NCBI RefSeq assembly: GCF_001971785.1
Contig: NZ_CP019389.1
Span: 321,001-385,000, forward strand
Length of the DNA stretch: 64,000 nt
Source: Seonamhaeicola sp. S2-3
Lineage (GTDB): Bacteria > Bacteroidota > Bacteroidia > Flavobacteriales > Flavobacteriaceae
Direction of reading: 5' to 3'
In this document: positions 1 through 64,000 of the stretch, in pieces
How the letters are laid out: every line of letters begins with the position of its first letter
How positions within the stretch are numbered: the stretch's first letter is position 1
The notes under the pieces: model-generated
Seen by the model: only the letters and a program-made list of their open reading frames with translations
Told to the model about the DNA's origin: nothing
Database searches by the model: none
Made by a program: the position numbers and the translations under genes

Positions 1-482
1 ACAGCTTTTCTTTCTAACATTACAGCCCCCATACTCATAGAACAATGTAATAACATTCTAGCAACAATTTCATCATGAAACTCTTTATGCTTTATAGTTT
101 TGTTTACATTTCCAAATTGTTGCAACCAACACCCACAGGCTTTTATCTCTGGGTTATTTTGCAAAACATTAAGTTGTTTTTCAAATCTATTTAAAACGTT
201 AATATCATCGCCATCCATTCTAGCAATATATTGCCCTTTGGCTTCTTTAAAACCTATATTCAAACTATCAATAAGGCCTTTATTCTGTTGCTTTTCAATG
301 ATTCGTATTCTGTCATCTTTAAAATCTTTAACAATCTTTAAAGTATCATCTGTTGAACAGTCATCAATAACTAATACTTCAAAATCTTGTATGGTTTGAT
401 TTAAAACAGAATCTAAAGCTTCCTTTATAAAAGGCGCAACGTTATAAACAGGAAGTACAACAGATATTAAGGGTGTTTTCAT
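1..482 (-). CDS. Family 2 glycosyltransferase, N-terminal part (runs off left edge)
   Basis: About 160 N-terminal residues are visible before the gene leaves the window. The reading starts MKTPLISVVLPVYN, the usual first strand of a GT-A fold. The nucleotide-binding DDCSTDD and the metal-binding DGDD motif after ARM follow at the expected spacing. Such enzymes transfer a sugar from a nucleotide-sugar donor at the cytoplasmic face during polysaccharide or glycan assembly. The ATG overlaps the stop of the next gene upstream by 4 bp (ATGA), so the two glycosyltransferases are translationally coupled. Donor and acceptor cannot be read from sequence. Family assignment is firm; the role in the surface polysaccharide is inferred from context. 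Confidence 0.9.
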   Translation of the reverse strand, partial: MKTPLISVVLPVYNVAPFIKEALDSVLNQTIQDFEVLVIDDCSTDDTLKIVKDFKDDRIRIIEKQQNKGLIDSLNIGFKEAKGQYIARMDGDDINVLNRFEKQLNVLQNNPEIKACGCWLQQFGNVNKTIKHKEFHDEIVARMLLHCSMSMGAVMLERKA

Positions 483-1396
483 ATCCTGCCCAATATTAAA
501 ACTATTAAACTTTTTATTTTAAACGGCAACTTATGGAATGGATACGCTATAAAAGCCTTGTATAACAAATAGTATTGAGAACATTTTTTATTAGAAAATT
601 TAAGACGTTCAAACCGTTTTATGTAATAATTAGAAGCTAATGTCTTTATATAACTTTTAGAAAAGTTATCAATTTTAAGGCGCAGCTTTTTCCGTCGTTT
701 ATAGGCATTAACTATGGCATAAAAATGCCAATATTCGGCTTTATAAAGGTTCTCATTATTTGAAATACTATGTTCATGCACTCTATAGCGATACAAAACC
801 TTATCTAAAAACAAATGCTTACCCTGTTCTTCTAGTTTGTAATACAAATCTTGATCAACTGCCCGTTTCATAAAAGGATTTATGCCTCCAGATTGTGTAT
901 ATGCTTCTTGTTTAAAAGTAGCAAAATGAGTTAGTGCTCCCTTAGCATAGGTTAAATACGATTTTCCTTTAGGAATGTTACTTCCATAAAGACTTGGTTT
1001 AGTAAAATTCATTTCTAAATCAACAAACTCATATTTTGAGGTAACTATAGCAACATCTTTATTTTTAAGGTGTGCCTTAACCATAACCGCCAAAGCATCT
1101 GGAACCAAGGCATCATCAGGATCTAAAAAACCCAACAATTCACCTTTTGCAAAAGTTGCACACGCATGCTTAGTATAACCACAGCCTTTATTGGTTTCAT
1201 TTAAATATAATGTAAACCTATCATCACCTTTTATCAAATTATTAATAATTTCAATAGAATCATCTGTTGAAGCATCATCAACAATAATAGCCTCCCAATG
1301 GCTATAAGTTTGTGACACGATACTTTTATAGCAATCCTTAAAAAAATGTCCGTTATTATAATGGGCTATGAGAATAGAAAACAGAGGTTCATGCAT
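479..1396 (-). CDS. Family 2 glycosyltransferase
   Basis: A 305-residue GT-A glycosyltransferase. It opens MHEPLFSILIAHYNN, has VDDASTDD near residues 39-46 and the metal-binding DPDD at residues 92-95. The C-terminal third is basic and rich in Lys, Arg and Tyr, with no clear membrane segment. I chose the ATG at 1396 rather than an in-frame TTG six bases upstream. It overlaps the downstream glycosyltransferase by 4 bp, so both belong to one transcript and probably act on one surface polysaccharide, whose export genes lie at 4.8-11.2 kb on the same strand. Substrate unknown. Confidence 0.9.
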   Translation of the reverse strand: MHEPLFSILIAHYNNGHFFKDCYKSIVSQTYSHWEAIIVDDASTDDSIEIINNLIKGDDRFTLYLNETNKGCGYTKHACATFAKGELLGFLDPDDALVPDALAVMVKAHLKNKDVAIVTSKYEFVDLEMNFTKPSLYGSNIPKGKSYLTYAKGALTHFATFKQEAYTQSGGINPFMKRAVDQDLYYKLEEQGKHLFLDKVLYRYRVHEHSISNNENLYKAEYWHFYAIVNAYKRRKKLRLKIDNFSKSYIKTLASNYYIKRFERLKFSNKKCSQYYLLYKAFIAYPFHKLPFKIKSLIVLILGRI

Positions 1397-1457
1397 AAGC
1401 AATACGTATCTTGCTAAAATATAAATTATAATTAAAAATTTAATAGAATATATAACC

Positions 1458-1658
1458 TTAACTAGCTTTAGTATGCTCTAAACACGCCCATACATCTTCA
1501 CGGTCTAACATAAAATAATCACAATACGCTTTTATACTTATATAGCGGGTATGAGGCAAGTTATATTCTTCCCTAATATCTTTCATGATTTTTAGGGCTC
1601 CCTTATCACTTACCTCATTTAAACGCTCTATATGTTCTCTATATAAGTATAAACGCAC
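1458..1658 (-). CDS. Small conserved-type hypothetical protein
   Basis: A 66-residue ORF with a GTG start (no in-frame ATG before residue 25). It is predicted to be soluble and mostly helical, with a basic, aromatic middle (YISIKAYCDYF) and an acidic DREDVWACLEH end. The ISIKAYCDYF...DREDVW pattern resembles a short helix-turn-helix or excisionase-like recognition segment, but this is only a visual impression. It lies 61 bp upstream of the glycosyltransferase pair on the same strand and could share their transcript. No function can be assigned. Confidence 0.55.
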   Translation of the reverse strand: MRLYLYREHIERLNEVSDKGALKIMKDIREEYNLPHTRYISIKAYCDYFMLDREDVWACLEHTKAS

Positions 1659-1887
1659 AGTCTAGTTTCAATGTCTTACAAAAATAATACATGATATTAA
1701 TGCTTTCGTAACAACTTATTAGCAACTATTAACAAGAATACACACAACCAATTGTTTATCAATACATTAAAAACTTATAAACAATAAAAAGTCAATAATT
1801 TTTTAAATAAAAAATTCAAAAAAGAACTCACACAAAACCTTTATAACCAATCTTTTAAAACTGAGATTACTCACCCCATCCCCCTCT

Positions 1888-2335
1888 CACTTCTCACCTC
1901 TCACTTCTCACCACTCACTTCTCACCTCTCACCATTCACCACTCACCATTCACCATTCACTCCTCACCTCTCACCATTCACCATTCACTCCTCACCTCTC
2001 ACCATTCACCACTCACCATTCACTATTCACCATTCACCATTCACTCCTCACCTCTCACTTCTCACCACTCACTAATCACTCCTCACTCCTCACTCCTCAC
2101 TCCTCACTCCTCACTCCTCACTCCTCACTCCTCACCTCTCACTTCTCACTTCTCACCACTCACTAATCACCACTCACCATTCACCACTCACTTCTCACCT
2201 CTCACCATTCACTCCTCACCTCTCACTTCTCACCTCTCACCACTCACTAATCACTCCTCACCTCTCACCTCTCACCTCTCACCATTCACTATTCACCACT
2301 CACTTCTCACCACTCACCACTCACCATTCACTCCT
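1888..2335. repeat. 64-copy heptanucleotide array, CACNNNT family
   Basis: An uninterrupted tract of heptamers of the form CAC-YNY-T: CACTTCT, CACCTCT, CACCATT, CACCACT, CACTCCT, CACTAAT. The 448 bp equal exactly 64 units, and units checked at 1888, 2042, 2161 and 2329 are all in one register. The first three and last bases are almost invariant while the middle three vary, so this is not simple slippage of one sequence. There is no coding potential in keeping with neighbours. Smaller copies of the same family occur at 6673-6700 (inverted), 6974-7022 and 13984-14095. Confidence 0.95.
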
Positions 2336-2398
2336 ATAGATGTCCTATAGATGTCCTATGGATGTCCTATGGATGTCCTATGGTAATCCTATAAAGCC
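2333..2398. repeat. Six-copy 11-bp tandem repeat
   Basis: Six consecutive 11-mers: CCTATAGATGT twice, CCTATGGATGT twice, then CCTATGGTAAT and CCTATAAAGCC as degenerate end copies. It starts within the last heptamer of the preceding array, so the two arrays are fused. The 11-bp period is shared with the sequence-unrelated CCCTGTCGAAG repeats at 3590-3920 and 4362-4690. Confidence 0.9.
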
Positions 2399-2762
2399 AT
2401 ATTAAATAAACACAAAGGCATTTTAAAAAAAAGGACATCAAAAAACACTTATTTTAAAAACTTAAAAATCAAACACTTACACAAATAACACGGAACAAAA
2501 AGGAACTTTTAAACCCTTAAAAAGAAGAAAAAATGAAAAACAAGAAATAAACCTCTTAAACCGCCACAAACCAGAACTAAAAAAAATAGCAGTTCATTTT
2601 CACAATACATTTACACCATCGAATTAAAAAAACTGTTGAAACCAGGCCTTATAGGTGCACATGTAAGCGCTAAACTTCAAAAGTAAGTTTTAATCGAAAA
2701 AAATAAGTTTAACAGTATAGCCAAAAATTATCAGTGCTATACATAAAGTTTAATTATCAATT
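2399..2762. other. Non-coding A-rich interval
   Basis: About 360 bp of A-rich sequence between the 11-mer array and the next gene. I see no ORF, tRNA or strong hairpin. A weak dyad, ATAGC (2717-2721) with GCTAT, lies about 45 bp before the downstream start codon. A promoter is expected here, but no clear TTG-N19-TAnnTTTG match is visible. Confidence 0.4.
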
Positions 2763-3512
2763 ATGGCAAAATACAATTCCATATTTAAAGTAGAAGGAAC
2801 CATTGGAGATGTAACCTTCTACAAAGGCAAAGACGGATACTACGTACGTAACAAAGGAGGCGTTAACAAAAACCGTATTTTAAACGACCCTAATTATGCA
2901 AGAACACGCGAAAACCTATCAGAATTTGGTAATACTGCTACCAGTGGTAAACATATAAGGCGAGCTATTAGCAGCCTTATGGCCGATGCAAAAGATAATC
3001 GTATCACTTCTAGACTTACCAAAGTACTCAGTAAAGTAAAAAACGAAGATCTAACTTCGGCTAGAGGCCAACGCAACGTAGCCAACGGCCTCTCAACAGC
3101 CCTAGGTAAAGCCTGGTTAAAAGGATTCAACTTTAATACAAATGCCAAATTAGAGAGCGTGTTACTAGCAGAATACAGTTTAGATACCAGCTCTGGTGAA
3201 ATTATTATAACAGATTTCACCCCCAATCAACAATTAATGGTTCCTGACGGTGCTACACACATAAGCTTTAGTAGTGCGTTTTTAAATTTAGATTTAGAAA
3301 CCAACACCAAAGACTTACAAATAAGCCCCGTGGTAAACCTACCTATTAACGGAACCCCTACCACAGTAACATTAACACCACCAACACCCGCAACCGGGTC
3401 CGGACAAAACTTTTTCTTTTTAAAAGTAGCATTTTTTCAAGAGATTAATAGCGTACAATACCCACTCAGAAACGGCACATTCAACGCACTACAACTCATT
3501 GAAATTATTTAG
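2763..3512 (+). CDS. Hypothetical 249-residue protein, Bacteroidota type
   Basis: I do not recognise a characterised family. The protein starts MAKYNSIFKVEGTIGDVTF. Its N-terminal half is basic and helical (residues 35-115: many Lys/Arg, regular SSLMADAKDNRI-type helices). The C-terminal half (about 125-249) is beta-rich with a Pro/Thr stretch, LTPPTPATGSG, near residue 205. There is no signal peptide or membrane segment. It stands alone on the plus strand, upstream of a strong terminator, between the heptamer/11-mer arrays and the GIY-YIG repeat cluster, in an otherwise minus-strand locus. An uncharacterised, possibly DNA-binding or structural product is as far as the sequence goes. Confidence 0.7.
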   Translation: MAKYNSIFKVEGTIGDVTFYKGKDGYYVRNKGGVNKNRILNDPNYARTRENLSEFGNTATSGKHIRRAISSLMADAKDNRITSRLTKVLSKVKNEDLTSARGQRNVANGLSTALGKAWLKGFNFNTNAKLESVLLAEYSLDTSSGEIIITDFTPNQQLMVPDGATHISFSSAFLNLDLETNTKDLQISPVVNLPINGTPTTVTLTPPTPATGSGQNFFFLKVAFFQEINSVQYPLRNGTFNALQLIEII

Positions 3513-3534
3513 AAAGGTGTTATTGTAACCAAAA

Positions 3535-3566
3535 AAAAAAACGGATGCACAAGCATCCGTTTTTTG
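3535..3566. terminator. Intrinsic terminator after the 249-aa gene
   Basis: Perfect 8-bp stem ACGGATGC / GCATCCGT with loop ACAA (3541-3560), preceded by ten A and followed by five T. It works in either direction and closes the plus-strand gene ending at 3512. Confidence 0.9.
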
Positions 3567-3589
3567 CATTATAATTATCAAACCAAACT

Positions 3590-3920
3590 TGTCAGACTGA
3601 GCTATGTCAGACTGAGCCTGTCGAAGTCTTGTCGAAGCCCTGTCGAAGCCCTGTCGAAGCCCTACCAAAGCCCAAATGTCAGACTGAGCCTGTCGAAGTC
3701 TTGCCGAAGCCCAAATGTCAGACTGAGCTTGTCGAAGTCTTGCCGAAGCCTTGTCGAAGCCTTGTCGAAGCCCTACCAAAGCCCTACCAAAGCCCCATCA
3801 AAGCCCCAACTGTCAGACTGAGCCTTTAGGGCTGAGCTTGTCGAAGCCCTGTCGAAACCCCATCAAAGTCCAACTGTCAGGCTGAGCCTGTCGAAGCCCC
3901 CTCGAAGCCCTGCCGAAGTC
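3590..3920. repeat. Composite repeat cluster: TGTCAGACTGAGCCTGTCGAAG heads with 11-bp CCCTGTCGAAG tails
   Basis: Several 'head' copies (TGTCAGACTGAG followed by CYTGTCGAAG) are each followed by a variable run of 11-bp units of the form CCCTGTCGAAG, with variants CCCTACCAAAG and CCCCATCAAAG. Apparent ORFs across this block are only translations of the 11-mer in rotating frames. The cluster ends 15 bp from the stop codon of the GIY-YIG gene. Related copies lie at 4269-4308 (inverted), 4362-4690, and a decayed one at 44089-44114. Confidence 0.9.
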
Positions 3921-3934
3921 CCCCCCTCTTTTAT

Positions 3935-4246
3935 CTACTCCCCTTCCCCCTTACCATATTCCGTATAATTTTTAGAATATTGCACCAACCGATTCCAATC
4001 GCCATCAATCAATGCTTGTTTTTTTCTTCTACTCCATCCTTTAATTTTTTTCTCAAACATAATAGCTTGAGAAGGGTCTGTAAACATTTCATACCAAACC
4101 AACGCTACAGGGCGTCTTTTATAAGTATAAGCATTTTTATCGGTTCCCGCATTATGTTCATATAATCTCCGTTCTAGATTATTTGTAAACCCAGTATAAA
4201 ATGAATCATCTTTACATTTAACGATGTAAACAAAAAAACTTTTCAT
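3935..4246 (-). CDS. GIY-YIG family nuclease (YhbQ/UPF0213-like)
   Basis: A 103-residue single-domain protein. VYI (residues 6-8) and YTG (18-20) form the GIY-YIG core. RRLYEHN near 26-32 carries the catalytic Arg, and the Glu of MFEKKIKG near 64 is the metal ligand, followed by the basic WSRRKK. The family cleaves DNA with one divalent metal; stand-alone members of this size are common in Bacteroidota, but their substrates are mostly unknown. Both flanks are repeats within 15-25 bp: the 3' end adjoins the 3590-3920 cluster and the 5' end adjoins an inverted copy at 4269-4308. This makes the gene the core of a compact gene-plus-repeats unit inside a polysaccharide locus. A mobile or repeat-maintaining role is inference. 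Confidence 0.9.
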   Translation of the reverse strand: MKSFFVYIVKCKDDSFYTGFTNNLERRLYEHNAGTDKNAYTYKRRPVALVWYEMFTDPSQAIMFEKKIKGWSRRKKQALIDGDWNRLVQYSKNYTEYGKGEGE

Positions 4247-4268
4247 TATTTTTTACGTTTCTTGATAA

Positions 4269-4308
4269 GCTTCGTCAAGCTCAGCTTCGTCAAGCTCAGC
4301 TTGACACA
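4269..4308. repeat. Inverted copy of the GTCGAAG-type repeat
   Basis: Two copies of CTTCGTCAAGCTCAG followed by CTTGACA. Read on the minus strand this is TGTCAAGCTGAGCTTGACGAAG, matching the head unit of the 3590-3920 cluster. It therefore lies in opposite orientation to the copies on the other side of the GIY-YIG gene, 23 bp from its start codon. Confidence 0.8.
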
Positions 4309-4361
4309 CTTAACTAACCAATTATTTATTTTATTGTTTCATTTCCCTCACCAAATTCACC

Positions 4362-4690
4362 ATATCAGACTGAGTCTTTAGGACTGAGCCTTTAGGACTG
4401 AGCTATGTCAAACTGAGCCTGTCGAAGCCTTGCCAAAGTCCCTCTGTCAGACTGAGCTTGTCGAAGTCCTGTCGAAGCCCTGTCAAAGCCCTGTCGAAAC
4501 CCCATCAAAGTCCCAACTGTCAGGCTGAGCCTGTCGAAGCCCTATCGAAGCCCAAATGTCAGACTGAGCTATGTCAGGCTGAGCCTGTCGAAGCCCTGCC
4601 GAAGCCCTGCCGAAGCCCTGCCGAAGCCCTGTCGAAACCCCATCAAAGTCCAACTGTCAGGCTGAGCCTGTCGAAGCCCTATCGAAGTCC
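4362..4690. repeat. Second composite 11-bp repeat cluster
   Basis: The same head and tail units as 3590-3920, in the same orientation: five or more heads (TGTCAGACTGAGCTTGTCG and variants such as ACTGAGCCTTTAGG) with runs of CCCTGCCGAAG/CCCTGTCGAAG, including three identical CCCTGCCGAAG units near 4593-4625. About 70 bp of unremarkable sequence separate it from the methyltransferase stop codon at 4770. Confidence 0.9.
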
Positions 4691-4769
4691 CCCCCCAATC
4701 AAACAAAATATACGTTATTATAATAAGCTATAAGAACAGAAAATAATATCACAAAATTTAGTTATTAAA

Positions 4770-5426
4770 TCAAGAAGATTTTCTTAACACCAGAGTATAT
4801 CCTGTTTTTGTAAATAAAGATTCTGACAATCTAATAAGTGTACCCAATTTATATAATATTTTTTGTACAAATTTAGACTCTCTTCTAAATCTAATATTCT
4901 CATTTAATGGACCATAACGATATTGTATCCGTTCAACAGAATATTGTTCAGAGATTGAAGCTCTTGTGGGGTTTCGTCCTAATTTGGTTAAATATTTAAC
5001 AAAACTTTCAGGCGGATAGGGCTTAATATGCGATAGATCATCATAAAACCCACTCCATAATAATGGAGCTGATATAACAATAACACCACCCACCTTGCAG
5101 CAACGATCTAATTCTTTTAAGGTATCATATACCTCTTGTGGCTGAAGATGTTCAATGACATGACTCATATGTATTACGTCAAACATTTCATCCTCAAAAG
5201 GAAGTTGTGGCAATCGTCCCTGAACCGTATTTGGATATTTATCTTTAAGCCGTTTAGCACTATCAGGGTTTCCTTCAAATAGAAAAAAATCAGTCCTATT
5301 ACAATATTTTGCAAAACTACCATCTCCTGGGCCAATATCAAGTACAATACTATCGGTCTCGATAAGCTCTTTAGCTATATCAAAAAACGGTTCTCTCTGA
5401 TGCGTTATATATTTTTTATCTATCAT
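4770..5426 (-). CDS. Class I SAM-dependent methyltransferase
   Basis: A 218-residue Methyltransf_11/25-type enzyme. Motif I VLDIGPGDG is at residues 28-36. The acidic ribose-binding position is FEGN near 49-52, and MSHVIEHL near 87-94 is the typical post-motif of small-molecule methyltransferases. The start overlaps the end of the ABC ATPase gene by 11 bp, so the two are tightly coupled. In ABC-exported polysaccharides a methyltransferase can cap the non-reducing end, the mark then recognised by the Wzt C-terminal domain. The gene position fits that, but the substrate is not shown by sequence. Confidence 0.88.
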   Translation of the reverse strand: MIDKKYITHQREPFFDIAKELIETDSIVLDIGPGDGSFAKYCNRTDFFLFEGNPDSAKRLKDKYPNTVQGRLPQLPFEDEMFDVIHMSHVIEHLQPQEVYDTLKELDRCCKVGGVIVISAPLLWSGFYDDLSHIKPYPPESFVKYLTKLGRNPTRASISEQYSVERIQYRYGPLNENIRFRRESKFVQKILYKLGTLIRLSESLFTKTGYTLVLRKSS

Positions 5427-6666
5427 TTAAATACCACTTTGCATTTGCTATAACAGGAAAATTTCTATACTCAGCTATATGTTCTTTTTTAAATCCACCT
5501 TCTAATACTTTTACCCGTAATATAGAAGAAAAAAAATCAAAAGTAATCGCTCCAGAACCTATCCATAATGAGATATTATAATCACCTTGTATGAGAGGTA
5601 ATTCCTTTACGGCACCTGTAATCCGATTAATTCCCTTATGCAGTACCAACTGTTCATTAGTATGACCACTGTAAATTTGGTAGATAGGTACTTCTTGGTT
5701 TGATTTAAAACTGACTGCAATATCAACTTGCTTCTCCACATTTGAAACAATTTCATAATAAAAATTGAAAGTTGTTCCAGTTTTAATCTGGGAAGTGATT
5801 TTAAATTTTTTAATATAAACCAGTTTATCTAAAGGTATTTGTGAAACTTCAAATTCCGTCGAATAAATATGAGAATCCATACTTAAGTAGTTATCAACGA
5901 CTTTTTCAACACTTCCATCTTTTATGATATTGCCATTTTGCAATAGAATAGCTCTTGAACACAAGCTTTTAACCGCTGCCATATTATGACTCACAAACAA
6001 AACCGTTCTACCGCCACCTCTACTTATGTCTTGCATTTTCCCAATAGCTTTCTTTTGAAATTCGGCATCACCAACAGCCAAAACCTCATCAATGATTAAA
6101 ATATCGGGTTCTAAAAAAGCTGCTACCGCAAAGGCTAACCTAACTGTCATACCTGAGGAATAACGTTTTACAGGGGTATCTATATAACGCTCACAACCGC
6201 TAAACTCAATAATCTCATCAATTTTAGAGCTTATTTCCTTTTTGGTCATACCTAAAATAGCGCCGTTAAGATATATATTTTCTCTACCAGTAAGTTCAGC
6301 ATGAAACCCTGTTCCAACTTCTAAAAGAGATGCTACAGTTCCTTTAGATTTTACGCAACCCGTTGTAGGACTTGTTATTTTAGATAGTATTTTAAGCAAC
6401 GTAGATTTACCTGCACCATTTTTACCAATAATACCTAATACTTCGCCCTGTTTAACTTCAAAATTAATATCCTTTAAGGCCCATACGTAATTAGAATTAG
6501 CTTTGGCAGTTCTATCATTTTCTTCTCCTATCTTTTGAAACGGATCTGCTTTTCCTCTTATACCATACCACCATCGCTTTAAATCATCTTTAACGGTACC
6601 CGTACCAATAACACCTAGCCGGTATTGCTTACTTAAATTTTCAACTTTTAATATAATATCACTCAT
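5416..6666 (-). CDS. Polysaccharide ABC exporter ATPase with C-terminal substrate domain (Wzt-like)
   Basis: A 416-residue ATPase. The nucleotide-binding domain covers residues 1-260: Walker A GKNGAGKST (81-89), signature YSSGM (169-173), Walker B ILIIDE (189-194) and the switch His in LFVSHNMAAV. Residues about 270-416 form a beta-sandwich tail of the Wzt C-terminal type, which in O-antigen exporters binds the modified chain terminus. It pairs with the permease at 7023-7886, although the two genes are separated by about 350 bp holding a truncated gene and heptamer repeats. The ATG at 6666 is 6 bp from the first inverted heptamer. Confidence 0.93.
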   Translation of the reverse strand: MSDIILKVENLSKQYRLGVIGTGTVKDDLKRWWYGIRGKADPFQKIGEENDRTAKANSNYVWALKDINFEVKQGEVLGIIGKNGAGKSTLLKILSKITSPTTGCVKSKGTVASLLEVGTGFHAELTGRENIYLNGAILGMTKKEISSKIDEIIEFSGCERYIDTPVKRYSSGMTVRLAFAVAAFLEPDILIIDEVLAVGDAEFQKKAIGKMQDISRGGGRTVLFVSHNMAAVKSLCSRAILLQNGNIIKDGSVEKVVDNYLSMDSHIYSTEFEVSQIPLDKLVYIKKFKITSQIKTGTTFNFYYEIVSNVEKQVDIAVSFKSNQEVPIYQIYSGHTNEQLVLHKGINRITGAVKELPLIQGDYNISLWIGSGAITFDFFSSILRVKVLEGGFKKEHIAEYRNFPVIANAKWYLNDR

Positions 6667-6672
6667 TATTTA

Positions 6673-6700
6673 GTGAAAAGTGAGTAGTGAAATGTGAATA
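6673..6700. repeat. Four inverted heptamers (GTGAAAA type)
   Basis: GTGAAAA, GTGAGTA, GTGAAAT, GTGAATA in register on the plus strand. On the minus strand these read as TTCAC-containing heptamers, so they are an inverted copy of the family at 1888-2335 and 6974-7022. They lie 70 bp beyond the stop of the truncated four-helix-bundle gene. Confidence 0.8.
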
Positions 6701-6769
6701 GTCACAAATCAAAACTAATTATTTTTATTTTCTATATAATTTCTAAAACCTAAAAGCAATGTTTTGCTT

Positions 6770-6949
6770 TCAATCATCACTTTTTCTTGATGCACCTTCA
6801 GCTATATTAGAAGGAATAGACACTGCAGCTCTTCGCATTTGACTCACCAAACCATATTTTTCATCAGAAGGAAACTGAGAAGTTAAACTATAAACAAGCT
6901 CAACCAAATCCATACTCTTTTTCCAAACATCCAATTCTTTATGATCCAT
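6770..6949 (-). pseudogene. Truncated four-helix-bundle (23S rRNA IVS / S23) protein
   Basis: A 59-residue reading starting MDHKELDVWKKSMDLVELVY and continuing ...SQMRRAAVSIPSNIAEGASR before an early stop. This is the highly recognisable N-terminal half of the 23S-intervening-sequence four-helix-bundle family, which is usually about 115-125 residues. The last two helices are missing, and no continuation is visible in the other frames down to 6700. It sits between the Wzm-like permease and Wzt-like ATPase genes, with a heptamer array 25 bp before its start (6974-7022) and inverted heptamers after it (6673-6700). Likely a decayed insertion; translation of the fragment cannot be excluded. Confidence 0.75.
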
Positions 6950-6973
6950 AACAAACTATTACTATTCTCTATT

Positions 6974-7022
6974 CACCACTCACTACTAACTTCTCACCAT
7001 TCACTACTCACTATTCACTACT
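6974..7022. repeat. Seven-copy heptamer array
   Basis: CACCACT, CACTACT, AACTTCT, CACCATT, CACTACT, CACTATT, CACTACT in one register. It ends exactly at the stop codon of the permease gene (7023-7025). Same family as 1888-2335. Confidence 0.88.
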
Positions 7023-7886
7023 CTAAACCGTATCTATAAAATTCTTTTCAGTTTTATTAAATATAATAATACCTATAAAAAATATTACCAAAGTGACAGA
7101 CAACGTATAAATAAACATGTTAATATTAAAACTACCAGTACTTAACAACATATACCTAACACTTTCTATAACAAAAGTTAAGGGATTATATTCTACAATC
7201 CACACATAGTTGGGAAGCTGTTCTTTAAAAAAAGAAACGGGGTACATAACTGCCGAAACATACATGAGTAATTGCAACCCAAACCCAATTAACACCCTTA
7301 AATCTCTATATTTGGTTATTAATGAAGAAATAATCATACCCAAGCCCAAACCTAGCATACCCATAATGATGATGATTAAAGGAAATAGAAAAGTATGTTT
7401 ATTAAATGAAATTTCAGCTCCTTGATAGTAGTAATAAACATAAAAACAACCAAAAACAAGCAGCTGAATACCAAACTTTAATAAGTTTGAAATAACCACC
7501 GATAAAGGCACTATAATACGCGGAAAATACACCTTACCAAAAATACCGGCATTAGCAGAAAAGGTATTGGAGGTTGACATAAAACACACTTTAAAGTAGT
7601 TCCAAATGGTAATACCTGCCAAATTAAACAAAAACGAAGGCACCGTTCCTGTAGATATATTGGCTACATTATTAAAAATTAATGTAAAAATTATAGACGT
7701 AAATAAAGGCTCTATTAAATACCATAAAGGCCCAAGAATGGTTTGCTTGTAAACCGTCACTATATCACGTTTTACAAAGAGTAGCAATAAATCTCTATAC
7801 CTCCAAACTTCCTTAAAATTTAAATCTATTAATTTGCGTTTAGAGGAAATTGTAAATAACCACTCGTTTGTATTATCCTTACTCAA
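7023..7886 (-). CDS. Polysaccharide ABC exporter permease (Wzm-like, ABC-2 type)
   Basis: A 287-residue ABC-2 membrane protein with six hydrophobic segments. A cytoplasmic amphipathic start (NFKEVWRYRDLLLLFVKRD) precedes the first one, and TILGPLWYLIEPL is the family's typical entry motif. With the Wzt-like ATPase it would move a lipid-linked polysaccharide across the inner membrane. The only start I find is a TTG at 7886, since a stop codon lies 6 bp upstream of it in frame. It follows the Wzc-like gene by about 20 bp in one operon. Confidence 0.9.
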   Translation of the reverse strand: MSKDNTNEWLFTISSKRKLIDLNFKEVWRYRDLLLLFVKRDIVTVYKQTILGPLWYLIEPLFTSIIFTLIFNNVANISTGTVPSFLFNLAGITIWNYFKVCFMSTSNTFSANAGIFGKVYFPRIIVPLSVVISNLLKFGIQLLVFGCFYVYYYYQGAEISFNKHTFLFPLIIIIMGMLGLGLGMIISSLITKYRDLRVLIGFGLQLLMYVSAVMYPVSFFKEQLPNYVWIVEYNPLTFVIESVRYMLLSTGSFNINMFIYTLSVTLVIFFIGIIIFNKTEKNFIDTV

Positions 7887-7906
7887 AAACTTAAAATGTT
7901 AGCAAT

Positions 7907-10363
7907 TTATTTTTTAAAAACTGATTTTAATCTAGTTAATAACCCTGATTTTGTTTTAGTATCTTCATGATAACCATTAGCATAATTACCATAACCATAG
8001 CCATAGCCGTAACCATAACCGTAACCATAACCATATTTAGCCTTTTGGTCATAGCCATTATAAACAAGACTAATATTTTGTATTTGTTTTGTTCTATACT
8101 TTTCGTTTATAAAATTAAGCATCCCTTTTTTGGTGTAATCTTGCCTAACCATATATAAAGAGGTATCAACAAAATCAAACAACTCTAAAGCATCGGCTAC
8201 TAAGCCCATAGGAGGCGTATCTAAAACAATGTAATCATATTGTTTTTTTAATTCTCCTATTAATTCACTTAATTTAGGACTAATAAGCAGTTCTCCCGGG
8301 TTTGGAGGAATGGGACCCGAAGTAATAACATCTAAAAATTCAACATCGGTCTTTTGAACTACCTTTTCTAAACTTTCTTGACCAATTAAATAATTAACAA
8401 CCCCAACGTCATTCTTTATGTGAAAGTCGTCAAAAATCTTAGGCTTTCTTAAATCTAAACCAACAAGCACGGTCTTTTTTCCGCTTAATGCAAAAACGGT
8501 TGCTATGTTTATAGAACAAAAAGTTTTACCTTCTCCACTAACCGATGAGGTTACTAAAAGCGTTTTAGCGCCTTCTAAATGTTTAGACTTATAAAAATAT
8601 TGAAGATTAGACCTAATAGACCTAAATGCCTCTGCTACGGCAGATTTTGGTTTTCTATGAACAATTAAATTATTATCTAACGGATTTTTTCCTATAACCC
8701 CCAAAATGGGGATGGGCGACAATTGCTCAACATCCATAGGACTGTGAACACTATTATCTAACAAAGTAAAAACAAAAGCCAATAATAGCGGCACTAATAA
8801 AGCAGCAAAAAAGGCAAAAACATACCTAATATTTAAGTTTCTACCCAATACTTGAGCGCCTGTATTTTTTGCTGAATCTATTATTAAAATATCCGATACA
8901 TTAGAAGCCTTAATTATTTCTGCTTCGCCCCGTTTAGCTAAAAACACATTATAAGTTTGTTCGCTTAATGAGTATTGTCGCTCTATAGTTATTAATCGCT
9001 GTTGATCTTCTGGTAATTTACTAAACTGAGACTCTACACTACTTAATTTACTGTTTACTAGTTTAGCCTCTCGTTTTAAAACATCGGTAGCAGCACTTAT
9101 ATTTTCAAGTAATACATTTTTTAAACCTTCTATTTGCCTGTTTAAATCATTAAAAATAGAAGCATCACTACGTACAGAATATTGAAGTTTAGACTTTTGT
9201 ACCGAAAGTTCGTTAATTTTAGACACATTGTTTAAAATATTACTATCACTTATACCAGCTATAGATGGCGCTGGAATTTCTGTAAATGAACTGCTGGTGG
9301 CTAAATAGTTTTTTAAGTTAGCGTAATAATTAAGCTGCCTATTTATATTATCTTTTTCAGCATCTAACTCGGTAAGTTTTTCGTTTAATATAACGCTTTC
9401 ATTATCTAAACTGAATATTTTGTTTTTCTTTCTATAATCGTTTAAATCTTCGGCGTTTTTACTCAACTCGGTTTTTACTCTAGAAATCTGCTCATCTATA
9501 AACTTAATAGCATTGGTAGCGTATTGGTTTTTTCTGTTTAATTGATCTTCTCTTAAAACAGCAACAACCGTATTTAAATAATCTACTATTTTTTCGGTAT
9601 TCTTATCTATTAAAGATATATCGAGTATGGGAGAACTAGCAGGATTAGAAACCGAAGTACGCCCTTTATAACTTGCTACTACACCATCAAAATTATTAAA
9701 TTGAATAAAGTAAGTTGCTCCAGAACTTACAGTTCTATTCTCTGCTAAAACTAAAGTACCTTTTAAAAATGGTAATTCAATAGGCGCACCTATTTTAAAT
9801 TGCTTTTTAAAAATACCTGGAGATACATCAACCGTACTTATTTTTTTAGATACATAGTTTTGTGTTGAAGCCGTATTACCAGGAAATTCAACTTCTAATT
9901 CAAAGGTATCTGCTTCTAAAAAGGTTACTTTTATGGGAACACCTATAAGTTGAGAAAAATTATAATCGTGATGAAATCTAAAAGGTGCCGATTTATAAAT
10001 ATCTTGCTTTCTAAAACGCCCCTGTTTTAAATAACTTTTATAAAACTCTAAACGTTCTACTACTTTTTCATGGTGCGAACGCGATTTTAATGTAACTACC
10101 ATAGTTTGCACCTTAGCAGTAACACCGCCCCAGTTAAAAGTTAAACTAGCATTAGAGGTAAACAGCGGGTTACTATCATCTTCTACCGAAATTTTTGTAC
10201 TAAGACGATATGAAAACTCTTCTCTTATATTTTTTTGATACACGTAAAAAATAGCTACAGCTAGTAGTATTACAAACAACTTCCAGTAGCTTAAAGCCCT
10301 AAATAAAAATTTCTTTATATCGAAATTTGAACCAGATTCTGATATTTCAAACTCGTCATTCAT
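7907..10363 (-). CDS. Wzc-like polysaccharide co-polymerase / tyrosine autokinase
   Basis: An 818-residue inner-membrane protein. TM1 is about 27-43, followed by a large periplasmic Wzz-type domain with long coiled coils (about 280-480) and TM2 near 520-540. The cytoplasmic BY-kinase domain has Walker A SGEGKT (609-614), Walker A' VGLDLR (634-639) and Walker B YIVLDTPP (711-718). The tail carries seven-plus Gly-Tyr repeats at about 777-792, the tyrosine cluster that such kinases autophosphorylate. It controls chain length and works with the outer-membrane exporter encoded just upstream (9-bp gap). The region encoding Gly-Tyr is a hexanucleotide repeat and may vary in length. Confidence 0.93.
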   Translation of the reverse strand: MNDEFEISESGSNFDIKKFLFRALSYWKLFVILLAVAIFYVYQKNIREEFSYRLSTKISVEDDSNPLFTSNASLTFNWGGVTAKVQTMVVTLKSRSHHEKVVERLEFYKSYLKQGRFRKQDIYKSAPFRFHHDYNFSQLIGVPIKVTFLEADTFELEVEFPGNTASTQNYVSKKISTVDVSPGIFKKQFKIGAPIELPFLKGTLVLAENRTVSSGATYFIQFNNFDGVVASYKGRTSVSNPASSPILDISLIDKNTEKIVDYLNTVVAVLREDQLNRKNQYATNAIKFIDEQISRVKTELSKNAEDLNDYRKKNKIFSLDNESVILNEKLTELDAEKDNINRQLNYYANLKNYLATSSSFTEIPAPSIAGISDSNILNNVSKINELSVQKSKLQYSVRSDASIFNDLNRQIEGLKNVLLENISAATDVLKREAKLVNSKLSSVESQFSKLPEDQQRLITIERQYSLSEQTYNVFLAKRGEAEIIKASNVSDILIIDSAKNTGAQVLGRNLNIRYVFAFFAALLVPLLLAFVFTLLDNSVHSPMDVEQLSPIPILGVIGKNPLDNNLIVHRKPKSAVAEAFRSIRSNLQYFYKSKHLEGAKTLLVTSSVSGEGKTFCSINIATVFALSGKKTVLVGLDLRKPKIFDDFHIKNDVGVVNYLIGQESLEKVVQKTDVEFLDVITSGPIPPNPGELLISPKLSELIGELKKQYDYIVLDTPPMGLVADALELFDFVDTSLYMVRQDYTKKGMLNFINEKYRTKQIQNISLVYNGYDQKAKYGYGYGYGYGYGYGYGNYANGYHEDTKTKSGLLTRLKSVFKK
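7991..8032. repeat. Seven-copy hexanucleotide repeat encoding Gly-Tyr
   Basis: ATAACC/ATAGCC/GTAACC units on the plus strand, seven in register, encode (Gly-Tyr)n in the Wzc-like tail on the minus strand. Synonymous variation between units shows this is not a recent single expansion. Gain or loss of units keeps the frame and would change the number of phosphorylatable tyrosines. Confidence 0.85.
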
Positions 10364-10372
10364 AACTTTATA

Positions 10373-11173
10373 TTACAGGTTTCGAGTTAAAAAATAAGTA
10401 GATACTAAAACTGAAAATATAGAGGCTATAGTGGTAATAGTTTGAGAAGCGGTTTCTCCGGCTCCTAAAGCTTTACGTTTTAATGGTTTCACCAAAATCA
10501 TATCATTGGGTTGTATATAATAGTAAGGCGATTTCATAGCCGCTGCATCTGTTAAATCTATATGATGAATTTGTTGCCCATTGGGATATTGCCTAATAAC
10601 CAAAACGTCTGTTCTATCACCCGTATTTTTAATATCGCCAGCATTAGCAAGGGCTTCAATTATATTCACTCTATCTTGGTATAAAGTATAAACACCGGTT
10701 CCGCCTACTTCTCCTGTTACGGTATAACGTAATCCTGCAAGTTTTACGGTTACAAAAATTTCAGCAGTTTCTTTAAAGTACTGTTTTAATAATTCGGCTT
10801 TTACTTGTGCCTCAATTTCTTTAATGGTATAGCCTAAAACATTTATTTCTCCTAAAATTGGAAATTTAATATTACCATGTAAATCTACCGTAAAACCATT
10901 AAAATAAAGCGATGATTGCCCTTGTTGTCCGCCACTAGTAGCCGTAGTTTCTACAGGATTAAAAATGCTAACCAACTCTTCGTCTAAAGCTTTTACATTA
11001 ATACTTAAAATATCATTGACTTGAACCCTATAGGGTTTTGATAGTGCTTGTATTTGCAAAGAATCATTGGCTAAAGTGCCTTTTTCTTGAAGATAAACAA
11101 CATCTTTATTAGTAATACATGAAGAAAACAATAAACTAAAGAATATAATATAAAGCCAAAAGTAATGTTTCAT
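10373..11173 (-). CDS. Polysaccharide export lipoprotein (Wza/OPX family)
   Basis: A 266-residue protein with a lipoprotein signal peptide: hydrophobic residues 4-17 and lipobox LFSSC with Cys19. A Poly_export domain (YRVQVNDILSINV, about residues 48-140) and an SLBB-like segment (YTVTGEVGGTGVYTL) follow. It ends in a hydrophobic helix (about 243-262), as in short OPX proteins that insert a C-terminal helix into the outer membrane. It is the first gene of the export operon, transcribed away from the ABC-F gene. It would form the outer-membrane exit for the chain regulated by the Wzc-like kinase. Confidence 0.92.
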   Translation of the reverse strand: MKHYFWLYIIFFSLLFSSCITNKDVVYLQEKGTLANDSLQIQALSKPYRVQVNDILSINVKALDEELVSIFNPVETTATSGGQQGQSSLYFNGFTVDLHGNIKFPILGEINVLGYTIKEIEAQVKAELLKQYFKETAEIFVTVKLAGLRYTVTGEVGGTGVYTLYQDRVNIIEALANAGDIKNTGDRTDVLVIRQYPNGQQIHHIDLTDAAAMKSPYYYIQPNDMILVKPLKRKALGAGETASQTITTIASIFSVLVSTYFLTRNL

Positions 11174-11300
11174 TCAAAGTGGTTTGAGCTATCACTAACT
11201 AGTGATTTTGAGATATCACAAATATAGGTTTTCATTACGAATAATAAAACAGATGCCTAATTTTATAGAATTTTGTTCGTTATTTGCAAAAAAAAAGGTT

Positions 11301-13163
11301 TTGAATTATTTAACTGTAGAAAACATATCGAAATCTTACGGAGAATTGGTGCTCTTTGAAAACCTTTCTTTTAGTGTGCATAAAGATCAAAAAATAGCCT
11401 TTGTTGCTAAAAACGGCACGGGAAAAACGTCTATTCTAAATATTTTATCTGGCAATGACCAAGCAGATTCTGGTAATATTATTTACCGAAAAGATATTAA
11501 AGTGTCCTTTTTATCTCAAGACCCTAAGCTTGACAACAATTTAACTATTGAAGAAACTATTTTTGCTAGCGATAATCTCATTTTAGAAGTTATTAGAAAC
11601 TACGAAAAAGCGCTTTTAAATCCAGAAGATACCGAAGCCTACCAAAAGGCCTTTGAAAACATGGAACAACACCATGCTTGGGACTTTGAAACTCAATACA
11701 AACAAATACTTTTTAAACTAAAACTTGAAAATTTAAACCAAAAAGTAGGACTGCTTTCTGGCGGACAGAAAAAACGACTATCGCTTGCCAACGCCTTAAT
11801 TAACAAACCCGATTTATTAATTCTTGATGAGCCTACAAATCATTTAGATTTAGAAATGATTGAATGGTTAGAAGCCTTTTTTGCCAAAGAAAACATAACC
11901 CTGTTTATGGTAACACACGACCGTTATTTTTTAGAACGTGTGTGTAATGAAATTTTAGAGTTAGACGAAGGCAAACTTTACAGCTATAAAGGCAACTACT
12001 CATATTATTTAGAAAAACGAGATGCTAGAATAGAACGTGAAGCCATTGAAACTGGAAAAGCCAAACAACTCTTTAAAAAAGAATTAGATTGGATGCGACG
12101 CCAACCCAAAGCACGTACCACTAAATCTAAATCTAGAATAGATGATTTTAAAGATATAAAACACAGAGCACACCAACGCAGAAAAGAACATCAGGTTCAG
12201 TTAGAACTCAATATGGAACGCTTGGGTAGCAAGATTATTGAATTTCATAATGTATCTAAAGCATTTGAAGATAAAACCATTTTAAATGGCTTTAATTACA
12301 CCTTTAAAAAAGGCGAACGCGTAGGTATTATTGGTAAAAATGGCACTGGTAAAACCACTTTTTTAAACATTTTAACACAAACAACACAGCCAGATGGTGG
12401 TAAAGTGGTTAAAGGAGATACCGTTAAATTTGGTTATTATACACAAAATGGCATTACCATAAAACCAGAACAGAAAGTTATTGATGTTATTAGAGAATTT
12501 GGTGATTATATCCCTTTAAAAAAAGGACGCCAAATTAGTGCACAACAATTATTAGAGCGCTTTCTTTTCAGTAGAAAAAAGCAATATGATTTTGTTGAAA
12601 AATTAAGTGGTGGCGAACGTAAACGCCTGTATTTATGCACCGTATTAATTCAAAATCCAAATTTTTTAATTCTTGATGAGCCTACCAACGATTTAGATAT
12701 TGTTACGCTAAATGTTTTAGAAAGTTTCTTATTAGATTTCCCTGGATGCATTATAGTAGTATCTCATGACAGGTATTTTATGGATAAAGTCATAGACCAC
12801 TTGTTTGTATTTAAAGGCGAAGGCGAAATTGAAGATTTCCCTGGTAATTACACAGACTACAGAGTATATGAAGACAGTCAACCTGTAATCTCTAAAGTTT
12901 CAGAAGATAAAAAAGAAAAACAATCTTGGAAACAAAACGAAGCTTCTAAACTATCTTTTAACGAAGAAAAAGAACTCAGAAATATTGAAAGTAAACTCAA
13001 ATCTTTAGCTTACGATAAAAAACAATTAGAAGACAAATTCCTAAACCCAGATTTAACTCAGGAAGAGATAAATACCTTGTCTGATGAACTTCAAAAAATT
13101 ATAGACACCATTGAAGCTAAAGAAGAACGTTGGTTTGAACTCTCTGAAAAATTAGAAGGCTAA
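11301..13163 (+). CDS. ABC-F family ATPase (Uup/EttA-like)
   Basis: A soluble protein with two tandem ATPase domains. The first has Walker A KNGTGKT near residue 37 and LSGGQKKRLSLA; the second has GKNGTGKTT near residue 325 and LSGGERKRLYL. Both have a Walker B of the form LLILDEPTNHLDL or FLILDEPTNDLDI. A charged linker separates the domains and a coiled coil (about 560-620) ends the protein, as in Uup. ABC-F proteins act on ribosomes rather than in transport. I chose the TTG at 11301 (MNYLTVENISKSYGE), because homologues begin there. Longer in-frame readings from 11202 or the ATG at 11253 would add an atypical N-terminus. Confidence 0.88.
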   Translation: MNYLTVENISKSYGELVLFENLSFSVHKDQKIAFVAKNGTGKTSILNILSGNDQADSGNIIYRKDIKVSFLSQDPKLDNNLTIEETIFASDNLILEVIRNYEKALLNPEDTEAYQKAFENMEQHHAWDFETQYKQILFKLKLENLNQKVGLLSGGQKKRLSLANALINKPDLLILDEPTNHLDLEMIEWLEAFFAKENITLFMVTHDRYFLERVCNEILELDEGKLYSYKGNYSYYLEKRDARIEREAIETGKAKQLFKKELDWMRRQPKARTTKSKSRIDDFKDIKHRAHQRRKEHQVQLELNMERLGSKIIEFHNVSKAFEDKTILNGFNYTFKKGERVGIIGKNGTGKTTFLNILTQTTQPDGGKVVKGDTVKFGYYTQNGITIKPEQKVIDVIREFGDYIPLKKGRQISAQQLLERFLFSRKKQYDFVEKLSGGERKRLYLCTVLIQNPNFLILDEPTNDLDIVTLNVLESFLLDFPGCIIVVSHDRYFMDKVIDHLFVFKGEGEIEDFPGNYTDYRVYEDSQPVISKVSEDKKEKQSWKQNEASKLSFNEEKELRNIESKLKSLAYDKKQLEDKFLNPDLTQEEINTLSDELQKIIDTIEAKEERWFELSEKLEG

Positions 13164-13171
13164 CACTAATA

Positions 13172-13213
13172 AACTTTGAACTTATAGCTTTAAACTTGGA
13201 ACTTGGAACTTAA
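13172..13213. repeat. Six-copy heptamer tract, AACTTGG family
   Basis: AACTTTG, AACTTAT, AGCTTTA, AACTTGG, AACTTGG, AACTTAA in register. It ends at the base before the ATG of the methyltransferase at 13214 and starts 9 bp after the ABC-F stop. Sequence unrelated to CACNNNT heptamers but of identical period. Confidence 0.85.
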
Positions 13214-13978
13214 ATGTATCAAATCATTCAATACATAAAATTCTTAATTAAATCTACCAACCAACATGGTGTACACTCCCCTTTTGTATTTAATTTAGTT
13301 ACCAAATGTTTTTATAATAAAAATGATTATCCAGCATACAATCAGATAAAAAAATACAGAAAAAGTCTTTTAAAAAACAAGCATGTTATAGAAATTACAG
13401 ATTTAGGTTCGGGCTCTAAAAAAACTAAATCTAACAAACGACAAGTTTCTGAAATTGCTAAAACATCTGGCTCTAGCCTTAAACATGCAAAACTATTATT
13501 TAGGCTAACCAACTATTTTCAACCAGAAACCATTATAGAGTTAGGCACGTCATTAGGTATTGCCACTCAAGCTATGAGTTTAGGAAATCTAGATGCAAAA
13601 ATTACAAGTATTGAAGGCTGTTCAAATATTTCCGCTTTTTCAAAAGAAAAATTAAAAACATTCAAAAACATAAATCTTATAAATGCTGATTTTTCTAACA
13701 TCTTACAAAAATTAAACCTCAACAAATATGATTTTGTTTTCTTTGATGGCAACCACCAAAAAGAAGCAACCTTACACTATTTTGAAACCCTTTTACCCAA
13801 AGCCCACAACAACTCAGTTTTTATTTTTGATGATATTTATTGGTCTAAACAGATGACAGAAGCATGGGAAACTATAAAACAACACCCAAAAGTTACCGTT
13901 ACCATTAATACATTTCACTGGGGTTTTGTCTTTTTTAGAAAAGAACAAGCAAAAGAGCACTTTACAATAAGAGTTTAA
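13214..13978 (+). CDS. Class I SAM-dependent methyltransferase, flavobacterial type
   Basis: A 254-residue cytosolic protein. Motif I is ELGTSLGIATQ (about residues 102-112) and the acidic residue of motif II is in ITSIEGC. Motif IV is YDFVFFDGNH, as in O-methyltransferase-like Rossmann enzymes. The N-terminal 90 residues (NQHGVHSPFVFNLV...) are typical of a Bacteroidota-only branch whose substrate I do not know. The gene is bracketed by heptamer tracts of two different families: one abuts its start codon, the other begins at its stop codon. Confidence 0.85.
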   Translation: MYQIIQYIKFLIKSTNQHGVHSPFVFNLVTKCFYNKNDYPAYNQIKKYRKSLLKNKHVIEITDLGSGSKKTKSNKRQVSEIAKTSGSSLKHAKLLFRLTNYFQPETIIELGTSLGIATQAMSLGNLDAKITSIEGCSNISAFSKEKLKTFKNINLINADFSNILQKLNLNKYDFVFFDGNHQKEATLHYFETLLPKAHNNSVFIFDDIYWSKQMTEAWETIKQHPKVTVTINTFHWGFVFFRKEQAKEHFTIRV

Positions 13979-13983
13979 CTTCT

Positions 13984-14095
13984 CACCATTCACCATTCAC
14001 TCCTCACCACTCACCATTCACCATTCACATCTCACTTCTCACTTTTCACTATTCACCATTCACCATTCACTTTTCACTTCTCACTATTCACTATT
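13984..14095. repeat. 16-copy heptamer array, CACNNNT family
   Basis: Sixteen in-register heptamers (CACCATT, CACTCCT, CACATCT, CACTTTT, CACTATT and others) begin six bases after the methyltransferase stop; an AACTTCT unit overlapping the stop extends the register. The array fills the gap to the cobalamin adenosyltransferase leader. Confidence 0.93.
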
Positions 14096-14124
14096 TCACA
14101 TAAAACTTTATTAACTTGCAGAAC

Positions 14125-14697
14125 ATGAAAATCTACACAAAAACAGGCGATAAAGGTACTACAGCACTATTTGGAGGCACCCGAGTACCAAAACACCATA
14201 TACGTATTGAAAGCTACGGAACCGTTGATGAACTAAATGCTCACATTGGCTTAATTAGAGACCAAGACATTAACCAGCATTACAAAAACATACTTATTAA
14301 AATTCAACATAAACTCTTTACTGTTGGTGCTATTTTAGCCACAGACCCAGAAAAAGCTATCTTAAAAAATGGTAAAGAACGTTTAAACATTAATAAAATT
14401 TCTGATGAAGATATTGCGCTTTTAGAAACAGAAATTGACACCATGAATAAAGACTTACCTCCTATGACACATTTTGTCTTACCTGGCGGACATCAAACCG
14501 TGTCATTCTGTCATATTGCGCGCTGTGTGTGCCGTAGAGCCGAACGTTTAGCCACAGCACTCAATGAAATAGAACCTATAGACTCGCTTTCTTTAATATA
14601 TTTAAACCGTCTTTCTGACTACCTTTTTGTGTTGGCACGAAAGTTGACTTATGACTTACAAGCAAATGAAGTAAAATGGATTCCTGAAAAGAAATAA
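14125..14697 (+). CDS. Cob(I)alamin adenosyltransferase, PduO type
   Basis: A 190-residue enzyme that adenosylates cob(I)alamin with ATP. The N-terminal MKIYTKTGDKGTTALFGG is the family's ATP-binding signature. VDELNAHIG and CRRAERLA (about 140-147, metal/ATP contacts) are also present, and the length matches the trimeric PduO/EutT-like ATR. I chose the ATG at 14125; an in-frame TTG at 14116 would add three residues before the conserved start. It stands alone on the plus strand after a heptamer array. No B12 riboswitch is visible upstream. Confidence 0.93.
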   Translation: MKIYTKTGDKGTTALFGGTRVPKHHIRIESYGTVDELNAHIGLIRDQDINQHYKNILIKIQHKLFTVGAILATDPEKAILKNGKERLNINKISDEDIALLETEIDTMNKDLPPMTHFVLPGGHQTVSFCHIARCVCRRAERLATALNEIEPIDSLSLIYLNRLSDYLFVLARKLTYDLQANEVKWIPEKK

Positions 14698-14797
14698 ATT
14701 TATAGATGTACCCCACTAACTTCTAGATTTTTTTAAACGTTTTTAACAATTAAAAAATACGTTCTTTTAATTAATGATTAAATAATGCAATTTTTTC

Positions 14798-14827
14798 TTG
14801 CACGTTTGAACTAAAAAATTATTTTTG
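14798..14827 (+). promoter_or_regulatory. Promoter of the DUF2795 gene
   Basis: TTG at 14798-14800 and TATTTTTG at 14820-14827, separated by 19 nt: a full match to the Bacteroidota primary-sigma consensus. The start codon is 22 bp downstream. Confidence 0.8.
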
Positions 14828-14849
14828 CAAAAAATTAAATGTATAAGAA

Positions 14850-15071
14850 ATGTATTGGACTTTAGAACTAGCATCTTATTTAAGTGATGCACCATGGCCT
14901 GCAACAAAAGATGAGTTAATTGACTATGCCATTAGAACTGGTGCACCGTTAGAAGTTGTAGAAAACTTACAGTCTATTGAAGACGAAGGAGATTCGTACG
15001 ATTCTATTGAAGAAATCTGGTCTGACTATCCAACAGATGAAGATTATCTTTGGAATGAAGATGAATATTAA
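14850..15071 (+). CDS. DUF2795 family small acidic protein
   Basis: A 73-residue acidic protein. The conserved N-terminal part (LELASYLSDAPWPATKDELIDYAIRTGAP, spread over residues 5-33) is the DUF2795 pattern, followed by a strongly acidic tail ending YLWNEDEY. Function is unknown. It has its own consensus promoter and terminator, so it is a monocistronic gene upstream of secA. Confidence 0.85.
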   Translation: MYWTLELASYLSDAPWPATKDELIDYAIRTGAPLEVVENLQSIEDEGDSYDSIEEIWSDYPTDEDYLWNEDEY

Positions 15072-15093
15072 ATAAAAACATAAAAATTAGTTA

Positions 15094-15122
15094 AAAAGTC
15101 TCTGTTTGAGGCTTTTTTTTTA
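15094..15122 (+). terminator. Intrinsic terminator after the DUF2795 gene
   Basis: Stem AAGTCTC / GAGGCTT (one G-T pair) with loop TGTTT, followed by eight or more T. Confidence 0.85.
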
Positions 15123-15153
15123 CCCGTAATACTCAAAACATAATAACAAAATG

Positions 15154-15161
15154 TATCTTTG
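15154..15161 (+). promoter_or_regulatory. Probable -7 element of the secA promoter
   Basis: TATCTTTG, matching TAnnTTTG, 73 bp before the secA start. No TTG is found at the ideal distance upstream. Confidence 0.5.
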
Positions 15162-15234
15162 ATTGCTTTATTTGTTTACATTAAAAAGTAATTAAGAATC
15201 CTAGGAGAACCTAGTAAATATAAAACATTAAATC

Positions 15235-18200
15235 ATGAATTTTTTAAATTCTGTCTTAAAAGTATTTGTAGGAGACAAATCTAAACAAGACGTTAAGGCT
15301 ATAATGCCAATAGTAGAAAAAATAAAAACCTTTGAGGCTGCACTAGAAGCATTATCTCATGATGAACTGAGAAATAAAACCATTGAGTTTAAAAATAAAA
15401 TTGCCGAAGCTACCAAAGATTTAAACAATCAAATAGATAAACTTACCGAAGAAGCAGAAAACACCGATGATATTGACGCTCGTGAAGATATCTATGAACA
15501 AATAGATAAACTTCATGACAATGTGTATGAAGTTACAGAAGGGGTTTTAAACGATATTTTACCAGAAGCCTTTGCTGTGGTTAAAGAAACTGCAAAACGT
15601 TTTGTTAATAATACAGAAATCACCGTAAAAGCTAATGAGTTTGACAGAACACTTTCTGGTGAAAAAACTTATGTAACCCTAGATGGAGACCATGCAATAT
15701 GGGCAAATTCTTGGGATGCTGCAGGAAAACCTATCACTTGGGATATGGTACATTACGATGTACAGCTAATTGGTGGTATTGCACTACACCAAGGTAAAAT
15801 TGCCGAAATGCAAACTGGTGAAGGTAAAACACTTGTAGCAACATTACCCGTATACTTAAATGCGCTTTCTGGTAAAGGAGTACACTTGGTAACTGTAAAT
15901 GATTACTTAGCTAAACGTGATAGCGCGTGGATGGCTCCTATTTTTGAATTCCACGGATTAAGTGTAGATTGTATTGATTACCATCAACCAAACTCCGATG
16001 CTCGTAAAAAAGCATACAACGCCGATATCACTTACGGAACCAACAATGAATTTGGTTTTGATTATTTACGTGATAACATGGCACATTCACCAGAAGACCT
16101 TGTACAACGCCCACATCACTATGCTATTGTAGATGAGGTTGACTCGGTTTTAGTTGATGATGCACGTACACCTTTAATTATTTCTGGTCCTATTCCTAAA
16201 GGAAACCATCATGAATTTAACGAATTAAAACCCAAAGTTGATGACATTGTTAATGTACAACGCAAATATTTAACAGGGGTTTTAGCCGAAGCCAAAAAAC
16301 TTATTAAAGAAGGAGACACTAAAGAAGGCGGATTCCAACTACTTCGTGTATTCCGTGGTATGCCAAAAAATAAAGCGCTTATTAAGTTTTTATCAGAAGA
16401 AGGTGTAAAACAACTACTTCAAAAAACTGAAAACTTCTACATGCAAGATAACAACCGAGAAATGCCTAAGGTTGATGCAGAACTATACTATGTGATTGAT
16501 GAAAAAAACAATCAGATTGAATTAACCGATAAAGGCGTTGATTACCTATCTGGAAAAGATGACCCTAATTTCTTTATAATGCCAGAAATAGGTATGGAAA
16601 TTGCCAAAATTGAAAGTCAAGGGTTACCTCCAGAAGAAGAAGCCAATCTTAAAGAAGAACTTTATAAAGAATTTGGTGTAAAATCAGAACGTATCCATAC
16701 GCTAAATCAATTACTTAAAGCCTATGCCTTATTTGAAAAAGACACACAATATGTGGTGATGGACAATAAGGTAATGATAGTTGATGAACAAACGGGGCGT
16801 ATCATGGATGGTCGTCGTTATTCTGACGGTTTACACCAAGCTATTGAAGCTAAAGAAAACGTAAAAATTGAAGATGCTACACAAACATTTGCTACCGTAA
16901 CACTTCAAAATTACTTTAGAATGTACCGCAAACTTTCTGGTATGACGGGTACTGCGGTTACAGAAGCCGGAGAGTTCTGGGAAATATACAAACTAGATGT
17001 TGTTGAAATTCCTACCAACAAACCTATAGCCCGTGATGACCGCGAAGATTTAGTTTTCAAAACAAAACGCGAAAAATACAATGCCGTAATTGATGAAGTA
17101 ACAGAATTATCAAAAGCAGGTCGCCCAGTGTTAATTGGTACAACCTCGGTTGAAATTTCGGAGTTATTAGGAAAAATGCTAAGCATTAGAAAAATTCCGC
17201 ATAACGTATTAAACGCAAAACAACATAAAAAAGAAGCCGAAATTGTAGACCAAGCAGGTAGAAGCGGACAAGTTACTATTGCTACCAATATGGCTGGTCG
17301 TGGTACCGATATTAAATTAACCGATGAAGTTAAAAAAGCAGGTGGTTTAGCCATTATTGGTACAGAACGTCATGATTCTCGTAGGGTAGACCGCCAGTTG
17401 CGTGGTCGTGCTGGTCGTCAAGGAGACCCAGGTAGCTCACAATTCTATGTGTCTTTAGAAGACAATTTAATGCGCCTTTTTGGTAGTGAACGTATTGCCA
17501 AAATGATGGACCGCATGGGATTGAAAGAAGGTGAAGTTATTCAACATTCTATGATTTCTAAATCTATTGAGCGTGCACAGAAAAAAGTTGAAGAAAACAA
17601 CTTTGGGGTTCGTAAACGCTTGCTAGAATATGATGATGTTATGAATGCCCAACGTGAGGTAGTTTACAAACGTCGTCGTCATGCATTACACGGTGAGCGT
17701 CTTCGTGTAGATTTAGCTAACATGATTTTTGATACCTCCGAAGGTATTGCACAAACCAATAAAGCTGCTAACGATTATAAAAACTTTGAATTTGAGCTAA
17801 TTCGTTACTTCTCAATGAGTTCTCCTATTACCGAAGAAGAATTCAGTAAATTGTCTGAGCAAGAATTAACGTCTAAAATTTATAAAGCCGCTTTTGAACA
17901 TTACCGTAATAAAATGGAACGCAATGCAGATATTGCTTTCCCTGTAATAAAAAATGTTTACGAAAATCAGCGTGATAAATACAAACGCATTGTAGTACCA
18001 TTTACCGATGGTGTAAAAAGTTTAAATGTGGTTACAGACCTGGAAAAAGCTTATGAAACCAACGGTAAACAGCTTATCACAGATTTTGAAAAGAACATTA
18101 CACTAGCCATTATTGATGATGCTTGGAAAACCCATTTACGTAAAATGGATGAGTTAAAGCAATCGGTTCAATTAGCTGTTCACGAACAAAAAGATCCGCT

Positions 18201-18588
18201 TTTAATTTATAAGTTTGAAGCTTTTGAATTGTTCAAAACCATGATAGACCAAGTGAACAAAGATGTTATTTCATTCTTATTTAAAGGAGAATTACCTCAA
18301 GAAACACAAGATAACATTCAAGAAGCTCGAGCTAGAAAACAAGAAAAGGTACAAACCACAAAAGAAGAAATTCCTAATTTAGATGAACGCGCTGCCGAAA
18401 GTAGAGCTGCTGGTAATACCCAACGCCAACAACAAGTAGTAGAAACCATAGTGAGAGACAAGCCTAAAATAGGACGTAACGACCGTGTTACTATAAAACA
18501 CGTTATTAATGGTGAAAACAAAACCTTAAAATACAAACAAGCCGAACCTTTAATTGCTAAAGGTGATTGGGTTTTGGTTGAGGACTAA
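15235..18588 (+). CDS. secA: Preprotein translocase ATPase SecA
   Basis: A 1117-residue motor ATPase that drives proteins through SecYEG. Walker A MQTGEGKT occurs near residue 195, and VDEVDSVLVDDARTPL is the DEAD-type motif II with its neighbours. A preprotein cross-linking domain, the motif GTDIKL, and the RGRAGRQGDPGSS motif VI follow. The length matches Bacteroidota SecA, which has insertions relative to the roughly 900-residue E. coli protein. The C-terminal zinc finger (CxCxSG...) of many SecA proteins, which binds SecB, is absent; the protein ends in a basic KPKIGRNDRV... tail. A toxin-antitoxin-chaperone island with a SecB-like protein lies directly downstream. Confidence 0.98.
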   Translation: MNFLNSVLKVFVGDKSKQDVKAIMPIVEKIKTFEAALEALSHDELRNKTIEFKNKIAEATKDLNNQIDKLTEEAENTDDIDAREDIYEQIDKLHDNVYEVTEGVLNDILPEAFAVVKETAKRFVNNTEITVKANEFDRTLSGEKTYVTLDGDHAIWANSWDAAGKPITWDMVHYDVQLIGGIALHQGKIAEMQTGEGKTLVATLPVYLNALSGKGVHLVTVNDYLAKRDSAWMAPIFEFHGLSVDCIDYHQPNSDARKKAYNADITYGTNNEFGFDYLRDNMAHSPEDLVQRPHHYAIVDEVDSVLVDDARTPLIISGPIPKGNHHEFNELKPKVDDIVNVQRKYLTGVLAEAKKLIKEGDTKEGGFQLLRVFRGMPKNKALIKFLSEEGVKQLLQKTENFYMQDNNREMPKVDAELYYVIDEKNNQIELTDKGVDYLSGKDDPNFFIMPEIGMEIAKIESQGLPPEEEANLKEELYKEFGVKSERIHTLNQLLKAYALFEKDTQYVVMDNKVMIVDEQTGRIMDGRRYSDGLHQAIEAKENVKIEDATQTFATVTLQNYFRMYRKLSGMTGTAVTEAGEFWEIYKLDVVEIPTNKPIARDDREDLVFKTKREKYNAVIDEVTELSKAGRPVLIGTTSVEISELLGKMLSIRKIPHNVLNAKQHKKEAEIVDQAGRSGQVTIATNMAGRGTDIKLTDEVKKAGGLAIIGTERHDSRRVDRQLRGRAGRQGDPGSSQFYVSLEDNLMRLFGSERIAKMMDRMGLKEGEVIQHSMISKSIERAQKKVEENNFGVRKRLLEYDDVMNAQREVVYKRRRHALHGERLRVDLANMIFDTSEGIAQTNKAANDYKNFEFELIRYFSMSSPITEEEFSKLSEQELTSKIYKAAFEHYRNKMERNADIAFPVIKNVYENQRDKYKRIVVPFTDGVKSLNVVTDLEKAYETNGKQLITDFEKNITLAIIDDAWKTHLRKMDELKQSVQLAVHEQKDPLLIYKFEAFELFKTMIDQVNKDVISFLFKGELPQETQDNIQEARARKQEKVQTTKEEIPNLDERAAESRAAGNTQRQQQVVETIVRDKPKIGRNDRVTIKHVINGENKTLKYKQAEPLIAKGDWVLVED

Positions 18589-18613
18589 ATAAATTACTAC
18601 ATAAATAAAAATG

Positions 18614-18647
18614 AAATCCCGATAATTACCTATCGGGATTTTTTTAT
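18614..18647 (+). terminator. Intrinsic terminator after secA
   Basis: Perfect 11-bp stem AAATCCCGATA / TATCGGGATTT (18614-18641) followed by a T run. Confidence 0.93.
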
Positions 18648-18690
18648 GTCTTCTAATAACAGGTTGACTTTGTCAGAAAAATTCACGAAC

Positions 18691-18700
18691 TTCGTTTAAC
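18691..18700. repeat. Left 10-bp inverted repeat bracketing the toxin-antitoxin-chaperone island
   Basis: TTCGTTTAAC; its exact reverse complement GTTAAACGAA is at 20413-20422. With two mismatches the match extends to 16 bp. The pair encloses the three-gene island and the palindromic element. Confidence 0.55.
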
Positions 18701-18786
18701 AGTCGATAAATTCAATTAAAACTGATTTTATCTTGATTTTGTTAGGCACAAGCTAAAAAAATCACACTATATCTTAATATTCTAAA

Positions 18787-18828
18787 GTTAATAATTATTT
18801 TAGCAGGTATAATAAATTGTTAATAATT
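18787..18828 (+). promoter_or_regulatory. Direct repeat upstream of the toxin gene, possible antitoxin operator
   Basis: GTTAATAATT occurs at 18787-18796 and 18819-18828, 32 bp apart (about three helical turns), ending 18 bp before the toxin start. HigA-type antitoxins usually repress their own operon through sites here; that these are the sites is inference. Confidence 0.35.
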
Positions 18829-18846
18829 TAGCTATAACTAAACATT

Positions 18847-19239
18847 TTGAAGAAATTTTCCTTAAGTTTGTCACCGCATATTACAAGCACTACAAAAATT
18901 AGTGTTTATGAATTAAATAAAAATGGGAAAAGTCTTTTTGAACCGTTCGTTGATGAAATTGAAAAAGATGGCTACTTATTTGACAAGTTGGCTGGAGCTC
19001 TCAGAATTATTGAAGAAACTTCTAACCTCAAAAGATATCCAAAAACAAAATTTAGAGAACTTAAAGGTCATAACTTAAGCTGCAAAGTATATGAAGCTAA
19101 ATCTAATATTATTAGAGTATATCTTTTTCACGAAGAAAAAACAGGTAGAGTCATAATAACTGGTGGACTAAAAGATAATCAAGATAAAGACATAAAAGCA
19201 ATTTTGAAAATTATAAAAGAATATAATGATGAGAAATAG
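18847..19239 (+). CDS. HigB/RelE-superfamily toxin (Gp49-like) of a TAC module
   Basis: A 130-residue protein of the phage-derived Gp49/HigB branch of RelE-type mRNA interferases. Helical FEPFVDEIEKDGYLFDKLAG is followed by strands around FRELKGHNLSCKVYEA, IIRVYLFHEE and RVIITGGLKDN, and a final helix. Basic and polar residues of the last strands would form the RNase site. Family members cleave ribosome-bound mRNA. The start is a TTG (no ATG in frame nearby). The gene overlaps the antitoxin gene by 14 bp, toxin first, the order typical of higBA. Assigned from fold pattern and neighbourhood. Confidence 0.82.
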   Translation: MKKFSLSLSPHITSTTKISVYELNKNGKSLFEPFVDEIEKDGYLFDKLAGALRIIEETSNLKRYPKTKFRELKGHNLSCKVYEAKSNIIRVYLFHEEKTGRVIITGGLKDNQDKDIKAILKIIKEYNDEK

Positions 19240-19657
19240 AGATAGTATACGCGAAAAAATTTTAAATCAACCATCTTACTGGGTTGAAGGTATAAATAGC
19301 TTTCTCTATAATGCTATTTTGGAATATATGGAAGATAACAATATGAATAGAACTGAATTAGCAAGTCATCTTGGAATATCAAAAGGCAGAGTTTCTCAAA
19401 TCCTAAATGATGGAGAGATTAATTTTAGTATTGAAAAAGTTGTTCAAATAGCTTTAAAGGTTAATAAATTTCCAGTTTTTGAACTTAAAGATAAGAATTC
19501 TTATTTAGATGATTTAAACTCTAATAATCATAAAACAAAAGATTTAAGCTATTATGAAAATGACAGCTTTTCTGAAGTTTACTCGAAGAATAAAAAGGAT
19601 AGTAAAATAATTCATCTTTACAGTAATAATGAATTTACAAAACAATTAGCACTTTAA
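19226..19657 (+). CDS. HigA-like HTH antitoxin with long C-terminal tail
   Basis: A 143-residue protein. Residues about 30-80 form an XRE/Cro-type helix-turn-helix (NRTELASHLGISKGRVSQIL). Residues about 85-143 are a polar, probably disordered extension with scattered aromatics (LSYYENDSF, IIHLYSNNEF). Ordinary HigA antitoxins end soon after the HTH. A C-terminal extension is what 'chaperone addiction' antitoxins use to make folding depend on a SecB-like partner, and the next gene, 1 nt downstream, encodes one. It would neutralise the upstream toxin and repress the operon. Confidence 0.85.
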   Translation: MMRNRDSIREKILNQPSYWVEGINSFLYNAILEYMEDNNMNRTELASHLGISKGRVSQILNDGEINFSIEKVVQIALKVNKFPVFELKDKNSYLDDLNSNNHKTKDLSYYENDSFSEVYSKNKKDSKIIHLYSNNEFTKQLAL

Positions 19658-19658
19658 A

Positions 19659-20123
19659 ATGGCTAAAAAAACAAATACAAATAAAGATAATATTGGATAC
19701 AGAATTTCTCAAATTCATTCTTTAAAATTCTCTTTTAAAGACATTGAAATAGAAAGATTGAATCAATTATTTGAAACCCAAAATGCTTTAGCTTTAAACA
19801 CGAGCACGTCATTGAATATTGATAAAGAGAAATCAACTATTATAATTGATATTAACACACAATTAGTTGACAATGAAAAAGAAAATGTTTTAGTTGAACA
19901 TTCTGGTAGAACAGTTTATATAGTAAAAGGTTTAGATAGTGTTTATAATGAAGGTGAAAATAATTTTGATCTTCCTGATGGTTTAGTCATTCAGTTATTT
20001 AGCATTGCTTACTCTCACGCAAGAGCTTTATTAGCGACTGAAATAAGTCCTACTATTTATAAAGATAAATATATGTTACCTGTAATTGACCCTAGAGTAT
20101 TTTTAAAAAAAGATAACAAATAA
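19659..20123 (+). CDS. SecB-like chaperone of a toxin-antitoxin-chaperone module
   Basis: A 154-residue protein, close to the 155 of E. coli SecB. The pattern is SecB-like: antiparallel strands (IHSLKFSFKDIEIERL, LNIDKEKSTIIIDINTQLV, RTVYIVKG), then the crossover and long helix DGLVIQLFSIAYSHARALLATE, then the end ...MLPVIDPRVFL, which matches the LPPINPxxFL end of SecB. It is the third gene of an operon with a toxin and an HTH antitoxin, 1 nt after the antitoxin stop. Known TAC modules (such as M. tuberculosis higB1-higA1-Rv1957) use this chaperone to fold and protect the antitoxin. Whether it also serves general secretion is open. Confidence 0.8.
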   Translation: MAKKTNTNKDNIGYRISQIHSLKFSFKDIEIERLNQLFETQNALALNTSTSLNIDKEKSTIIIDINTQLVDNEKENVLVEHSGRTVYIVKGLDSVYNEGENNFDLPDGLVIQLFSIAYSHARALLATEISPTIYKDKYMLPVIDPRVFLKKDNK

Positions 20124-20133
20124 AAAAGCCAGT

Positions 20134-20422
20134 GCCCAACACCGGTAAGCGTTGCACAACTCGTCATCAGGAATAAATGGATAGTTTTTGAATTATTAAA
20201 AATAATTAAAAGCCCCATTTATCAATTAGTTATGTTTTACAAAAAATAGCATAACAAGTACATATTGACGGAATTCATGGTTGTGCAACAGACACAATGG
20301 CTATAAGTAATTGCTTGTTTTCGCCTACTTCTGAAAATCCTCTCGGATTTTCAGCTTGGTGTGTACTTGCAAATTTAAGAGCTAACCCACGCAAATACTC
20401 ATAGCCAAAACCGTTAAACGAA
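20134..20422. repeat. Nested palindromic element downstream of the TAC operon (attC-like in form)
   Basis: Two nested inverted structures. GTTGCACAAC (20151-20160) pairs with GTTGTGCAAC (20280-20289). GGCTATAAGTAATTGC (20299-20314) pairs with GCAAATACTCATAGCC (20391-20406; 14 of 16), enclosing a perfect hairpin CTGAAAATCC-tctc-GGATTTTCAG (20331-20354). The ends GCCCAAC (20134-20140) and GTTAAAC (20413-20419) fit the RYYYAAC / GTTRRRY cores of integron attC sites. The element is longer than typical attC sites and short core matches arise by chance. I recall similar sequence between genes in other Bacteroidota, so a dispersed repeat is the cautious label. Confidence 0.6.
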
Positions 20423-20426
20423 ACTC

Positions 20427-21116
20427 TCAGTTAATTTTTAAAATCAAATTAGGGTCTGGGCAATTTTGAGAATAAAAATCTAAATCTGTTTTAGCACAAA
20501 CCCCTGGATAATCGCCAAAATTACCTTGTAAGTCTTTAATAATTTGAAAATGCAAATGTGGTGGGTAATTACCGTTAACAGTCTCATCTCCTAAAGTTGC
20601 TATTGGTTCGCCTTGTTTAAAAACCTGACCAACTTTTAAACTTTCAATAGATTTTAAACTTAAATGCCCATAAAGTGTATAAAACACAACACCATCAATG
20701 TTATGCTCTAATATAATTGTTGGTCCGTAATCACCAAAATTAGTATTGTTTTTAAAGCTATGTACTTTAGCATCAAGGGGTGTAAGAACTACTGTTGTAG
20801 CTTCGCTCCATAAGTCTATTCCTAAATGAATATTACGTTCTTCTGTTATATCATTTTTAAAATGACCACTTCGTTTGTAAATATTACGCGTTTCTAAATA
20901 ACCTCCAAACGCTACTTTACCTTTTTGCTGTAGGATATTATGTTTTATAAACTGACTTAATTCTGAAATTGAAGCAATATTAACAGACTTTAAACTTTTA
21001 TTAGTTACAGACAGGTTTAAGGGAACATATTTTGACAACGCTATTGAAGCATCAAGTACTTGAATAGGTTTTAAACTAAGTGTTTTTAAAAATTTAGAAA
21101 ATTCACCTAACTGCAT
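20427..21116 (-). CDS. M23 family metallopeptidase
   Basis: A 229-residue LytM/M23-type peptidase. The zinc ligands are visible as H97-LGI-D101, with a YGHLS motif (H151) and HLHF (187-190). It lacks a signal peptide and the usual SH3 or coiled-coil regions, so a cytosolic or non-classically exported protein is possible. Family members cut peptide bridges in peptidoglycan. It shares its strand with rimO, whose stop is 7 bp upstream of this start, so the two form an operon. The stop codon lies 5 bp from the right inverted repeat of the TAC island. Confidence 0.88.
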   Translation of the reverse strand: MQLGEFSKFLKTLSLKPIQVLDASIALSKYVPLNLSVTNKSLKSVNIASISELSQFIKHNILQQKGKVAFGGYLETRNIYKRSGHFKNDITEERNIHLGIDLWSEATTVVLTPLDAKVHSFKNNTNFGDYGPTIILEHNIDGVVFYTLYGHLSLKSIESLKVGQVFKQGEPIATLGDETVNGNYPPHLHFQIIKDLQGNFGDYPGVCAKTDLDFYSQNCPDPNLILKIN

Positions 21117-21123
21117 GATTACT

Positions 21124-22428
21124 CTAACTTATAACCTCAGCATATAAATCAAAATCTTCGGCTTCAATAATTTTTACCGTAGTATATTCTCCTGTTTTTA
21201 GATACGTTTTACGGGCATCAATTAAAACTTCGTTATCAACATCGGGCGAATCAAATTCGGTTCTACCAACAAAATAATTCCCTTCTTTTCTATCAATTAT
21301 CACTTTAAACTCCTGCCCTATTTTAGCTTGGTTAAGTTCCCACGAAATTTGAGATTGTATTTCCATAATCTGATTAGCACGGTCTATTTTCACATCTTCG
21401 GGCACATCATCTTCTAAATTATAAGCATGTGTGTTTTCTTCGTGCGAATAGGTAAAACAACCTAAACGTTCAAAACGCATAGCTTTTACCCATTGTTTTA
21501 ACTCTTCAAAATCTGCTTCGGTTTCACCAGGATATCCCACAATTAACGTTGTACGAATACACATTTCTGGCACTTTAAATCTAAACTCATTTATAAGTTT
21601 AGTGGTTTTTTCTTTAGTAGTACCTCTACGCATACTTTTTAATATAGCATCAGAAATATGTTGCAACGGAATATCTAAATAATTACAAATTTTAGGTTCG
21701 CGCTTCATAACATCTAAAACATCCATAGGGAATCCTGTTGGAAATGCATAATGCAAACGAATCCATTCAATACCTTCAACCTTTACTAAGGCCTCCAGTA
21801 ATTCGGCTAAATTTCGTTTTTTATATAAATCTAATCCGTAGTAAGTTAAATCTTGTGCTATTAAAATAAGTTCTTTTACGCCTTTAGCAGCTAATTTTTC
21901 TGCTTCGGTAACTAAATCTTCAATAGGTGTACTGCGGTGTTTACCACGCATTAAAGGTATGGCGCAAAAGCTACAGGGCCTGTCGCAACCTTCAGCAATT
22001 TTTAAATAGGCGTAATTTTTTGGTGTAGTAGTTAAACGCTCGCCAATAAGCTCGTGTTTATAATCGGCTCCTAGAGCTTTCAACAAACCAGGAAGTTCTG
22101 TGGTGCCAAAATATTGATCTACATCTGGTATTTCTTTTTCTAAATCTGGCTTATAACGCTCTGAAAGGCAACCGGTAACAAACACCTTATCTACATAACC
22201 AGCTTCCTTTTTCTGCATATACTCTAAAATGGTATTAACACTTTCTTCTTTGGCATTATTAATAAAACCACAAGTGTTGATAACAACAATATTCCCCTCT
22301 TCTTCATGCACAACTTCTTTACCACTAGCTTTAAGTTGTCCCATCAACACTTCACTATCATAAACATTTTTACTGCAACCTAAGGTTACAACGTTTATCT
22401 TGTTCTTTTTAAGAGTTTTTGTACGCAT
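21124..22428 (-). CDS. rimO: Ribosomal protein S12 methylthiotransferase RimO
   Basis: A 434-residue radical-SAM enzyme that adds a methylthio group to the conserved Asp of ribosomal protein S12. The N-terminal UPF0004 domain carries Cys18, Cys53 and Cys87 for the auxiliary cluster. The radical-SAM CxxxCxxC is at Cys148, Cys152 and Cys155 (CDRPCSFC), and a TRAM domain forms the last 70 residues. The GCSKNVYDSE and LPLQHISD-type motifs favour RimO over MiaB. It shares a divergent promoter region with the serine hydrolase gene. Confidence 0.96.
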   Translation of the reverse strand: MRTKTLKKNKINVVTLGCSKNVYDSEVLMGQLKASGKEVVHEEEGNIVVINTCGFINNAKEESVNTILEYMQKKEAGYVDKVFVTGCLSERYKPDLEKEIPDVDQYFGTTELPGLLKALGADYKHELIGERLTTTPKNYAYLKIAEGCDRPCSFCAIPLMRGKHRSTPIEDLVTEAEKLAAKGVKELILIAQDLTYYGLDLYKKRNLAELLEALVKVEGIEWIRLHYAFPTGFPMDVLDVMKREPKICNYLDIPLQHISDAILKSMRRGTTKEKTTKLINEFRFKVPEMCIRTTLIVGYPGETEADFEELKQWVKAMRFERLGCFTYSHEENTHAYNLEDDVPEDVKIDRANQIMEIQSQISWELNQAKIGQEFKVIIDRKEGNYFVGRTEFDSPDVDNEVLIDARKTYLKTGEYTTVKIIEAEDFDLYAEVIS

Positions 22429-22449
22429 ACGTTTCTATAAATCAGGGCG

Positions 22450-22485
22450 CAAAGATACAACTTAATTAAACCTTTTATATATTTG
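22450..22485. promoter_or_regulatory. Divergent -7 elements of rimO and the serine hydrolase gene
   Basis: The minus strand has TATCTTTG (complement of 22450-22457) for rimO. The plus strand has TATATTTG (22478-22485) for the hydrolase, 26 bp before its ATG. Neither has a TTG at the ideal spacing. Confidence 0.55.
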
Positions 22486-22511
22486 AAGGTCTTAATTACC
22501 AAATCTAACTT

Positions 22512-23585
22512 ATGAAAACCTTAATCTACTTACTATTTCTAGGGCTTTTTAGTGTATTTAGCTGCTCTACAGAAGAAGCAACTAACGAAAATACGAACCC
22601 TACCGAAACTGAAATTTATTTTCCTCCTTTAGATTCTGATAGTTGGGAAACAAAATCTATAAGCGACTTAGAGTGGAATGAAGATCAACTTGAGCCATTA
22701 TTAGATTTTTTAGAAGCATTTAATACCAAAAGTTTTATGATACTTCACAACGGAAAAATTGTTGTTGAAGCGTATATGAATGAACATAATGCTAACACCC
22801 TTTGGTATTGGGCAAGTGCAGGAAAAACATTAACAACAGCCATTACTGGTATTGCCCAAAATGAAGGTTTTTTAAATATAAATGATAAAGTATCTGATTA
22901 TTTAGGAACAGGCTGGACAAATGCGCCACTAGAAAAAGAAAACCTAATTACCAATAAACACCTACTAACCATGACCTCTGGTTTAGATGATTCTAACGAT
23001 GATATTTCGGCAGAAAACTTAAATTACCTAGCCGATGCTGGAACACGTTGGGCATACCACGGTGTATTTTTAAAATTACAAGATGTGGTTGCACAAGCTA
23101 CTAACGATACTTGGAACAACTATTTTAACACAAAACTAAAAGATGAAATTGGTATGAACGGATTTTGGTTACCGTTTGAAAGCACCAATGTATACTGGAG
23201 CAATACCCGTAGTATGGCTAGATTTGGATTGCTTATGTACGCCAATGGAAAATGGGAAGACAATCAAATTATTCCTGAAACATATTTAAACGAGGCTATA
23301 AATACCTCGCAAACCATTAATGAAGCCTATGGCTACATGTGGTGGCTTAACGGAAAATCGAGTTACCATTTACCGCAAACCCAATTTGAATTTAGCGGCG
23401 AACTTATACCCAATGCCCCAGACGACATGTTTGCTGGCTTGGGTAAAAACGACCAAAAACTTTATATTATACCAAGCAAAGAACTAGTAATTGTTAGAAT
23501 GGGAGATGCTGCTAGCGAAGAGAACTTTGCACTTTCAAGTTTTGATGATGAATTGTGGAATAAAATTAATGCATTGATAGATTAA
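22512..23585 (+). CDS. Serine hydrolase (beta-lactamase class C-like), lipoprotein
   Basis: A 357-residue secreted protein. The signal peptide ends in a lipobox at Cys18 (FSVFSC) and a Glu/Thr/Asn-rich linker (20-38) follows. The catalytic domain has the nucleophile motif S-A-G-K at 102-105 and conserved class C elements such as KHLLTMTSGL and YWSNTRSMARFGLLM. The family includes D-aminopeptidases, esterases and peptidoglycan hydrolases; activity on antibiotics is not implied. The closing KTG-type triad motif is not obvious. Located in a membrane envelope by its lipid anchor; substrate unknown. Confidence 0.85.
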   Translation: MKTLIYLLFLGLFSVFSCSTEEATNENTNPTETEIYFPPLDSDSWETKSISDLEWNEDQLEPLLDFLEAFNTKSFMILHNGKIVVEAYMNEHNANTLWYWASAGKTLTTAITGIAQNEGFLNINDKVSDYLGTGWTNAPLEKENLITNKHLLTMTSGLDDSNDDISAENLNYLADAGTRWAYHGVFLKLQDVVAQATNDTWNNYFNTKLKDEIGMNGFWLPFESTNVYWSNTRSMARFGLLMYANGKWEDNQIIPETYLNEAINTSQTINEAYGYMWWLNGKSSYHLPQTQFEFSGELIPNAPDDMFAGLGKNDQKLYIIPSKELVIVRMGDAASEENFALSSFDDELWNKINALID

Positions 23586-23634
23586 TTTAAAAAATCCCAA
23601 AGCCTTTCTCTTTGAGCTCTTTTTTATTTACAAA

Positions 23635-26600
23635 CTAGTCTTTAATTTCTGAAAGCAATTCACTAACAGCCGCTTGCAATTGAGAATCTTTACCATTTAA
23701 AAAATCATTATATAGTAATTTAACTTCAATATCTGGATTAACCTGTAAATTTTCAGTAGGCCTACCTTCTGCACCAATAGTTGCAATCATTGGTATGCCA
23801 AAAACTATAGTTGGATCTATTTGACGTTCCCACCAAACTGCGGTACCAGTTCCTGGAACTGGCATTCCTACAAGTTTACCTATACCATTTTGTTTGTAGA
23901 TATAAGGAAAAATATAAGCATCACTATAATTAGACTCACTCATAATAACAATGCTAGGCTTGGTCCAACGTGTTAAAGACTCACCCCCTTTTAGCAAATT
24001 ACCTTGAGGTGCTAATTTTAAATATAGAGTACCACTTAAAAACGTATTCAAATCATCATGAAGCCAGCCTCCCCCATTAAATCTTGTATCAACAACAAGG
24101 GCTTTTTTTTCTTTGTTTTTTCCCATAACATTGTCATAAACCTCTCTAAAACTGTCATCATCCATACCTTTAACATGCACATAACCTAATTTACCTCCAC
24201 TTAGAGAATCTACTTTATGTTCCATTATTTTCACCCAACGCTTATACATTAATCTTGCTTGAGTGCTCATAGATACTGGTTTAGTTTTTTCTTCAAATAT
24301 TACATTCCCATCCGTGAGAGTTAACAGTATGTTTTTATTTGTAATGTTATTTAAATATTTATTCCAATTGTCATCAGCTTTTACTTCCTTATTATTAATT
24401 TTTAAAATAACATCACCTCTCTTAACCTTACTATTAGCATTATCTAATGGCCCTCCTGAAAGAACTTCACTGATTTTGATTCCTTCACCTGTATATTTCT
24501 CATCAAACAACAAACCTAATGAAGCTGTTATATCTCCATTTTTAGCTCTATGTGTATATCTTCCTCCTGTATGAGAAGCATTAAGCTCTCCAAGAAGTTC
24601 ACTCAACAATTGCTGAAAGTCATAGTTATTGTTAATATGTGGTAAAAACTTAACATACTCATCATGATACATTTTCCAATCAATACCATGAAGGTTTGGA
24701 TCATAAAACTTCTCCTTTACTTGGCGCCATGCATGTTCAAAAATATATTGACGTTCTCCAGAAGGGTTCAACACCATATCACCATCAATTTTTACTCCTG
24801 TAATTTTTCCACTCTCAGCATCAACTTTAACAAGTTTTCCTTTATTACTTAAAAACAATATTTTATCATCATTACTTATTTGAATACCACTAGGCGACCC
24901 TCCTAATTTTGCTAAAATTTTAGTTTTCTTTGTTCTAGGTTCTGTAACCCAAACATCATATCCTTTTTCAAATTTAGATAAATAGAATAATTTGCTAGCA
25001 TCTTTATTAAGCGCATAACCACTTATATGCGAACTATTTATTGTCAATTTAACTTTACGGTAATCTAAATTATTTAAATTTATTTTTAAATCTTCAACCT
25101 TCTTATCTATTTTGTTTTTTTTGTCTTTTTTAACATCCTTTTCATTTTCTTCTAAATCTTTTTTATCCTTCTCTTCCTGCTCCTTAAATAAGTCATATTC
25201 CTCTTTACTTAGGTTGTAGGTATCAAAAGCCTTTTGGTCAAAGAAAACAGCATATATATCGCTCTCACTACTTCCGTTAACAGCAAGCGATTTCTCACCA
25301 TCACGCGAACTTTTATAAACCATCATTTTCCCATCTAGCGCCCATGTTGCACCACTTTCTCCAAAACCACTATTTACCGGATATATAAATTCACCTGTTC
25401 CATCTGCTTTTAATAAGGCCGTATTAGTATCAAATCCATATCCCTTTTGATCTGAAACAAAAAGCCACTTACTATCTGGACTCCATTGAAATCCCCAGTC
25501 TCCATCTGAATAAGAATAATTATGTCCTTCTGGCAATACTGTAACTTCTTTCTTTGATTCTAAATCTAATACCTTTAAAATATTCCTATCCTTAACATAG
25601 GCTACTTTTTTCCCATCAGGTGAAAATTCAGGCTGATATTCTTCAGACATAGTAGCTATTAATGGCTCAATCTTTACAATTGTGCTTGCATAAAAATAAG
25701 TTTCTTCTGGACGCAAAATTGTTGCTTTATAAATATCCCAACTTGTATCATTCTCACCAGAAAACAACAAGGTTTTACCATCTGGAGACCAATTAATCAT
25801 ACGTTCTTGTTGTGGTGTATTAGTAATACGTTTAGTTCTTGAATCGTCTACACCGGTAACAAAAACTTCTCCTCTATTAACAAAGGCTATTTCTTTACCA
25901 TTTGGGCTAACTTTAAATTCACTTACATCGCTAATATCAATATTTTTAAAAGTTTCGTATGCAGAATCGTCTCTAACTTTAATTGAAAGTTTTTTAGGTT
26001 CACTTCCTTCTGAAATGGTATAAATTTCTCCTTTCCAAGAGAAAGCCATTGTGTTATCCTTTGCTATACTTAAATGCCTAACAGGAAAGTCTTTAAAATT
26101 AGTTAATGCTATTTCATTGTTTGTTTCTAATACTCTTTTATATAGGTTCTGAGTCCCACTTTTTTCATTAAGGTAAAAAACAGATGAGCCATCATTATTA
26201 AAAACAGGTTCTCTATCTTCTCCTTTAAAATCAGAAATTTGCTTATAGGTGTTATTTTTTATATCAAAAATCCAAATATCGCGGGTAACAGAAGACGTAT
26301 GATGTTTTCTAAAATCATCTTCATATCCTTTTCTGTCTTGAAATATTATTTTAGTTCCATCATTGTTATAGTGTGCACTTTCAGCTCCAGCTGCAGAAAC
26401 TAAAATAGGTCTTCCTCCTTGAACTGGGATATTATAGAGATTAAGAAACAATCTAGGAGATGGAAAACGGACACTTGATGCTGGTGCATCTCTTCCACTT
26501 CCAAAAAGAACGTATTTATTATCTATTGTAAAGTCATAAGGAAAATCATTAGCACTATTATAGGTTAGTCTTGTTGGTTTACCCCCTTGCGCAGACATTG

Positions 26601-26873
26601 TATAGACATCAAAATTACCATAACGATCACTTGCAAAAGCAATGGTTTTTCCATCATGACTCCAAACCGGATATCCATCATACGCATCCCCAGTAGTTAT
26701 TGCTACTGCATTACCTCCATTTGCATCAACAGAATACAAATTACCGTGATAGCTAAACACAATAGTTGAACCATCGGGGAAATACTTGGATACCTCAGCC
26801 AATAGGCATCATTTTGACCATTGATGCTTAAATAATTGAGAGCTATTAAAACAAGAATAAAATATTTTTTCAT
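23635..26873 (-). CDS. Tricorn-type S41 protease with N-terminal frameshift
   Basis: A secreted protease of about 1080 residues with two WD40/TolB-like propellers (repeated SPDGK motifs). A Lys/Glu-rich linker near 520-560, a PDZ-like segment (VKRGDVILKINNKEV) and a C-terminal S41 domain with the probable nucleophile Ser in ESNYSDA follow. The long frame is open only from about 26802, but the signal peptide MKKYFILVLIALNYLSINGQ and the start of the first propeller (WLRYPSISP) are encoded in another frame from the ATG at 26873. The frames meet at the G4/C4 run 26776-26779; one extra base there would restore ISPDGSTIVF. Either a real mutation or a homopolymer sequencing error. Confidence 0.88.
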
Positions 26874-27112
26874 CTTTATATCTTAAGTATTGATTGTGAT
26901 TTTACTTGAAAATCTTATGATAATTTAAAAAAGTTAAATTAGATGGTGTGCGTTTAAGTGTTTTTTATAAAATAACAAAAATCATTTTGTTATTTTACTC
27001 TATTTCCTTTTAATATGCTCACTAAAGGCTCAACAATTCACTTTTTAAGATGATAGTCTATTTATGAGCATGAAAGAGAATATTTTTTTGGACTTGTTGC
27101 AAAACAAAAAAT

Positions 27113-28066
27113 TTACTTAAAAAAAGAATCTACAAATTCGTATTTATTGAATACTTGTAAATCTTCAATGCCTTCTCCAACACCAATATACTTTACAGGA
27201 ATTTGAAATTGATCTGAAATACCAATTACTACGCCTCCCTTAGCGGTTCCATCTAATTTGGTAACTGCTAAAGATGTTACTTCGGTGGCTGCTGTAAATT
27301 GTTTAGCTTGTTCAAAAGCATTTTGTCCTGTAGAGCCGTCAAGCACTAATAAAACATCATTTGGAGTATCATCTACCACCTTTTGCATAACACGTTTTAC
27401 TTTGGTAAGCTCATTCATTAAATTTACTTTGTTATGCAAACGTCCTGCAGTATCAATTATAACCACATCGGCATCTTGTTTTACAGCGCTTTGTAAGGTA
27501 TCAAAAGCAACAGATGCAGGGTCACTGCCCATACTTTGTTTTATTATAGGTACATCTACTCTATCTGCCCAAACTTGAAGCTGATCTATAGCTGCTGCTC
27601 TAAAGGTATCTGCTGCACCTAAAACCACTTTTAACCCTTGCTTTTTAAATTGATATGCTAACTTACCAATAGTAGTTGTTTTACCTACCCCGTTAACACC
27701 TACAACCATAATAACGTATGGTTTTTTATCTTGAGGAACTGTAAATTCTGTTTCTTCGCCAATATTGGTTTCACTTAACAAACCAGCTATTTCTTCTCTT
27801 AGAATTTGATTAAGTTCATCTGTACCTAAATATTTATCTTTAGCTACTCGAGCTTCAATACGTTCAATAACTTTTAAAGTGGTATTTACGCCAACATCAC
27901 TAGTTACAAGAATTTCTTCTAAATTATCTAAAACTTCATCATCTACTTTAGATTTTCCGGCTACTGCTTTACTTAATTTACCAAAAAAACTTGTTTTAGA
28001 TTTTTCTAAACCCTTGTCTAGAGTTTCTTTTTTATCTGAAGAAAATATTTTTTTAAAAAGACTCAT
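27113..28066 (-). CDS. ftsY: Signal recognition particle receptor FtsY
   Basis: A 317-residue SRP-receptor GTPase. It has a short charged N-terminus (no long acidic A domain), a helical N domain, then a G domain with GVNGVGKTT (P-loop), DTFRAAA, DTAGR and TKLDGTAKGG. It targets ribosome-nascent chains to the membrane with Ffh. It lies downstream of the rpmB-rpmG-DUF4295 operon but is separated from it by a terminator and a structured element, so it likely has its own promoter in that interval. Confidence 0.97.
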   Translation of the reverse strand: MSLFKKIFSSDKKETLDKGLEKSKTSFFGKLSKAVAGKSKVDDEVLDNLEEILVTSDVGVNTTLKVIERIEARVAKDKYLGTDELNQILREEIAGLLSETNIGEETEFTVPQDKKPYVIMVVGVNGVGKTTTIGKLAYQFKKQGLKVVLGAADTFRAAAIDQLQVWADRVDVPIIKQSMGSDPASVAFDTLQSAVKQDADVVIIDTAGRLHNKVNLMNELTKVKRVMQKVVDDTPNDVLLVLDGSTGQNAFEQAKQFTAATEVTSLAVTKLDGTAKGGVVIGISDQFQIPVKYIGVGEGIEDLQVFNKYEFVDSFFK

Positions 28067-28093
28067 TTTGCTTTAAAACTTAAGTTATTAATT

Positions 28094-28186
28094 GCGTTAG
28101 GGATTGAGGCATTTGTTGAAGCTCTCCCAATTGTAAATTGGGAAGCGACTGCCGAAAGCCCGACCACGCCCAAAGCGTGGTAACGC
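28094..28186. other. Multi-stem structured element upstream of ftsY
   Basis: A closing stem GCGTTA (28094-28099) / TAACGC (28181-28186) encloses two hairpins: CCCAATT-gta-AATTGGG (28126-28142) and ACCACGC-ccaaa-GCGTGGT (28163-28181). The result is a branched fold on either strand. On the minus strand it lies in the leader of ftsY. I recall similar GGGCGTT...CCCTAACGC intergenic elements in other flavobacteria. Whether it is an RNA (for example a flavo-1-type motif) or a DNA repeat is not decidable here. Confidence 0.5.
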
Positions 28187-28260
28187 CCAAATATACATTA
28201 CAAATACTTAACCATATTTTTTATTCTGCCATATTAGCAGATAATCTCTCAAATATAAAC

Positions 28261-28296
28261 ATAAAAAAACTGCTTTCTAAAATTAGAAAGCAGTTT
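28261..28296 (-). terminator. Terminator of the rpmB-rpmG-DUF4295 operon
   Basis: 14-bp stem AAACTGCTTTCTAA / TTAGAAAGCAGTTT (28267-28296). Read on the minus strand it ends in seven T. Confidence 0.92.
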
Positions 28297-28320
28297 GTAT
28301 ATTGTAAGAAAAGCTTGTGT

Positions 28321-28473
28321 TTACTTTTTGTTTAAAAAGTCATTAACTTGGTCTGGAGCCATAATAGACTCTACAAACATATAAGCTCCTGTTTTAGGCG
28401 ATTTAACCATTTTTATAGCTTTAGTTAGCCTTTTTGATCCTGTTTGTAACGATGCTACTGCTTTTTTTGCCAT
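28321..28473 (-). CDS. DUF4295 family small basic protein
   Basis: A 50-residue basic protein, MAKKAVASLQTGSKRLTKAI..., ending in QVNDFLNKK. This is the DUF4295 family, found in Bacteroidota directly after rpmG. It is the third gene of the rpmB-rpmG operon, 7 bp after rpmG. Conservation of place, size and charge suggests a ribosome-associated protein, but no function is established from sequence. Confidence 0.92.
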   Translation of the reverse strand: MAKKAVASLQTGSKRLTKAIKMVKSPKTGAYMFVESIMAPDQVNDFLNKK

Positions 28474-28480
28474 GACTTAA

Positions 28481-28663
28481 TTATTTTATCTCTTTATGAA
28501 CTGTCATACGCTTAAGGATAGGGTTGAATTTTTTAATTTCTAATCTATCTGGCGTATTTTTTTTATTTTTTGTTGTAATGTATCTTGAAGTTCCTGGTAA
28601 TCCAGAAGCTTTATGCTCAGTACATTCTAATATCACCTGAATTCTATTGCCTTTCTTTGCCAT
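28481..28663 (-). CDS. rpmG: 50S ribosomal protein L33
   Basis: 60 residues: [18 protein letters not shown] followed by [26 protein letters not shown]-like motifs spread over 20-45. It is the zinc-free (C-) form, as only one Cys (residue 14) is present. It is a structural protein of the large subunit, second in the rpmB-rpmG-DUF4295 operon. Confidence 0.97.
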
Positions 28664-28688
28664 TTCTTAATACTTTTAAATACAGCTA

Positions 28689-28925
28689 TTATTTTAAAAA
28701 CCCTTTAGCTTTAGCTTCTTTAATTGCTGCAGAAATTCCTATTTTATTAATAGTTTTTAAAGCAGATGTAGAAACTTTTAAAGTTATCCATTTATCTTCT
28801 TCTGGTATGTAAAAACGTTTCTTAACTAAGTTAGCGTTAAATCTGCGCTTAGTTCTATTTAATGCGTGAGACACGTTGTTACCAACCATTGCCTTTTTCC
28901 CTGTAAGTTCACAAACTCTTGACAT
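28689..28925 (-). CDS. rpmB: 50S ribosomal protein L28
   Basis: 78 residues beginning MSRVCELTGKKAMVGNNVSH with the RTKRRFNANL core and the KVSTSALKTI segment of L28. It lacks the additional Cys pairs of zinc-binding L28. First gene of its operon, with a consensus promoter 42-71 bp upstream. Confidence 0.97.
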   Translation of the reverse strand: MSRVCELTGKKAMVGNNVSHALNRTKRRFNANLVKKRFYIPEEDKWITLKVSTSALKTINKIGISAAIKEAKAKGFLK

Positions 28926-28966
28926 TATATATAACTTTAATTTTTTTATTGCTTAAAATCGAGGTG

Positions 28967-28996
28967 CAAATATACAAATTCTTTAGATTATGACAA
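28967..28996 (-). promoter_or_regulatory. Promoter of rpmB-rpmG-DUF4295
   Basis: On the minus strand TTG (complement of 28994-28996), 19 nt, then TATATTTG (complement of 28967-28974): a full consensus match. An inverted repeat TTTAGATT / AATCTAAA overlaps the TTG and may act as a terminator or operator. Confidence 0.82.
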
Positions 28997-29007
28997 TCTA
29001 AATTGTA

Positions 29008-30258
29008 TCAATTTTTAAAAATTTCTTTTAGCAGCATTTCTAAGGCTTTGTTAACTGCTTTATTTATTACTTTTATACGATGATTTCCTAAAGAAAATTT
29101 TTCTGAAAAAACGCCATCTTTACTAGCAATAGCAATAAACACAGTGCCAACATCTGCATCAGACTCCCCTTTTGTAGGGCCTGCATTACCTGTTGTTGCC
29201 ACTGCAAAATCTGAATTAAATAATTTTAAAGCGTTGCTTGCCATAGATTCTGCTACTTGCCCGCTTACCACAGAGTGTTCCTGAATAACTTCTGAAGAAA
29301 CACCTAATACATTCACTTTTGATTCTGTAGAATAAGTTACTACACCGCCGTTAAAATAAGCCGATGCTCCAGAGTGTTTTGTGAATTGACCAGCTAAAGT
29401 GCCGCCTGTACAGCTTTCTGCTATGGCTAAAGTTTTTCCTGTTTTGGTTAGTTGTTTTGCTATAATGATTTCTACAGACCCTTCTTCATCTTCAAAACCA
29501 AAAAACTTATCTTTAATTAATGGTAATAATTTTTTTATCTCTGTATCTACTTTAGCTTCAATATCTTTTTTATTAGATCCTTTAGCAGATAAACGCAGTC
29601 TTACTTTACCTAAATTAGGCAAGTAGGCTAGTTTTATATTTGGAGGTAAAGCCTCTTCCCAGTCTTCAATTCTTGCAGCTAAAGCACTCTCGCCAATACC
29701 ATATACTAAAAGTGTTTTATGTAGTATATAAGGAAAATTGTATTTTTCTTTTAGCTTAGGCACTACTTCGTTTTCCATTAAAGCATCCATTTCATAGGGA
29801 ACTCCCGGAAGTGAAATAAATGTTTTGTTTCCTTTATCAAACCACATACCTGGAGCGGTACCTAGTTTATTCATTAATACCTTAGATTTTGATGGTACTA
29901 AAGCTTGATCTTTATTTACTTGAAGTATTTTATCGCTTACATTGGTTGCCCAAAGCTGTTCTATGTTTTGTAGAACAGCCTGATTTCTAACTAAGGTATC
30001 ATTAAAATATTCTGCTATAGTTTTCTTGGTGATATCATCTTTTGTAGGCCCTAAACCGCCTGTAAGTATAACAATATCGGAATGCTCCTCAGCATCTTTT
30101 AAAGCCTTTAAAATATGGTTTTTATCATCTTGAACTGAGGTTACTTGATAAATAGAAACACCAATTTTATTGAGTTGCTTTGCTATATCAGCAGAATTAG
30201 TATCAATTACCTGACCTATAAGGAGTTCATCGCCAATGGTAATTATCTCTGCTTGCAT
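29008..30258 (-). CDS. cinA: CinA-family nicotinamide-nucleotide amidohydrolase
   Basis: A 416-residue two-domain protein. Residues 1-170 are a MoCF/MogA-like domain (MQAEIITIGDELLIGQ, TGGLGPTKDD), which in CinA hydrolyses ADP-ribose-type nucleotides. Residues about 255-415 are the C-terminal amidohydrolase domain with the AESCTGG motif, which deamidates NMN. Together they recycle pyridine nucleotides. It is followed by rpmB on the same strand but separated from it by that operon's promoter. Confidence 0.95.
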   Translation of the reverse strand: MQAEIITIGDELLIGQVIDTNSADIAKQLNKIGVSIYQVTSVQDDKNHILKALKDAEEHSDIVILTGGLGPTKDDITKKTIAEYFNDTLVRNQAVLQNIEQLWATNVSDKILQVNKDQALVPSKSKVLMNKLGTAPGMWFDKGNKTFISLPGVPYEMDALMENEVVPKLKEKYNFPYILHKTLLVYGIGESALAARIEDWEEALPPNIKLAYLPNLGKVRLRLSAKGSNKKDIEAKVDTEIKKLLPLIKDKFFGFEDEEGSVEIIIAKQLTKTGKTLAIAESCTGGTLAGQFTKHSGASAYFNGGVVTYSTESKVNVLGVSSEVIQEHSVVSGQVAESMASNALKLFNSDFAVATTGNAGPTKGESDADVGTVFIAIASKDGVFSEKFSLGNHRIKVINKAVNKALEMLLKEIFKN

Positions 30259-30261
30259 TCA

Positions 30262-30603
30262 TTATAATTTAAAATCTGACTTTATCTCTACCAATGCCTT
30301 TTCTACGGCATCTACAACTATTTCTAACTGTGGTGTAATATCTTCTCCTTTTTTGGTAAACTTACCCCAATCTTGTACTTCAATTAAGGTATCTAAAACA
30401 CCCAACTCAAATAAGTCTACAGTTGGTTTCATTTTATGTGCAGCTTGATAAGCTTCTGTGTAATCTTCTGCTGCCACGGCTTTTTTTAAGCGCTCTAAAT
30501 CTGGAGCAACTTCTTCTACAAAAGCTTCTGCTAAACTTTTTATAAAATCTTCATCGTTATCTGCTAACTCGCGTACCCTAAATAATTTGTAATGTTGTTC
30601 CAT
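30262..30603 (-). CDS. Hpt-domain phosphotransfer protein
   Basis: A 113-residue helical protein with a single Hpt domain. The phosphorylatable His56 sits in AYQAAHKMKPTVDLF, close to the usual AHxLKGxxxxxG pattern but without the glycine. No kinase or receiver is encoded nearby, so it is an orphan relay component. Stop and start overlap the upstream hydrolase gene by 1 bp, and cinA follows 3 bp later. The cell process it serves cannot be named. Confidence 0.85.
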   Translation of the reverse strand: MEQHYKLFRVRELADNDEDFIKSLAEAFVEEVAPDLERLKKAVAAEDYTEAYQAAHKMKPTVDLFELGVLDTLIEVQDWGKFTKKGEDITPQLEIVVDAVEKALVEIKSDFKL

Positions 30604-31214
30604 TATTTTATTGTTACTGAAAACATTTCTGTGTTTCCTATAAATCCTATTAATTTATCATTAGGAATTACTCTACCAACGCCGGCAGGAGTTCCCGTAA
30701 ATATAATATCTCCTATCTTTAAAGTAAAATATTTTGAGACATATTCTATTATTTCATCAATTTTCCAAAGCATGTGACTTGTATTTCCTTTTTGAACAAT
30801 TTTATCGTTCTTTTTTAAAGAAAATTCAATACTATTAATATCTCCTAGTTCTTCTTTGGGTATCCATTTTCCAACTACAGCGGCTCCGTCAAATGCCTTT
30901 GCTTTTTCCCAAGGCAAGCCTTTTGCTTTTAATTTACTTTGTAAATCTCTGGCTGTAAAGTCTATTCCTAAACCAATTTCATTGTAATATTTATGAGCAA
31001 ATTTTTTATCTATATACTTACCTATTCTATTAATTTTTACTAAAATTTCTACCTCATGGTGGATATCGTTAGAAAAATCGGGGATAAAAAAGGGCTGTTT
31101 TTTTAATAAAATGGCTGAATCTGGCTTTTGAAAAATTACCGGTTCTGATGGTTTTTCATTTTCCAATTCTTCAATATGCTCTGTATAATTACGACCGATA
31201 CAAATTAGTTTCAT
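30603..31214 (-). CDS. Fumarylacetoacetate hydrolase family protein
   Basis: A 203-residue FAH-fold enzyme: MKLICIGRNYTEHIEEL, metal-binding EVEILVKI, GIDFTARDLQ, and GDIIFTGTPAGVG near the end. The size matches the short FAHD1/YcgM type, which includes oxaloacetate decarboxylases and acylpyruvases. It is in a tight run with the exonuclease gene upstream (6 bp) and the Hpt gene downstream (1-bp overlap). Exact substrate is not readable. Confidence 0.9.
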   Translation of the reverse strand: MKLICIGRNYTEHIEELENEKPSEPVIFQKPDSAILLKKQPFFIPDFSNDIHHEVEILVKINRIGKYIDKKFAHKYYNEIGLGIDFTARDLQSKLKAKGLPWEKAKAFDGAAVVGKWIPKEELGDINSIEFSLKKNDKIVQKGNTSHMLWKIDEIIEYVSKYFTLKIGDIIFTGTPAGVGRVIPNDKLIGFIGNTEMFSVTIK

Positions 31215-31220
31215 TTAATT

Positions 31221-31997
31221 TTAAAACAGTTTATTATTGAAACCTCTAAGTTTAATATTGGTTAACACTTTTTTTGTATATAACGGAAAGTCTGCATTTA
31301 ACAGCCACCCAAAATATCCGGGTTCTTTTTCTAATACTTCTGTTACCAATTTTCCTTTGTGTTTACCAAATGAAAAACATTCTTCGCCATCTTTATTATA
31401 TGCTATAAACCCAGCAAAATCTGCAAACTTTTTTCTAGAACTAAATTCTGCTAAAAATTTGGTGTCGTTTTCTAATTCATCATACTTTTCTAATTGTGCT
31501 TTTAATACCTCATAAGTAGCATTTGTATCTGCTTCTGCACTATGGGCATCATCTAAACTTTTATTACAATAAAATTTATAGGCTGCACTTAAAGTACGCT
31601 GTTCCATTTTATGAAATATGGTTTGTACATCTATGGCTTGACGGTTTTTCATATCGAAATCTATGTCGGCTCTTAACATTTCCTCAGCTAATAAAGGGAT
31701 ATCAAATCGGTTAGAATTGAATCCGCCTAAATCTGAGTCTTTTATCATGTTATAGATTTCTTTGGCTAATTCTTTAAAGGTAGGTTTATCTGCAACGTCT
31801 TCATCTGAAATACCATGAATAGCAGTTACTTCTTTAGGAATTGGCATTTCTGGATTTACTAACCATGTTTTGCTTTCTTCCTTCCCGTTAGGGTGTACTT
31901 TAAGAATGGATATTTCTACTATTCTATCATTTGTTATATTAACACCTGTAGTTTCTAAATCGAAAAAACAAATGGGTTTTGTTAGGTTTAATTGCAT
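31221..31997 (-). CDS. DnaQ-like 3'-5' exonuclease with C-terminal DUF3820-like domain
   Basis: A 258-residue DEDD exonuclease. FFDLETTG (Asp13, Glu15), GGFNSNRFDIPLL (third acidic residue) and HSAEADT (His and last Asp, DEDDh type) are all present. After about residue 185 a short separate domain reads FSFGKHKGKLVTEV...YFGWLLNADF, the DUF3820 pattern found in several Bacteroidota exonucleases. It probably trims 3' ends in DNA repair or RNA processing. Not a polymerase subunit: no PolC/DnaE partner nearby. Confidence 0.9.
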   Translation of the reverse strand: MQLNLTKPICFFDLETTGVNITNDRIVEISILKVHPNGKEESKTWLVNPEMPIPKEVTAIHGISDEDVADKPTFKELAKEIYNMIKDSDLGGFNSNRFDIPLLAEEMLRADIDFDMKNRQAIDVQTIFHKMEQRTLSAAYKFYCNKSLDDAHSAEADTNATYEVLKAQLEKYDELENDTKFLAEFSSRKKFADFAGFIAYNKDGEECFSFGKHKGKLVTEVLEKEPGYFGWLLNADFPLYTKKVLTNIKLRGFNNKLF

Positions 31998-31999
31998 GT

Positions 32000-32836
32000 T
32001 TAGTTTCTGTAATTATTTAAAACTTTAATTTCTTTATCAAAGTTAATTTTCATTTCATTCCATTTTTTGGAATTTATCAAATCATCAAAAGTAATATGAT
32101 TTTCACGATATTCTATAAAAAATTCTCCAGATGGTTTAATAATTACATTGTAGCCCCTGCTTTTTTCGTTAAAAAATAGTTTTTTTAACACCCCCCCGTA
32201 ATCTTGAAACCATTTCAATTTTTTTAATTCATTTGGATGCCCATTATTATAATCATAAAAATGAAAAACACTTACTTGTTTATACTTCCTATACCTTCTA
32301 TAACATCTTTTATAAGAGTTTATAAAATCTCTGTAGTTCAAAACATGTTCTTGTTTATAAACTTTTTGATTATTACTTAAATCAATTTTAACACCTCCTA
32401 GTGGATAAGTTATTGTTTTTTGAACTGACTTTATTTCTTGATTTAAGCTATCATAAAGAATAGTAGATGACTTTTTAGGAAATTCAGAAACTGCTCGTAA
32501 AGTATCTATATAATGAATCATCAAAATCCTAGTTGTATCAATTTGATGTCTTAAACTCAAAAGTTGAAATAATTGTTTTTTTGCGTTTGGTAATAATTTT
32601 CCAAAACGATAATTATACTTAATTTCTTGTAACACCAAACTATCTGTATCATACCTTACCCCATGATAAATAGAAGAACTTATCTTAGTTTTAAAAACAT
32701 TAGCTGAAATACTTTTACCATTTTCATCAATGTGTATAACATCTTGTTGTCCAAACAGCATAGGTGAATGCATAATAGCTAACAATACAATAATTAATTT
32801 CAAAAGTTTTATTTCAAAATTGATATTTATAACCAC
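32000..32836 (-). CDS. Hypothetical secreted protein
   Basis: A 278-residue protein with a GTG start and a probable signal peptide (hydrophobic LLKLIIVLLAIMH at about 10-22, cleavage near FGQ-Q). The mature part is basic, with a Tyr/Arg/Lys run (YKRCYRRYRKYK near 185-196), and has no motif I recognise. It is periplasmic or outer-membrane associated by inference. It is last upstream of the exonuclease gene with a 2-bp gap, so probably co-transcribed with it. Confidence 0.65.
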   Translation of the reverse strand: MVININFEIKLLKLIIVLLAIMHSPMLFGQQDVIHIDENGKSISANVFKTKISSSIYHGVRYDTDSLVLQEIKYNYRFGKLLPNAKKQLFQLLSLRHQIDTTRILMIHYIDTLRAVSEFPKKSSTILYDSLNQEIKSVQKTITYPLGGVKIDLSNNQKVYKQEHVLNYRDFINSYKRCYRRYRKYKQVSVFHFYDYNNGHPNELKKLKWFQDYGGVLKKLFFNEKSRGYNVIIKPSGEFFIEYRENHITFDDLINSKKWNEMKINFDKEIKVLNNYRN

Positions 32837-32926
32837 AAGAAATTTAATTTTAGTAAGTTAGATATTTTAAAATAAAATTATAAAACAAAACTCAATAAGA
32901 GTAGATTGCAATCTTTAACTGTTTCA

Positions 32927-34237
32927 CTAAAACCCTCTATTTACATCCCAAGCTTCTAAATAATCTTTTACAGCCTTAACAAACATACCTCCTAAAGCGC
33001 CATTTACTACCCGGTGGTCATAAGAATGTGATAAAAACATTTTATAACGAATACCAATAAAATCACCTTCATTAGTTTCAATTACTGCTGGCACTTTTCT
33101 AATAGCTCCTAACGCTAAAATACCTACTTGGGGCTGATTTATAATTGGAGTCCCCATAATACTACCAAAAGATCCTACGTTTGTTACGGTATACGTACCA
33201 TCTTGAATATCATCTGGGTTTAATTGATTATTTCTTGCTCTAGTAGCTAAATCGTTAACCTGTTTGGTCATTCCTACTAAATTTAACTGGTCTGCATTTT
33301 TAATTACAGGCACTATTAAATTACCATCTGGTAATGCTGCTGCCATACCCAAATTGATATTTTTCTTTTTTATAATAGTATCACCTTGTACTGAGATATT
33401 CATCATAGGATAATCTCGCAATGCCTTGGCAACTGCCTCCATAAAAATTGGGGTGAAGGTTAATTTTTCACCTTCGCGTTTTTCAAAATCATTTTTTACT
33501 TTGTTTCTCCAATTCCAAATTTTGGTAACATCGGCTTCTATAAAACTTTGAACGTGTGCCGATGTTTGAATTGATTCCGTCATATGATGCGCAATGAGTT
33601 TACCTATACGCGTCATTTCAATAATTTCATCTTCACCACTTGGAACAACTGGAGGAGCAGCTACTGTTTTTGGTGTTGTATCTATTTTAGGTTGAGGAGT
33701 TTCTTCTTCTTTTATAACTTGAGGCTCTGGCTTTACTCTTCTGTTTTCAACATAGGCTAAAATATCATTTTTGGTAACTCTTCCATCTTTACCCGTACCA
33801 GAAATAGCGTCTAACTCTTCTTGCGAAATGCCTTCTTGTTTTGCTATATTTTTAACCAAGGGAGAATAAAACCGGTTACTACTAGAAACAACTGGAGTTA
33901 CAGTTTCTTTAGCTACTGAAATAGTTTCTTCTATTTGTTCTATAGTTTCTGGCTCTACCTCATCAACTTCAGGTTTTGAGACTACTTCATTTTCGCCTTC
34001 GGTTTCAATAATGGCAATAACTTGCCCTACTTGCACCACATCATCTACATTAAAAAACTTTTCAACTAAAACGCCATCTACTTCACTAGGTACTTCACTA
34101 TCTACTTTATCGGTAGCAATTTCTACAATAGGTTCATCTAGCTCAATTGTTTCTCCAACTTCTTTTAACCAAGATGTTATGGTTGCTTCTGCAACGCTTT
34201 CTCCCATTTTTGGTAACTTAAGTTCAAATTTTGCCAT
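32927..34237 (-). CDS. 2-oxo acid dehydrogenase E2 (dihydrolipoyl acyltransferase)
   Basis: A 436-residue E2 with one lipoyl domain (lipoyl Lys44 in EIATDKVDSEV), an acidic Glu/Val linker and a peripheral-subunit-binding domain (about 124-165). A second Pro-rich linker and a catalytic CAT-like domain (about 205-436) follow. The catalytic motif reads SHSYDHRVVNGALGG: the usual Asp of DHRVVDG is Asn. The pattern resembles branched-chain or pyruvate E2. E1 and E3 genes are not adjacent. It stands between the secreted protein and a glycosyltransferase gene and probably has its own promoter. Confidence 0.92.
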   Translation of the reverse strand: MAKFELKLPKMGESVAEATITSWLKEVGETIELDEPIVEIATDKVDSEVPSEVDGVLVEKFFNVDDVVQVGQVIAIIETEGENEVVSKPEVDEVEPETIEQIEETISVAKETVTPVVSSSNRFYSPLVKNIAKQEGISQEELDAISGTGKDGRVTKNDILAYVENRRVKPEPQVIKEEETPQPKIDTTPKTVAAPPVVPSGEDEIIEMTRIGKLIAHHMTESIQTSAHVQSFIEADVTKIWNWRNKVKNDFEKREGEKLTFTPIFMEAVAKALRDYPMMNISVQGDTIIKKKNINLGMAAALPDGNLIVPVIKNADQLNLVGMTKQVNDLATRARNNQLNPDDIQDGTYTVTNVGSFGSIMGTPIINQPQVGILALGAIRKVPAVIETNEGDFIGIRYKMFLSHSYDHRVVNGALGGMFVKAVKDYLEAWDVNRGF

Positions 34238-34347
34238 ATCAATAATGTAATAGTTCTTTTAATTTTCGCTTGCAAAATTAACGAAAATACAGCGATTTTT
34301 GTTAGTTATTCATAACAAATATAAGCAGCATTGTATAAATCTATAAG

Positions 34348-35445
34348 CTAAAAAGTAATAACCTCTCCTCTACTTATTACATTATCACTTCCTAAAATAA
34401 ATTTAGAATTATTGGGTAAAATTCTAAAGGTTAACTTCTTAACTACCGAAGCGTTGAGCATTATATCAATTATTTCTTTGTAGGATAAATAATTGGCATC
34501 AAGTATAATTTCTGTTGCCTTATCATAATTACCTACTTTTCTTTCTAAAGTAAAGTTATTAGGTAATGAGGTCTTTAAACCTTCTATCATTTTATCTGAA
34601 ATAAGCACATACCTATTTACGCGCTTAATTTTGTGAATTGGTGTTTTTCTAAAAAAATAAACAAACCATATTCCTATAAAAACAAACAAATCAAATAAAA
34701 CATTCTTTTTAAAATGCTTTTGGTAGAATATTTGCATGGCTCCATAAAACCTACGCGCATAATTTTTGTCTCTTAAAGTACTTTCTCCTTTAAAGTGAAC
34801 AACAGTAGTATTGGCATAATAATAATTTTGATATCCGGATTTTAAGACCCTATAAGACAAATCAATATCTTCTCCGTACATAAAATAATCTTCATCAAAA
34901 CCTCCAATGTCTTCATAAATGCTTTTTTTCATTAACATAAAAGCCCCCACCAAAATATCTACCTTACCCGTTTCATTTTCAGTCAAATGGTTTGCATAGT
35001 ACTTTTTAGAGTTACCTAATATTTTTTTACAAGCGGCACTTACATAAGGAATATTGCGTTTACTTTCTGGTAAAAAACGACCTACTCCATCAATTAACTT
35101 ACAACCTACTATTCCTAGTTTCTCTTTGTTTTCACTAAATTTTAAAAGTTTAACAAAGGTATCTTCTGCAACAACAGTATCTGGATTTAAAATGCATAAA
35201 TAATCTCCTTTTGCTTTTTTTACCCCAATATTATTTCCTTTAGAAAACCCACAATTCTCTTTGTTTTCTATTAAAATAACATCTGGAAATAATTCTTTTA
35301 CCATTGAGCAGCTTTCATCCTCAGAATTATTATCAACCACAATTATTTCTGCATCAATATTTGTAATGGCTGCTTTTACACTTTTTAAACAAAGCTCTAA
35401 AAAATGCCTAACATTATAATTTAGTATGACTACAGAAAGTTTCAA
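34348..35445 (-). CDS. Family 2 glycosyltransferase (rhamnosyltransferase-like)
   Basis: A 365-residue GT-A enzyme. LSVVILNYN opens the fold, VVDNNSED binds the nucleotide, NPDTVV carries the metal site, and GGFDEDYFMYGEDIDLSYR is the typical acceptor-side ED motif. A hydrophobic segment (LFVFIGIWFVYFF, about 240-255) may anchor it to the membrane. The C-terminal 90 residues are an extra alpha/beta region of unknown role. It starts at a TTG just 9 bp after recR on the same strand. Confidence 0.9.
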   Translation of the reverse strand: MKLSVVILNYNVRHFLELCLKSVKAAITNIDAEIIVVDNNSEDESCSMVKELFPDVILIENKENCGFSKGNNIGVKKAKGDYLCILNPDTVVAEDTFVKLLKFSENKEKLGIVGCKLIDGVGRFLPESKRNIPYVSAACKKILGNSKKYYANHLTENETGKVDILVGAFMLMKKSIYEDIGGFDEDYFMYGEDIDLSYRVLKSGYQNYYYANTTVVHFKGESTLRDKNYARRFYGAMQIFYQKHFKKNVLFDLFVFIGIWFVYFFRKTPIHKIKRVNRYVLISDKMIEGLKTSLPNNFTLERKVGNYDKATEIILDANYLSYKEIIDIMLNASVVKKLTFRILPNNSKFILGSDNVISRGEVITF

Positions 35446-35454
35446 ATTGAGAGA

Positions 35455-36072
35455 CTAAAGCTTTAAGGAGGTTTCAAAAGGAATTCTGTTAACAATACTT
35501 CGGCCAAGGGTAATTTCATCGGCATATTCAAGTTCATCTCCTACCGAAATCCCTCTAGCAATAGTTGATGTAACAATATTATAATCTTGAATTTGCTTAA
35601 ATATGTAAAAGTTAGTAGTATCTCCTTCCATTGTTGAGCTTAACGCAAAAATGAGTTCTTTTATTTTCCCGCTTTTAACTTTTTCAACTAAAGAATCTAT
35701 ATTTAAATCATGCGGACCAATACCGTCCATAGGTGAAATTTTCCCTCCTAACACATGATATAACCCTTTATAAGAGCTGGTATTTTCAATTGCCATAACA
35801 TCTCGTATATCCTCTACCACACAAACTATTTCTTCGTTTCGGTTTTTACTTGAGCAAATTTCGCACAATTCATCATCACTTATATTATGACAAGATTTGC
35901 AAAACTTAATCTCTTCTCTCATAGACCGTAGTGCTTTTGTTAAAGCTAAAGTTTGTTCCTTTGGTTGGCGTAACATATGCAGCACTAAACGCAATGCAGT
36001 ACGCTTACCCACTCCGGGTAATTGAGACATTTCATTAACAGCCTTTTCTAGTAACTTTGAAGAAAATTCCAT
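35455..36072 (-). CDS. recR: Recombination protein RecR
   Basis: A 205-residue DNA-binding clamp protein of the RecFOR pathway. The N-terminal HhH ([17 protein letters not shown]), a zinc finger [16 protein letters not shown], and a Toprim domain ([12 protein letters not shown] ... [12 protein letters not shown]) are in the right order. I chose the ATG at 36072; an in-frame GTG two codons earlier is less likely. It shares a divergent intergenic region with the symporter gene. Confidence 0.97.
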
Positions 36073-36186
36073 GACCACGAAAATACAATATTATATGAAT
36101 TGATTACTAGAGTTTCTGCTTCTTTTTAGTGGAATTTAGATTTTGATACTTTTAATTTGTATTTTGAAAACCAAATAAATCATTAT

Positions 36187-37644
36187 ATGAGTGCTTCTCA
36201 AATTCTTCTACTTATTGCTGCCTATTTTGGGGTGCTTTTAGTTATATCATACTTTACAGGAAAGAACGATAATAATGATGATTTCTTTAAAGCAGGCAAG
36301 CAATCTCCTTGGTATTTAGTTGCTTTTGGTATGGTGGGCGCTTCACTATCTGGTGTTACTTTTATATCGGTTCCAGGATGGATTGAAGGCTCTAAATTCA
36401 GCTATTTTCAAGTGGTTTTGGGCTATATGTTTGGCTATTTTATAATTGCATATGTTCTATTACCCATTTATTATAAATTAAATGTTACTTCTATTTATGA
36501 ATATTTGTTACAACGTTTTGGTGTAGTAAGCCATAAAACAGGTGCATTTTTCTTTTTTATATCTAGAGTTTTAGGAGCTGCTTTTAGATTGTTTTTAGTT
36601 GCTATAGTATTACAGCAATTTGTTTTTAATGCGTGGCATGTTCCTTTTGAAATTACTGTTATCATCTCCATTTTACTCATTTGGATTTACACCAACAAAG
36701 GCGGTATAAAAACTATTGTTTGGACTGATACTTTACAAACGCTGTTTATGGTTTTAGCAGTAATACTTTCTATATATTTTATTAATGATAGTTTAGGATG
36801 GAGTTTTAGTGAGTTTTTAGCTTCTAATGAACTTAAAACTTATAGCAACATATTTGTTACTGATAGCTTTTTAGAGCGAAATCATTTTGTTAAATCGTTT
36901 TTAGGCGGCATCTTTATTACTATATGTATGACAGGTCTAGACCAAGATATGATGCAAAAAAACTTAACCTGTAAATCTTTAAAAGATGCTCAAAAAAACA
37001 TGATTTCATTTAGCATTGTACTTGTTTTTGTTACGTTTTTATTCATGCTTTTAGGAGCTTTACTTTACATTTATGCCAACAAACACCAAATTGCTATTCC
37101 GCTTATGAATGGCAAACCTAAAACCGATTTACTTTTTCCTGAAATTGCATTAAATAGCGGTTTAGGTATTACATTATCAATAACCTTTATGCTTGGTTTA
37201 ATTGCAGCAGCATACAGTAGTGCAGATAGTGCATTAACCTCATTAACAACATCTTTTTGTGTAGATTTTTTAAATATTGATAAAAAACCAAAAAAGGAGC
37301 AAAAACGCATTAGAAAAAAAGCTCATATTGGTATGAGCATTTTATTAGTAATTGTTATAATTATTTTTAAATATGTACTTAATAGCAATGTTATAGATAG
37401 CCTTCTTACTGTTGCTGGCTACACATATGGGCCGCTACTTGGGTTATTTGCTTTTGGTATTTTTACTAAACGTAAAGTTAAAGACCAATATGTTTGGATA
37501 GTTGCTTTATGCGCCGTTGTTATAATTACTATTATTGGAAATATTCCACCAGAAAAAATAGGCGGTTACGTTTTAGGGTATGAATTACTGCCCATAAATG
37601 GTTTAATAACTTTTATTGGTTTAATACTGATTAGTAGAAAGTAA
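36187..37644 (+). CDS. Sodium:solute symporter family protein
   Basis: A 485-residue membrane protein with about 13 hydrophobic segments. SSS-family marks are [15 protein letters not shown] (TM2), the [16 protein letters not shown] stretch and the [14 protein letters not shown] sodium-site region. Na+-coupled uptake is expected; the substrate is not predictable. I chose the ATG at 36187 because the frame before it opens only at a TTG. The last 24 bp overlap the convergent CoA-binding protein gene. Confidence 0.92.
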
Positions 37645-37983
37645 CACCAAAGTACAAGCTACTTCAAAATGAATATTATTTTCTTTTAAAATAGAAAACA
37701 ATTCTGGATTCTCTGTTCCTGGATTAAAAATAACACGCTCTGGTTTTAAAGATACTATATAGCTATAATAGTCTTTTTGACGCTTAGGATTAAGGTACAA
37801 TGTTACTGTGTGTAAATCTTTATATGGTAATAGTTCTGTATCAATTTTCACTCCAGCTACCGTTCCTTTTTTCAATCCAAAAGCTACAACTTCATGGTTA
37901 TTGGCTACTAATTTTTGAATAGCATAATTAGAATATCTATTGGGTTTTAATGAAGCTCCAAGCACTAAGGTTTTCTTATTCAT
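37621..37983 (-). CDS. CoA-binding domain protein
   Basis: A 120-residue Rossmann-fold protein of the CoA_binding_2 type: [18 protein letters not shown] near the start, then HEVVAFG and [13 protein letters not shown]. The family binds CoA or NAD-like ligands and has no agreed function. It converges with the symporter gene and overlaps its 3' end by 24 bp. Confidence 0.88.
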
Positions 37984-38080
37984 CTGTTAAAATGTTGTTA
38001 ATATGTAAAAATTTGGTAACATAACCTACTCTTAAACGTCTTAAACATAACTGAAATCAATCAAAAAACAATCAAATCAA

Positions 38081-40555
38081 ATGAAAAACGCATTTTTCAT
38101 GTGCTTTCTATTGCTTTCTTTTATAGCAAAAGCACATACCAATCCCAAAAAAAACATTGATAAAAAAGGGTCTATCTTCGGAACCGTATTAGACGCAACA
38201 CTTAAACAACCCTTACCTTACGTAAATGTAATTATTAAAGACACCAATAACAAGACCCTTACCGGTGGAATTACCGCCGACGATGGTACTTTTAAAATTG
38301 AAAAAATTGATGAAGGCAATATTACAATAAGCATTCAATACATAGGTTACAAAACATACAACAAAAATATAACTCTTAAAAAAGGGAGTTACAATGTAAA
38401 TCTTGGAGCTATTTATTTAGAAGAAGAAGCCGAAAGCTTAGACGCCGTAACTGTAGTTGCAGAAGTTTCTACTATAGAACAAAAAGTAGACAGAAAAGTT
38501 ATTACAATAGGTAAAGATCTAACCACTGCAGGCGCTACAGCAAGTGATATTATGAACAATTTACCATCTGTAAACGTAGACCAACAAACAGGAAACATTA
38601 GCCTTAGAGGAAACGAAAATGTAAGAGTAATGGTAGATGGCAAACTTAGTAATGTTCCCATAGCACAGTTATTAAAGCAAATACCTTCAACCTCTATAAA
38701 ATCTATTGAACTTATCACCAATCCATCTGCAAAATATAATCCTGAAGGCATGAGTGGTATCATCAATATAAAATTGCATAAAAACACGCAAATAGGATTT
38801 AACGGAAACCTAAACGTTGGATTAACCAAAGAAATATTTGCAAAATTTAACAGCTCAATAGACATGAATTACCGCAACGGAAAATTTAATCTTTATGGTA
38901 ATTACGGTAACAATATTGGTAAATATGACAACTTTGGATATATTAACAGATTAGATGATAATTCGCGTCAAGATTTTAAATTTGGTAACAATAACCAATC
39001 GCATTTATACAAATTTGGAGTAGACTTTTACCTAAACGAAAAGAATACATTCTCTTTCTTTACCAATCAAAACTCATTTAACGGAGATGGTTTTGGCAAT
39101 ACTACCATAACATATCCAAGCACAACACAATGGCAATTGTTTAACAACCTTTCAGAAAATCATTCTGGACAATATAACTTTGCTTATAAACATGAGTTTA
39201 ATGATGAAGATGAAACCTTAGATATTGAAATAGATTACAATGATTTTACAAATGATGAAGATGCCAATTTTAGCTATATAAATTTTACATTTCCAACAAA
39301 CTACATGGATTTTGTTAACACCAACAGAGATCAAACAACCATAAACGTAGACTATGTAAAACCTTTAAATAAGGAATCTAAACTAGAACTAGGTGCTGAA
39401 GTGCGCTTATTTGGCACCGATGTAGATTACAATTCTACCGGACAAACTTATTCTGAACAAGGCAATCTTATTCCAACACCAAGTACCGATTTTGAATATA
39501 ACAGAGATATCTATTCTGCCTACGCTACTTACAGTAAGAATTTTGAAAAGTGGAATTATCAAATTGGAGCTCGTTTAGAATCTGTAACCGAAGAAGCCAA
39601 TGCTTTAAAAACTTTTAATGATGGTACTACAGAAATAACTCCTTTTGAAAACAATTATTTTCAGGTATATCCTTCAATATTTATAAGTTACAACGCTTCA
39701 GAAAAAAACACCTATCAATTAAGTGCCAGTCGTCGTGTTGATAGACCAGGATTACAACAAGTTAACCCCATACGAGAGTGGAGTACCCCAAGAGTTTCAT
39801 CTTTTGGAAACACAGAATTGCAACCACAATTCACCAATTCTGTAGAAGCAAATTATACGCGTAAATTAAACAAAGGTAGTATTACCGGAGGTGTGTTTTT
39901 TAGAATCATTGAAGATAACATTAACCGTTATGTACGTATAGACAGAACAGATGTAACCTCTGGAAATGTTATTTTATCATATGATAACTTTGATAACACA
40001 ACCGCATACGGAATTGAACTTTCTAGTAATTACCGTCCAACAAAATGGTGGAGTGTAAACGGTAGTTTTGATTTATTTTCTCAAGAACAAAGTGGTATAA
40101 CAGAATATATAGATAATCCTGATATTCAAAATGCTACCATAGCAGACATTAAAACCAACGAAACCGTTGTTGATAATATAGTATGGAATTTAAGGATTTT
40201 CAATAATTTTAGAGCTTCAAAAAAGCTTAGCTTCTCTTTGTTTTCAATGTATAGAGGAAAACAAAAAGGCATTCAATTTACTAGAAAACCCATGTTTATG
40301 CTAAATACAGGTATGCGTTATTCATTCTTAGAAAACCAACGAGCCACTTTTAGTTTTAACTATAGCGATATTTTTAATACTATGAATTTTGAATTTGATG
40401 GCACAAGTCCTTTCCCTAATCAAGGCCAGTTTAACTGGGAAAGCAATACTTGGAATGTTGCTTTATCATACCGCTTTGGAGGTGGAAAATACAGAGCGTT
40501 AAAAAGAAAACAACGTGATGATAATACAAAACAAGAAAGCGGAGGTTTTTTATAA
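38081..40555 (+). CDS. Outer membrane TonB-dependent receptor-like protein
   Basis: An 824-residue outer-membrane protein. A signal peptide (about 1-19) is followed by a carboxypeptidase-like regulatory domain (GSIFGTVLDATLKQPLPYVN, about 30-115) and a plug domain (TAGATASDIMNNLPSVNVDQ, LRGNENVRVMVDG, GIINIKL). The rest is a beta-barrel of the OMP_b-brl_3 type to the C-terminus. It lacks a clear TonB box, as do many of these barrel proteins. Cargo is unknown, and no SusD partner lies beside it. A strong terminator follows at 40620. Confidence 0.92.
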   Translation: MKNAFFMCFLLLSFIAKAHTNPKKNIDKKGSIFGTVLDATLKQPLPYVNVIIKDTNNKTLTGGITADDGTFKIEKIDEGNITISIQYIGYKTYNKNITLKKGSYNVNLGAIYLEEEAESLDAVTVVAEVSTIEQKVDRKVITIGKDLTTAGATASDIMNNLPSVNVDQQTGNISLRGNENVRVMVDGKLSNVPIAQLLKQIPSTSIKSIELITNPSAKYNPEGMSGIINIKLHKNTQIGFNGNLNVGLTKEIFAKFNSSIDMNYRNGKFNLYGNYGNNIGKYDNFGYINRLDDNSRQDFKFGNNNQSHLYKFGVDFYLNEKNTFSFFTNQNSFNGDGFGNTTITYPSTTQWQLFNNLSENHSGQYNFAYKHEFNDEDETLDIEIDYNDFTNDEDANFSYINFTFPTNYMDFVNTNRDQTTINVDYVKPLNKESKLELGAEVRLFGTDVDYNSTGQTYSEQGNLIPTPSTDFEYNRDIYSAYATYSKNFEKWNYQIGARLESVTEEANALKTFNDGTTEITPFENNYFQVYPSIFISYNASEKNTYQLSASRRVDRPGLQQVNPIREWSTPRVSSFGNTELQPQFTNSVEANYTRKLNKGSITGGVFFRIIEDNINRYVRIDRTDVTSGNVILSYDNFDNTTAYGIELSSNYRPTKWWSVNGSFDLFSQEQSGITEYIDNPDIQNATIADIKTNETVVDNIVWNLRIFNNFRASKKLSFSLFSMYRGKQKGIQFTRKPMFMLNTGMRYSFLENQRATFSFNYSDIFNTMNFEFDGTSPFPNQGQFNWESNTWNVALSYRFGGGKYRALKRKQRDDNTKQESGGFL

Positions 40556-40619
40556 AAACTCATTTTAATAGTCTTTATAATAGTTTATGGTTAGTGGTTA
40601 AATAAGGCTATTAAGTGAG

Positions 40620-40653
40620 AAACCCCTTAGTTTTACAACTTTGGGGTTTTTAT
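40620..40653 (+). terminator. Terminator after the TonB-type receptor gene
   Basis: AAACCCC (40620-40626) pairs with GGGGTTT (40643-40649), with inner AGTT/AACT pairing, and is followed by T. Confidence 0.85.
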
Positions 40654-40798
40654 TAAAAAAAAGTTTAACTATCACACAATAAGCAAAATAACTTTACGTT
40701 AAACGTAATATACAATCTAGCCAAAAACGAAGAATAATTATTTAGAGTTAGTCGTCTTACACATTAAATTTCGTATTAAAGATTTGTATATATTCACT

Positions 40799-40832
40799 AA
40801 AAAACTCGAAACTTACGGTTTCGAGTTTTTTA
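40799..40832. terminator. Second terminator-like hairpin in the 40.6-41.0 kb gap
   Basis: AAAACTCGAAAC (40801-40812) / GTTTCGAGTTTT (40818-40829) with T tail; no ORF precedes it. The preceding 145 bp could be a small RNA. Confidence 0.8.
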
Positions 40833-40944
40833 TAAAATGTTAAAAAAAGTTAAATATTTTAATTGCGTGCAATAAAAAGAAGTTTTCTTCGTCTAATAAT
40901 TATGATTCTTCAAATTAGTGTTAATTGAAGTTGATTAATAGCTG

Positions 40945-40976
40945 AAAAACCCAAAACTTAAACGTTTTGGGTTTTT
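40945..40976. terminator. Terminator of the fabH-like gene, bidirectional
   Basis: AAAACCCAAAAC (40946-40957) / GTTTTGGGTTTT (40964-40975), A and T runs on both sides. It closes the minus-strand gene at 40997 and could also end a plus-strand transcript from 40833 onward. Confidence 0.88.
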
Positions 40977-40996
40977 GTATTTATTAAATCTAGTTC

Positions 40997-42004
40997 TTAC
41001 CATTTTATAATAACACTTCCCCAGGTAAAACCACTACCAAATGCCGCTAAAACAACCGTATCGCCTTCTTTTATTTTTTCTTCTTCCCAAGCCTCTGTTA
41101 AAGCTATAATAATAGAAGCTGCCGTTGTATTTCCATATTTTTGAATATTATTAAACACTTGGTCATCACGCAACCCAAACTTCTTTTGAATAAATTGAGA
41201 AATACGCAAATTAGCTTGGTGCGGAATTAACATGTCAATATCTTCTTTTTTAAGGTTATTAGCAACTAAACCTTCCATAATAACTTCACTAAAACGCGCC
41301 ACAGCATGTTTAAATACAAAAGTGCCATTCATGTATGGGTAATATGAAGTATCATCAGGATCATTAGCTTCTAAAATTTCTGGCACCCAATGTTTAATAC
41401 TAGGCCCTAAAACGGTAAGTTCTTCGGCATATTTTCCTTCAGAATGTAAATGTGATGATAAAATACCTTTGGTGTTATCTTCTGTTCTGCTTAAAACAGC
41501 AGCTCCTGCTCCATCGCCAAATATAACCGTTACACCGCGTCCTCTGGTAGATTTCTCTAATCCTCCAGAATGATATTCAGAACCTATAATCAAAACGTTT
41601 TTATACATTCCTGTTTTAATAAACTGGTCTGCAACAGACATGGCATAAATAAAACCAGAGCACTGATTTCTTATATCTAAGGCTCCCACAGTTTTCATAC
41701 CTAACATATCTTGAATTTGCACACCACATCCTGGGAAATAATAATCTGGACTTAAGGTTGCAAACACAATAAAATCTATATCATCTTTAGTTAAACCAGA
41801 ACGTTCAATAGCTATTTTAGCAGCCTTAGCCCCCATAACTGCAGAAGTATCTCCTGTTCCTTCCTTTATCCAACGTCTTTCTTTTATACCAGTTCTTTCT
41901 TGTATCCACGCATCATTGGTATCCATCATTTTAGACAAATCATCATTAGTTACCACATTATCTGGCAGATACTTACCAAGACCTATTATTTTAGAATTAT
42001 ACAT
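40997..42004 (-). CDS. 3-oxoacyl-ACP synthase III (FabH-like)
   Basis: A 335-residue thiolase-fold condensing enzyme. The nucleophile Cys is in IRNQCSGFIYAM (near residue 114). The catalytic His is in LIPHQANLRI and the Asn in YGNTTAASI. It would condense an acyl-CoA starter with malonyl-ACP. It is unlinked to the plsX-rpmF group where the main FabH usually lies, so it may be a paralogue serving special fatty acids (for example branched or aryl polyene types); that is inference. Single gene with its own terminator. Confidence 0.92.
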   Translation of the reverse strand: MYNSKIIGLGKYLPDNVVTNDDLSKMMDTNDAWIQERTGIKERRWIKEGTGDTSAVMGAKAAKIAIERSGLTKDDIDFIVFATLSPDYYFPGCGVQIQDMLGMKTVGALDIRNQCSGFIYAMSVADQFIKTGMYKNVLIIGSEYHSGGLEKSTRGRGVTVIFGDGAGAAVLSRTEDNTKGILSSHLHSEGKYAEELTVLGPSIKHWVPEILEANDPDDTSYYPYMNGTFVFKHAVARFSEVIMEGLVANNLKKEDIDMLIPHQANLRISQFIQKKFGLRDDQVFNNIQKYGNTTAASIIIALTEAWEEEKIKEGDTVVLAAFGSGFTWGSVIIKW

Positions 42005-42088
42005 AGCTATCTAGTTTAGGTTATCAAAGTACAATAACTGTTTTTAAATTCCAATTATACAATAAAAATGCAATTTTTTATATAGTTG

Positions 42089-42130
42089 TGTCAGTTTGTC
42101 ACTTTTTTATCCTTGGTATTTTTTTTGACT
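42089..42130 (+). promoter_or_regulatory. htpG upstream regulatory region
   Basis: TGTCA twice (42089-42093, 42097-42101), then TTGGTATTTTTTTTGAC at 42113-42129. The GG...G distance of 10 nt resembles a -24/-12 arrangement, but the GC of the -12 box is GA. Candidate stress-response promoter only. Confidence 0.35.
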
Positions 42131-42171
42131 ATTACAGAATCGTAATAATAAATAGATAAAACAGATATATC

Positions 42172-44082
42172 ATGACAAAAGGAAATATTAATGTTTCGGT
42201 AGAGAATATCTTTCCTCTCATTAAAAAATTCTTATATAGCGATCACGAAATCTTTTTACGTGAGTTAATAAGTAATGCTACAGATGCCACTTTAAAACTA
42301 AAACACCTTACCAATATTGGAGAAGCTAAAGTTGAATACGGCAATCCACAAATTGAAGTTAAAATTGATAAAGAAGCCAAAAAACTTCATATCATAGATC
42401 AAGGTTTAGGTATGACTGCCGAAGAGGTAGAAAAATACATCAATGAAGTTGCTTTCTCTGGAGCCGAAGAGTTTTTAGATAAATACAAAGATTCTGCTAA
42501 AGATTCTGGTATTATTGGTCATTTTGGTTTAGGGTTTTACTCAGCTTTTATGGTAGCCGATAAAGTTGAAATCATTACAAAATCTTATAAAGACGAACCT
42601 GCTGCACATTGGACTTGTGATGGATCGCCTGAGTTTACCTTAGAACCTGCAGACAAAAAAGAAAGAGGAACCGAAATAATTTTACATATTTCTGAAGATG
42701 AAAAAGAATTTCTTGAAGACAGCAGAATACGTGAGTTATTAACCAAATACAATAAGTTCATGCCTGTGCCAATTAAATTTGGCACCAAAGAAATTAACGA
42801 TCCAGAGCATGAACCAAAAACAATTAAAGATAAAGACGGTAAAGAAACCAAAGAACCGCATAGAAAAATTACGGTTGATGATATCATTAACAATCCTGAA
42901 CCTGCGTGGACAAAACAACCTGCAGATTTAAAAGATGAAGATTATAAAAACTTCTACAGAGAGCTATACCCTATGCAGTTTGAAGAGCCGTTATTCAACA
43001 TTCACTTAAACGTTGATTATCCATTCAATTTAACGGGAATTTTATATTTCCCTAAAATGACCAACGATTTAAACATTCAAAAAGATAAAATTCAACTTTA
43101 CCAAAATCAGGTTTTTGTAACAGATAATGTTGAAGGTATTGTACCAGAATTCTTAACCATGTTACGTGGGGTTATAGATTCTCCAGACATTCCTTTAAAC
43201 GTATCGCGTTCTTATTTACAGGCCGATGGTGCGGTAAAAAAGATTTCATCTTACATTACCAGAAAAGTAGCCGATAAATTAAAATCGTTATTCAACAATA
43301 ACCGTGAAGATTTTGAAGCTAAATGGAATGACATTAAAGTAGTTATTGAATACGGAATGCTTTCTGAAGAAAAATTCTTTGAAAAAGCCGAAGCCTTTGC
43401 TCTGTATCCAACCGTTGATGGTAAATACTACACTTACGAAGAATTATATAATAAAATTAAAGCTAACCAAACTGATAAAGATGACAAATTAGTAATTCTT
43501 TATGCAGCCGATAAAGATGCACAACACAGCTATATTGAAGCTGCTAAAGCTAAAGGTTACGAAGTATTATTATTAGATTCTCCAATTGTTTCACACTTAA
43601 TTCAAAAGCTAGAAACTACTAAAGAAAACATCTCGTTTGCACGTGTTGATGGTGACCATATTGATAATTTAATTAAGAAAGATGATACCACCGTTTCTAA
43701 ATTAGATGAAGACCAAAAGAAAAAACTTGATGAATTATTAAAAGAAGTAATTCCTTCTGAAAAATTCATGGTTCAATTAGAAGCCATGGATAGTGAAGCA
43801 AGTCCATTCATCATTACCCAACCAGAGTTTATGCGCAGAATGAAAGAAATGCAAGCTACTGGTGGTGGAGGCATGTTTGGCATGGGCAATATGCCAGAAA
43901 TGTACAATTTAGTAGTTAACACTAACCATGATTTAATAAGCGAAATATTAAACACAAAAACTCGTAAAAAACAAGAACGTTTAATTAACCAAAGTTTAGA
44001 TTTAGCTCGTTTATCTCAAGGTTTACTTAAAGGTGAAGAACTTACAAACTTTATTAAACGTAGTTATGATATGATAAAGTAA
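42172..44082 (+). CDS. htpG: Chaperone HtpG (Hsp90)
   Basis: A 636-residue Hsp90. The N-terminal ATPase domain has ELISNATDATLKL (a variant of ELISNASDA), DQGLGM, GHFGLGFYSAFMV and GTEIILH. The middle domain carries the catalytic Arg in NVSRSYLQ, and a C-terminal dimerisation domain follows. The Gly-rich GGGGMFGMGNMPEM segment near residue 565 is typical of Bacteroidota HtpG. It is monocistronic with a terminator at 44126. Confidence 0.97.
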   Translation: MTKGNINVSVENIFPLIKKFLYSDHEIFLRELISNATDATLKLKHLTNIGEAKVEYGNPQIEVKIDKEAKKLHIIDQGLGMTAEEVEKYINEVAFSGAEEFLDKYKDSAKDSGIIGHFGLGFYSAFMVADKVEIITKSYKDEPAAHWTCDGSPEFTLEPADKKERGTEIILHISEDEKEFLEDSRIRELLTKYNKFMPVPIKFGTKEINDPEHEPKTIKDKDGKETKEPHRKITVDDIINNPEPAWTKQPADLKDEDYKNFYRELYPMQFEEPLFNIHLNVDYPFNLTGILYFPKMTNDLNIQKDKIQLYQNQVFVTDNVEGIVPEFLTMLRGVIDSPDIPLNVSRSYLQADGAVKKISSYITRKVADKLKSLFNNNREDFEAKWNDIKVVIEYGMLSEEKFFEKAEAFALYPTVDGKYYTYEELYNKIKANQTDKDDKLVILYAADKDAQHSYIEAAKAKGYEVLLLDSPIVSHLIQKLETTKENISFARVDGDHIDNLIKKDDTTVSKLDEDQKKKLDELLKEVIPSEKFMVQLEAMDSEASPFIITQPEFMRRMKEMQATGGGGMFGMGNMPEMYNLVVNTNHDLISEILNTKTRKKQERLINQSLDLARLSQGLLKGEELTNFIKRSYDMIK

Positions 44083-44088
44083 AGACTT

Positions 44089-44114
44089 TGTCATACTGAC
44101 CCTGTCAGTATTCT
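44089..44114. repeat. Decayed solitary copy of the GTCAGACTGAGCCTGTCGAAG repeat
   Basis: TTGTCATACTGACCCTGTCAG aligns with the head unit of the 3590-3920 cluster and contains the perfect hairpin ATACTGAC-cct-GTCAGTAT (44093-44111). Confidence 0.4.
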
Positions 44115-44125
44115 ATATATATTCC

Positions 44126-44159
44126 AAACCATTTTGCTAAAAGCAAGATGGTTTTTTTA
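44126..44159 (+). terminator. Terminator after htpG
   Basis: AAACCATTTTGCT / AGCAAGATGGTTT (one G-T pair) with loop AAA, then seven T. Confidence 0.9.
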
Positions 44160-44172
44160 TTATTTTTAATAC

Positions 44173-44805
44173 ATGAAAATTCTATCTACAAATATTGCTG
44201 AACCAAAAACTTTTATTTGGAACGGCAAAAAAATAACCACTGGTATTTACAAAACACCAACAAATACTCCTATATATTTAGGTAAATATGACGTTAAGAA
44301 TGATACCGTAATTGATAGAAAATATCATGGAGGTAAGTTTAAAGCCTGTTATTTGTTTTCTAAAAATCATTATCAATATTGGAAAAATTTATATCCTAAT
44401 TTAAATTGGGATTGGGGTATGTTTGGTGAAAACATAACGGTAAATGGACTAAATGAAGATAAGATTTTTATTGGTGATATTTATAAAGTAGGTGAAGCCT
44501 TAGTACAAATAACCCAACCCCGCGAACCTTGTTTTAAGTTTGGTTATAAATTTGGCTCACAAGACGTGTTAAAACAGTTTATTAATTATGGCTACCCTGG
44601 CACCTATATTCAAGTTTTAGAAGAAGGTTTTGTTAAAATTAATAATGAATTTACTCTTATTGAACGCCCACAAAAAAGCATTACAACGGCTCAACTATTC
44701 CAACTAATATATGCCAAAGAAAAAGACAAAAACCTTATTAAATTAATTGTAAATAATGAAGCCTTACCTCAAAAGAAAAGAGATAAATTAAAAACTTTTC
44801 TATAA
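44173..44805 (+). CDS. MOSC domain-containing protein (YiiM-like)
   Basis: A 210-residue protein with an MOSC domain: DRKYHGGKFKACYLFS, MFGENITVNGL, and the conserved Cys in QPREPCFKFGYKFG. Stand-alone MOSC proteins such as YiiM and YcbX handle molybdenum-cofactor-dependent reduction of N-hydroxylated compounds. A 3' helical domain ends the protein. It stands alone between the htpG terminator and the fatty acid hydroxylase gene. Confidence 0.9.
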   Translation: MKILSTNIAEPKTFIWNGKKITTGIYKTPTNTPIYLGKYDVKNDTVIDRKYHGGKFKACYLFSKNHYQYWKNLYPNLNWDWGMFGENITVNGLNEDKIFIGDIYKVGEALVQITQPREPCFKFGYKFGSQDVLKQFINYGYPGTYIQVLEEGFVKINNEFTLIERPQKSITTAQLFQLIYAKEKDKNLIKLIVNNEALPQKKRDKLKTFL

Positions 44806-44921
44806 AATTTTAAAAGAAATAAGAGGTTTACACTATTTCATTAAAAAATCTGTTATATATTACAAACCACGATTAATTATCATAAAATGTCTTTACTAAC
44901 ACTTATTACTCCTATTTATAA

Positions 44922-45857
44922 ATGAATTTCACCAATCCGTTAGTTTACGGTATACCCTGTTTTTTAGGACTTATACTAGTTGAACTTACATACAGCAAAA
45001 CACATAAAAAAAAAGACCTCTATGATTGGAAAGACCTAGGTTCTAGCCTGTTTATGGGTATAGGCTCGGTGGTTTTAGCGCCACTTATAAAAACTATTTC
45101 TGCTATAATTATTTTTAATTATTTGTATGAATTATGCAACCCAATGGTTAATGGTATTAGAACAAATATTCTAGGTTATGAATCTTTTGGTTATGCATGG
45201 TATGTTTGGATAGCTTGCCAGTTTTTAGATGATTTTACCTATTATTGGTTTCACCGCCAAAATCATATGATTAGATTTTTATGGGCTGCTCATATAGTGC
45301 ACCACTCATCAGATAATTATAACTTAGGAACCGCAGTACGTAACGGTTGGTTTACCATTTTATATAAACCATTATTTTATATGTGGTTGCCTGCTATAGG
45401 CTTTCCGCCAGAAATGGTTGTTGTTTGCTTAGGTATTGAAGCGCTTTGGCAATTTCAGCTTCACTCTGTGTATATTCCCAAAATGGGTTTTATTGAAAAA
45501 ATATTGAATACCCATACCATGCACCAAGTACATCATGCTAAAAACATAGAATATATGGATAAAAATCACGGTGGATTTTTAAACATTTTTGATAAAATAT
45601 TTGGAACATGGAAAGAACTAGATGAAAATATTGATATAGAATTTGGCGTTACTAAACCACCAAATTCTTATAACCCGCTAATAATTTTAACACACGAGTA
45701 CAAAGATATTTGGAATGACATGAAAAAGAGTCCAAATCTTTATCATAAATTCATGTATGCTTTTGGTCCCCCTGGTTGGAGTCATGACGGTAGTACTTTA
45801 ACTATTAAACAAATGCGTAAAGAAATGGCTAAAAACAAAGAAACATCTTATGTTTAA
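44922..45857 (+). CDS. Sterol desaturase / fatty acid hydroxylase family protein
   Basis: A 311-residue membrane-bound di-iron oxygenase. Four hydrophobic segments and the His clusters WFHRQNH, HIVHHSS and HTMHQVHHA occur in order within a cytosolic-facing core. The family hydroxylates or desaturates lipids (for example sterols, carotenoids or fatty acids). The C-terminal SHDGSTLTIKQMRKEM is typical of the Bacteroidota branch. The substrate is not determined by sequence or neighbours. Confidence 0.92.
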   Translation: MNFTNPLVYGIPCFLGLILVELTYSKTHKKKDLYDWKDLGSSLFMGIGSVVLAPLIKTISAIIIFNYLYELCNPMVNGIRTNILGYESFGYAWYVWIACQFLDDFTYYWFHRQNHMIRFLWAAHIVHHSSDNYNLGTAVRNGWFTILYKPLFYMWLPAIGFPPEMVVVCLGIEALWQFQLHSVYIPKMGFIEKILNTHTMHQVHHAKNIEYMDKNHGGFLNIFDKIFGTWKELDENIDIEFGVTKPPNSYNPLIILTHEYKDIWNDMKKSPNLYHKFMYAFGPPGWSHDGSTLTIKQMRKEMAKNKETSYV

Positions 45858-45889
45858 TGATTAAAAGATTTAATTTATAATAAAAAGTT

Positions 45890-45925
45890 AAAACCTGTTT
45901 TTCTTTTTTTTGAAAGGCAGGTTTT
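45890..45925. terminator. Bidirectional terminator between convergent genes
   Basis: AAAACCTG (45890-45897) / CAGGTTTT (45918-45925) with a T-rich loop; it overlaps the last codon of the M15 gene. Confidence 0.7.
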
Positions 45926-46595
45926 ATTCTATAGGAAAATCAAAATAAGTATTAGGAAATGGTTCATTTTTTAGCGTAAAATGCCACCACTCTTTAAAGT
46001 AATTCTTAAAACCATATTTTTTCATAACACGTTGCAAAAGCTGCCTATTGGCTTTTTGCTCATCTGTAATTGCTGCATAATTTACCCAAGACTGTTTACC
46101 AAAAAAGTCATAAACACTACCCATATCAATTGGATCTCCTGTATTAGCATCTATAATGGTTAAATCTACAGTGCTTCCTTTGCTATGTCCAGATCTTGCG
46201 GCAATGTATCCTTCTTTAAATAAATCTATTTTTTTAACATTTGGATAAAATGTAGACTTATTAATAGTATCATCTAACTTTTTAGCCCATTTAATAAAAT
46301 AATTAACTGCAGTTTGTGGCCTATACCCATCATATACTTTTAAGCACAAGTTTTTGTTCTGCAAATCTTCATGCACCAATTTTAGAGCTAAAGCTGTTTC
46401 TTCTGTTAAAATTAATTTATTTGCGTTGTAACCATCAATACGGGTTCCTACAAAATTATTATCGGTATAATAACGTAATTCTACTTCTAAATCTGGTATT
46501 ATTTCATTAACATATACAAACCCTTTAGGTAATTGACCAAAAGTGTTTAAAAAACCTAAAAATATAATCAGTTTAATAAATGATTTCATAAACAT
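45924..46595 (-). CDS. M15 family D-Ala-D-Ala dipeptidase (VanX/DdpX-like)
   Basis: A 223-residue secreted peptidase. A signal peptide (about 3-20, FLGFLNTFGQ) is followed by the zinc site SGHSKGSTVDLTI (His, Asp) and EWWHFTL (catalytic Glu, third His). The family removes or recycles D-Ala-D-Ala from wall precursors; vancomycin resistance is not implied by this single gene. The ATG at 46595 (or 46589) lies only 10-16 bp from the 8-bp target duplication of an IS, so the native promoter has been moved 1.46 kb away. Expression now probably depends on the IS, or is lost. Confidence 0.92.
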   Translation of the reverse strand: MFMKSFIKLIIFLGFLNTFGQLPKGFVYVNEIIPDLEVELRYYTDNNFVGTRIDGYNANKLILTEETALALKLVHEDLQNKNLCLKVYDGYRPQTAVNYFIKWAKKLDDTINKSTFYPNVKKIDLFKEGYIAARSGHSKGSTVDLTIIDANTGDPIDMGSVYDFFGKQSWVNYAAITDEQKANRQLLQRVMKKYGFKNYFKEWWHFTLKNEPFPNTYFDFPIE

Positions 46596-46677
46596 AAATT
46601 TAGAAAAAATAATGGATCAATCTCAAAAGTTGGGTCTAAAGAGAAAAATAATTTTCTTTGTACTTTAAATTATATTG

Positions 46678-47061
46678 ATGAATAAAGACACTGAGTTATC
46701 CTTGTTAAGTTTAATATTACCAGAAGGAATATTAGAGTATTTTGATATTGTTGGATTCGATAAGAAGCCTATAAAGCATGTTTTATATGAGAACCGTCTA
46801 ACGATATATTTGGAGGAGAAAAAACAAATACCATCTAAGTACAAGGATTGCAAGTATAAAGCCAGTGGCTTCATGGAGCCTCGAATAATCGAGGATTATC
46901 CCGTTCGAGACAATCTACTATCATTAAATCTTAAACGAAGGCGTTGGGACGTTCTACTTGATAAAAAGAGGATTAAAGTAAGTCGTGAATGGGATGAATT
47001 TATTGCACAGGGAACTCGAATATCAAAAGAGTTTGCTGCTTTTTTAAAAGAAATCGACTGA
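46678..47061 (+). CDS. IS transposase N-terminal ORF (ISAon1 type)
   Basis: A 127-residue N-terminal transposase ORF: LPEGILEYFDIVGF, charged DNA-binding segment, IIEDYPVRDN and RRWDVLLDKK. This two-ORF arrangement is what ISAon1-family elements show. It ends at a TGA at 47059. The catalytic ORF lies in the +1 frame and is open from 47048, so a frameshift in the shared 47048-47059 stretch could fuse the two. I set the start at the ATG 46678, not the TTG before it. Confidence 0.9.
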   Translation: MNKDTELSLLSLILPEGILEYFDIVGFDKKPIKHVLYENRLTIYLEEKKQIPSKYKDCKYKASGFMEPRIIEDYPVRDNLLSLNLKRRRWDVLLDKKRIKVSREWDEFIAQGTRISKEFAAFLKEID

Positions 47062-47104
47062 TAATACTGCTCTGAGCAGCCAACAACTTGGGCACCAGTA
47101 TGGT

Positions 47105-48040
47105 ATGTCCGGAAAAAGGCTTCAAAGACATTATAAGGATCACTTAAGTGATTTTAAGCAATGGGAGCATAAGAGTCATGCTAAACAGTGGCTTGTTTTC
47201 CCTGAAAACTTAGGTTCTTATTTATCCATTGATGAGACAGCGCTGTCCAAGGGAGAGCTCTATACCATCATTACCAATAAGAAGGCCAAAGGAAAGAAAG
47301 GGGCTTTAGTTGGGATATTCCACGGAACTAAAGTGGAGCCTATTATCGAACAACTCTTGAAGATCCCAGCAAAGAAGCGTGCTAAAGTGAAAGAGATCAC
47401 CTTAGACATGGCTAACTCTATGAAAACGATCTCCACTAAATGTTTCCCGAAAGCCATCCAAGTAACAGACAGGTTCCATGTACAGAAGCTGGCAATAGAG
47501 GCGCTCCAAGATCTTCGTATCAAATACCGATGGGAAGCTTTGGATCAAGAAAATGAACAGATAAAGCTATCTAGAGCTGCCGACAAAGAATTTAAACCTG
47601 TAACTTTTTCTAATGGTGATAGCTCAAAACAACTCCTGGCCAGGAGTAGATATCTACTGTATAAATCCCCAGATAAATGGACTCCAAATCAGAAAGAGAG
47701 GGGACAGATATTGTTTAATGAATACCCAGAATTAAAGAAAGCTTATGGACTTGTTCAAGGCTTGAGGAATATTTTTAACCAAGCCATAGATATTAAAGTA
47801 GCTTACACCAAACTAGCCCACTGGTACAAAGATGTAGAGGAGTCAGGATTTAAGAGCTTCCAAACGGTAGCCAATAGTATTACTTTAAATTACCGCTCTG
47901 TACTCAACTATTTTATAAACAGAAGTACTAATGCTTCAGCTGAATCCTTTAATGCCAAAGTAAAGGCTTTTAGATCTCAATTTAGGGGAGTCAGGAATAC
48001 GGAATACTTCTTATATCGCTTGATTAAATTATATTCTTAA
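47105..48040 (+). CDS. IS transposase catalytic ORF (DDE, ISL3-like)
   Basis: A 311-residue ORF with the DDE triad of ISL3-type transposases: Asp in LSIDETALSKGE, Asp in ITLDMANSM (VTDRFHVQ follows), and Glu in NASAESFNAKVK. Before the ATG the frame is open back to 47048 and encodes SQQLGHQYGMSGKRLQRHY, a helix-turn-helix that belongs to the enzyme. This suggests that translation enters from the first ORF by frameshift rather than at this ATG. It ends 32 bp from the right end of the element. Confidence 0.93.
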   Translation: MSGKRLQRHYKDHLSDFKQWEHKSHAKQWLVFPENLGSYLSIDETALSKGELYTIITNKKAKGKKGALVGIFHGTKVEPIIEQLLKIPAKKRAKVKEITLDMANSMKTISTKCFPKAIQVTDRFHVQKLAIEALQDLRIKYRWEALDQENEQIKLSRAADKEFKPVTFSNGDSSKQLLARSRYLLYKSPDKWTPNQKERGQILFNEYPELKKAYGLVQGLRNIFNQAIDIKVAYTKLAHWYKDVEESGFKSFQTVANSITLNYRSVLNYFINRSTNASAESFNAKVKAFRSQFRGVRNTEYFLYRLIKLYS

Positions 48041-48106
48041 AATGGTAAAAACCCAGATTTTAGACTTGATCCAAAATAATTAGAAGAAAATATAGAGCAC
48101 AAAAAA

Positions 48107-48128
48107 ACCGAGTTCCCTCAAACTCGGT
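48107..48128 (-). terminator. Orphan terminator hairpin beside the IS
   Basis: ACCGAGTT-ccctca-AACTCGGT; on the minus strand it is followed by seven T. No minus-strand gene precedes it, so it may end a non-coding transcript from 48.13-48.38 kb or be left over from a lost gene. Confidence 0.6.
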
Positions 48129-48290
48129 CTCTTCTTAATTTGCTTTGTTATTACGAAGTAGATTTAGGGTCTCTATATCAACAACATAATGCAAATATTA
48201 ATTAATTAATCCATTGAACTAAAAGTATGTTATTTAGTACTCTCCAAATGTAAAATTATATTTCAATTTACACGACAAAAAACATTTATA

Positions 48291-48354
48291 ATCGATGAAA
48301 TACGTAAAATTTTAACAAAACAAGTTTAAAACATGCATTTCATCGATGAAATAC
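48291..48354 (+). promoter_or_regulatory. Possible operator: repeated ATCGATGAAATAC and 16-bp palindrome
   Basis: ATCGATGAAATAC is present at 48291-48303 and 48342-48354 (51 bp apart). The second copy forms a perfect palindrome ATTTCATCGATGAAAT (48337-48352). It lies about 230 bp before the DUF819 gene, on the far side of a terminator hairpin, so the regulated transcript is unclear. Confidence 0.35.
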
Positions 48355-48378
48355 ATTAAATTTATTTTAAACAAATAA

Positions 48379-48408
48379 AAAAAAGCATCTTTTTAAGATG
48401 CTTTTTTT
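48379..48408. terminator. Strong bidirectional terminator in the 48.0-48.6 kb gap
   Basis: AAAAAGCATCTT-tttt-AAGATGCTTTTT with a further T run. No ORF on either side within 170 bp. Confidence 0.85.
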
Positions 48409-48578
48409 ACTAACTAACCAACCAAAAATATGAATTACAATTACTAGTTTAAAGTAACCACTCAATAAACTATTTGTAACTGAATGTTGTTATTTATAAC
48501 ACAATCATCATGCCAAACTATAAACAACCCTTCATTTATTTTATTTATATTGCATTATATTTTTAAAATTTCTACTAA

Positions 48579-49883
48579 ATGAATAACCAACCTTTATTTA
48601 CTGATGATACTATTGTTTTTGGGCTATTAATGCTAACTTTAGGCTTTGTTTTTTATACATCGTCTAGTAAAAATTCTTTTTGGAAAAAATTCTACAAGTA
48701 TATACCCGCATTATTAATGGCTTATATGCTACCTGGAGCATTAACCACTTTTGGTATTATTGCTCCTGAGTGGACATCTGTAGGTGATACTGGTAGTATA
48801 ATAAAACACAAATCTCAAGCATACTATGTAGCTAGTAGGTTTTTATTGCCTGCAGCCCTAGTTTTAATGACACTAAGTATAGATTTAAAAGCTATTTATA
48901 ATCTTGGTTCTAAAGCTTTAATAATGTTTTTAACAGGTACTGTGGGTGTTATTATAGGTGGTCCTATTGCAATTCTAATAATTTCTATGATTTCTCCCGA
49001 AACAGTTGGTGGCGCAGGTCCTGATGCCGTATGGCGTGGTTTGGCTACCCTAGCTGGTAGTTGGATTGGAGGAGGCGCTAATCAAGCGGCAATGCTAGAA
49101 ATTTATAAGTTTAATACAGATAATTACGCAGGCATGGTCATTGTAGATATTGTTGTTGCCAATATTTGGATGGCTATTTTATTACTAGGAATAGGAAAAT
49201 CAGAGAAAATTGATAAGTGGTTAAAGGCCGATAATTCCGCCATAGAAGCGCTTAAAATAAAAGTATCTTCTTATGCCGATAAAATATCAAGAAATCCATC
49301 ATTAAGCGATTTTATGGTTATTTTAGGCATAGCATTTACCGTTGTTGGTATTGCCCATTTTGGTGCTAATAATATTTCAGAATTTTTATCTTCTAATTTT
49401 GAATCGGTTAGAGATAAATCCTCTGCCATGTCCTCATTTGGTTCTCAATTTTTCTGGATGATAACAATAGCAACGGCACTTGGAATTCTACTTTCATTTA
49501 CAAAACTTAGACAATATGAAGGTGCTGGAGCTAGTAAAATTGGTAGTGTATTTATTTATATACTTGTGGCAAGTATAGGCATGAAAATGGATCTCACCAA
49601 AATTGTTGAAAACCCAGGTTTAATTTTTGTTGGCTTAGTGTGGATGGCAATACACGTTGGCCTATTATTTTTGGTAGCAAAACTTATTAAAGCCCCTTAT
49701 TTCTTTTTAGCTGTAGGTAGTAAAGCTAATATAGGAGGTGCTGCCTCTGCTCCTGTGGTAGCTGCTGCTTTCCATCCTTCTTTAGCTACTGTTGGTGTTC
49801 TTTTAGCTGTTTTCGGTTATGTTGTTGGTACTTACGGAGCAATGCTTTGTGCTGAGTTAATGAAAATTGCTGCCAGTGGCTAG
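48579..49883 (+). CDS. DUF819 family membrane protein
   Basis: A 434-residue integral membrane protein with about 12 hydrophobic segments. Conserved DUF819 stretches are SRFLLPAALVLMTLSIDL, GSWIGGGANQAAMLEI and VGSKANIGGAASAPVVAAAF. The paired GG-rich motifs, one in each half, point to an inverted-repeat transporter of the sodium/bile acid-like type. Ligand and direction are unknown. The DUF4369 lipoprotein follows 48 bp downstream. Confidence 0.9.
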   Translation: MNNQPLFTDDTIVFGLLMLTLGFVFYTSSSKNSFWKKFYKYIPALLMAYMLPGALTTFGIIAPEWTSVGDTGSIIKHKSQAYYVASRFLLPAALVLMTLSIDLKAIYNLGSKALIMFLTGTVGVIIGGPIAILIISMISPETVGGAGPDAVWRGLATLAGSWIGGGANQAAMLEIYKFNTDNYAGMVIVDIVVANIWMAILLLGIGKSEKIDKWLKADNSAIEALKIKVSSYADKISRNPSLSDFMVILGIAFTVVGIAHFGANNISEFLSSNFESVRDKSSAMSSFGSQFFWMITIATALGILLSFTKLRQYEGAGASKIGSVFIYILVASIGMKMDLTKIVENPGLIFVGLVWMAIHVGLLFLVAKLIKAPYFFLAVGSKANIGGAASAPVVAAAFHPSLATVGVLLAVFGYVVGTYGAMLCAELMKIAASG

Positions 49884-49931
49884 TATATAATTAATAATTA
49901 TAAGATATTTGCGCTCAAACTAAAACCTAAA

Positions 49932-50627
49932 ATGAAAAACATTGCATTCTTTATCCTTTCACTTTTAATTGTTTCTTGCGGAAAGGAAAAACACGACTTA
50001 ATTGTTAAAACACATGTTAAAGGTCTAAAAAAAGGTATTGTTTACTTAAAAAAAGTGGTAGATACTAATTTAGTTACTGTAGACTCTGTTGTTGTTAATG
50101 GTAACCCTCAGTTTGAATTATATAGTGACATTGAATCTCCCGAAGTTTTTTACTTGTATTTAGATAAAAATAGTAAAGAAGAAGATAGAATTACCTTTTT
50201 TGCAGATAAGGGTATAACTGAAATAAATACAACACTTAAAAATTTTGCTTTTGATGCTAAAATTACTGGCAGTGAACAACAAAAAGTTTTAGAAGAATAT
50301 TTAACTATTATGTCTAGATTAAATAACAACAATTTAGATTTAATAAAAGAAAAATTTGAAGCCCAAATAAAAGGTGATACAGCCAAAGTGAATAAAATAA
50401 AAAAAGATTACGATAACTCTATTAAACGTAAATATTTATATACTGTAAATTTTGCTTTAAATAATAAAGATAGTGAGGTAGCTCCTTACTTAGCTTTAAC
50501 TGAAATATATAATGCAAAACTAAATTTCCTAGACACTATAAACAAATCGCTTACTCCAAAAGTAAAAGCATCTAAATACGGTAAAGAGTTAGATAAATTT
50601 ATAAAACAAATAAAAGCGAAAGAATAG
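49932..50627 (+). CDS. DUF4369-type lipoprotein
   Basis: A 231-residue envelope protein with a lipoprotein signal peptide (LIVSCGK, Cys at residue 17). An N-terminal beta-sandwich (VKGLKKGIVYLKKVVD..., DSVVVNGNPQFEL) matches the DUF4369 domain common in front of thioredoxin-like proteins of Bacteroidota. The second half is helical and lysine-rich with no CxxC, so the thioredoxin domain is absent or replaced. Function unknown. A perfect terminator follows. Confidence 0.82.
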   Translation: MKNIAFFILSLLIVSCGKEKHDLIVKTHVKGLKKGIVYLKKVVDTNLVTVDSVVVNGNPQFELYSDIESPEVFYLYLDKNSKEEDRITFFADKGITEINTTLKNFAFDAKITGSEQQKVLEEYLTIMSRLNNNNLDLIKEKFEAQIKGDTAKVNKIKKDYDNSIKRKYLYTVNFALNNKDSEVAPYLALTEIYNAKLNFLDTINKSLTPKVKASKYGKELDKFIKQIKAKE

Positions 50628-50642
50628 CTTAAAATTATTTAA

Positions 50643-50683
50643 AACAGAAAAGCCTTTCATTTTTGAAAGGCTTTTCTGTTTTA
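50643..50683. terminator. Long bidirectional terminator
   Basis: AACAGAAAAGCCTTTC / GAAAGGCTTTTCTGTT, perfect 16-bp stem with T-rich loop; shared by the lipoprotein gene and the tRNA on the other strand. Confidence 0.92.
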
Positions 50684-50685
50684 AG

Positions 50686-50759
50686 AGCCGATAGAGGGAC
50701 TCGAACCCACGACCTGCTGATTACAAATCAGCTGCTCTAGCCAGCTGAGCTATATCGGC
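50686..50759 (-). tRNA. tRNA-Thr (anticodon TGT)
   Basis: A 74-nt tRNA. The acceptor stem is GCCGATA / TATCGGC with discriminator T. The D arm is GCTC-AGCTGGCTA-GAGC, the anticodon stem CTGAT / ATCAG around TTGTAAT (anticodon TGT), and the T arm contains GGTTCGAGTCC. CCA is not encoded. Confidence 0.96.
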
Positions 50760-50772
50760 GTTTTAACGGGTG

Positions 50773-50802
50773 CAAATATAATAGCAATTATATAATTTAC
50801 AA
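50773..50802 (-). promoter_or_regulatory. Promoter of the tRNA-Thr gene
   Basis: On the minus strand TTG (complement of 50800-50802), 19 nt, TATATTTG (complement of 50773-50780): full consensus, 13 bp from the mature tRNA 5' end. Confidence 0.82.
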
Positions 50803-50820
50803 GAACAACTTTAAAAAAAT

Positions 50821-51090
50821 TTATCCTAGTTTATTAATTTTTTCAATTAATGCTCTTCCTTTGGTTTCTAACTCATTATTTATTGCTTTATAGTGGGCTT
50901 TTGCATCATCAATATTTCTTGTGTTTACTTTGGCTATCAATTCATCAAATGTTTCAATAGCTTCATCAATAATTGCTTCACTTTTTTTGGTGTCTTTATC
51001 GGTGTTTTCATATTCCCAAACATACACTGCTTCAATTATATCTCCTAGTACATAATTGATATCTTTTTTAAGGTCTCTTACACTTGCCAT
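50821..51090 (-). CDS. Small helical hypothetical protein
   Basis: An 89-residue, charged, all-helical protein: MASVRDLKKDINYVLGDIIEAVY then KKSEAIIDEAIETFDELIAKV and a final coiled segment. The pattern resembles conserved hypothetical proteins found beside queD in flavobacteria, but I know no function. It lies 50 bp downstream of queD on the same strand and is likely part of that transcript. Confidence 0.75.
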   Translation of the reverse strand: MASVRDLKKDINYVLGDIIEAVYVWEYENTDKDTKKSEAIIDEAIETFDELIAKVNTRNIDDAKAHYKAINNELETKGRALIEKINKLG

Positions 51091-51140
51091 TTTTTTAGTT
51101 TTTTAAATTTTAATAAATATAGGTAAATAAATAGAAAGAA

Positions 51141-51551
51141 TTATTTGCCAGAATAGCTAACAAAATTTCTTGGGGTTTCATATAGTGTTATCTCTAAATC
51201 TAAACCAGACTTAATTCTTGGTTTAATTTTATTATAAATAACTATAGAAATATTTTCTGCCGTAGGGTTTAAATTTTTAAACTCCTTTACTTCAAGGTTT
51301 AGGTTTTTATGATCAAAGGCATCTTCTACTTCTTCTTTTATAATGTCTTTTAAAGTTTTTATATCTATTACATAGCCTGTTTCTTTATCAACTTCTCCTG
51401 TAACACTTACAATTATTTCATAGTTATGTCCATGAAAATTAGGATTGCTACATTTATCAAAAACCTCATGGTTTTTTTCATCACTCCAATCTTTTCGGTA
51501 TAATCTATGAGCTGCATTAAAATGCCCTTTTCTACTAACTGTTACTTTCAT
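51141..51551 (-). CDS. queD: 6-carboxytetrahydropterin synthase family protein (QueD)
   Basis: A 136-residue QueD/PTPS-fold enzyme. Zinc ligands are His of FNAAHRLYR and of NFHGHNY; the catalytic Cys is in DKCSNPNFHGH, and the ligand-binding Glu is in TAENI. In queuosine/7-deazaguanine synthesis it converts dihydroneopterin triphosphate to 6-carboxytetrahydropterin. I chose the ATG at 51551 over a TTG six bases earlier. It overlaps the end of idi by 17 bp. Confidence 0.9.
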   Translation of the reverse strand: MKVTVSRKGHFNAAHRLYRKDWSDEKNHEVFDKCSNPNFHGHNYEIIVSVTGEVDKETGYVIDIKTLKDIIKEEVEDAFDHKNLNLEVKEFKNLNPTAENISIVIYNKIKPRIKSGLDLEITLYETPRNFVSYSGK

Positions 51552-52074
51552 TTTCAACTACGTTTATATGGTCATAGAATTTATCAAATATTACCTTAAA
51601 CCACTCAGTATACAACTTAGGATGCAAGCTAATATCTTCTTTTACTGCCTTTAATGGCATCCATTTCCAACTGGCTACTTCTTCTTTATTTATTAATGGT
51701 TCGCCTTGATATTTCCCCAACAAAACATGGTCATATTCATGCTCTGTTAAACCATTATCAAATGGTGCTTTGTATATGAAAGAAATAGATTCTTCTAACT
51801 CTGTTACAAAACCCATTTCTTCTTGTAACCTACGCTTTCCTGCTTCAATATTGGTTTCTCCATCTCTTTGATGACTGCAACAAGTGTTTGTCCAAAGTCC
51901 AGGAGAGTGGTATTTATTAAATGCACGTTGCTGCAACATCAATTCGTTTTTATCATTAAAAATAAAAACTGAAAAAGCACGGTGTAAAACCGCTTTTTCA
52001 TGAGCTTGCATCTTGGGCATAAGCCCAATTTGTTCATCATTTTCGTTTACAAGAATTACTTTTTCTTCTTTCAT
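51535..52074 (-). CDS. idi: Isopentenyl-diphosphate delta-isomerase, type 1
   Basis: A 179-residue Nudix-fold isomerase that interconverts IPP and DMAPP. The catalytic Cys is in NTCCSHQRDGE, the Nudix-like segment is AGKRRLQEEMGF, and the second catalytic Glu is in EHEYDHVL. Pairing with queD by gene overlap is a translational coupling without an obvious metabolic link. A -7 element lies 28 bp upstream. Confidence 0.95.
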   Translation of the reverse strand: MKEEKVILVNENDEQIGLMPKMQAHEKAVLHRAFSVFIFNDKNELMLQQRAFNKYHSPGLWTNTCCSHQRDGETNIEAGKRRLQEEMGFVTELEESISFIYKAPFDNGLTEHEYDHVLLGKYQGEPLINKEEVASWKWMPLKAVKEDISLHPKLYTEWFKVIFDKFYDHINVVENESNS

Positions 52075-52101
52075 AACAATTTAATATCACTTAGTGATAA
52101 A

Positions 52102-52109
52102 CAAAAATA
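52102..52109 (-). promoter_or_regulatory. -7 element upstream of idi
   Basis: TATTTTTG on the minus strand (complement of 52102-52109). The dyad ATCACTTAGTGAT lies between it and the start codon. Confidence 0.5.
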
Positions 52110-52182
52110 CCAAGTAATAGTTAATATATATAATGTTTATGAGAAAAACTAAATTTGAGGATGATGAAATATTAAATTATAA

Positions 52183-52210
52183 AGTATCTTTGCAGCCATT
52201 CAAGAATATC
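52183..52210 (+). repeat. Left copy of a 28-bp direct repeat (second copy is the prfC promoter)
   Basis: 28 bp beginning AGTATCTTTGCAGCC are identical to 55124-55151. This copy includes the -7 motif TATCTTTG but no plus-strand gene follows it. The pair encloses 2.97 kb with one gene. Confidence 0.88.
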
Positions 52211-52305
52211 TATCCTTTTTATCTAATTTTGGTTTATTAATTTAATTGGTTATCCTTAATTTATTAATAACACCAATCATAAATTAATATTAAATATTCT
52301 CACAA

Positions 52306-52336
52306 AAAAAGGCATTCAAATTAATGAATACCTTTT
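52306..52336. terminator. Terminator of the T9SS cargo gene
   Basis: AAAAAGGCATTCA / TGAATACCTTTTT with one mismatch, T or A runs on both sides. Confidence 0.85.
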
Positions 52337-52360
52337 TATAATTTCAATAATGTTTTTGTT

Positions 52361-54823
52361 TTACTCTTTTACTATTCTTTTTGTAAATTCTGTTTTATTA
52401 GTTGAAACCTTGATAAAATAAACACCCGATTTTAACGATGTTACGTTTATATCTATTGATTGACCTTTGTCTTGTGTTTTTGTCATTACTTTTTGTCCAA
52501 CTGTGTTATAAACTTCAATAGCTACCAATCCTACATCTGTATTATTGAACTCTAAATTCAAAATACTACTAACAGGATTGGGATAAATAACAAATGATTC
52601 TGTTTGATTTTTAGTTACGCCCAAAGTAGCATTTACATTATTAACCATACTTTGCACTTCTGAGAGGAGAGCTGGTGAAGAAAAACTTTCTGGATTTGCA
52701 TCTATATAATCTTGGTAAGCTGTTTCATTAGCTTCAATTACACCTGTTAAATTTTTAATTGTATTTAATTGCTCTACTGTAACTACAGAGTTTACAGTAT
52801 CTGGGCTATCTGCTTCTAAGCCTATTTGCGTTAGAACTTCAATTCCATCATCATCTATAATAGCTACAAACCAACTAGTATTACTTGAATTTCCTTTTGT
52901 ATCTGTAGCAATCAATGTTACATTATATTTATTATCTGCATCGTTATCTTCTGGATTTTCAAAGTCTCTAGCTACCATATTAACCACGCCTGTTTCAGAA
53001 TTTACGGTAAATTTAGTAGCATCGTCACCACTTAATGTATAAACAACATTACCAATAGGAGCATCTCCAGACAATGAAGGTGTGATACTTTGATATGCGG
53101 TGTTTTCTGAAATTAACTCATTGGATATTGATGGCAATGAAAAACTAGCATCATCATTGGTTAGAGTTATTATAACTGTTTGATTTTCCAAAACATCAAA
53201 TACATCATCTGAATCTGCATCCTTAACTGATACTGTTATTGTTGCTGAATCTTCAGTTTTAACTGCGTCATTTACGCCTGTTACTGTTACTGTTTGTGCT
53301 TGGTTCCAATTAGAAGTTGTGAAGGTTAATGTTGCCGTATCTACCATTGCTTCATCTGTATCGTCACTTGCTACTTCAATAACAACATTGCTTCTTGGCT
53401 GCACATCTAAAACTACGGTAAAAGTATCAGTATCTCCATTCTCATCTATGGTTAATGCCGATTTGCTTACTGTAAAACTTGGTTCTGTAAATGCTATTGA
53501 TAAATACTGTCCATCTGAAGGGTTTATTTCTGCCCAATAAAAACTTCCATCATCAATCAAATTAACAACTGTATCAGTATTACTAAAAGTAGTATCATCA
53601 GACATCACTACTACAGGTATTACACTTGAAGGAAAATTATAGTATGCTTTAGGAATAGCAAAATAAACATTACCTACTGTTCCTGTCTCATCAACCTTCC
53701 AAACGCGAGACAATAGATTGTTTGAGCCTCCATTGTAACTTGATTCAAACGCTAAACTTCCATTATTATGTCCCATCATTATAAAATTTCCATCTCCTAA
53801 ACTTGTACTTCTTAAGGCATCACTATTTGCTTCTGTAAAGTGTTGCGTAGTTGCTAAAATAGGGCTATTTACATTGTTCACGGAGCGCGAAACTTTTTGG
53901 TCTAAACCTGAGTTAGTATCTTCACCAATACCAAAAATATCAGTATTATAGCTTACATTTGTTGTTGCATTCCAGATGGTAGTTCCATTTGAACTCACAT
54001 AATTTGTAGCTGTTGTTTGGTCTAGTGAAATTCCATATTTCAGAGCTAAATAGGTATTAACTTTCTGCCTTTCTACATTAGATAGATTATAGTTATAAAT
54101 GATAATTTCTCCAATATCACCATCTAAATGATTATCACCATCATTAGCCTCTGACCCATCTGCATCTAACCCCACCATAAAAGCTCCATTTCCAGGCAAG
54201 GGTACTGTTACAGAGCCTGTATTAACTAAATCGGAATTAACAAAAGTTGAAGTAGCTGAATTATTTGAAGTGTGTACAACCAAATACGGTTTACCATCAT
54301 CTATAGTTGGTGATGTTATAATTCCATCTGAAACATTATTAACAGCAAAATTAAATCCGTCTCCATGTGGATCTATAAAAAGTGCTAAATCATTTTTTCC
54401 ATCGTTGTTATAATGCCAAATACAATTAGAGATGGTGTTGTTCTTAATAGCTTGTACTGAAAATACAGTCCAGTTAGAAAAATTAAAATTAACTGTATTT
54501 ATTGCAGTTGACATTCCTGTATCTACGCCATCAAAAGTAATACCAGCGTTATAGTTGATGCTATTTGAATTAAAATTTGGAGCAGAAATTCCATCACTTC
54601 CTGAAACTAAGTTAGAATTTAAAATAAAGTTATTGGTTGATTGATCTTGCCATTCCACGTCTGTACTACTATTTTCAGAAAAACCAGCATCAGCTTTTAA
54701 CCACATAGACAAACCTGAAGAAACACCTCCTGGTCCAATGCCCTGAGCATTGAGTTGTTGAAAAAAACTTAGTACTACAGTAATGCAAATTACTTTAAAA
54801 ATTTTGGGTAAAATTTGTTTCAT
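52361..54823 (-). CDS. Secreted LamG-like/cadherin-like protein with T9SS sorting tail
   Basis: An 820-residue secreted protein. It has a signal peptide (about 1-26) and a LamG-like N-terminal part (LSMWLKADAGFSENSS ... WQDQS ... GDIGEIIIYN, about 35-255) including the Bacteroidota segment IFGIGEDTNSGLDQKVSR. A Calx-beta-like stretch (about 450-555), a cadherin-type repeat (LISENTAYQ ... ATDTKGNSS, about 560-660) and a C-terminal type IX sorting domain (YPNPVSSILNLEF ... GVYFIKV ... KRIVKE) follow. It would be exported by T9SS and attached to the cell surface or released. It is enclosed by the 28-bp direct repeat, suggesting insertion beside prfC. Confidence 0.9.
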   Translation of the reverse strand: MKQILPKIFKVICITVVLSFFQQLNAQGIGPGGVSSGLSMWLKADAGFSENSSTDVEWQDQSTNNFILNSNLVSGSDGISAPNFNSNSINYNAGITFDGVDTGMSTAINTVNFNFSNWTVFSVQAIKNNTISNCIWHYNNDGKNDLALFIDPHGDGFNFAVNNVSDGIITSPTIDDGKPYLVVHTSNNSATSTFVNSDLVNTGSVTVPLPGNGAFMVGLDADGSEANDGDNHLDGDIGEIIIYNYNLSNVERQKVNTYLALKYGISLDQTTATNYVSSNGTTIWNATTNVSYNTDIFGIGEDTNSGLDQKVSRSVNNVNSPILATTQHFTEANSDALRSTSLGDGNFIMMGHNNGSLAFESSYNGGSNNLLSRVWKVDETGTVGNVYFAIPKAYYNFPSSVIPVVVMSDDTTFSNTDTVVNLIDDGSFYWAEINPSDGQYLSIAFTEPSFTVSKSALTIDENGDTDTFTVVLDVQPRSNVVIEVASDDTDEAMVDTATLTFTTSNWNQAQTVTVTGVNDAVKTEDSATITVSVKDADSDDVFDVLENQTVIITLTNDDASFSLPSISNELISENTAYQSITPSLSGDAPIGNVVYTLSGDDATKFTVNSETGVVNMVARDFENPEDNDADNKYNVTLIATDTKGNSSNTSWFVAIIDDDGIEVLTQIGLEADSPDTVNSVVTVEQLNTIKNLTGVIEANETAYQDYIDANPESFSSPALLSEVQSMVNNVNATLGVTKNQTESFVIYPNPVSSILNLEFNNTDVGLVAIEVYNTVGQKVMTKTQDKGQSIDINVTSLKSGVYFIKVSTNKTEFTKRIVKE

Positions 54824-55123
54824 TTTATAATTAAGTTAGAATTAAAATTAATCAAACATAAAAACAAAAAATCGACAAAACAAACAAAAAAACCGACAAA
54901 AAGCATTTTTTTTTATTACAAATAAAAGAACAATTGATTCACAGATAATTACAATTTACCTATAGAAAAACTTTAACATTTTGAAAAATTTAAGTTTTTC
55001 ACCTTCTAAAATAATATTCAAATACGTGATAAAAATATGTTAACATTTAACTATATAAAAAATAATGAAAGTTATAAGTTGTAAAAGGATCCACTTTCAT
55101 TCACATTAATTATGTCAAATAAT
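54824..55123. other. Non-coding AT-rich interval before prfC
   Basis: About 300 bp, very A/T-rich, with short A tracts (for example 54861-54911). The promoter of the minus-strand secreted protein gene is expected here, but I find no full consensus match. No ORF or hairpin of note. Confidence 0.4.
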
Positions 55124-55151
55124 AGTATCTTTGCAGCCATTCAAGAATATC
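55124..55151 (+). promoter_or_regulatory. prfC promoter (-7 element), right copy of the 28-bp repeat
   Basis: Contains TATCTTTG (55126-55133), 21 bp before the prfC ATG. Identical over 28 bp to 52183-52210. Confidence 0.65.
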
Positions 55152-55154
55152 AAC

Positions 55155-56744
55155 ATGAGTTTTTTAAAAGAAATTGAACGCAGACGTACTTTCGGTATCA
55201 TATCTCACCCAGATGCTGGTAAAACCACCTTAACAGAAAAATTGTTACTTTTTGGTGGAGCCATTCAAGAGGCTGGTGCTGTAAAAAGTAATAAAATTAA
55301 AAAAGGTGCTACTAGCGACTTTATGGAAATTGAACGCCAGCGTGGTATTTCGGTAGCAACATCGGTATTAGCATTTGAATACAATAATATTAAAATCAAT
55401 ATCCTTGATACGCCCGGGCATAAAGACTTTGCCGAAGACACTTTTAGAACATTAACCGCTGTTGATAGTGTTATTGTGGTTATTGATGTTGCCAAAGGTG
55501 TAGAGGAACAAACTGAAAAATTAGTTGAAGTTTGTAGAATGCGCAACATACCCATGATTGTTTTTATAAATAAATTAGATAGAGAAGGTAAAGACGCTTT
55601 TGATTTGTTAGATGAAGTTGAACAAAAACTTGGATTAAAAGTTACTCCTTTAAGTTTCCCTATTGGCATGGGTTATGAATTTAAAGGTATTTATAATATT
55701 TGGGAAAAAAACGTCAATTTATTTAGTGGCGATAGTAGAAAAGATATTGAAGAAACTATTGAAATATCAGATTTAGCTTCACCTGAATTAGACACCTTAG
55801 TTGGTGAAGACCCTGCCAATACTTTAAGAGAAGAAATAGAATTAGTAGAAGGCATTTATCCTAGTTTTGATAAAGACGCTTACAGAAATGGCGATTTGCA
55901 ACCTGTATTTTTTGGTTCGGCATTAAACAATTTTGGTGTTAGAGAGTTATTAGATTGTTTTGTTGAAATTGCTCCTAAACCAAGACCTAAACAAAGTGAT
56001 ATACGTTTAGTTAAACCCGAGGAAGAAAAATTTACCGGTTTTGTGTTTAAAATTCATGCTAATATGGATCCTAACCATAGAAATAGGCTAGCGTTTGTAA
56101 AAATTGTTTCAGGTGAATTTAAACGTAATACACCTTATTTGCATGTTAGACATAATAAAAAGCTAAAGTTTTCTAGTCCAAATGCATTTTTTGCAGAAAA
56201 AAAAGAAATAGTAGATATCTCGTATCCAGGTGATATAGTAGGTTTACAAGATACTGGTAGTTTTAAAATTGGAGACACATTAACAGAAGGTGAAATATTA
56301 CAATATAAAGGAATTCCAAATTTTTCTCCAGAACATTTTAGATATATTAATAATGCAGACCCCTTAAAATCAAAACAATTAGCTAAAGGTATTGACCAGC
56401 TAATGGATGAGGGTGTTGCGCAATTATTTACTCTAGAATTAAACGGAAGAAAAGTTATTGGAACCGTAGGAGCACTACAGTATGAGGTTATTCAATATAG
56501 ACTTGAGCATGAATATGGTGCCAAATGTACTTATGAAAACTTAAATGTTGCTAAGGCTTGTTGGGTAGACCCTGAAGATGATAAAAACGACGAGTATAAA
56601 GAATTTAGCCAAGTAAAACAACGGTTTCTTGCTAAAGACAAAAAAGGACAATTAGTATTTTTAGCAGACTCCTTGTTTTCTTTACAAATGACACAGCAAA
56701 AATACCCAAGTATTAAGTTTCATTTTACCTCAGAATTTGAATAA
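55155..56744 (+). CDS. prfC: Peptide chain release factor 3
   Basis: A 529-residue translational GTPase that recycles RF1/RF2. The start MSFLKEIERRRTFGIISHPDAGKTTLTEK holds the P-loop. Further motifs are RGISVATSV (switch I), DTPGHKDFAEDT (G3) and NKLDRE (G4), and the C-terminal domains match RF3 rather than EF-G. I chose the ATG at 55155; an in-frame TTG at 55131 would lie inside the promoter motif. Confidence 0.97.
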   Translation: MSFLKEIERRRTFGIISHPDAGKTTLTEKLLLFGGAIQEAGAVKSNKIKKGATSDFMEIERQRGISVATSVLAFEYNNIKINILDTPGHKDFAEDTFRTLTAVDSVIVVIDVAKGVEEQTEKLVEVCRMRNIPMIVFINKLDREGKDAFDLLDEVEQKLGLKVTPLSFPIGMGYEFKGIYNIWEKNVNLFSGDSRKDIEETIEISDLASPELDTLVGEDPANTLREEIELVEGIYPSFDKDAYRNGDLQPVFFGSALNNFGVRELLDCFVEIAPKPRPKQSDIRLVKPEEEKFTGFVFKIHANMDPNHRNRLAFVKIVSGEFKRNTPYLHVRHNKKLKFSSPNAFFAEKKEIVDISYPGDIVGLQDTGSFKIGDTLTEGEILQYKGIPNFSPEHFRYINNADPLKSKQLAKGIDQLMDEGVAQLFTLELNGRKVIGTVGALQYEVIQYRLEHEYGAKCTYENLNVAKACWVDPEDDKNDEYKEFSQVKQRFLAKDKKGQLVFLADSLFSLQMTQQKYPSIKFHFTSEFE

Positions 56745-56872
56745 AGTTAACCTTGTATTTTTTCGAATTTTGTTCTTTAAACATCTTTTTTTTGTGATTG
56801 AACGATTTTTTAAACCAAGAAAAATTTCAATTTATAAATTGAACTTGTTAGTCAACCCCAAATTGATATACC

Positions 56873-57109
56873 ATGGAAATAAATTCTAAAGAATTCAGTA
56901 ATAAAGATATTACGGTTACTTACGATCCTTGTATTTGCACATTGTCTGGAAAATGTTCCAAAGAACTATCAGAAGTATTTAGTAATTCCATTATTCCTTG
57001 GGTGAATTTAGAAAACACCGAAACTAAACGAATTATTGAACAAATAAAACGATGTCCGTCTGGTGCTTTAAAATATTTCAAAAATAAAGAAGAGCTACAA
57101 GTCTCATAA
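56873..57109 (+). CDS. Small (4Fe-4S) mono-cluster protein
   Basis: A 78-residue protein with the divergent mono-cluster ferredoxin pattern (Fer4_19-like): YDPCICTLSGKCSKEL supplies Cys ligands and RCPSGALKYF the last. The family often sits with or within N-acetyltransferase or redox proteins; here it stands alone. Electron transfer partner unknown. A terminator follows directly. Confidence 0.85.
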   Translation: MEINSKEFSNKDITVTYDPCICTLSGKCSKELSEVFSNSIIPWVNLENTETKRIIEQIKRCPSGALKYFKNKEELQVS

Positions 57110-57142
57110 AAAAAGGTTGAACTTAATAAATTCAACCTTTTT
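57110..57142. terminator. Bidirectional terminator
   Basis: AAAAAGGTTGAA / TTCAACCTTTTT perfect 12-bp stem, between the convergent Fe-S protein and DUF3467 genes. Confidence 0.92.
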
Positions 57143-57146
57143 ATTT

Positions 57147-57464
57147 TTAAGCTTCACCAGTTGGCCCAAAATTAAGAGGCATTGGTGGTTGCTCATAATC
57201 TTTAATTTCACCATGGGCACTTTCAAACCTATTAATGTTATCTGCTAAAGCTTTTAGCAATCTTTTTGCATGCTGTGGTGTTAATATAATTCTAGATTTT
57301 ACTTTATTCTTAGGAACACCGGGCATAATATTTACAAAATCTACAACAAATTCTGAAACCGAATGGTTTATAATAGCTAGGTTAGAGTAAGTTCCTTCAG
57401 CTACTTTTTCATCTAATTCAATGTTAATTTGCCCTTGTTTGGGTTTATTATTTTCGTCTGCCAT
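57147..57464 (-). CDS. DUF3467 family protein
   Basis: A 105-residue protein: MADENNKPKQGQINIELDEK, then YSNLAIINHSVSEFVVDFVNIMPG, KSRIILTPQHAKRLLKAL and a tail ending PLNFGPTGEA. This is DUF3467, of unknown function, found downstream of rpoC in Bacteroidota. I placed the start at the ATG 57464; a longer reading to 57509 would run through the rpoC terminator hairpin. That hairpin separates it from rpoC, so it is read through or separately transcribed. Confidence 0.92.
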   Translation of the reverse strand: MADENNKPKQGQINIELDEKVAEGTYSNLAIINHSVSEFVVDFVNIMPGVPKNKVKSRIILTPQHAKRLLKALADNINRFESAHGEIKDYEQPPMPLNFGPTGEA

Positions 57465-57483
57465 AATTATTATATTTTTAATT

Positions 57484-57520
57484 AAAAAAGCCTTCAAGTA
57501 ATTAAACATGAAGGCTTTTT
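57484..57520 (-). terminator. rpoC terminator
   Basis: AAAAAAGCCTTCA (57484-57496) / TGAAGGCTTTTT (57509-57520), ending in T on either strand; lies between rpoC and the DUF3467 gene. Confidence 0.9.
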
Positions 57521-57531
57521 ATTTTATAAAC

Positions 57532-57547
57532 TCCTGCCTTCGCAGGA
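57532..57547. repeat. Short palindromic repeat TCCTGCCTTCGCAGGA
   Basis: 6-bp perfect stem with CTTC loop, between the rpoC stop and its terminator. I recall this CCTGCGAAGGCAGG hairpin as a dispersed repeat in Bacteroidota genomes; only one copy is seen here. Confidence 0.6.
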
Positions 57548-57553
57548 AAATTA

Positions 57554-60500
57554 TTAATTATAATTTAACTCTTGCTTTACTTGCATCATTTCATCAAATT
57601 CTTCTTTAGAACCTACAATGATATCAGAATAATTTCTCATACCTGTACCTGCTGGAATTCTATGACCAACAATTACGTTTTCTTTAAGTCCTTCTAAAGA
57701 ATCTACTTTACCTGCTACAGCTGCTTCGTTAAGAACCTTAGTGGTTTCTTGGAACGATGCCGCAGAGATAAATGATTTAGTTTGAAGTGATGCTCTTGTA
57801 ATACCTTGTAATATTGGAGTTGCAGTTGCTGGTTTAGCATCTCTAGCCTCAACAAGTTTCTTATCTTCTCTACGTAAAATAGAGTTCTCATCTCTTAATT
57901 CTCGTGGCGATACAATTTGACCAGCTTTAAGGTTTGTAGAATCGCCAGCGTCTTCAACAACTTTCATTCCAAAAATATCATCATTTTCTTTTATGAAATC
58001 TGCTTTGTGAATTAATTGATTTTCTAAGAAAATAGTATCACCAGAATCTATAATTCTAACTTTACGCATCATCTGTCTTACAACTACTTCAAAGTGTTTA
58101 TCATTAATTTTCACACCTTGTAAACGATATACTTCTTGTACCTCATTTACTAAGTATTGTTGTACAGCTGAAGGTCCTTTGATATTTAAAATATCATTTG
58201 GTGTTACAGAACCATCAGATAAAGGCATACCTGCTTTTACAAAATCGTTTTCTTGAACAAGAATTTGATTTGAAAGTTTAACTAGATATTTCTTAACATC
58301 ACCAGTTTTAGACTCAACAATAATCTCACGGTTACCACGCTTAATTTTTCCAAAAGAAACAACACCGTCAATTTCACTTACCACAGCTGGATTAGATGGG
58401 TTACGTGCTTCAAACAACTCGGTTACACGTGGTAAACCACCTGTAATATCACCTGCTTTAGCAGATTTACGAGGTATTTTAACTAACACCTTACCTACAT
58501 TAATTTCCTCACCATCATCAATCATTATGTGAGCTCCTACTGGTAAGTTGTATGAACGAATGGTTTCTCCTTTATCATCCTGAATATGGATGGTTGGAAT
58601 TAATTTCTTATTTCTAGATTCTGAAATTACTTTTTCTTGGAAACCTGTTTGCTCATCAATTTCTACCTGATAAGTAACACCTTGTTCAATGTTTTCGTAT
58701 TTAATTTTTCCAGAAAATTCTGAAATAATTACACCGTTATAAGGATCCCAAGTACAAACTACATCGCCCTTAGATAGTTTTTGTCCGTTCTTAATTAATA
58801 AATAAGAACCGTAAGGAATATTATTTGTACTTAAAACAATTCCTGTCTTTTCATCAATTAATTTGATTTCAGATGTACGAGAAATAACAATATCAATTTC
58901 ATTGCCTTCGTTATCTTTACCTTTAACGGTTTTTAAATCTTCAATTTCGGCTTTACCATCAAACTTAACAGCAAGTTTATTATCTTCTGAAATGTTACCC
59001 GCAATACCTCCTACGTGGAATGTACGTAAGGTAAGCTGCGTACCAGGTTCTCCAATAGATTGTGCTGCAACAACACCTACTGCTTCACCACGTTGTACCA
59101 TTTTACCTGTAGCTAAGTTACGTCCGTAACATTTAGCACAAATACCTTTTGTAGCTTCACAAGTTAATGGCGAACGTACTTCTAAACTTTCAATTGGTGA
59201 ATTTTCTATATTTTTAGCTATGTCATCATCAATTAATTGACCAGCAGCAACTAATAATTCATCAGTAACTGGATCATAAACATCGTTTAATGATACACGT
59301 CCTACAATTCTTTCTTCTAAAGTTTCAACAACTTCGTCATTTTTCTTTAAAGGTTCAACTTCAACACCTCTTAAGGTTCCACAATCTTCTGTGTTAACAA
59401 TAACATCTTGAGAAACATCTACCAAACGACGTGTTAAGTAACCAGCATCGGCCGTTTTAAGAGCCGTATCTGCAAGTCCCTTACGAGCACCGTGAGTTGA
59501 AATAAAGTATTCTAGAATTGAAAGACCTTCTTTAAAGTTAGAAAGAATTGGATTTTCAATAATTTCACCTCCACCTGCGTTAGATTTTTTTGGTTTTGCC
59601 ATTAATCCACGCATACCAGTTAACTGACGAATCTGTTCTTTAGATCCACGAGCACCAGAATCAAGCATCATAAACACCGAGTTGAAACCTTGTTGGTCTT
59701 CGCGAATACGTTTCATAGACAATTCTGTCAATTCAGCATTCGTAGAAGTCCAAATATCAATAACTTGGTTATAACGTTCGTTATTGGTAATAAGTCCCAT
59801 ATTATAGTTACCCATAATACCATCAACTTGTTTGTTAGCAGCATCAATCATAGACTGCTTTTCTTGTGGTATAATAATATCACCTAAACTGAATGATAAA
59901 CCACCTTTAAATGCGAAGTTAAATCCTAAAGTTCTGATAGCATCTAAGAAATCTGCGGTTTCTGGAACTGATGTTGCTTTTAAAATATCACCAATAATAT
60001 CTCTTAACGATTTTTTTGTTAATACCTTATTGATAAATCCAGCTGCTTCTGGAACATGTTGGTTAAATAATACACGTCCAACAGTAGTTTCAATAAGCAT
60101 TCTGTCTAGCTTACCTTCTTCATTAATATCAATGGTACGCACTTTTATTGATGCATTTAAATCTACACGTTTTTCGTTGAATGCAATTTCTACCTCTTCT
60201 GGAGAATAGAAAGTTAAGCCTTCACCTTTAATAGGCATTTCTGGTGTAGATTTACGTTCTTTGGTCATGTAATATAAACCAAGAACCATATCTTGAGACG
60301 GTACCGCTACAGGCGAACCATTTGCAGGGTTTAAGATATTATGAGATGCCAACATTAATAATTGACATTCTAAAATAGCTTCTGGTCCTAATGGTAAGTG
60401 AACCGCCATTTGGTCTCCATCAAAATCGGCATTAAATGCTGTACACACTAATGGATGTAACTGGATAGCTTTTCCTTCTATTAATTTAGGTTGGAAAGCT

Positions 60501-61855
60501 TGAATACCAAGTCTGTGAAGTGTAGGCGCACGGTTTAGTAATACAGGATGTCCTTTAAGAACATTCTCTAAGATATCCCAAACTACTGGCTCTCTTTTAT
60601 CTATAATTTTCTTTGCAGATTTTACAGTTTTTACAATACCTCTTTCAATTAGTTTTCTAATTACAAAAGGTTTGTAAAGTTCTGCTGCCATATTTTTTGG
60701 CAATCCGCATTCATATAATTTTAATTCTGGACCAACAACAATTACAGAACGTGCAGAATAATCAACACGTTTACCAAGTAAGTTTTGACGGAAACGCCCT
60801 TGCTTACCTTTTAATGAATCTGATAATGATTTTAATGGTCTATTAGAATCTGTTTTTACTGCTGAAGATTTACGTGTGTTATCAAATAATGAATCTACAG
60901 ATTCTTGTAACATACGTTTTTCATTACGTAAAATTACCTCAGGTGCTTTTATCTCAACTAATCTTTTAAGACGATTGTTACGGATAATAACACGACGGTA
61001 TAGGTCATTTAAATCTGATGTTGCAAAACGACCACCATCTAAAGGTACTAACGGACGTAATTCAGGTGGAATAACAGGAATAACCTTCATAATCATCCAC
61101 TCTGGTTTATTTTCCCTGTTTTGGTTAGATTCGCGCAAAGCTTCAACAACCTGTAAACGTTTTAAAGCTTCTGTTTTACGTTGTTTAGACGTTTCAGTAT
61201 TTGCTTTATGACGTAACTCGTATGATAATGATTCTAAATCTATTCTAGCTAAAAGCTCAATTAAACATTCAGCTCCCATTTTAGCAATAAACTTTTCTGG
61301 GTCTGAATCATCTAAATATTGGTTTTCTTGAGGAAGGGTTTCAAGAATATTTAAGTATTCTTCCTCTGTTAAGAAATCCATTTTTTGTAATGGCTCTCCT
61401 TCTTCATTTTTAGCATTACCTGGTTGAATTACTACGTAACGTTCGTAGTAAATAATCATATCTAATTTCTTAGATGGTAATCCTAATAAATAACCAATTT
61501 TATTTGGTAAAGAACGGAAATACCAAATATGTGCCACAGGCACAACAAGGTTAATGTGCCCTACTCTATCTCTACGTACTTTTTTCTCTGTAACTTCAAC
61601 ACCACAACGGTCACAAACAATACCTTTATAACGAATACGCTTATACTTACCACAAGCACATTCATAATCCTTTACAGGACCAAAAATACGCTCACAAAAC
61701 AAACCATCGCGTTCTGGTTTGTGCGTACGGTAATTAATAGTTTCTGGTTTTAAAACCTCACCTCTAGATTCTGCTAAAATAGATTCTGGTGATGCTAAAC
61801 CAATAGAGATTTTATTAAATCTCTTAACTGTATTTTTATCTTGTTTTCTTGCCAT
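57554..61855 (-). CDS. rpoC: RNA polymerase beta' subunit
   Basis: A 1433-residue catalytic subunit. The N-terminal zinc finger is [19 protein letters not shown]. The active-site Mg motif is [12 protein letters not shown] (near 470), then the bridge helix and trigger loop region ([20 protein letters not shown]). The second zinc site is [13 protein letters not shown], and [15 protein letters not shown] follows. The length is normal for Bacteroidota. It follows rpoB with a 77-bp gap containing a heptamer tract. Confidence 0.98.
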
Positions 61856-61863
61856 TTCTTTAT

Positions 61864-61919
61864 AGTATTCAGTATTCAGTATTCAGTGCGCAGTGCCTAC
61901 TGCTGACTGCCAACTGTAA
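61864..61919. repeat. Eight-copy heptamer tract in the rpoB-rpoC gap
   Basis: AGTATTC three times, then AGTGCGC, AGTGCCT, ACTGCTG, ACTGCCA, ACTGTAA, all in register. A third heptamer family, unrelated in sequence to CACNNNT and AACTTGG but of the same period. It fills most of the space between two essential genes of one operon. Confidence 0.88.
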
Positions 61920-61932
61920 CTATTATTTTTTA

Positions 61933-64000
61933 TTACTCCTCTAATCTAATGTCTAATCCTAAACCTTTTAATTCATGCATTAATACATTGAATGATTCAG
62001 GTAATCCAGGATCTGGCATTGGTTCACCTTTAACAATACTTTCGTATGTTTTAGCTCTACCAATAACATCATCAGATTTTACAGTTAATATTTCTCGTAA
62101 GGTACTTGATGCACCGTATGCCTCAAGTGCCCAAACTTCCATCTCACCAAAACGCTGACCACCAAATTGTGCTTTACCACCTAATGGTTGTTGAGTAATT
62201 AATGAGTAAGGTCCTATAGAACGTGCATGCATTTTATCATCTACCATGTGGCCTAATTTAAGCATGTAAATTACACCAACTGTAGCAGGCTGATCGAAAC
62301 GCTCTCCTGTTCCACCATCATATAAGTATGTATGACCGAAACGTGGTATTCCAGCTTCATCAGTCAATTCATTAATTTGATCTAAAGTAGCACCATCAAA
62401 AATAGGAGTTGCAAATTTGCGACCTAATTTTTGACCAGCCCAACCAAGAACAGTTTCATAAATCTGACCAATATTCATACGTGATGGTACCCCCAGTGGA
62501 TTTAATACTATATCAACTGGTGTTCCATCTTCTAAGAATGGCATATCTTCTTGACGAACAATACGTGCTACGATACCTTTGTTACCGTGACGTCCTGCCA
62601 TTTTATCACCTACTTTAAGTTTACGTTTTTTAGCAATATAAACTTTAGCAAGTTTGATGATACCTGCTGGTAATTCATCACCTACAGAAATAGTAAACTT
62701 TTCACGTCTTAAAGCTCCTTGTAAATCGTTCTCCTTAATTTTGTAGTTGTGAATTAAATCTGCTACTAATTGATTGGTATGCTCATCTGTTGTCCATTTA
62801 CCTGACACTAAATGTGCATAATCATCAACAGCATTTAACATTTTTAAAGTGAACTTTTTACCTTTTGGCAATACTTCTTCACCTAAATCATTATAAATAC
62901 CTTGAGCAGTTTTACCGTTTACAATAGCAAATAATTTATCAACTAAAACAGCTTTTAATTCTTCAAATTTTCTATCATATTCAGCTTCTAAAGCTAAAAT
63001 ATCATCTTTATCTTGTGCTCTTTTACGTTTATCTTTTACAGCTCTAGAAAATAATTTTTTATCAATTACAACGCCATTTAATGATGGTGAAGCTTTTAAT
63101 GATGCGTCTTTTACATCACCAGCTTTATCACCAAAGATAGCACGTAATAATTTTTCTTCTGGTGTTGGATCAGATTCTCCTTTTGGTGTAATTTTACCAA
63201 TTAAGATATCACCTGGTTTAACTTCTGCACCAACACGAATCATTCCGTTTTCATCAAGATCTTTTGTAGCTTCTTCTGAAACGTTAGGAATATCATTAGT
63301 TAACTCTTCATTTCCTAATTTTGTATCTCTAACTTCTAAAGAATACTCATCTATATGGATAGATGTAAAGATATCTTCACGTACTACTTTTTCAGAAATC
63401 ACAATGGCATCCTCAAAGTTATACCCTTTCCAAGGCATAAAGGCTACTTTCATGTTTCTACCAAGGGCTAATTCTCCTTTTTGGGTAGCATAACCTTCAC
63501 AAAGTACCTGACCTTTAGTTACTCTATCACCTTTAACAACAATTGGTTTAAGGTTGATAGAAGTACCTTGGTTCGTTTTTCTGAATTTTACTAAAGGATA
63601 CGTTTTAACATCAGAATCAAAACTCACTTTAGCTTCATCTTCTGTACGGTCGTATCTAATTTTAATTTTAGTTGCATCAACATAAAGTACCTCACCTGAT
63701 CCTTCTGCATTTATTAATACTCTAGAATCTTTAGCTACTTGACGCTCTAAACCAGTACCAACAATAGGAGCATCTACTCTTAATAAAGGTACAGCTTGAC
63801 GCATCATGTTAGACCCCATCAATGCACGGTTTGCATCATCATGCTCTAAGAAAGGAATTAATGACGCTGATATTGACGAAATTTGGTTCGGTGCAACATC
63901 TGTATAATGTAATTCTTTTGGATCTATTACAGGGAAATCACCTTCCATTCTGGCAATAACTTTATCGTGTAAAATCTTACCATCATCATCAACTTTAACA
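61933..64000 (-). CDS. rpoB: RNA polymerase beta subunit, C-terminal part (runs off right edge)
   Basis: About 688 C-terminal residues are visible and the frame is open to the window edge ([20 protein letters not shown]...). Typical motifs are [32 protein letters not shown], spread over the start of the fork loop region, [22 protein letters not shown] (with the active-centre Lys and His) and the end LGLDIRLEE. The rifampicin-binding cluster is mostly beyond the edge, so resistance alleles cannot be read. First gene of rpoBC in transcription order. Confidence 0.97.

Follow-up and report, generated by a model that had tools for sequence, protein, structure and literature searches.

The window examined here, a 64,000-nucleotide stretch of the genome of Seonamhaeicola sp. 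S2-3, contains a gene for a small stand-alone GIY-YIG nuclease that is closely accompanied by short repeats on both sides (Table 1). The initial annotation had read this gene from the sequence alone, and its Pfam match bore this out. By sequence, the closest solved structures to the window nuclease were those of the UPF0213 proteins 1ywl and 1zg2, and its predicted structure (mean pLDDT 90) matched 1zg2/1ywl first and then Slx1. Among the 30 homologues compared, residues Y7, Y17, R27, H31 and E65, presumably the usual catalytic positions of GIY-YIG enzymes, were invariant or almost so. The protein ends in VQYSKNYTEYGKGEGE, which is a tail of the type I class described below. Three GIY-YIG genes could be identified in the whole genome; because the other two lie within ORFs of 612 aa (the size of UvrC) and 456 aa, the window gene is the sole small GIY-YIG gene of this organism. 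A perfect 13-bp hairpin (3536-3565), flanked by A/T runs and terminator-like in appearance, is located between a 249-aa gene and the repeat cluster.

Table 1. Features of the nuclease locus, and the site in the window that corresponds to cassette-bearing sites of relatives
Feature	Position	Strand	Details
Repeat cluster, 3' side of nuclease gene	3590-3925	+	Heads at 3605, 3677, 3716 and 3875, each with 11-bp tails
Stand-alone GIY-YIG nuclease, UPF0213-like, 103 aa	3935-4246	-	Pfam PF01541, E=3.5e-21
Inverted repeat copy, partly duplicated	4269-4306	-	23 bp from nuclease start codon
Second repeat cluster	4363-4690	+	Heads at 4406, 4445, 4518, 4572 and 4655, with tails
Cassette-free counterpart of the G151/G150 site	13164-13213		50-bp gap between ABC-F ATPase gene and methyltransferase gene

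The repeat unit is composed of a 22-bp head, TGTCAGRCTGAGCYTGTCGAAG, whose 3' part has been duplicated to give 11-bp tails, and TRF confirmed these tails as tandem arrays of the form (CCTGTCGAAGC)n. Nine heads, exact or with one mismatch, were found in the window, all on the forward strand, and degenerate heads at 3811/3825 within the first cluster also carried 11-bp tails. This cluster stops about 15 bp past the stop codon of the nuclease gene. The inverted copy on the other side differs from the head at 2 of 22 positions (4285-4306), and the arrangement in the window is unit(+), gene, unit(-). Thus, the repeats of opposite orientation, the further cluster and the fixed head with expandable tails described in the initial annotation could all be recovered. 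An isolated decayed copy that it had placed at 44089 was rejected: the stretch 44089-44110 (+) has 6 mismatches out of 22, and chance alone would give 0.42 such matches over the remainder of the window.

In the 3.75-Mb genome, the 15-bp core of the unit was present in 22 copies at five places, with 10 of the 22 at the nuclease locus and units at four other places away from it; a reversed control pattern of the core had no match in the whole genome. One of the distant clusters (G000:C1:3566052-3566480; L029:1553-2095) lies just past cas2 and cas1 genes (Pfam Cas2 and Cas1), at a position that a CRISPR array might be expected to occupy. Except for the CAGGCTGAGCCTG form, none of the type I and type II units examined folded better than shuffled sequences; the long type III form did fold. 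A strong hairpin as a common feature of the repeats was ruled out, type I units having a weak and variable tendency to form hairpins, and hairpin recognition is therefore unsupported for some variants.

The occurrence of repeats beside related genes was analyzed at 80 named homologue loci of Bacteroidota, Ignavibacteriota, Chlorobiota, Nitrospirota and Nitrospinota. In a motif-free test, which scored any 12-mer recurring three or more times no farther than 400 bp from the gene and used controls 2-4 kb away on the same contigs, such 12-mers were detected in 39 of 80 homologue flanks versus 6 of 570 control windows; enrichment beside homologues was what the initial annotation had proposed as a check of its idea, and it was evident. 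When three motif classes were searched instead, 430 matches occurred in 126 kb near 108 homologues versus 16 in 416 kb farther away, an approximately 90-fold excess for which the motif-free test is the cleaner measure because the classes were picked from near-gene sequence. At least one motif match was present at 95 of these 108 loci. Chance neighbourhood or taxonomic background as the source of the association was ruled out by the offset controls and by the within-genome paralogues described below.

The positions of the units were also rather uniform. Of the homologue loci having units on both sides, 53 of 73 showed the same unit(+), gene, unit(-) arrangement as the window, and the nearest unit was found at a median of 55 bp upstream of the start and 14 bp past the stop. 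Such closeness to both gene ends could be expected if the repeats were only terminators or mRNA stability elements of the nuclease gene, and small hairpins are indeed possible for some units. However, units also occur within coding genes and far from the nuclease, type I hairpins are weak, and the A/T-flanked hairpin at 3536-3565 is a separate element, all of which makes a purely regulatory function very unlikely.

The combination of a small GIY-YIG gene and adjoining repeats was observed in Bacteroidota, Ignavibacteriota, Nitrospirota and Nitrospinota, and different repeats adjoin the genes of alphaproteobacterial and cyanobacterial plasmid homologues. Distant homologues on plasmids of Methylobacterium, Planktothrix and Rhizobium (L220, L222 and L223) lie beside CCTCATCCTGAG, CTCAGAATGACA / TGTCATCCTGAA and CCGTCATCCCAG, and some of these repeats contain GTCA. 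Several other features of the homologue loci were noted. The last codons of the nuclease gene are often themselves part of a repeat (L098, L129, L132 and L116 among many, with endings such as FDSAQPDN, PSTGSG and SSTSSD). At L155, L177, L167 and L178, GIY-YIG ORFs without a stop continue into the next gene, reaching 436 aa in L155, and such run-on ORFs sometimes pass through a repeat-derived peptide, for example GLDSARPD; the downstream part of the L155 ORF had no Pfam match at 0.001. One locus (G013:C15:33061-36339; L046) has two nuclease copies of the same score about 1 kb apart, embedded in an extended array where inverted type III units recur about every 180 bp.

Comparison of the proteins with their neighbouring repeats revealed three classes. 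The type I repeat (TCGACARGCTCA) pairs with C-terminal tails like SKNY, the type II repeat (TCGACTNCGCTC) with SECRNATH tails bearing a two-residue insertion, and the type III repeat (TCTCGATAC...CTCGAACTGACA), which is longer, with AKKKF tails. Tail and repeat type agreed at 108 of the 110 loci, whereas no more than 60 agreed in any of 20000 shuffles; the two mismatched loci were a truncated ORF (L086) and a 1:1 tie (L098). Alignment positions 93 and 95 were the most informative and separated the three types. Two changes suffice to place the types on the protein tree (shuffled mean 47), a result that is no proof by itself because related proteins share types. A strong control on the match is provided by paralogues within single genomes: in G013, G120, G132, G138, G148 and G154, two nucleases of different type occur in the same genome, each beside its own repeat type, and the same holds for Winogradskyella algicola, a Mesonia and Epilithonimonas mollis. 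Since the tail of the enzyme predicts the adjoining repeat across about a hundred relatives, the enzyme and the repeats are a matched pair rather than chance neighbours.

We also examined the abundance of repeats at the genome level, using one genome for each of 149 Flavobacteriaceae genera, calling a homologue at E<=1e-24 and counting type I and type II sites. At least three such sites were present in 33 of 42 genomes with a homologue versus 21 of 107 without (Fisher p 3e-11, which serves only as a guide because the 149 genomes are related), and the mean number of sites was 11.4 versus 1.9, about a six-fold difference. In agreement with the initial annotation, the repeats were not equally abundant where the nuclease was lacking. 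Four genomes with a close homologue had no exact type I or type II core, and at least one of them (G133) is of type III. On the other hand, repeats could be found in genomes without any detectable homologue (9 sites in G015, 5 in G080, and 3 each in G070 and G086); maintenance of the repeats is therefore not strictly nuclease-dependent, and the relation is an association. These genomes, together with the four places away from the gene in the window genome, are what would be predicted if the repeats were independent mobile sequences, MITE- or RPE-like, that favour intergenic regions and have the nuclease as an incidental neighbour. This passive hitchhiking is hardly credible given the roughly 90-fold local enrichment and the type match at 108 of 110 loci, which includes same-genome paralogues and holds for all three repeat types. 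Local enrichment, genome-level abundance and the prediction of repeat type from nuclease type all favour the specific nuclease-repeat partnership that the initial annotation had suggested.

Gene and repeats were found to come and go together. One conserved intergenic site, bounded by an ABC-F gene and a methyltransferase gene, holds different nuclease types in two congeneric species: both nuclease and repeats are of type II in G151 and of type III in G150. No nuclease was present there in the window genome, G149, G152, G153 or G154; the gap does not exceed 57 bp in the window genome, G149 and G152, and unrelated sequence fills it in G153 and G154. At a second site, G154 carries a type I cassette in its minimal form, TGTCAGTCTGAGCCTGTCGAAG-gene-CTTCGACAAGCTCAGTGTGACA, and the syntenic positions of G150 and G153 lack it. 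Hence, at two sites within the genus the cassette is missing from the same site in relatives, with exact boundaries that are unreadable because the intergenic spacers have diverged. The window protein shares 79% identity with Flavobacterium proteins, its own group, versus 67% with that of a congener, which suggests that the window nuclease was acquired by transfer.

Empty sites, to which the initial annotation had drawn attention, were thus found for whole gene-plus-repeat cassettes, and they also exist for single units. A single 24-bp insertion (CTCTTCGACAAGCTCAGGGCAGGA) is located in frame at the start of hsdM and has a clean empty counterpart in G029. Likewise, four 21-bp units (84 bp) are in frame in a nucleotide-sugar dehydrogenase gene and are missing from 15 relatives. 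Insertion is the simpler reading, because every relative examined is without the units. No unambiguous target-site duplication was seen, the insertion at hsdM being ambiguous in this respect. The hsdM unit (G000:C1:631083-631097; L027:2077-2098) lies in a gene that reads as a type I methylase (HsdM), whose ORF is split downstream of the unit into 198 and 323 aa and forms one frame of about 545 aa in relatives. The dehydrogenase units (G000:C1:3357835-3357912; L028:1829-1913) are in a gene of the UDP-glucose/GDP-mannose dehydrogenase family.

The initial annotation had compared this layout with REP elements and their RAYT transposases. REP/REPIN and RAYT (TnpA_REP) indeed resemble the present system in that short repeats, often in inverted pairs, flank a single-copy enzyme gene, that enzyme and repeat are type-matched, and that both are missing in some relatives. 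However, the window enzyme is of the GIY-YIG and not the Y1/HUH type, and no match to PF01797 could be found in the whole genome by a search that was positive in 5 of 14 control genomes. With no Y1 transposase in the genome, RAYT was ruled out as the mover of the repeats, and the likeness is therefore one of layout, as seen in the inverted flanking units, and not of family. A RAYT-like part might still be played by the nuclease itself, which would then cause both the units and the gene cassette to be copied to new places. Such self-spreading would fit cassettes with inverted-unit ends, such as the minimal one of G154 that is missing in G150 and G153, the lone-unit insertion with its clean empty site, the higher number of repeats where the nuclease is present and the genome without a Y1 transposase. 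A spread of the repeats by the nuclease itself is thus a plausible hypothesis. Nevertheless, strand-transfer chemistry is not known for GIY-YIG domains, and we know of no joining step by which such a domain alone could move DNA. No unambiguous target-site duplication was seen, divergence of the spacers at cassette sites prevents the boundaries from being fixed, and copy numbers are low (22 sites in the genome). Taken together, we consider a self-spreading element a tentative and somewhat unlikely explanation.

A closer parallel in enzyme type may be found in Neisseria. The Ssn family reportedly consists of site-specific single-stranded GIY-YIG nucleases with NTS repeats in Neisseria meningitidis. 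In Neisseria, Ssn nucleases, like thousands of homologues, reportedly cleave repeats of their own in single-stranded DNA and have an influence on transformation. The two systems share a single-domain GIY-YIG enzyme of about 100 aa, cognate repeats both near the gene and at other genomic places, and homologues that differ in specificity, each for its own sequence. They differ in that the Bacteroidota repeats have another sequence, are composite with 11-bp tails and form three tail/repeat classes, and in the gain, loss and replacement of cassettes between congeners seen here; cutting of single-stranded DNA is something we infer for the present enzyme. Our literature search found nothing linking GIY-YIG enzymes with such repeats, and the filing with the Ssn kind is a lead based on two of four defining features, the small stand-alone domain and the cognate repeats. 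On this analogy, the repeats might serve the host by marking DNA that is cut single-stranded in natural transformation or repair, the pair tuning DNA exchange and the build-up of repeats being a by-product. Besides the parallel with Ssn/NTS, the recurrence of the layout across phyla is consistent with this possibility, as is the replacement of whole cassettes at conserved positions, which fits homologous recombination of the flanks. High turnover and absence in the congener G149 speak against an essential host role, and we regard a host-serving function as a serious candidate with less than an even chance.

Two further systems show partial similarity. Rickettsia palindromic elements are short units of about 100-150 bp that lie in frame inside protein-coding genes. 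They resemble the present units in their in-frame insertion into coding genes, whereas the unit here is 21-24 bp and has a partner nuclease. GIY-YIG homing endonucleases of the I-TevI type are also enzymes tied to the gain and loss of their own gene at conserved sites. In contrast to these, the window nuclease is without a separate DNA-binding domain, several sites are used rather than one homing site, and the repeats, as candidate recognition sites, are intact on both sides of the gene.

On the basis of the association, the tail-repeat match, the presence and absence of cassettes and the unit insertions, all of which were established by sequence comparison, we consider it quite probable that the locus encodes a site-specific nuclease with its own cognate recognition repeats, forming cassettes that are gained, lost and replaced. 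Recognition of the 22-bp unit TGTCA-NNC-TGAGC-Y-TGTCGAAG would involve both the catalytic domain and the C-terminal tail of the small GIY-YIG endonuclease, probably with the DNA in single-stranded form, and the enzyme would cleave the repeat unit (TGTCAGACTGAGCYTGTCGAAG). A preference for single strands is a property of the Ssn family. Inverted units act as the ends that bracket the gene and define a cassette of about 0.4 to 1.1 kb that is turned over between close relatives. Single units also reach new sites and then expand by tandem duplication into the 11-bp tails, and exchange could take place when DNA cut by the nuclease recombines or is taken up by transformation. What leads from cutting to spreading could be the recombination of cut DNA in the course of transformation, copying linked to repair or the action of an additional partner.

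The tail-repeat code and the cassette turnover are the parts that we do not know to have been described before. A stronger claim, which we put forward as rather doubtful, is that a GIY-YIG nuclease and a 22-bp repeat would be among the smallest self-spreading cassettes known (about 400 bp, with the gene between two inverted units), the nuclease driving entry of units and cassettes into new sites and tail residues around 93 and 95 choosing the repeat. For small GIY-YIG nucleases, the pairing of tail residues with repeat type provides a directly readable specificity code, of which about a hundred natural pairs are at hand, and it offers a candidate explanation for the common short intergenic and in-frame repeats of Bacteroidota that have no transposase.

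What the first reader, a model, noticed from the sequence alone, without database searches (positions are those of the whole stretch)
18847..20123. Toxin-antitoxin-chaperone (TAC) operon directly downstream of secA
Seen: three tightly packed genes. A HigB/Gp49-like toxin overlaps an HTH antitoxin by 14 bp, and a 154-residue SecB-like protein follows after 1 nt. The antitoxin has about 60 extra polar residues after its HTH. Known: in TAC systems such as M. tuberculosis HigB1-HigA1-Rv1957, a SecB-like chaperone binds a C-terminal 'addiction' tail of the antitoxin; some TACs give phage defence. Inference: this is a flavobacterial TAC. The SecA next door lacks the usual C-terminal zinc finger that docks SecB, so the chaperone is probably dedicated to the antitoxin.
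Basis: partly seen in the sequence, partly recalled or inferred. Interest (0 to 1): 0.85.

Follow-up and report, generated by a model that had tools for sequence, protein, structure and literature searches.

The report
Toxin–antitoxin–chaperone operon on gene cassette
Next to secA lies a three-gene 'poison, antidote and antidote-guardian' system; relatives that lack the guardian gene also carry a shortened antidote, as expected if the antidote's end makes it depend on the guardian.

Summary
In detail: three co-directional genes, with a 14-bp overlap and then a 1-nt gap. This is a toxin–antitoxin–chaperone (TAC) operon. The toxin has a RelE/HigB fold (AlphaFold2 pLDDT 93; best PDB Z 12.9). The antitoxin is an HTH protein with a 60-residue variable tail. 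The third protein has no Pfam SecB match, but its model (pLDDT 88) hits SecB first and then the M. tuberculosis TAC chaperone Rv1957; sequence links it to SecB only through intermediates. In 48 of 53 loci found through the chaperone, the same gene order recurs. (1) Nine relatives lacking the chaperone all have antitoxins of only 108–118 residues. In the two closest, DNA homology stops inside the tail, so tail end and chaperone are missing together: evolutionary evidence for chaperone addiction. (2) A palindrome 20 nt before the toxin is a likely operator; its consensus occurs three times in 395 genomes, always before this toxin. (3) The operon looks like an integron-type cassette; a congener carries a different cassette at the same site. 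SecA adjacency is therefore incidental. TAC is a known kind. Toxicity, chaperone dependence and phage defence are untested.

The parts
18847..19239 (+). toxin, 130 aa, RelE/ParE superfamily fold (HigB/Gp49-like), TTG start
   Evidence: TIGR02683 matched by 9 of 11 clade members, best E 2.5e-8; AF2 pLDDT 93.1, PDB best 6af4 Z 12.9, then YafQ/RelE about 9
19226..19657 (+). HTH antitoxin, 143 aa (HigA-like)
   Evidence: HTH_3 27.1 bits vs cut-off 23; profile matches HigA structures 4mct/4mcx/6chv at E 1e-3 to 3e-3
19475..19654 (+). variable antitoxin tail, about 60 residues, candidate chaperone-addiction region
   Evidence: core conserved and tail variable in the clade
19580..19654 (+). last 25 residues of the tail (119-143), absent in the chaperone-less relative that is 85% identical
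   Evidence: L149 homology ends at window 19581 and L150 at 19551
19659..20123 (+). SecB-fold chaperone, 154 aa
   Evidence: AF2 pLDDT 87.9, pTM 0.81; Foldseek top hits SecB, E 2.7e-6, prob 1.0, and Rv1957 5mtw, E 1.6e-4; Z 11.0 and 9.0; PADLOC PDC-M64C E 6.5e-11
18827..18842 (.). palindrome TTTAGCTATAACTAAA, probable operator for autoregulation
   Evidence: conserved before the toxin start in this clade; this form occurs once in the 3.75-Mb genome; the consensus occurs 3 times in 395 genomes, all before this toxin
18741..18747 (+). left cassette junction, GTTAGGC (GTTRRRY-type core)
20128..20419 (+). attC-like imperfect hairpin element, RYYYAAC core 20134-20140 to GTTAAAC 20413-20419; repeat family of the genome's cassette array
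   Evidence: 17 further partial copies in the genome; structure and boundaries

Best explanation
A toxin-antitoxin-SecB-like chaperone (TAC) operon carried on an integron-type gene cassette. Proposed working: the RelE-fold toxin is probably an mRNA-cleaving ribonuclease (inferred from fold). The HTH antitoxin neutralises it and represses the operon at the palindrome (inferred). The antitoxin's last about 25-35 residues keep it unstable unless the cognate SecB-like chaperone binds them (supported by joint absence in relatives; not shown biochemically). If the chaperone is titrated, for example by a phage structural protein as in CmdTAC and HigBAC, the antitoxin would be degraded and the toxin would stop growth (inferred by analogy).
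For: Gene order and overlap. RelE/HigB toxin fold. HigA-like HTH. SecB fold, with Rv1957 among the top hits. Sequence bridge: family A1 to PF02556-positive Bacteroidota chaperones A3 (hhalign 95.7%, E 1e-8), and A3 to canonical SecB (97.9%, E 5e-13). Some relatives have homologous TA pairs with PF02556 chaperones (L064, L065, L070). Trio in 48 of 53 chaperone loci. Nine chaperone-less relatives have antitoxins of 108-118 aa, against 129-160 aa in 12 of 13 TAC members; in L149 and L150 homology ends inside the tail. TAC antitoxins end in A/G/S in 39 of 52, toxins in 5 and chaperones in 7, in line with the LAA-type ClpXP end reported for TAC antitoxins (PMC11618068). No other SecB-like gene in the genome.
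Against: No functional data. Direct profile comparison with canonical SecB fails (6%). The toxin is below curated cut-offs. The own antitoxin ends in LAL, not LAA. Tail and chaperone similarity are not positively correlated over 52 trios. One TAC member (L088) has a short antitoxin of 119 aa. Chaperone-less relatives include MAGs, where assembly errors are possible.
Confidence: 0.9

Rival explanations
1. An ordinary two-gene HigBA-type module, with a SecB-fold gene that merely sits downstream and serves protein export.
For: Neighbouring secA; chaperone-less relatives of the TA pair exist.
Against: Trio order recurs in many lineages away from secA; chaperone-less relatives carry a shorter antitoxin; SecA lacks the SecB-docking zinc finger; congeners have no such gene beside secA.
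Confidence: 0.05
2. The third protein shares the SecB-type fold but is not a chaperone; it is a second antitoxin or regulator that binds toxin or DNA directly.
For: No Pfam/NCBIfam match; direct profile match to canonical SecB absent.
Against: Top structural matches are SecB and a TAC chaperone over the whole length, well above unrelated rows (Z 11 and 9 against about 5); the tail end is missing when it is missing.
Confidence: 0.06
3. A decayed or silent operon.
For: None beyond the TTG start.
Against: All three frames are open with the typical overlaps; operator and start spacing are conserved; the closest TAC relatives (L151, L152) have the same architecture at 42-66% identity.
Confidence: 0.03

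Closest known systems
M. tuberculosis HigB1-HigA1-Rv1957 (TAC)
   Same: order toxin-antitoxin-chaperone; RelE/HigB toxin; HTH antitoxin with variable C-terminal extension; SecB fold (5mtw, Z 9.0)
   Different: very low sequence identity (7% over the aligned structure); chaperone without PF02556 match; no Trp pair in the tail; carried on an attC-like cassette
HigBAC / CmdTAC / MqsRAC anti-phage TACs of E. coli
   Same: chaperone-controlled antitoxin logic; SecB-like third protein
   Different: CmdT is an ADP-ribosyltransferase; phage triggers known for CmdTAC and HigBAC, unknown here; no phage test here
PADLOC candidate system PDC-M64 (A/B/C)
   Same: chaperone matches PDC-M64C, E 6.5e-11; same trio layout in relatives
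   Different: own toxin only E 4.6e-4 to one PDC-M64B model; antitoxin hits no PDC-M64 model; a separate toxin/antitoxin clade
Integron gene cassettes with toxin-antitoxin genes (chromosomal integrons)
   Same: complementary GTTRRRY/RYYYAAC ends, attC-like hairpin, own probable operator, array with a neighbouring tyrosine recombinase
   Different: recombinase does not reach the IntI model cut-off; large attC-like element; single cassette at a remote site

Membership tests
TAC system | toxin, antitoxin and chaperone genes in one operon | tested here: met
TAC system | SecB-fold third protein | tested here: met
   AF2 + Foldseek + VIA-align
TAC system | antitoxin with variable C-terminal extension beyond the HTH | tested here: met
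TAC system | antitoxin activity depends on the chaperone through the extension | tested here: inconclusive
   evolutionary support only: short antitoxin in 9 of 9 chaperone-less relatives; no biochemistry
TAC system | toxin toxic and neutralised in vivo | not testable with these tools
   needs expression assay
Pfam SecB PF02556 / export SecB | sequence match to PF02556 | tested here: not met
   no match even at E 10; none in genome
Pfam SecB PF02556 / export SecB | partner SecA with C-terminal zinc finger | tested here: not met
RelE/ParE superfamily (HigB/Gp49 type) | RelE fold | tested here: met
RelE/ParE superfamily (HigB/Gp49 type) | curated cut-off of TIGR02683 or PF05973 | tested here: not met
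   TIGR02683 20.8 bits vs 62.85; PF05973 no match; clade members reach E 2.5e-8
PADLOC PDC-M64 | all three component models match | tested here: not met
   only C clearly
Integron cassette | complementary core sites bounding the gene and an attC-like hairpin | tested here: inconclusive
   11/14 at the TAC itself (not significant in a free search, p 0.25); same-site cassette in congener 13/14, array copies mostly 11-13/14, same repeat family
Integron cassette | IntI integrase in the genome | tested here: not met
   TIGR02249 204 bits vs cut-off 265; the recombinase beside the array does reach NF040815 (231.6 vs 220)

The most novel reading that the evidence does not exclude
Bacteroidota TAC operons, this one included, are cargo of an integron-like cassette system run by a Xer-type recombinase without a full IntI match. 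TA cores and chaperones are re-paired during evolution, and losing the chaperone is tolerated only together with losing the end of the antitoxin tail, which maps the addiction segment to about 25-35 residues.
Probability: 0.55. Interest if true: 0.65.

Novelty: new member of a known kind. Interest (0 to 1): 0.5.

Why it matters
TAC control is known from a handful of experimental systems. This clade offers sets of close relatives with and without the chaperone, so the chaperone-addiction segment can be mapped from nature and tested with one deletion. It also shows that a SecB-like chaperone can be invisible to Pfam, so TACs in Bacteroidota are probably undercounted, and it suggests how they spread (gene cassettes).

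Tried and rejected
Direct hhalign to canonical SecB: not significant. phmmer and profile searches of the PDB with chaperone or toxin sequence: nothing useful. Tail-chaperone co-variation over 52 trios: no positive signal, partial correlation -0.17; the tails diverge too fast for this measure, so it neither supports nor excludes matching specificity. Phage and plasmid records, viral contigs and a first genome scan with the chaperone: no relatives. Free search for complementary cassette ends at the TAC alone: p 0.25; the cassette claim rests on the congener and the array. A scan of all TAC loci for complementary ends gave 4 loci against 0.65 expected; I take only L020 and L025 as convincing. A regex for array junctions failed and was replaced. 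I had recalled PD-lambda-2 as a TAC; the paper says its third component is related to a P4 phage antitoxin.

Full report
Observation. The three genes are at the stated coordinates: toxin 18847-19239 (TTG start), antitoxin 19226-19657, third gene 19659-20123, with a 14-nt overlap and a 1-nt gap. The TTG start is supported by a conserved distance of about 20-22 nt from a palindrome; the relative L079 also starts with TTG at the same distance.

Toxin. Pfam finds nothing and NCBIfam gives a weak TIGR02683 match. The clade (A4) shows it better: 9 of 11 members match this RelE/ParE model, best E 2.5e-8. The AlphaFold2 model (pLDDT 93) matches the S. pneumoniae toxin 6af4 at Z 12.9 and YafQ/RelE at about 9; Foldseek agrees but with E only 5e-3. 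That it cleaves mRNA is an inference from fold.

Antitoxin. HTH_3 is above the cut-off and the clade profile finds HigA structures. The core is conserved while the tail of about 60 residues is not.

Chaperone. No Pfam or NCBIfam match, but PADLOC PDC-M64C matches at E 6.5e-11. The model (pLDDT 88, pTM 0.81) hits SecB chains first (E 2.7e-6, prob 1.0), then Rv1957 bound to its antitoxin peptide (E 1.6e-4); Z is 11.0 and 9.0. By sequence, the family reaches SecB only through Bacteroidota chaperones that do match PF02556. Several of those sit behind toxins and antitoxins of the same type as those paired with the PF02556-negative kind.

Survey. Of 53 distinct loci found through the chaperone, 48 have a toxin-like and an antitoxin-like ORF directly upstream, 3 have the antitoxin only (one at a contig edge) and 2 have neither. 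In a first class-wide sample, all 9 complete loci of the window's toxin clade were trios; one more ended at a contig edge, and two weak hits were ordinary two-gene RelE-type modules. A scan of named genomes then gave a mixed picture: L151 (Bacteroidales MAG), L152 (Myroides marinus) and L156 are trios; nine others have no chaperone. These nine have antitoxins of 108-118 residues, against 129-160 in 12 of 13 trios (L088 has 119). L149 is 85% identical to the window in toxin and antitoxin, but its homology stops at window 19581, after antitoxin residue 118; L150 stops at 19551. The tail end and the chaperone are thus missing together, with different end points. This is what chaperone addiction predicts: a deletion of the chaperone alone should free the toxin. 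The direction of change (loss or gain) was not shown with a tree, and the relatives are not all independent.

Degron-like ends. In 52 non-redundant trios, 39 antitoxins end in A, G or S (background 25% for A/G/S/V, P 8e-14), whereas toxins do so in 5 and chaperones in 7. The literature describes LAA-type ClpXP ends in TAC antitoxins (PMC11618068). The window's own antitoxin ends in LAL.

Operator. TTTAGCTATAACTAAA at 18827-18842 occurs once in the genome. The consensus TTTAGTTATAACTAAA occurs three times in 395 genomes, each time before this toxin (L079, L082, L087). Autoregulation by the antitoxin is inferred.

Mobility. None of six congeners has the trio between secA and the M23 peptidase gene, and the content there varies; only one congener has a related chaperone, elsewhere. 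After the chaperone lies a hairpin-rich element with 17 further partial copies in the genome, clustered at 3.02-3.08 Mb, where copies directly follow genes. Congener G892 carries a different gene at the same site, bounded by complementary ends (13/14) and the same right flank ACC|GTTAAACGAA. Array copies behave alike. A 388-aa tyrosine recombinase (NF040815 above cut-off, IntI model below) lies beside the array. In genome G168 another TAC sits directly beside a 60% identical recombinase with complementary ends 13/14; L025 has the same ends. I therefore read the TAC as an integron-type cassette; the ends at the window locus alone (11/14) would not prove it.

Known or new. TAC systems, chaperone addiction and TAC phage defence are known (PMC5105189, PMC6377645, PMC9519451, PMC11618068; HigBAC as cited in PMC11980606). 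This is a new, divergent member. The natural with/without-chaperone comparison and the cassette setting I did not find described, but the paper library is incomplete.

Noticed in passing
own genome 3.022-3.093 Mb (L131-L133, L145): Chromosomal integron-like array: cassettes with complementary GTT.../...AAC ends, attC-like hairpins, tandem duplicate cassettes of about 1.05 kb, and a codirectional Xer-type recombinase beside a small zinc-ribbon-like ORF.
   Followed up: partly
L144 / L020 (G168): Another TAC is the first cassette beside a 60% identical recombinase, inserted in opposite orientation to the array.
   Followed up: partly
L132, L133 (array 3.04-3.08 Mb): A 525-aa transposase-like ORF is repeatedly found between two halves of the attC-like repeats, apparently inserted at the same place.
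   Followed up: no
L161 (IMG/VR contig, 38 kb): A 65% identical toxin plus antitoxin with a full-length tail lies at the end of a contig classed as viral.
   Followed up: no
L079 compared with window, L063, L016: TA core close to the window's (toxin 50% identical) but chaperone of another subfamily: apparent swapping of chaperones between TA cores.
   Followed up: partly
L066, L067: Loci with a PF02556-type chaperone followed by a gene that by eye resembles a CmdT-type ADP-ribosyltransferase; possible CmdTAC relatives with another gene order.
   Followed up: no
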